This document shows, piece by piece, positions 1 to 16,455 of a stretch of 16,455 nucleotides of DNA. A program made the translations under genes and the position numbers. The first letter of the stretch is position 1; each line of letters starts with the position of its first letter. Origin of the DNA: an uncultured Desulfuromonadales bacterium (GTDB lineage: Bacteria > Desulfobacterota > Desulfuromonadia > Desulfuromonadales > Geopsychrobacteraceae); assembly GCA_947259685.1 (NCBI GenBank), contig CAMYNC010000085.1:28411-44865 (forward strand), in the 5' to 3' direction. The notes under the pieces are model-generated. The model saw only the letters and a list, made by a program, of their open reading frames with translations, was not told the origin of the DNA and searched no databases.

Positions 1-108
1 CGCTACTCAGCCGACGATCCCGACGATCTTGGCGCCAAACTGAAGGCGGCCTTCCAAGCGGTGCCGGCCAGATACCCGTTCGATACAGCCTCGCCAGATG
101 ACGCCTAA
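1..108 (+). CDS. C-terminal end of an unrecognised protein (truncated by window edge)
   Basis: Frame 1 is open from the first base to a TAA at 106-108 and gives 35 residues ending in FDTASPDDA. The segment is rich in Asp and Ala (SADDPDDLGAKLKAAF) and high in GC, like real coding sequence. The start lies outside the window. I do not recognise the family. The DNA that follows is non-coding and leads into terminators at 265-291 and 375-424, which fits this being the end of a gene. It could also be the tail of a mobile-element gene, because a decayed group II intron lies 600 bases downstream. Confidence 0.4.
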   Translation, partial: RYSADDPDDLGAKLKAAFQAVPARYPFDTASPDDA

Positions 109-260
109 CCCTTCGCTCAAGCGGAGCGCCAACGACGGCATGCCACGCTTGGCCCTCATTTCATTCTGGACCAAGCGCGCTACGCCGCTGTCGCCCGCTT
201 AGCTCAAATGTTGAGGCTGTAGAAAAACGCCTTCCTGTATGTCACCATTCTCAACCCACA

Positions 261-291
261 AAAAGCCCTATCTGGAAAAGCCAGACAGGGC
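261..291 (-). terminator. Rho-independent terminator read on the minus strand
   Basis: Arms GCCCTATCTGG (265-275) and CCAGACAGGGC (281-291) pair with one A/C mismatch around a 5-nt loop. On the minus strand the hairpin is followed by TTTTT (the A run at 260-264). The plus-strand side has only a scattered T-rich stretch. No minus-strand gene is evident to its right, so what it terminates is unclear. Confidence 0.5.
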
Positions 292-374
292 ACTTCTGGC
301 TTCTTGCTTTCCGAAGAGGCGTCTCATATATGGTGAGTTAATCTCATGGCCCCCGACATTTAGAACATAGAATC

Positions 375-424
375 GGCCCTTTCGCCTTGCTGTAATTTCA
401 GCGACTTAGCGAAAGGGCCTTTTT
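375..424 (+). terminator. Strong rho-independent terminator with nested hairpin
   Basis: Perfect 11-bp arms GGCCCTTTCGC (375-385) and GCGAAAGGGCC (409-419) are followed by TTTTT (420-424). The 23-nt loop contains a second small hairpin, GCTG-TAATTT-CAGC (389-402). It would terminate transcription arriving from the left edge of the window. Confidence 0.75.
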
Positions 425-690
425 GATACGGACTTTCGAGACAATTTGGGTAGAAATAGCGTTGTGATTACGGTCTGGTAGAGATCTGGCCAGTTCGATC
501 TGCTGGCAACATTGGATGAACAGTGGTCTGAGGCAGACATTTTGGCCGATCTGTCGTCTATCAGGTTCATAGTTTTGACATGTCGAATCCCCCCTGAGAT
601 GCCCCGGATTGTAGGACTATAAAACACTGAAATTTATCCTCCAGTAAGTCTGCCAAAATCGGATAGAGTATCTTTTCAGACGGTCTTAGC

Positions 691-951
691 ATTCTTGCGT
701 TCCATGTTCTCAAAGGGCATTTCAATTACTATGGCGTGCCCGGTAACAGCAAAGCACTGAACGCATTTCTCTTCCAGATTAAACATGCCTGGTGGCATGC
801 ACTACGCAGACGCAGTCAGAGAGGAAAACGGTTGACATGGCAGCGTATGCAGGTCTGGACAGACAGGTGGTTACCCCGAACAAAGAGTGCGACATCCATA
901 CCCGAATCAACGCCTCTGCGTTTGACCCGAGGCAGGAGCCCGGTGCGGTAG
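691..951 (+). pseudogene. C-terminal remnant of group II intron reverse transcriptase/maturase
   Basis: The frame reads LKGHFNYYGVPGN, then a basic stretch with HAWWHALRRRSQRGKRLTW, and ends in LTRGRSPVR before a stop at 949-951. This is the usual thumb/maturase C-terminus of bacterial group II intron proteins: a KG-F-YY-VPGN motif, a W-ALRRRSQR block, then the final GRSPVR. The frame closes at a TAG at 664-666, and the residues just before the motif make better sense in another frame (LRSMF, about 695-709), so it is both 5'-truncated and frameshifted. All reverse transcriptase catalytic domains, including the YADD region, are missing, so it cannot be active. It lies directly upstream of the intron's 3' RNA domains. 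Family identity is confident; subclass is not. Confidence 0.75.
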
Positions 952-1008
952 TTCCGCTCGCCGGGATCTGTGCGGGGGGCACCGGGTAACCGGTGTTCCT
1001 ACCGCGAC
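936..1008 (+). mobile_element. Group II intron domain V and VI (3' end of a degraded intron)
   Basis: Positions 936-969 form a 34-nt element starting GAGCC and ending GGGATCT. It folds as a hairpin with CCCGG pairing to CCGGG and GCGG pairing to CCGC, the size and shape of catalytic domain V. The next block (about 972-1008) folds through GCACCGG-GTAA-CCGGTGT and ends CCTACCGCGAC, as expected for domain VI and the 3' splice end. It sits 3' of the maturase remnant, in the normal order for a bacterial group II intron. The 5' half (domains I-IV and most of the ORF) is not recognisable. The exact 3' boundary (1008 or 1010) is uncertain. Confidence 0.65.
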
Positions 1009-1010
1009 AT

Positions 1011-1497
1011 ATGAGACAGGAAATTCCGTCGGTATTGAATCCGGTGGCTGCAGTATCGTTCGGATATGAATCCCTCTTCAGGTCCCCCTCTCTAAAACAC
1101 TTTGGTTTCGGAAATTCGTCCGGACGGCAAACAGATTACCAAAGACCCATAAGTAGAAAACAATCTAAACCATTCCCTTGCCAAGCCATAATCCTGCAGT
1201 AATGTTATAGGTGAATCGTCGCTTCTCATTAAGTAAATAAAAAACAGCGATGCCACGGGAGGGTAAATGCGGATACTCAGGTTCATACTCGTGGGCCATC
1301 CTATTACCATCAGGTAATACAATTTAAAAAGCAGTAAAACCGAGCAACACCTGAACGACGCGTTTGCAGGAAAATCACAGGCAAATCGTCGTTACCTGTT
1401 TTTTCATCCAAGGCTGACGTTGAAAGTTGCGCAGGCATTCGATATCGAATCCATCCATCCAACAACGCTGCAGCCTAATATCAGCGAGGTAAACATC
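1011..1497. other. Upstream region of katG1
   Basis: Nearly 490 bases with no supported gene. The short open frames (993-1202 plus, 1092-1322 minus) have no motifs and no ribosome binding sites. It contains a perfect 7-4-7 dyad at 1302-1319 overlapping a possible -10 (TACAAT, 1318-1323). Everything from there to 1497 would be the katG1 leader, ending in a GAGG ribosome binding site. Confidence 0.45.
1302..1323 (+). promoter_or_regulatory. Dyad and possible promoter upstream of katG1
   Basis: TATTACC-ATCA-GGTAATA (1302-1319) is a perfect inverted repeat with 7-bp arms. It overlaps a possible -10 element TACAAT (1318-1323), but there is no good -35 at the right spacing. The arrangement suggests a repressor operator or activator site. 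It does not resemble the Fur/PerR-like palindromes seen at 7551 and 8069. The leader to the katG1 start would be about 170 nt. Confidence 0.35.
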
Positions 1498-3789
1498 ATG
1501 AAAGCACACAATTTATTAATGACAATAGCATTGGCAGGAATGATGGCTTTGTCAATGGCGCCACAGGAAGCCATGGGCGAGGAATCAACACAAATTAGCA
1601 AGCCTCAAGGCACAGTTGGTACTGGCTCGTTCGCGGCTGGCCAAGCGCAATCAAATCAGTTTTGGTGGCCGGATCAGCTCAATCTTTCACCTCTACGCGA
1701 CCATGACGCACGCTCAAATCCGTTGGGTGAAGATTTCAACTATGCCGAAGCATTCAAGAAACTTGATCTGGAAGCGGTAAAGAAAGATATCGATACGCTA
1801 CTGACCACATCGCAGGACTGGTGGCCAGCGGATTTTGGTAATTATGGCCCGTTTTTCATTCGTATGGCATGGCACAGTGCAGGTACCTACCGCACGTTGG
1901 ATGGTCGCGGCGGTGGTGGCGGCGGACAGCAGCGCTTTGATCCACTCAATAGTTGGCCGGACAATGGCAATCTGGACAAGGCACGCCGCTTACTGTGGCC
2001 AGTGAAGCAAAAATACGGCGAGTCTCTCTCCTGGGGTGATCTGATGATTTTGACCGGTAATGTCGCACTGGAGAATATGGGCTTTGAAACCTATGGTTAT
2101 GCCGGTGGCCGTGCCGATGACTGGGAACCGGATCTAGTCTATTGGGGGCCGGAAGTGGCAATGCTAGCCAGCGACCGTCATGAAAAAGATGGTAGTTTGC
2201 AACGCCCGCTTGGTGCTACTCATATGGGCTTGATCTATGTAAACCCGGAAGGGCCGATGGGTCAACCTGATCCGGTCGGTTCGGCGAAAAACATTCGTGT
2301 GGCTTTTGGCCGCATGGCAATGAATGATGAAGAGACGGTTGCCTTGATCGCAGGTGGTCATACCTTTGGTAAAATGCACGGCGCGCATAAGCCAAGCGAT
2401 TGTCTGGGTGCAGAGCCCGCTGCTGCTCCGATTGAAGCACAAGACTTGGGCTGGGAAAATAAATGCGGCAAAGGCCATTCGGAAGATACGGTAACCAGTG
2501 GTTTGGAAGGTGCCTGGACGCAAGCGCCAACCCAGTGGACCACGCTGTATCTGTCAAATCTGCTCAATAACGAATGGGAGCAAACACGCAGCCCGGCCGG
2601 AGCTATTCAGTGGGTACCCAAAGACAAAAGCCTACATGAATTAGTACCGGATGCGCATATTAAAGGGAAGCGTAACCCACCCGTCATGACCACGGCTGAT
2701 TTGGCGGTGAAGTTTGACCCGGAATATAAAAAGATTGCTGAGCGTTTCCTGGCCAATCCGGATGAATATCAAAAAGCGTTTGCCAAAGCCTGGTATAAGC
2801 TGACGCATCGTGATATGGGGCCGCGCAGCCGCTATTTGGGCAAGAATGTGCCAACCGAAGAGCTTATTTGGCAAGACCCAATTCCGGCGGTTGATTATAA
2901 GCTTATTAGCAAAGGAGATGCTGAGGATCTGAAGGAAAAAATCCTCAAATCCGGCCTCGCCGTGCCTGAGCTGGTGCGTGCTGCATGGGCATCTGCTTCT
3001 ATCTTCCGGGCATCTGACATGCGTGGTGGTGCGAATGGGGCACGCATCCAGCTTGCACCGCAAAAAGGCTGGGAGGCCAATAACCCGGCTGAGCTGGCTA
3101 ACATACTGGAAAATCTTAAGGTAATTCAGAAAGACTTCAATGACTCGCATGCAGGGAGCAAGAAGGTCTCTATGGCAGACCTGATCGTTCTCTCTGGTGC
3201 CGCTGCGATTGAGAAGGCAGCTAAAGATGCCGGTGTAAAAGTGGAAGTACCCTTCACGCCGGGGCGTGCCGATGCAACTCAAGCGCAAACGGATGTAGAA
3301 TCTTTTGCCTTGCTCGAGCCAAAAGCCGATGCATTTCGCAATTACTTCAACAAGGAAGAAAGCTATCGCTCGCCGGCCGAAATGATGGTCGATAAGGCTG
3401 ATCAGCTGAATCTGACCCTGCCGGAAATGACGGTGCTTGTTGGCGGTATGCGTACGCTGGATGCCAACACAGGTGGCAAGAAGCACGGCGTGTTCACCAA
3501 CAAACCAGGTACGCTGACCAACGATTTCTTTGTGAATTTGCTGGATATGTCCACCAAGTGGCGCAAAGCGAAAACCGATGGTTTATATGAAGGCGTGGAT
3601 CGCAAAACCGGCAAGGTGAAGTACACCGCAACACCGGTCGATCTCATCTTCGGCTCCAATTCAGAGCTGCGGGCTGTTGCTGAAGTTTATGCATACGACA
3701 ACTCAAAAGAACGTTTTGTAAAAGACTTCGTCAATGCCTGGACCAAAGTGATGCAACTCGATCGCTTTGATCTAAAGCACAACCTCTAA
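1498..3789 (+). CDS. katG: Catalase-peroxidase KatG, exported (periplasmic) form
   Basis: A bifunctional haem enzyme that disproportionates H2O2 and also acts as a peroxidase. The 763-residue protein has the normal two-domain KatG length. Distal residues are R122, W125 and H126 in RMAWH, the proximal haem ligand is H288 in GGHTFGK, and W347 and D401 complete the proximal triad. The Trp-Tyr-Met adduct needed for catalase activity is intact (W125, Y247, M273, the last two 26 apart as in M. tuberculosis KatG). Start 1498 is preferred over the longer frame because of GAGG at 1485-1488 and because it begins a clear signal peptide with a hydrophobic core ([15 protein letters not shown]) and likely cleavage after AMG near residue 27. 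C302 and C323 flank an insertion and could form a disulfide outside the cytoplasm, as suggested for KatP-like enzymes. Codons are noticeably more AT-ended than in katG2, and an intron remnant lies upstream, so acquisition by transfer is plausible. Confidence 0.93.
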
Positions 3790-3802
3790 GCATTGACCTT
3801 TG

Positions 3803-3833
3803 GGAGTTGTGGCAGTGTTTCTGTCGCAACTCC
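3803..3833 (+). terminator. Hairpin after katG1
   Basis: Arms GGAGTTG...CAG (3803-3815) and CTG...CAACTCC (3821-3833) pair over 13 positions, with two G-U pairs, around a TGTTT loop. It starts 13 bases after the stop codon. There is no U tract downstream, so it may be a weak terminator or an mRNA 3' stabiliser. Confidence 0.5.
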
Positions 3834-4219
3834 TAATTCACCTAAGGATAAATCTCTCGCATCGGAGTTTCAAAAATCGAGAGTGTGTTTTTTGAGACGG
3901 GCCTCTGGTCATTCTGCACGGATCTCATAAGTAGTAAGTTTCATTGACGAGTGAAAGCCAACTTTTACCCAAAGGTTAGCGTTGTTTGTCTTGGCAACAA
4001 ATGATTATGCGGGGAGAGGATTTGGGGCCCAAAAAACAACGATGACGGATATCACCAAGGGGTATTTCCGGTTCATTTTACTGATCCGGATCTTCGAGCG
4101 ATTTGCGTTTCTGGGAGTTTCTTCCACTCCATTAACGACTTTTTTAGGGTCGCTCGCTCTACTTTGCCTCGTTGGTGTTCCCGTCACCGTCTAGTTTCAA
4201 TCTATCGCAGGCTGCGGGG
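3834..4219. other. Intergenic stretch between katG1 and the OYE gene
   Basis: Nearly 390 bases with no supported gene. A plus-strand open frame can be read from ATG 4042 to 4194 as a 50-residue hydrophobic peptide, but it has no ribosome binding site and no recognisable motif. The overlapping minus-strand frame (4005-4187) is equally unsupported. It may be degraded DNA between an acquired katG and the resident genes. Confidence 0.35.
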
Positions 4220-4272
4220 TTGTCAAGCGGCGAAATTCAACTATATTTCAACTAGTTGTAGCTGCTTGAAAT
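4220..4272 (+). promoter_or_regulatory. Promoter with overlapping operator-like dyads for the OYE gene
   Basis: A -35 TTGTCA (4220-4225) and -10 TATATT (4242-4247) are separated by 16 bases. The perfect palindrome CAACTAGTTG (4249-4258) covers the expected start of transcription. A longer dyad, ATTTCAA (4244-4250) with TTGAAAT (4266-4272), brackets it. A repressor bound here would block initiation. Bacterial OYE genes are often controlled by electrophile- or redox-sensing repressors such as NemR; no such regulator gene is present in the window. Confidence 0.5.
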
Positions 4273-4320
4273 CATTTGGGAATATGTCCCATGATTTTAG
4301 TTTTCCAAAGGAGACTGAAT

Positions 4321-5430
4321 ATGCCCCAAGAGAAAATTTTACTGTATCACCCCTTCACTTTGGGTGACCTGCAACTGCCTAATCGGGTCCTGATGGCTCC
4401 TTTGACGCGATCGCGCTCGAAGCAGCCGGGTGATATTCCTTGGGAGCTCAATGCCACTTACTATGCACAACGGAGCAGTGCGGGATTGATCTTTAGCGAA
4501 GCGACCCAGGTCTCACCGCAAGGCAAAGGCTATGCTTTCACGCCGGGGATCTACTCCGACGCGCAGGTTGAAGGGTGGCGCAAAGTCACTGAGGCGGTGC
4601 ATGACGCCGGTGGACGGATCTATCTGCAGCTCTGGCACGTCGGGCGCATTTCTCGTCCCGAGCTGCAACCGGATGGGCAGCAACCGGTTGCACCCTCGGC
4701 CATCAAGCCGGAAGGCGCGCAAACGTTCATCGATGAACACTCCGGCTTGGTTGAAGTTTTAGTCCCGAGAGCCCTTTCGGCTGAAGAGATCCCAAGCGTT
4801 GTCGAACAGTTCCGCCAAGGTGCACAGAATGCCAAACGGGCCGGTTTTGACGGGGTTGAGATTCATGGCGCCAACGGCTATTTACTTGATCAGTTCATTC
4901 GCAGCAATTCAAATCGGCGCACTGATGAATTCGGCGGCTCCATCGACAACCGGCTGCGCTTTCCCCTGATGGTGGTGGATGCAGTGGTCGAGGTCTGGGG
5001 AGAAGGTCGCACCGGAATCCGGGTTTCCCCGACCGGCACCTTCAACGACATGCATGATGATGACCCAGAGGCGACCTACGGTGCCTTTGCGAAAAAACTC
5101 AGCGATAAAGGGATTGCCTTCATTGAGGTTGTCGAGGATTCCTTCAAGGGTAATGCAGTCAAAGGACGTCCGGAAACGGTCATCCGAGCAATTCGAGAGA
5201 ATTTCAAAGGGACCTATATCGCCAACGGCAATTATTCTGCCGAGGAAGCACAGCAAAGAATTGATGCGGGTTTGTGTGACTTGGTTTCATTTGGTCGTTT
5301 ATTCATCTCCAATCCTGATCTGCCCAAACGGTTTCACGAAGGCGCACCGCTGAATGATTATGATGAAGATACGTTTTATGGCGGTGATCAGCATGGCTAC
5401 ACGGATTATCCAGCTCTCGATGGATGTTGA
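4321..5430 (+). CDS. nemA: Old Yellow Enzyme family FMN ene-reductase (NemA-like)
   Basis: An FMN-dependent, NAD(P)H-using flavoprotein that reduces activated C=C bonds, quinones or nitro compounds. The 369-residue length matches the NemA/OYE barrel. The substrate-binding H182 and N185 and the catalytic Y187 lie in IHGANGYLLDQF, at nearly the same numbers as in E. coli NemA. The N-terminal PNRVLMAPLTRSR block, Q103 and H106 in LQLWHVGR, and the C-terminal GNYS...LVSFGRLFISNPDLP phosphate-binding segment are all present. The start at 4321 follows AAGGAG (4308-4313) at 7 bases; an in-frame upstream start at 4276 lacks a site. It is a single gene ending in its own terminator. The symbol reflects family similarity and the true substrate is unknown. 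It fits the oxidative/electrophile stress theme here. Confidence 0.9.
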   Translation: MPQEKILLYHPFTLGDLQLPNRVLMAPLTRSRSKQPGDIPWELNATYYAQRSSAGLIFSEATQVSPQGKGYAFTPGIYSDAQVEGWRKVTEAVHDAGGRIYLQLWHVGRISRPELQPDGQQPVAPSAIKPEGAQTFIDEHSGLVEVLVPRALSAEEIPSVVEQFRQGAQNAKRAGFDGVEIHGANGYLLDQFIRSNSNRRTDEFGGSIDNRLRFPLMVVDAVVEVWGEGRTGIRVSPTGTFNDMHDDDPEATYGAFAKKLSDKGIAFIEVVEDSFKGNAVKGRPETVIRAIRENFKGTYIANGNYSAEEAQQRIDAGLCDLVSFGRLFISNPDLPKRFHEGAPLNDYDEDTFYGGDQHGYTDYPALDGC

Positions 5431-5439
5431 TCCATATTC

Positions 5440-5464
5440 CGCCTGATGGAAATCGGCGATTTTT
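5440..5464 (+). terminator. Rho-independent terminator of the OYE gene
   Basis: CGCC-T-GAT (5440-5447) pairs with ATCGGCG (5452-5458) around a GGAA tetraloop with one bulged T, followed by a T run at 5460-5464 within a longer T-rich stretch. It begins 10 bases after the stop codon. Confidence 0.7.
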
Positions 5465-5751
5465 CTTTCTTGTATCTTCAGGCACTTAGCGGCCGGACTA
5501 GTTTTGGTACGACATACGAGAAAATTACGGATGATTTGTTGTGTAATTTCAGTAGCCTGCTAGCCTTACCCCAGATCCGACCGGCGATTGCTATTAATCT
5601 CTGGTCGAAATTGTCAGCAAAGCCCTCGGATTCTGCCGATCAATTCCAGGAAAACAAGAAAAATTGACGGGCGAGGGGCGGGTCACAGCGCTGCAGGCGC
5701 GATCCCCGAAAAAGCAATTTCCTATCAGCTCTTAAGGAGAGGGGGAGTAAA
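5465..5751. other. Intergenic region upstream of orn
   Basis: Almost 290 bases without a gene. The frame 5446-5667 has no ribosome binding site and overlaps the OYE terminator. I see no clear promoter hexamers or strong dyads. It ends in a purine-rich AAGGAGAGGGGGAG ribosome binding site for orn. Confidence 0.35.
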
Positions 5752-6300
5752 ATGACCCAAGACAATGAACTGCTCATCTGGATCGACCTGGAAATGTCGG
5801 GCCTGGACCCGGAAAAAGAGCGCATCCTCGAGGTGGCCACAGTGGTGACCAACGCCGCGCTGGATATCATCGCCACCGGAGAGACGCTAGTGGTGCACCA
5901 AAGCGACAGTCTTCTCGACGCGATGGACGAATGGAATACGAGAACCCACGGCGAATCCAAACTGATCGACAAAGTCAAATGCAGCACCCAGGACGAAGCC
6001 GCCGTCGAAGAGGCCGTCCTCGCCTTTATCAAGCAACACGTGGGCGAGGGGCAATCCCCCCTCTGCGGCAACTCCATTGGGCAGGATCGGCGCTTCATCG
6101 CCAAGTACATGCCCCTCCTTGACGCCTACCTGCACTATCGAAACATCGACGTGAGCAGCGTCAAGGAACTGGTGCGGCGCTGGTACCCGACCCTGCCCCC
6201 CTTCGAAAAACAAAAAGCCCACACCGCCCTCAAGGACATCCACGAATCGATCGCCGAGCTGAAGTACTACCGCGAAAAAGTTTTCGTTCCCCACGTCTAG
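5752..6300 (+). CDS. orn: Oligoribonuclease (3'-5' exoribonuclease, DEDDh family)
   Basis: Degrades RNA dinucleotides and short oligonucleotides left by other RNases, including pGpG from cyclic-di-GMP breakdown. The protein has 182 residues, essentially the length of E. coli Orn. The DEDDh metal residues are visible: D12 and E14 in WIDLEMSGLD, D112 in GNSIGQDRRF, and H157 and D162 in KAHTALKDI. The LPPFEKQKAHTALKDI block and the N-terminal TGLD-type motif are diagnostic. It has a strong ribosome binding site (AAGGAGAGGGGGAG) just upstream of ATG 5752. Its codons are strongly C-ending compared with katG1 and the OYE gene. It appears monocistronic and converges with the minus-strand gene at 6462. 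Confidence 0.95.
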   Translation: MTQDNELLIWIDLEMSGLDPEKERILEVATVVTNAALDIIATGETLVVHQSDSLLDAMDEWNTRTHGESKLIDKVKCSTQDEAAVEEAVLAFIKQHVGEGQSPLCGNSIGQDRRFIAKYMPLLDAYLHYRNIDVSSVKELVRRWYPTLPPFEKQKAHTALKDIHESIAELKYYREKVFVPHV

Positions 6301-6461
6301 CCAGCGATCTTAACGGATCAGGTCCTTTTTAATGCAAGCGAATTCGTCTCAACAATTGTGACTTATCGGACATGCGCCACCACCCTCCTGTCGAAAATCC
6401 TAAGTTTCGATAATCATGCGCTACGAATTTGTTGGAATTCGGGGGTTGTAGGAATCTGATG

Positions 6462-7058
6462 TTATTCCTGGGTTGGTCGTTCCACGCGAAGGTTCGGCGC
6501 CTGCATCAGATCGCACGGCTGTTGCGGTTCGAGGTCGAAGATCAGATGGATTCGGTCGCGTTCTGAACCGTTGAAAGCCTCGTGCGGCAGCTTGTTGTTG
6601 AACCACCAGAGTTCCCCGCATTGCATGAAAACCTTTTCTATGCCGGCCGCGAGGTAGTTGCCGGTCTCGGTCTGCAGCACCAGGTGATAACGGTCACGGC
6701 GTTTGTAGTACTCGCCACGGTCGATATGCGGATAGACCTTGCCGCCGGGTGGCAGCAAAGCGATTTTTGCCCGCCCGGGATCGGCATCCATCTCGGCAGC
6801 GAAGTCGCGGATAAACTGCATGATCTTTGGAAAGTTGCGCGACATGGTGGTGTTGCGGGTCTCATGCACGTCACGTCGCCGCCGGCCCTGAATCTTTGAT
6901 TTGCGCAGTCCGCGCAGCGGAATGGCACGGGCTTCGCTTTGGACCTGCATCTTCTCCTGGCGGCCGGTCAGTTGCTCCCAGGCCGACGGGACGTTGTCGA
7001 TCTCTTCTAGTATCGGGGTGATGTTGATCTGTTCGCGCAGGCAAGAAAAGTTGTTCAT
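6462..7058 (-). CDS. Aspartyl/asparaginyl beta-hydroxylase family 2OG-Fe(II) oxygenase
   Basis: A 198-residue cupin-fold protein of the aspartyl/asparaginyl beta-hydroxylase family, which uses Fe(II), 2-oxoglutarate and O2 to hydroxylate a substrate. Visible signatures are H111-I-D113 in PHIDRGEYY, RYHLVLQT (R123, H125), WWFNN at 151-155, and H159 followed by R169-I-H-L-I-F-D. Expected iron ligands are H111 and H159, and R169 binds 2-oxoglutarate. D113 would complete a full HxD...H facial triad, which the human enzyme AspH lacks. The start at 7058 is supported by GGGAGGAAG on the minus strand. There is no signal peptide, so it is cytoplasmic. The gene stands alone, convergent with orn; its upstream region is shared with the perR side. 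The substrate is unknown (protein side chain or small molecule). Confidence 0.82.
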   Translation of the reverse strand: MNNFSCLREQINITPILEEIDNVPSAWEQLTGRQEKMQVQSEARAIPLRGLRKSKIQGRRRRDVHETRNTTMSRNFPKIMQFIRDFAAEMDADPGRAKIALLPPGGKVYPHIDRGEYYKRRDRYHLVLQTETGNYLAAGIEKVFMQCGELWWFNNKLPHEAFNGSERDRIHLIFDLEPQQPCDLMQAPNLRVERPTQE

Positions 7059-7210
7059 TATCTTCCTCCCTTCTCTAAATGGTCAGGCTTTATTTAGTGT
7101 AACAAGCCGTACCGGTGGTGGACGCCCGGGCTATGATTGATTCTTAGCATTTTTCACGCCAGCTTCCCTGTTCCCCAGATCAGCATTGATTTGGTCAAAA
7201 AAGACACCAA

Positions 7211-7254
7211 GTAACAGGCCAATGTTACAAATGTGTACCATGGCAAGTGTTACA
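7211..7254. repeat. Cluster of TGTTACA-type inverted and direct repeats
   Basis: GTAACA (7211-7216) and TGTTAC (7223-7228) form a 6-6-6 inverted repeat. A further direct copy TGTTACA lies at 7248-7254, and a TGTAACA at 7098-7104 lies nearer the hydroxylase gene. The spacing and symmetry suggest binding sites for a dimeric regulator, but none can be named. Confidence 0.35.
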
Positions 7255-7437
7255 TGCTAGACTCGCTGATACATCCTAAGTGAATACCATACATATTTCC
7301 TGATCAAAACCTCCCCCTTCGAAATGAGAATCACCCGCCGTAAGTAATTATTTTTGAGATCCGCTTAATGCAAAACGGCCTATTGATCCTTAGCCTAACC
7401 AGGATCCCCATGTATTTCAGAACAACTTTCAGGAAAA

Positions 7438-7462
7438 GCTCAACCGAAAATTTCGGTTGAGC
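7438..7462. terminator. Orphan perfect hairpin upstream of perR
   Basis: GCTCAACCGAAA (7438-7449) and TTTCGGTTGAGC (7451-7462) are perfect 12-nt complements. On the minus strand it is followed by TTTTCC, making it a possible minus-strand terminator; on the plus strand there is no T run. No minus-strand gene ends here, so it may be a remnant, the end of a small RNA, or an insulator upstream of perR. Confidence 0.45.
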
Positions 7463-7550
7463 CTTCTGATGTGCTGGAAATGGTGACTTGCAGGACACCA
7501 CCTTAGCCGCAGCAGTGTTGACATGATAGGGTTACATGTGGTTCTTTTTA

Positions 7551-7563
7551 GATAATGATTATC
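7551..7563. promoter_or_regulatory. Fur/PerR-type box upstream of perR
   Basis: GATAAT-G-ATTATC is a perfect 6-1-6 palindrome matching the core of known Fur and PerR boxes (ATAAT-N-ATTAT). It lies 23 bases upstream of ATG 7587, where binding would repress the gene, so autoregulation by the encoded PerR is the natural reading. Confidence 0.65.
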
Positions 7564-7586
7564 GTTAGCGGGTGGTGTCAATTAAA

Positions 7587-8039
7587 ATGAGTGATTCAGC
7601 GATGTATGATCCTAAACAACGCCTCGAGGAGATTATCGTCAAGCTGCGTGATCTGAACTTTCGTATTACCCCGCAGCGGGTGGCGATTCTCGGGATATTT
7701 CTGAACAGCCAGGATCACCCGAGCGTTGAGCAGGTTTACGCGCAGGTCAAAGCTGACTTCCCCTCCACCAGTTTGGCGACGGTCTATAAGACGGTAAACT
7801 TGCTGAAAGAGGTCGGTGAAATTCTTGAAATAGGTTTCGCTGATGGTGGTAATCGCTACGATGGCAACAAACCCTATCCTCATCCCCATTTGATTTGCAC
7901 CAAATGCAAAAAAATCATGGACCCTGAGGTCGACCTGATAGATCAGATAACAAGCGATCTAGAACAAACCTCCGGCTACCGGATCGTTTCGCACCAGATT
8001 GAATTTTTTGGGATATGCCCCGCCTGTCAGGAGAAATAG
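7587..8039 (+). CDS. perR: PerR-type peroxide-sensing repressor (Fur family)
   Basis: A metal-dependent winged-helix repressor that senses H2O2 through iron-catalysed oxidation of its histidine ligands. In the 150-residue protein all regulatory metal ligands of Bacillus PerR can be matched: H44, D92, H99, H101 and D112, with nearly the same spacing. The Asp at 112 is the usual PerR signature. The structural zinc site is four Cys, C104/C107 (CTKC) and C144/C147 (CPAC). The DNA-binding part is RITPQRVAIL...STSLATVYKTV. ATG 7587 is chosen because a weak GGGTGG site precedes it; GTG 7572 and ATG 7602 are alternatives with no better site. It lies directly before rubrerythrin, a bacterioferritin-like gene and katG2, its expected targets. 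Distinguishing PerR from Fur rests on D112 and context. Confidence 0.85.
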   Translation: MSDSAMYDPKQRLEEIIVKLRDLNFRITPQRVAILGIFLNSQDHPSVEQVYAQVKADFPSTSLATVYKTVNLLKEVGEILEIGFADGGNRYDGNKPYPHPHLICTKCKKIMDPEVDLIDQITSDLEQTSGYRIVSHQIEFFGICPACQEK

Positions 8040-8055
8040 GGGCGTAATTTTTTTT
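8017..8055 (+). terminator. Rho-independent terminator overlapping the end of perR
   Basis: GCCCC (8017-8021) pairs with GGGGC (8039-8043), enclosing CCTG-T-CAGG, and is followed by eight T (8048-8055). The hairpin includes the last codons and the TAG stop (8037-8039) of perR, so translation to the end should interfere with folding. It separates perR from the rbr transcript. Confidence 0.65.
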
Positions 8056-8068
8056 ACCTCCTTATGGA

Positions 8069-8115
8069 GAATAATTATTCCTTGATATTGACAATCGATA
8101 GTGCTGTGGTAAATA
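8069..8115 (+). promoter_or_regulatory. rbr promoter with PerR-like dyad
   Basis: GAATAATTATTC (8069-8080) is a perfect 12-bp palindrome sharing the ATAAT-N-ATT core of the perR box. Eight bases later are a consensus -35 TTGACA (8088-8093) and a -10 TAAATA (8110-8115), 16 bases apart. Transcription would start near 8122. A protein bound at the dyad would sit just upstream of the -35. Confidence 0.6.
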
Positions 8116-8121
8116 AAGAGG

Positions 8122-8200
8122 GTCTTGGCAGAGTAAATTTGCCAGCCAGAATATTGAGCAACCGGAGTTGCCATCTGGCAACATTCATTTCTAACGATAA
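8122..8200 (+). promoter_or_regulatory. Structured leader of the rbr transcript
   Basis: Three stem-loops can be drawn: TGGCA (8126-8130) with TGCCA (8140-8144); GCAAC (8158-8162) with GTTGC (8167-8171) around CGGA; and GTTGCCA (8167-8173) with TGGCAAC (8176-8182) around TC. The second and third share GTTGC and cannot form together. The leader ends at the AAGGAGAGG ribosome binding site. A 2-nt loop means the third would open slightly in practice. No known riboswitch is recognised. Confidence 0.4.
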
Positions 8201-8216
8201 GGAGAGGTAACAGCCA

Positions 8217-8792
8217 ATGAGCAGTATCAAGGGAACCGAAACCGAGAAGAATCTTCTTAAATCCTTCGCTGGCGAAAGTCAGGCACGCACCCGTTACACC
8301 TATTTTGCCAGCATCGCCAAGAAGGAAGGCTACGTGCAGATTGCTGACATCTTTGAGGAGACCGCCAACCAGGAGAAGGAGCACGCCAAACGCTTCTTCA
8401 AGTTTCTCGAAGGGGGCGACCTGGAGATCACCGCCTGTTTTCCGGCCGGTAAAATGGGCACAACTGCCGAGAATCTGCTGGCCGCCGCCATGGGCGAGCA
8501 AGAGGAACACACCGAGCTTTATCCAGCCTTCGCCAAAGTCGCCCGCGAAGAAGGGTTCAACGACATCGCCAAAGCCTGGGAGATGATCTCGGTTGCCGAG
8601 CAACAGCACGAAAAGCGCTACCGCGACCTGCTGGCCAATGTTGAAAACAATCGGGTCTTCCAGCGCGAGGAAGAGGTCGTCTGGCGTTGCCGCAACTGCG
8701 GATTCCTGCACAGCGGCAAAAAAGCCCTGGAGAACTGTCCGGCCTGCATCCATCCGCAGGCGCACTTCGAGCTGTTGGGTGAGAACTGGTAG
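8217..8792 (+). CDS. rbr: Rubrerythrin (non-haem diiron peroxidase)
   Basis: Reduces H2O2 to water using electrons passed through its own rubredoxin centre, a main peroxide scavenger of anaerobes; cytoplasmic. The 191-residue protein has the complete two-domain layout. The ferritin-like diiron domain spans about 1-140 with ligands E20, E53, H56, E94, E97, E128 and H131. The C-terminal rubredoxin-like domain carries C158/C161 (CRNC) and C174/C177 (CPAC). The start follows AAGGAGAGG about 10 bases upstream. It heads the likely unit rbr-bfr-katG2, with no terminator evident between rbr and the next gene 64 bases on. The promoter and dyad upstream point to PerR control. Confidence 0.95.
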   Translation: MSSIKGTETEKNLLKSFAGESQARTRYTYFASIAKKEGYVQIADIFEETANQEKEHAKRFFKFLEGGDLEITACFPAGKMGTTAENLLAAAMGEQEEHTELYPAFAKVAREEGFNDIAKAWEMISVAEQQHEKRYRDLLANVENNRVFQREEEVVWRCRNCGFLHSGKKALENCPACIHPQAHFELLGENW

Positions 8793-8823
8793 GGTCTATT
8801 TCCGGCTTTAAACAAATCACAAC

Positions 8824-8838
8824 AGGAGGAAGAAGAGG
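8824..8838 (+). promoter_or_regulatory. Orphaned ribosome binding site of the bacterioferritin-like gene
   Basis: AGGAGG (8824-8829) is the best Shine-Dalgarno match in the cluster. Six bases after it, in the correct frame, is AGG (8836-8838), one substitution (T to G) from ATG. The codons after it already encode family-like sequence (HEKSIELL), which indicates that translation originally began here. Confidence 0.6.
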
Positions 8839-8856
8839 CACGAGAAAAGCATCGAG

Positions 8857-9339
8857 TTGTTGAACAAGGCTGTCGCCGATGAAGTGGCTGCATTGTACCA
8901 GTACATGTATTTCCATTTTCATTGTGATGACCAGGGCTTCGACCTGTTGGCGACACTGTTTAAAAGAACCGCTATCGAAGAGATGATCCAATTCGAAAAC
9001 CTCGCCGAGCGGATCCTCTTTCTCGGTGGCGACGTCGAGATGAAAGCCTCTGGCGACATCAAAAAGGTCACCGACGTCGAAGAAATGCTGAAAATGGCCC
9101 GTGCCATGGAAGAACAGAGCGCCATGGACTACAACCGCTGGGCCAATGAGTGCAGTGCCAATGCCGATTCCGTATCGAAGAAACTTTTCGAGCAACTGGT
9201 GGTCGACGAGGAGCATCTCTACGACCAGTACGATAACGAAATCGACAACCTGGATCGCTTCGGCAAGGAATACCTCGCCCTGCAGTCGATCGAACGCAGC
9301 AAATCTCGTCGTGCCATGGCTGGCTCTGGTGGCGAGTGA
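8857..9339 (+). CDS. Bacterioferritin-like diiron/ferritin protein with altered start and ligands
   Basis: A four-helix ferritin-like protein, probably for iron storage or detoxification. The frame is homologous-looking back to 8836 (HEKSIELLNKAVADE), with a perfect AGGAGG at 8824-8829, yet the codon at the right distance (8836-8838) is AGG where ATG is expected. The first usable starts are TTG 8857 or 8860, without a nearby ribosome binding site, so the listed start is provisional. From TTG 8857, E9, E42 and E84/E85 look like ferroxidase ligands. The ExxH histidine of the second helix is Q45 (EEMIQ), and the fourth-helix ExxH reads DEEHL at 117-121. M43, at the place of the Bfr haem ligand, is kept. 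The rest is colinear and uninterrupted to TGA 9337-9339. It sits between rbr and katG2. It may be functional at low level or decaying. Confidence 0.75.
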   Translation: MLNKAVADEVAALYQYMYFHFHCDDQGFDLLATLFKRTAIEEMIQFENLAERILFLGGDVEMKASGDIKKVTDVEEMLKMARAMEEQSAMDYNRWANECSANADSVSKKLFEQLVVDEEHLYDQYDNEIDNLDRFGKEYLALQSIERSKSRRAMAGSGGE

Positions 9340-9482
9340 CAACAGTGAGACCTGGATAACTCCATTATATCTATCAGGGGGAGCGTATGGACACCGGCTT
9401 GACAGAAGAGGACCAAGGCAGCCCTTGATCGCAAAATTCAACGGTAGTCAGGTTGTATGAGTTGATGGACAAGACTCATTAG

Positions 9483-11720
<2,238 letters not shown>

Positions 11721-11774
11721 TCGGAACAAAAAGGTCTTCAAAGGCTACTGAACACTTTGGGAAACAATGAAGTA

Positions 11775-11820
11775 AGAAAGGTGGTATTTCAATTTCATCT
11801 GAAATTCCGCCTTTCTTTAT
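11775..11820 (+). terminator. Rho-independent terminator after katG2
   Basis: A long stem of about 16 pairs, AGAAAGGTGG-T-ATTTCA (11775-11791) with TGAAAT-T-CCGCCTTTCT (11800-11816), with one T/T mismatch and one G-U pair, is followed by TT and then TAT. It begins about 55 bases after the stop codon and closes the peroxide cluster. Confidence 0.7.
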
Positions 11821-12157
11821 CGTTAATTGTCTGCTCTCCGCAGAAGCGGAGCCAGTAGAGACAGGTCCAGATCAGATTCCTACAAGTAGATATAATTGAG
11901 ACAATAAAATAGAAAAAACAGACCATGTCTTTATTTAACTAATTGATCAAAGAAGCTAAGAATAGACTAAAGTATTAATTTTCATAAAATTTCAGGAATG
12001 AAAGAGATATAACTCTCAACATATTTGTCTCTTCATAAGAAGGATGGTAAAAGTGAGGGAAAAAATAAAATTCTTCTAAATCTCAAATAGCCGCCATATC
12101 AATAAACTTTGGCTAGGGAATGTCTTTTTATTGTTACCAAAAATATGGAGATTACTC
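11821..12157. other. AT-rich intergenic region upstream of the tetrahaem cytochrome
   Basis: About 340 bases, much more AT-rich than the flanking genes, with no supported ORF. It includes a hairpin CTCCGC-AGAA-GCGGAG (11836-11851), a -10-like TATAAT (11891-11896) without a good -35, and a small dyad GAG-ATATAA-CTC around 12006. I looked for a cyclic-di-GMP (GEMM) riboswitch, common before cytochromes in this group, and do not see its conserved core. Confidence 0.35.
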
Positions 12158-12775
12158 ATGAAGGAACTAACTATCGGAACACTGGTGTTGTTTGTTGTTT
12201 TGTTAACAACCTTTTTGTTTTCAAGTTCAAATGTATGGGCCTGGGGTAGCAGTTCCCGGGGTAGCAGTTTTTGGGGGAGTAGTTCCAGTTCATATGGGGA
12301 TTCAAACGACAGCCCTTCCAATACCTCAGACAGTTCAAACGACAGCTCTTGGGGCTCCAGTGGGACCTCACGGGACGGCTCGACTAGCTGGTCAAGCTGG
12401 TCATATTCTGATAATGGTAGTTCTCTTTCCGAAGATTATTGCCGCAAGTGTCACTCGAATCTTGACCGGTTCGTGTTTTTGCAATATGAAAACCCTGACA
12501 AGCACCATCTTTTAGTCGATAAAACTATTCCAAAATACAGCGTTGCGCCGAATGACACCCCTGGGGACCTGTATGAATGTCTGACCTGCCACTCAGTGGA
12601 GTGGGTTGGCGACGCCTTCGAAATGAAGGTCACCCGTGATTGCCTTAAGTGTCATCCAATTAATACCGTTACTGGTTCCCCTCGTAGCAATAACGTCCAT
12701 CATCGCACAAAGACCTACAGATCCTTTAGCTGCAATATCTGCCACGGTGTCATTGGATGGGGTTGGGGGAGATAG
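12158..12775 (+). CDS. Exported tetrahaem c-type cytochrome with serine-rich stalk
   Basis: A 205-residue exported electron-transfer protein. The signal peptide has a hydrophobic core (IGTLVLFVVLLTTFLF) and probable cleavage after NVWA (residue 28). Residues 29-94 are low complexity: 30 of 66 are serine, with recurring WGSS units and Asp, Asn and Gly. The rest carries four haem motifs, CRKCH (95-99), CLTCH (141-145), CLKCH (162-166) and CNICH (192-196). There are no other cysteines. The only other histidines are two pairs, H116-H117 and H181-H182, exactly enough to ligate all four haems as bis-His. The start follows GGAG by 7 bases. It looks like a single-gene unit between terminators. It is related in general to the cytochrome c3/c7 world, but I cannot name a family; the partner redox protein is unknown. 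Confidence 0.85.
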   Translation: MKELTIGTLVLFVVLLTTFLFSSSNVWAWGSSSRGSSFWGSSSSSYGDSNDSPSNTSDSSNDSSWGSSGTSRDGSTSWSSWSYSDNGSSLSEDYCRKCHSNLDRFVFLQYENPDKHHLLVDKTIPKYSVAPNDTPGDLYECLTCHSVEWVGDAFEMKVTRDCLKCHPINTVTGSPRSNNVHHRTKTYRSFSCNICHGVIGWGWGR

Positions 12776-12847
12776 TGGCAGTTAAGGACAAGAGATAACA
12801 GATGATTCGAACGTAGGTGATATTAAATCACGATTTCAAGCACCACT

Positions 12848-12876
12848 AAGCCCCAACCTGAAACAGGTTGGGGCTT
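12848..12876. terminator. Strong bidirectional terminator after the cytochrome gene
   Basis: Perfect 13-bp arms AAGCCCCAACCTG (12848-12860) and CAGGTTGGGGCTT (12864-12876) enclose an AAA loop. The flanking T content is modest (CTTCTTATG on the plus side). Confidence 0.7.
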
Positions 12877-12880
12877 CTTA

Positions 12881-12906
12881 TGTTTGCCCAGCGGAGCTGG
12901 CAAACA
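12881..12906. terminator. Second hairpin between the convergent genes
   Basis: TGTTTGCC (12881-12888) and GGCAAACA (12899-12906) are perfect complements, with AGC/GCT extending the stem past one bulged C. No good T run follows on either strand. It is the middle one of three adjacent hairpins. Confidence 0.45.
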
Positions 12907-12940
12907 AAAAAACGCCCCCGCAATTAAATGCAGGGGCGTT
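12904..12940 (-). terminator. Rho-independent terminator for the minus-strand flavoprotein gene
   Basis: Read on the minus strand, AACGCCCCTGC (12940-12930) pairs with GCGGGGGCGTT (12921-12911) with one mismatch, followed by a run of T (the A run at 12904-12912). It lies 36 bases past the stop of the minus-strand gene. Confidence 0.75.
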
Positions 12941-12975
12941 CGAGTTTCAGTACTCAGATTGCCCCAGTGAGGCAA

Positions 12976-14691
12976 TCAGCCCCGCCGCCAGGCATGGTAT
13001 TTTTCGATCCACTCCAACAGCTTCTCCGGGGCATGATTTTTCTTCCAGACTCCGGCCGCCATCTTGTTCATTTCGGCCAGGGTCGGGTAAGTATGGATGG
13101 TGCCAAGGATTTTATTCAAGCCCAGTTTGTATTTCATCGCCAAAACATATTCGGCCAGCAGATCACCGGCATGGCTGCCGACAATGGTCACCCCAAGGAT
13201 GCTGTCGCTGCCCGGCTTGGTCAGCACCTTGACCCAGCCGTGATCTTCACTGTCAGCAATCGCCCGATCGAGATCGTCAATTTCATAGCGGGTCACCTCA
13301 AAGGCAATGTTCTGCTGCTTGGCTTCAGTTTCATTCAGGCCGACCCGGGCCACTTCTGCGTCGGTAAAAGTCGCCCAGGGGATCACCCGGTAGTCGGCCT
13401 TGAACTTCTTCAGTTCACCAAACAGGGCATTGACCGAGGCATACCAAGCCTGGTGGGCGGCAGTATGGGTAAATTGATAAGGTCCAGCCACATCCCCGGC
13501 ACAGAGGATATTGGGGAAATTGGTGCGCAGAAAAGGATCGCTGGCCAGGGTGCCGCGTTCACTGACCTGGACACCCAACTCTTCCAGACCGAAGCCGCTG
13601 ACGTTCGCTTTGCGACCGACAGCAATCAACAGCTGGTCAAACTCGACCTCGACCGTTTCACCGTCCTGTTCACAGACCAACCATTGCCGATCTGAATCGA
13701 CCTTTACCTCCTTGGCGGCATGTCCGGTCAGGACCTGAATCCCTTCTGCCTCGAACTTCTGCTGGATGTATTCACCGACCTCGGGGTCTTCCCGCGCCAT
13801 AATCCGCGGCAGCATCTCAATTTGCGTCACCTGGCTGCCGAGCCGGGCAAACGCCTGGGTCAACTCACTGCCAATCGGGCCACCACCAAGGACGACCAAT
13901 CTCTTTGGCAGTTCGCGCAAACTCCAGACATTATCGGAGGTCAGATAGTCGATCTGCTCCAAACCCTGAATTGGCGGTACGAACGGCCGGGCACCGGTGG
14001 CAATAATAATGCTGCGGGTAGTCAGAATCTTACCGTCGGCTTCCACCGTCCAGGGCGAAGTGACCTTCGCCTCCCCTGCGATCACTTCAACGCCAAGTTC
14101 GGTGTAGCGCTCCACCGAATCGTGCGGCTCGACCTTTTTAACCACCTGCTGAACCCGCTCCATCACCTCGGCAAAATCGAACTCGACCTCAGTCTTCTTG
14201 AAACCAAACTCCTTAGCCCGCTTGGCGTAGGAAAGCATCTTGGCACTACGGATCAATGCCTTACTCGGCACGCAGCCAGTGTTCAGGCAATCGCCACCCA
14301 TCTGGTGTTTTTCGATCAAGGCCACCTTGGCCTTGACCGCCGCCGCAATGTAACTGCTGACCAATCCGGCGCTGCCGGCGCCGATCACCACTAAGTTGTA
14401 GTCGAACCTCTCAGGCCGCTCAAAATCCTTGAACACCTTGCGGGACTGAACAACATCAAGAACCTTTTTGGCAACCAAAGGAAAAATTCCCAGCAGGGCA
14501 AAAGAAAAAATGATCCCCGGAGAAAGGATCCCGGCAGCGCTTTCCAACTGCCCGATCTGGGTGCCGGCGTTCACATAAACAAAGGTCCCGGCGAGCATCC
14601 CGACCTGACTGACGAGATAGAACAGCGAGGTCTTCAGCGGCGTTAGCCCCATCAGCAGATTGATCACAAAGAAAGGGAATATCGGTACCAA
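12976..14691 (-). CDS. FAD-dependent disulfide oxidoreductase part (3' fragment of the fusion)
   Basis: This open frame of 571 residues holds the last part of the membrane domain (1-75, three probable hydrophobic helices, with PIFPFFVINLLMGLT) and a complete class I pyridine nucleotide-disulfide oxidoreductase. FAD binding is at GAGSAG (104-109), the redox-active pair C135/C140 is in GGDCLNTGCVPSK, NAD(P) binding is in VVLGGGPIGSE, the second FAD contact is LCAGDVAG, and the dimerisation domain carries the catalytic HTYPTLAE histidine and glutamate. It resembles MerA and dihydrolipoamide dehydrogenase, but it lacks an NmerA domain and the C-terminal Cys pair of mercuric reductase, so mercury reduction is not supported. 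The start at 14691 is only a TTG without a ribosome binding site; the natural start is at 15134. Confidence 0.8.
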   Translation of the reverse strand: MVPIFPFFVINLLMGLTPLKTSLFYLVSQVGMLAGTFVYVNAGTQIGQLESAAGILSPGIIFSFALLGIFPLVAKKVLDVVQSRKVFKDFERPERFDYNLVVIGAGSAGLVSSYIAAAVKAKVALIEKHQMGGDCLNTGCVPSKALIRSAKMLSYAKRAKEFGFKKTEVEFDFAEVMERVQQVVKKVEPHDSVERYTELGVEVIAGEAKVTSPWTVEADGKILTTRSIIIATGARPFVPPIQGLEQIDYLTSDNVWSLRELPKRLVVLGGGPIGSELTQAFARLGSQVTQIEMLPRIMAREDPEVGEYIQQKFEAEGIQVLTGHAAKEVKVDSDRQWLVCEQDGETVEVEFDQLLIAVGRKANVSGFGLEELGVQVSERGTLASDPFLRTNFPNILCAGDVAGPYQFTHTAAHQAWYASVNALFGELKKFKADYRVIPWATFTDAEVARVGLNETEAKQQNIAFEVTRYEIDDLDRAIADSEDHGWVKVLTKPGSDSILGVTIVGSHAGDLLAEYVLAMKYKLGLNKILGTIHTYPTLAEMNKMAAGVWKKNHAPEKLLEWIEKYHAWRRG

Positions 14692-15134
14692 CCGAAGCGA
14701 AAACAGGTAGAAAGCGAAAACAGGTAGAAAGCGCCCTCCTTTTCCACCCCATCGTTAATCGCCTTGAGCTTGTCGCCGAACTTGCCCTGCACCCAGTCGC
14801 GAAGCAGAAAGCGTGAGACCAAAAACGCCAGGGTGGCACCGATACTGCTGGCAAAACTGACTACGATCAGCGCCGCCCAGAGCCCGAACAGTGCCCCGCC
14901 GGCCAGGGTCATCACCGCTGCCCCCGGCAAGGAGAGTGCGGTCACCAGCACATAGATGACAAAATAGGCCAACAACGTCGAAAAACGGTTCTGCTGATAA
15001 TATTCGTTGAACGCCTGCTGCTGACTCTTAAGATAATCAAGGGTCAGATATTGGCCCAGATCAAAGGCGAAAAACAGGATCACCAGCAGGGCGATCGCCA
15101 GGATCAGGACAATTTTTGTCGTGCGACTCTTCAT
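14664..15134 (-). CDS. TVP38/TMEM64 (VTT) membrane domain (5' fragment of the fusion)
   Basis: A 156-residue open frame starting at ATG 15134 behind AGGAGGAAC on the minus strand. It has an N-terminal membrane anchor (IVLILAIALLVILFFAF), then the VTT-domain hallmark LPGAAVMTLAGGALFG and the FASSIGATLAFLVSRFLL helix. After GAFYLFSL it enters the duplicated 17 bases and continues in the wrong frame for about 17 residues (STCFRFGWYRYSLSL) to a stop. The fragment lacks the rest of the domain and is unlikely to fold. An alternative longer start at 15245 would overlap the divergent gene and has no support. Confidence 0.75.
   Translation of the reverse strand: MKSRTTKIVLILAIALLVILFFAFDLGQYLTLDYLKSQQQAFNEYYQQNRFSTLLAYFVIYVLVTALSLPGAAVMTLAGGALFGLWAALIVVSFASSIGATLAFLVSRFLLRDWVQGKFGDKLKAINDGVEKEGAFYLFSLSTCFRFGWYRYSLSL
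14697..14730. repeat. 17-bp perfect tandem duplication
   Basis: GCGAAAACAGGTAGAAA occurs twice in immediate succession (14697-14713 and 14714-14730); the period-17 tract extends over 14695-14733. Seventeen is not a multiple of three, so it shifts the reading frame of the minus-strand fusion gene. No comparable repeat is seen elsewhere in the gene. Confidence 0.95.
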
Positions 15135-15219
15135 ATTCGATGTTCCTCCTCGGCATTGGGCAAATGAGCCACCGCAAGTGTAACAGAAATCAGCAGCTCC
15201 TCGGACGAGTAAATCAGGG

Positions 15220-15225
15220 TATAAT
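15220..15225 (+). promoter_or_regulatory. -10 element adjacent to the start codon (possible leaderless transcript)
   Basis: A consensus TATAAT ends 7 bases before ATG 15233, so transcription would begin at or next to the A of the start codon. No Shine-Dalgarno sequence precedes the ATG. The -35 position (15197-15202, CTCCTC) is poor. Confidence 0.45.
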
Positions 15226-15232
15226 CTGCACC

Positions 15233-15853
15233 ATGCGCGAACCAAAATTCGATCCGAAAAAAATTTATCGCCACGATGATAAGACCGGCAGCTTTTTTAT
15301 CGACATCGATCTGGACTATTATCGAGAGCTCTACAGCGAGTGGGATTTTTCGCCCCAGCGCAACCGCGACCTCGATGAAGATCTGCTGGAATATTTACGC
15401 GACTGCAGCGACGAAATTCCTCGCCGCGCACCACTGATCCTGGTCATGCGCCTGCCCCAGGAGGTCTACAACCCTATCAAGGAAGGCAGAGCGACCGAGG
15501 GATTCAAGAACTTCTTCACCTACCTGATTCGCCGCGAAAAAAACCGCAGCAAAGGCTACTATTCTCGGATTGTCAAATTCCTCATTCTCGGAGCTCTGCT
15601 GCTGGTTCTGGCCTCGCTGCTAAAGAAATTCCTGGCCTCCATTGCGCACAACGAACTGCTGATTGAAGGATTGATCATCGGGGCCTGGGTTTCGATCTGG
15701 GAGGTCTTTTCGATTCTGTTCTTCAAACTCTCCGAGCATCGCAAAAAGATAGCCTGCTATCGACGCTTGCAGAAGGCAAAAATCGATTACCTTTACCGCC
15801 CCGGCCCCCTGCAGCAGAATCCGACTCCGGACCAAGCCGATTTACGCCACTAA
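15233..15853 (+). CDS. Unrecognised membrane protein with two TM helices
   Basis: A 206-residue protein that I cannot assign to a family. Residues 1-110 are soluble, acidic and aromatic (IDIDLDYYRELYSEWDF; later EVYNPIKEGRATEGFKNFF). Two probable transmembrane helices follow, about 114-130 (VKFLILGALLLVLASLL) and 142-164, then a basic tail (KLSEHRKKIACYRRLQKAK) and a Pro-rich end. Both termini are predicted on the same side, probably cytoplasmic given the flanking Arg/Lys. ATG 15233 is the only start before the conserved-looking MREPKFDPKKIY; the longer upstream frame would run through the promoter. It diverges from the TVP38-fusion gene with 98 bases between, and may form a unit with the exported protein downstream. 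Confidence 0.75.
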   Translation: MREPKFDPKKIYRHDDKTGSFFIDIDLDYYRELYSEWDFSPQRNRDLDEDLLEYLRDCSDEIPRRAPLILVMRLPQEVYNPIKEGRATEGFKNFFTYLIRREKNRSKGYYSRIVKFLILGALLLVLASLLKKFLASIAHNELLIEGLIIGAWVSIWEVFSILFFKLSEHRKKIACYRRLQKAKIDYLYRPGPLQQNPTPDQADLRH

Positions 15854-15930
15854 AACATTCGATAAAACCCTGTTATTTATTCACCCATATGCTAAGATGC
15901 CTTGTTATTTCAAGCTTTTCCAAGGGGCCT

Positions 15931-16422
15931 ATGAGAGCGATACAACACCAGTACTTGGCATTATTGTTATGGCTGTTGATCCTTTTGAGCAGCACTTCGG
16001 CCTTTGCCGAGAAGGTGCCGTCAGAGCAGATGAAAAACCTGCTCAACGACTGGCCACCGGCAGGCTGGCAGCTGACTCCGCCCGGCACTGACACAGCTTA
16101 CCCACCGTACATTGCCGCCGGTGAATTTTCTTCAACGCTCTATCGCCAGATTGAAGACAAGCTTTGGTCTGCCCACATCAGCGTCACCGATCAACAGACC
16201 AATCAGCAGTCGATCCGCCGACTCGACAACTTTCCTTTTTGTGATGTCATCAGTTATAAAAAATATCCCGCCCGCCATTGCGGCACCATGGGGGAAACTT
16301 TTGGTCGGCGCGGGCTGGCCTATGCTGCTGATCGCTATTTGGTGGAAATCTCCGTAATCGGCCCGCGCCCGCTGGAGCTGCCTGAATTTCAGCTAATTCT
16401 ACCGAAAAACAATGGCCTGTAG
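15931..16422 (+). CDS. Unrecognised exported protein
   Basis: A 163-residue protein with a clear signal peptide: hydrophobic core LALLLWLLILLSS and probable cleavage after AFA (residue 26). It is not a lipoprotein, because no Cys follows the signal. The mature part is rich in Pro, Tyr and Trp and has just two cysteines, C104 and C117, which could form a disulfide. ATG 15931 is chosen because it starts the signal peptide and follows AAGGGG; an upstream in-frame ATG at 15889 has no ribosome binding site. It lies 77 bases after the two-TM gene, in the same direction, with no hairpin in between. I do not recognise the family. Confidence 0.75.
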   Translation: MRAIQHQYLALLLWLLILLSSTSAFAEKVPSEQMKNLLNDWPPAGWQLTPPGTDTAYPPYIAAGEFSSTLYRQIEDKLWSAHISVTDQQTNQQSIRRLDNFPFCDVISYKKYPARHCGTMGETFGRRGLAYAADRYLVEISVIGPRPLELPEFQLILPKNNGL

Positions 16423-16455
16423 GCGAATTGTTGGTTGCTGAAACAAATTGCTCCA

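Follow-up and report, generated by a model that had tools for sequence, protein, structure and literature searches.

A 17-bp tandem duplication divides a VTT domain-oxidoreductase fusion gene of an uncultured Desulfuromonadales bacterium

In a 16,455-nucleotide stretch of DNA from an uncultured Desulfuromonadales bacterium (hereafter, the window), a minus-strand fusion gene lies in two overlapping reading frames, 14664-15134 and 12976-14691, which raises the question whether this gene has recently been broken, is switched on and off, works as two separate genes, or is split only in the assembly. An earlier note on this DNA had placed an exact 17-bp tandem duplication at 14697..14730, within an otherwise intact gene for a TVP38-flavoprotein fusion, and had proposed either a recent inactivation or an on/off switch.

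The duplication is borne out by the window sequence, the range given in the earlier note sitting inside a maximal exact period-17 tract of 39 nt (17+17+5; 14695-14733) with a period-17 identity run of 22 nt, which Tandem Repeats Finder reports as 2.3 copies of period 17 with 100% matches (Table 1). Nowhere else in the window does an exact tandem exceed 18 nt (periods 6-199), and the longest exact tandem among 60 random first-order Markov sequences of the window was 18 nt (periods 8-40); a chance origin is ruled out. Given that 17 is not a multiple of three, the frame is left inside the VTT domain, and the N-terminal fragment ends at a stop codon at 14664-14666. Aside from the duplication, the gene contains no further stop or frameshift. 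Deletion of one copy yields, as had been calculated, a frame of 713 codons, a length that fits the relatives, of which 113 of the 120 listed have at least 700 aa, mostly 713-720. A DNA hairpin was considered as the cause of the duplication and dropped, the segment 14640-14790 folding no better than its shuffles (z 0.55).

Table 1 Coordinates of the split gene, its signals, and the repeat copies in the window.
Feature	Position	Strand	Content or basis
N-terminal fragment, 156 aa from ATG at 15134	14664..15134	-	First part of TVP38/VTT domain plus 15-residue out-of-frame tail, ends in TGA
C-terminal fragment, 571 aa from TTG or 558 aa from ATG at 14652	12976..14691	-	Remainder of VTT plus complete FAD/NAD(P) oxidoreductase, disulphide reductase superfamily
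ATG, candidate (putative) restart codon, 11 nt downstream of the N-fragment stop	14650..14652	-	No Shine-Dalgarno-like sequence by eye
Ribosome-binding site AGGAGG of the fusion gene	15145..15150	-	Ahead of the ATG at 15134
Intrinsic-terminator-like hairpin, 13 pairs, plus T run, 3' of the gene	12910..12941	-	Strong hairpin
Repeat copy 1 on the plus strand (second in gene order)	14695..14711	-	Exact-repeat search, Tandem Repeats Finder
Repeat copy 2 on the plus strand, identical and adjoining	14712..14728	-	Exact-repeat search, Tandem Repeats Finder
Partial third copy, 5 nt, AAGCG on the plus strand, as the short bordering repeat that slippage would call for	14729..14733	-	

The domain architecture places the break in the middle of the VTT domain, at the point that follows residue 141 of the intact relative P0003. 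The N frame matches positions 4-78 of the 123 positions of the Pfam VTT profile (E 1.3e-9), and the C frame continues with positions 79-122, a weak match below the family cut-off (E 0.00033), followed by complete Pyr_redox_2 (3.3e-66) and Pyr_redox_dim (1.1e-27) domains. In the intact relatives P0003 and P0002, VTT is continuous (residues 73-186) and precedes the same two domains, such that PF09335, PF07992 and PF02852 follow one another in one protein, whereas in the window all three are present but spread across two frames, and the single open frame of the fusion type is lost. The window gene is a broken member of the VTT plus oxidoreductase fusion type, the class being assigned here by domain content and the TVP38/TMEM64 label being taken from the names of the listed proteins P0118 and P0179. 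Hydrophobic stretches flank the break on both sides. The predicted structure of P0003, built from a 26-sequence alignment, is too poor to use (mean pLDDT 62, pTM 0.51), with pLDDT below 50 for residues 107-161, which include the break site. Fusions of this kind are already known: in PMC10127716, DedA fusions of COG0398 with PF07992 and PF02852 are given as the commonest domain fusions of that subfamily, and their likeness to the intact relatives described here is one of domain content, whereas the window copy differs from them in being broken inside the VTT domain. A literature search for a fusion of TVP38 with dihydrolipoamide dehydrogenase gave no match. The window gene is thus a fresh instance of known things.

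Both the expression signals and the catalytic residues had been described as intact, and each description holds in part. The AGGAGG and the terminator-like hairpin are in place, but the promoter sites are at chance level (3 in a scan of 12700-15400, against 1.6 +/- 1.4 by chance). The database entry for the C-terminal fragment, P0001, corresponds to its 558 aa version starting at the ATG at 14652. Likewise, the reductase retains the CxxxxC motif (GGDCLNTGCVPSK), but its C-terminal motif reads H-T-Y-P-T, against H-x-H-P-T in the dihydrolipoamide dehydrogenases 2eq6 and 1ebd; the second histidine of this motif is the usual catalytic base in disulphide reductases. A tyrosine occupies the same position in the mercuric reductase 5x1y and is invariant in 26 of 26 aligned relatives (Y677); being common to all of them, it is a constitutional feature of the fusion family and not damage. 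An assignment of the reductase part as a MerA or lipoamide dehydrogenase equivalog was rejected, both curated scores being below the cut-off (394.2 bits vs 454.45 for MerA, TIGR02053; 401.3 bits vs 408.8 for dihydrolipoyl dehydrogenase, TIGR01350, with 401.6 for the intact P0003). The best NCBIfam match, NF004991 (FAD-containing oxidoreductase), also falls below its cut-off (521.6 bits vs 620).

The claim that the duplication splits a gene that is intact in the relatives is supported by comparison with related genomes. The closest genome locus (L001/L112, in G001, an uncultured Desulfuromonadales MAG; 87% amino acid identity over the C fragment) aligns with a gap of exactly 17 nt at the duplication site and lacks both the second copy and the AAGCG pair. 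Synteny with G001 covers the fusion gene and, beyond it, two divergent genes with 79% and 70% amino acid identity, and the window genes on the other side of the fusion gene have no match at 1e-5 in the 19,249-bp contig of G001. Among the 119 loci examined, 10 were removed as identical translations, 4 were uninformative or unlike, and 105 distinct loci (57-87% identity) keep a frame that is open across the junction and extends at least 137 codons upstream of the C fragment; in none of these 105 do the 17 extra bases occur within a working frame. Loci L115 and L117 stop at contig edges. In L075 (near 1483) and L116 (near 4757), resemblance to the fusion gene ends at about residue 60, with unrelated DNA upstream, which points to rearranged or chimeric contigs. 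Across the 136 genomes of the order, 84 have a match at E <= 1e-120, and 72 match rows begin at the first residue of the C fragment, every one of them with an open frame across the junction. One fusion gene of the order (G074:C61:1483-1914) carries a single in-frame TAG further upstream, in the N-terminal part, with the junction open. In a search through a set of 5.77 billion proteins (with 7999 and 8000 candidates considered for the two fragments, the best 120 being listed per search), each fragment appears once among the matches listed (P0121 and P0001, with one member each, on one contig of 54,013 bp); within the best 120, the C fragment's next relative has 88% identity and is an intact protein of 717 aa, and there is no one-copy sibling of the same species.

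The rest of the window contains several features of separate interest. Two genes for KatG (catalase-peroxidase), at 1420-3789 and 9525-11720, lie within about 10 kb and are 62% identical, the first with an N-terminal extension that, by eye, resembles a signal peptide. The pair surrounds a Fur-family regulator, rubrerythrin, a ferritin-like protein and an old-yellow-enzyme homologue, the whole making up a peroxide-defence cluster. At 12131-12775, there is a gene for a protein resembling multihaem cytochromes c, in which degenerate 15-bp tandem repeats (12240-12286) encode a segment rich in Ser and Gly. RNA families and tRNAs were searched for in the window, and none was found; a plasmid origin was rejected, with no match in the plasmid collection ('near' mode).

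With regard to the age of the lesion, the remainder of the fusion gene looks to be under normal constraint. Compared with G001, dN/dS is 0.089 over the initial 141 codons, the N part, and 0.076 over the C fragment, some other orthologue pairs being near or at synonymous saturation, one with infinite dS. At sites invariant in five other orthologues, the window has 0 private changes among 99 sites of the N part and 6 among 374 of the C part; in the other five orthologues, there are 1-5 and 12-22 such changes, respectively (15-26 in total each), so that in plain counts the window has the fewest private amino acid changes of the six. Because there is no other decay, private changes are few and dN/dS is 0.076-0.089, the duplication is very recent, or a minority allele, or not real, and the absence of further decay suits recency, error and a minority allele equally well. 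The proposal of a recent inactivation stands in this form: the lesion, if real, is recent, given the normal constraint elsewhere and the intact relatives.

The 5-nt flanking repeat is a mark of slipped mispairing, although it could arise in amplification too; at other breakpoints in the window, a repeat of this length occurs with a frequency of 0.0031 (period 17) or 0.0066 (periods 8-40). Slipped mispairing between the two copies of the 5-nt direct repeat during replication most likely produced the 17-bp duplication; translation leaves the frame inside VTT and stops 15 codons later, the membrane half is shortened, and the reductase is no longer made as part of the fusion, leaving at most a reductase-only product through a weak restart at the ATG past the stop, so that function is presumably lost. 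The simplest reading is that slippage very recently duplicated the unit in a single clone, or that the sequence shows one of the alleles in a mixed population; to an ordinary, very recent slippage duplication of 17 bp in a known type of fusion gene we assign a probability of roughly 60%. A literature search on slippage in E. coli gave no relevant match.

The rival explanations turn on how the same few observations are read. That the allele is carried, among the matches listed, by one assembled molecule counts against a lesion that is presumably present in real cells, and equally against a functional split, but is what would be expected if the second copy is an artefact, either from PCR or sequencing stutter that affected a few reads or from contigs joined with a short overlap left in both. 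Beyond the duplication, constraint on the gene matches that on its intact relatives, and spurious ends do occur among database entries of the fusion family (P0159, P0151 and P0216, whose tails we take to be translated sequencing-adapter sequence), all of which would suit an artefact. However, contigs could be carelessly joined without any 5-nt repeat at the breakpoint, such a repeat is rare by chance, the 39-nt tract fits within single reads, the window contains no N, and seven other window genes (two katG and those for old yellow enzyme, oligoribonuclease, Fur family, rubrerythrin and ferritin-like proteins) each align with their family over almost the full length in a single frame. An artefact is the next most likely reading, at a rather low probability. 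That the split is functional, with both parts made and a separate reductase produced by restart at 14652 or from another start, is very unlikely. The stop and the ATG are close together, and standalone TVP38 proteins as well as standalone reductases of the fusion family exist in the order, but the break cuts VTT in mid-domain (between profile positions 78 and 79), the standalone TVP38 frames seen in the order are mostly 228-285 codons long, the matches to standalone reductases mostly begin near residue 92 of the C fragment, and no Shine-Dalgarno-like sequence precedes 14652 or 14691 by eye.

An on/off switch, that is, a reversible contingency allele in which the extra copy is lost and regained with both states present in the population, requires more detailed consideration. 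Any exact tandem duplication may spontaneously lose one copy, exact tandem repeats being able to contract, and the absence of decay would suit repeated return to one copy. Among the features of a phase-variable locus, an exact tandem duplication of a length not divisible by three, inside an open reading frame, is present, but recurrence of the repeat in related lineages is not seen, with the frame broken at this site in 0 of 105 related loci and the flanking repeat pair not kept in G001. Furthermore, there are only two copies, and, counting the present duplication, the fusion gene contains 91 direct-repeat pairs of at least 5 nt at 8-40 nt, of which 41 have a frame-shifting spacing (98 and 29, respectively, in the G001 orthologue); with so many short-repeat pairs in the gene, such accidents are possible at many places. 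Frames are indeed lost at other places in the fusion family: judged by eye from the tails, near residue 161 in P0192, near 164 in P0184, near 190 in P0157 and before 139 in P0191. P0125 (on a 93,298-bp contig) loses the frame about five codons before the duplication; its DNA was not found in the 136 genomes of the order (best identity 76%). Of the 120 listed matches to the N fragment, 24 (its own entry, P0121, included) end before residue 205 of P0003, and the ends of the incomplete relatives are somewhat denser near the site: of the other 22, with ends within residues 133-204, 9 fall at 133-150 (binomial p 0.07, post hoc). Adapter-like tails account for three of these nine, and many of the incomplete matches are simply cut or adapter-ended. 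Together with P0125, this clustering is a weak hint of a hot spot, mixed with artefacts. The protein search admits 0.55 to 1.75 times the query length and so selects truncated proteins; therefore, a rate of frame loss is not derivable from the listing.

Related duplications have been described elsewhere. In the pneumococcal type 3 locus, cap8E and tts, spontaneous intragenic tandem duplications are reported to control phase variation of capsule genes (Waite et al. 2001, 2003, as cited in PMC4022640); the likeness is a tandem duplication that shuts a gene from inside its open reading frame, and the difference is that phase variation is attested there, by the titles of those papers, whereas the window holds one static sequence of a gene that is not a capsule gene. 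In fission yeast, ssp1 is reported to undergo reversible microhomology-mediated tandem duplication (review PMC13207564), and resembles the window gene in the short flanking repeat, the one extra copy and the premature stop; the window case differs in being bacterial and known from one sequence. Tandem repeats in M. tuberculosis are the subject of PMC12817950. With no one-copy sibling among the best 120 proteins listed, a repeat private to the window and 91 comparable repeat pairs in the same gene, the proposed switch is not sustained, and we consider it improbable. More doubtful still is that a reversible allele switches off a membrane-bound flavin oxidoreductase in part of an anaerobic desulfuromonad population; if true, this would be bet-hedging at a locus that belongs neither to a pathogen nor to a surface antigen.

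Taken as a very recent slippage duplication, the locus is a clean example of a short duplication breaking a gene, with the intact relatives dating the duplication as very recent. If both alleles are present, it would be an instance of reversible gene loss that is easy to test, and in an anaerobe from the environment.
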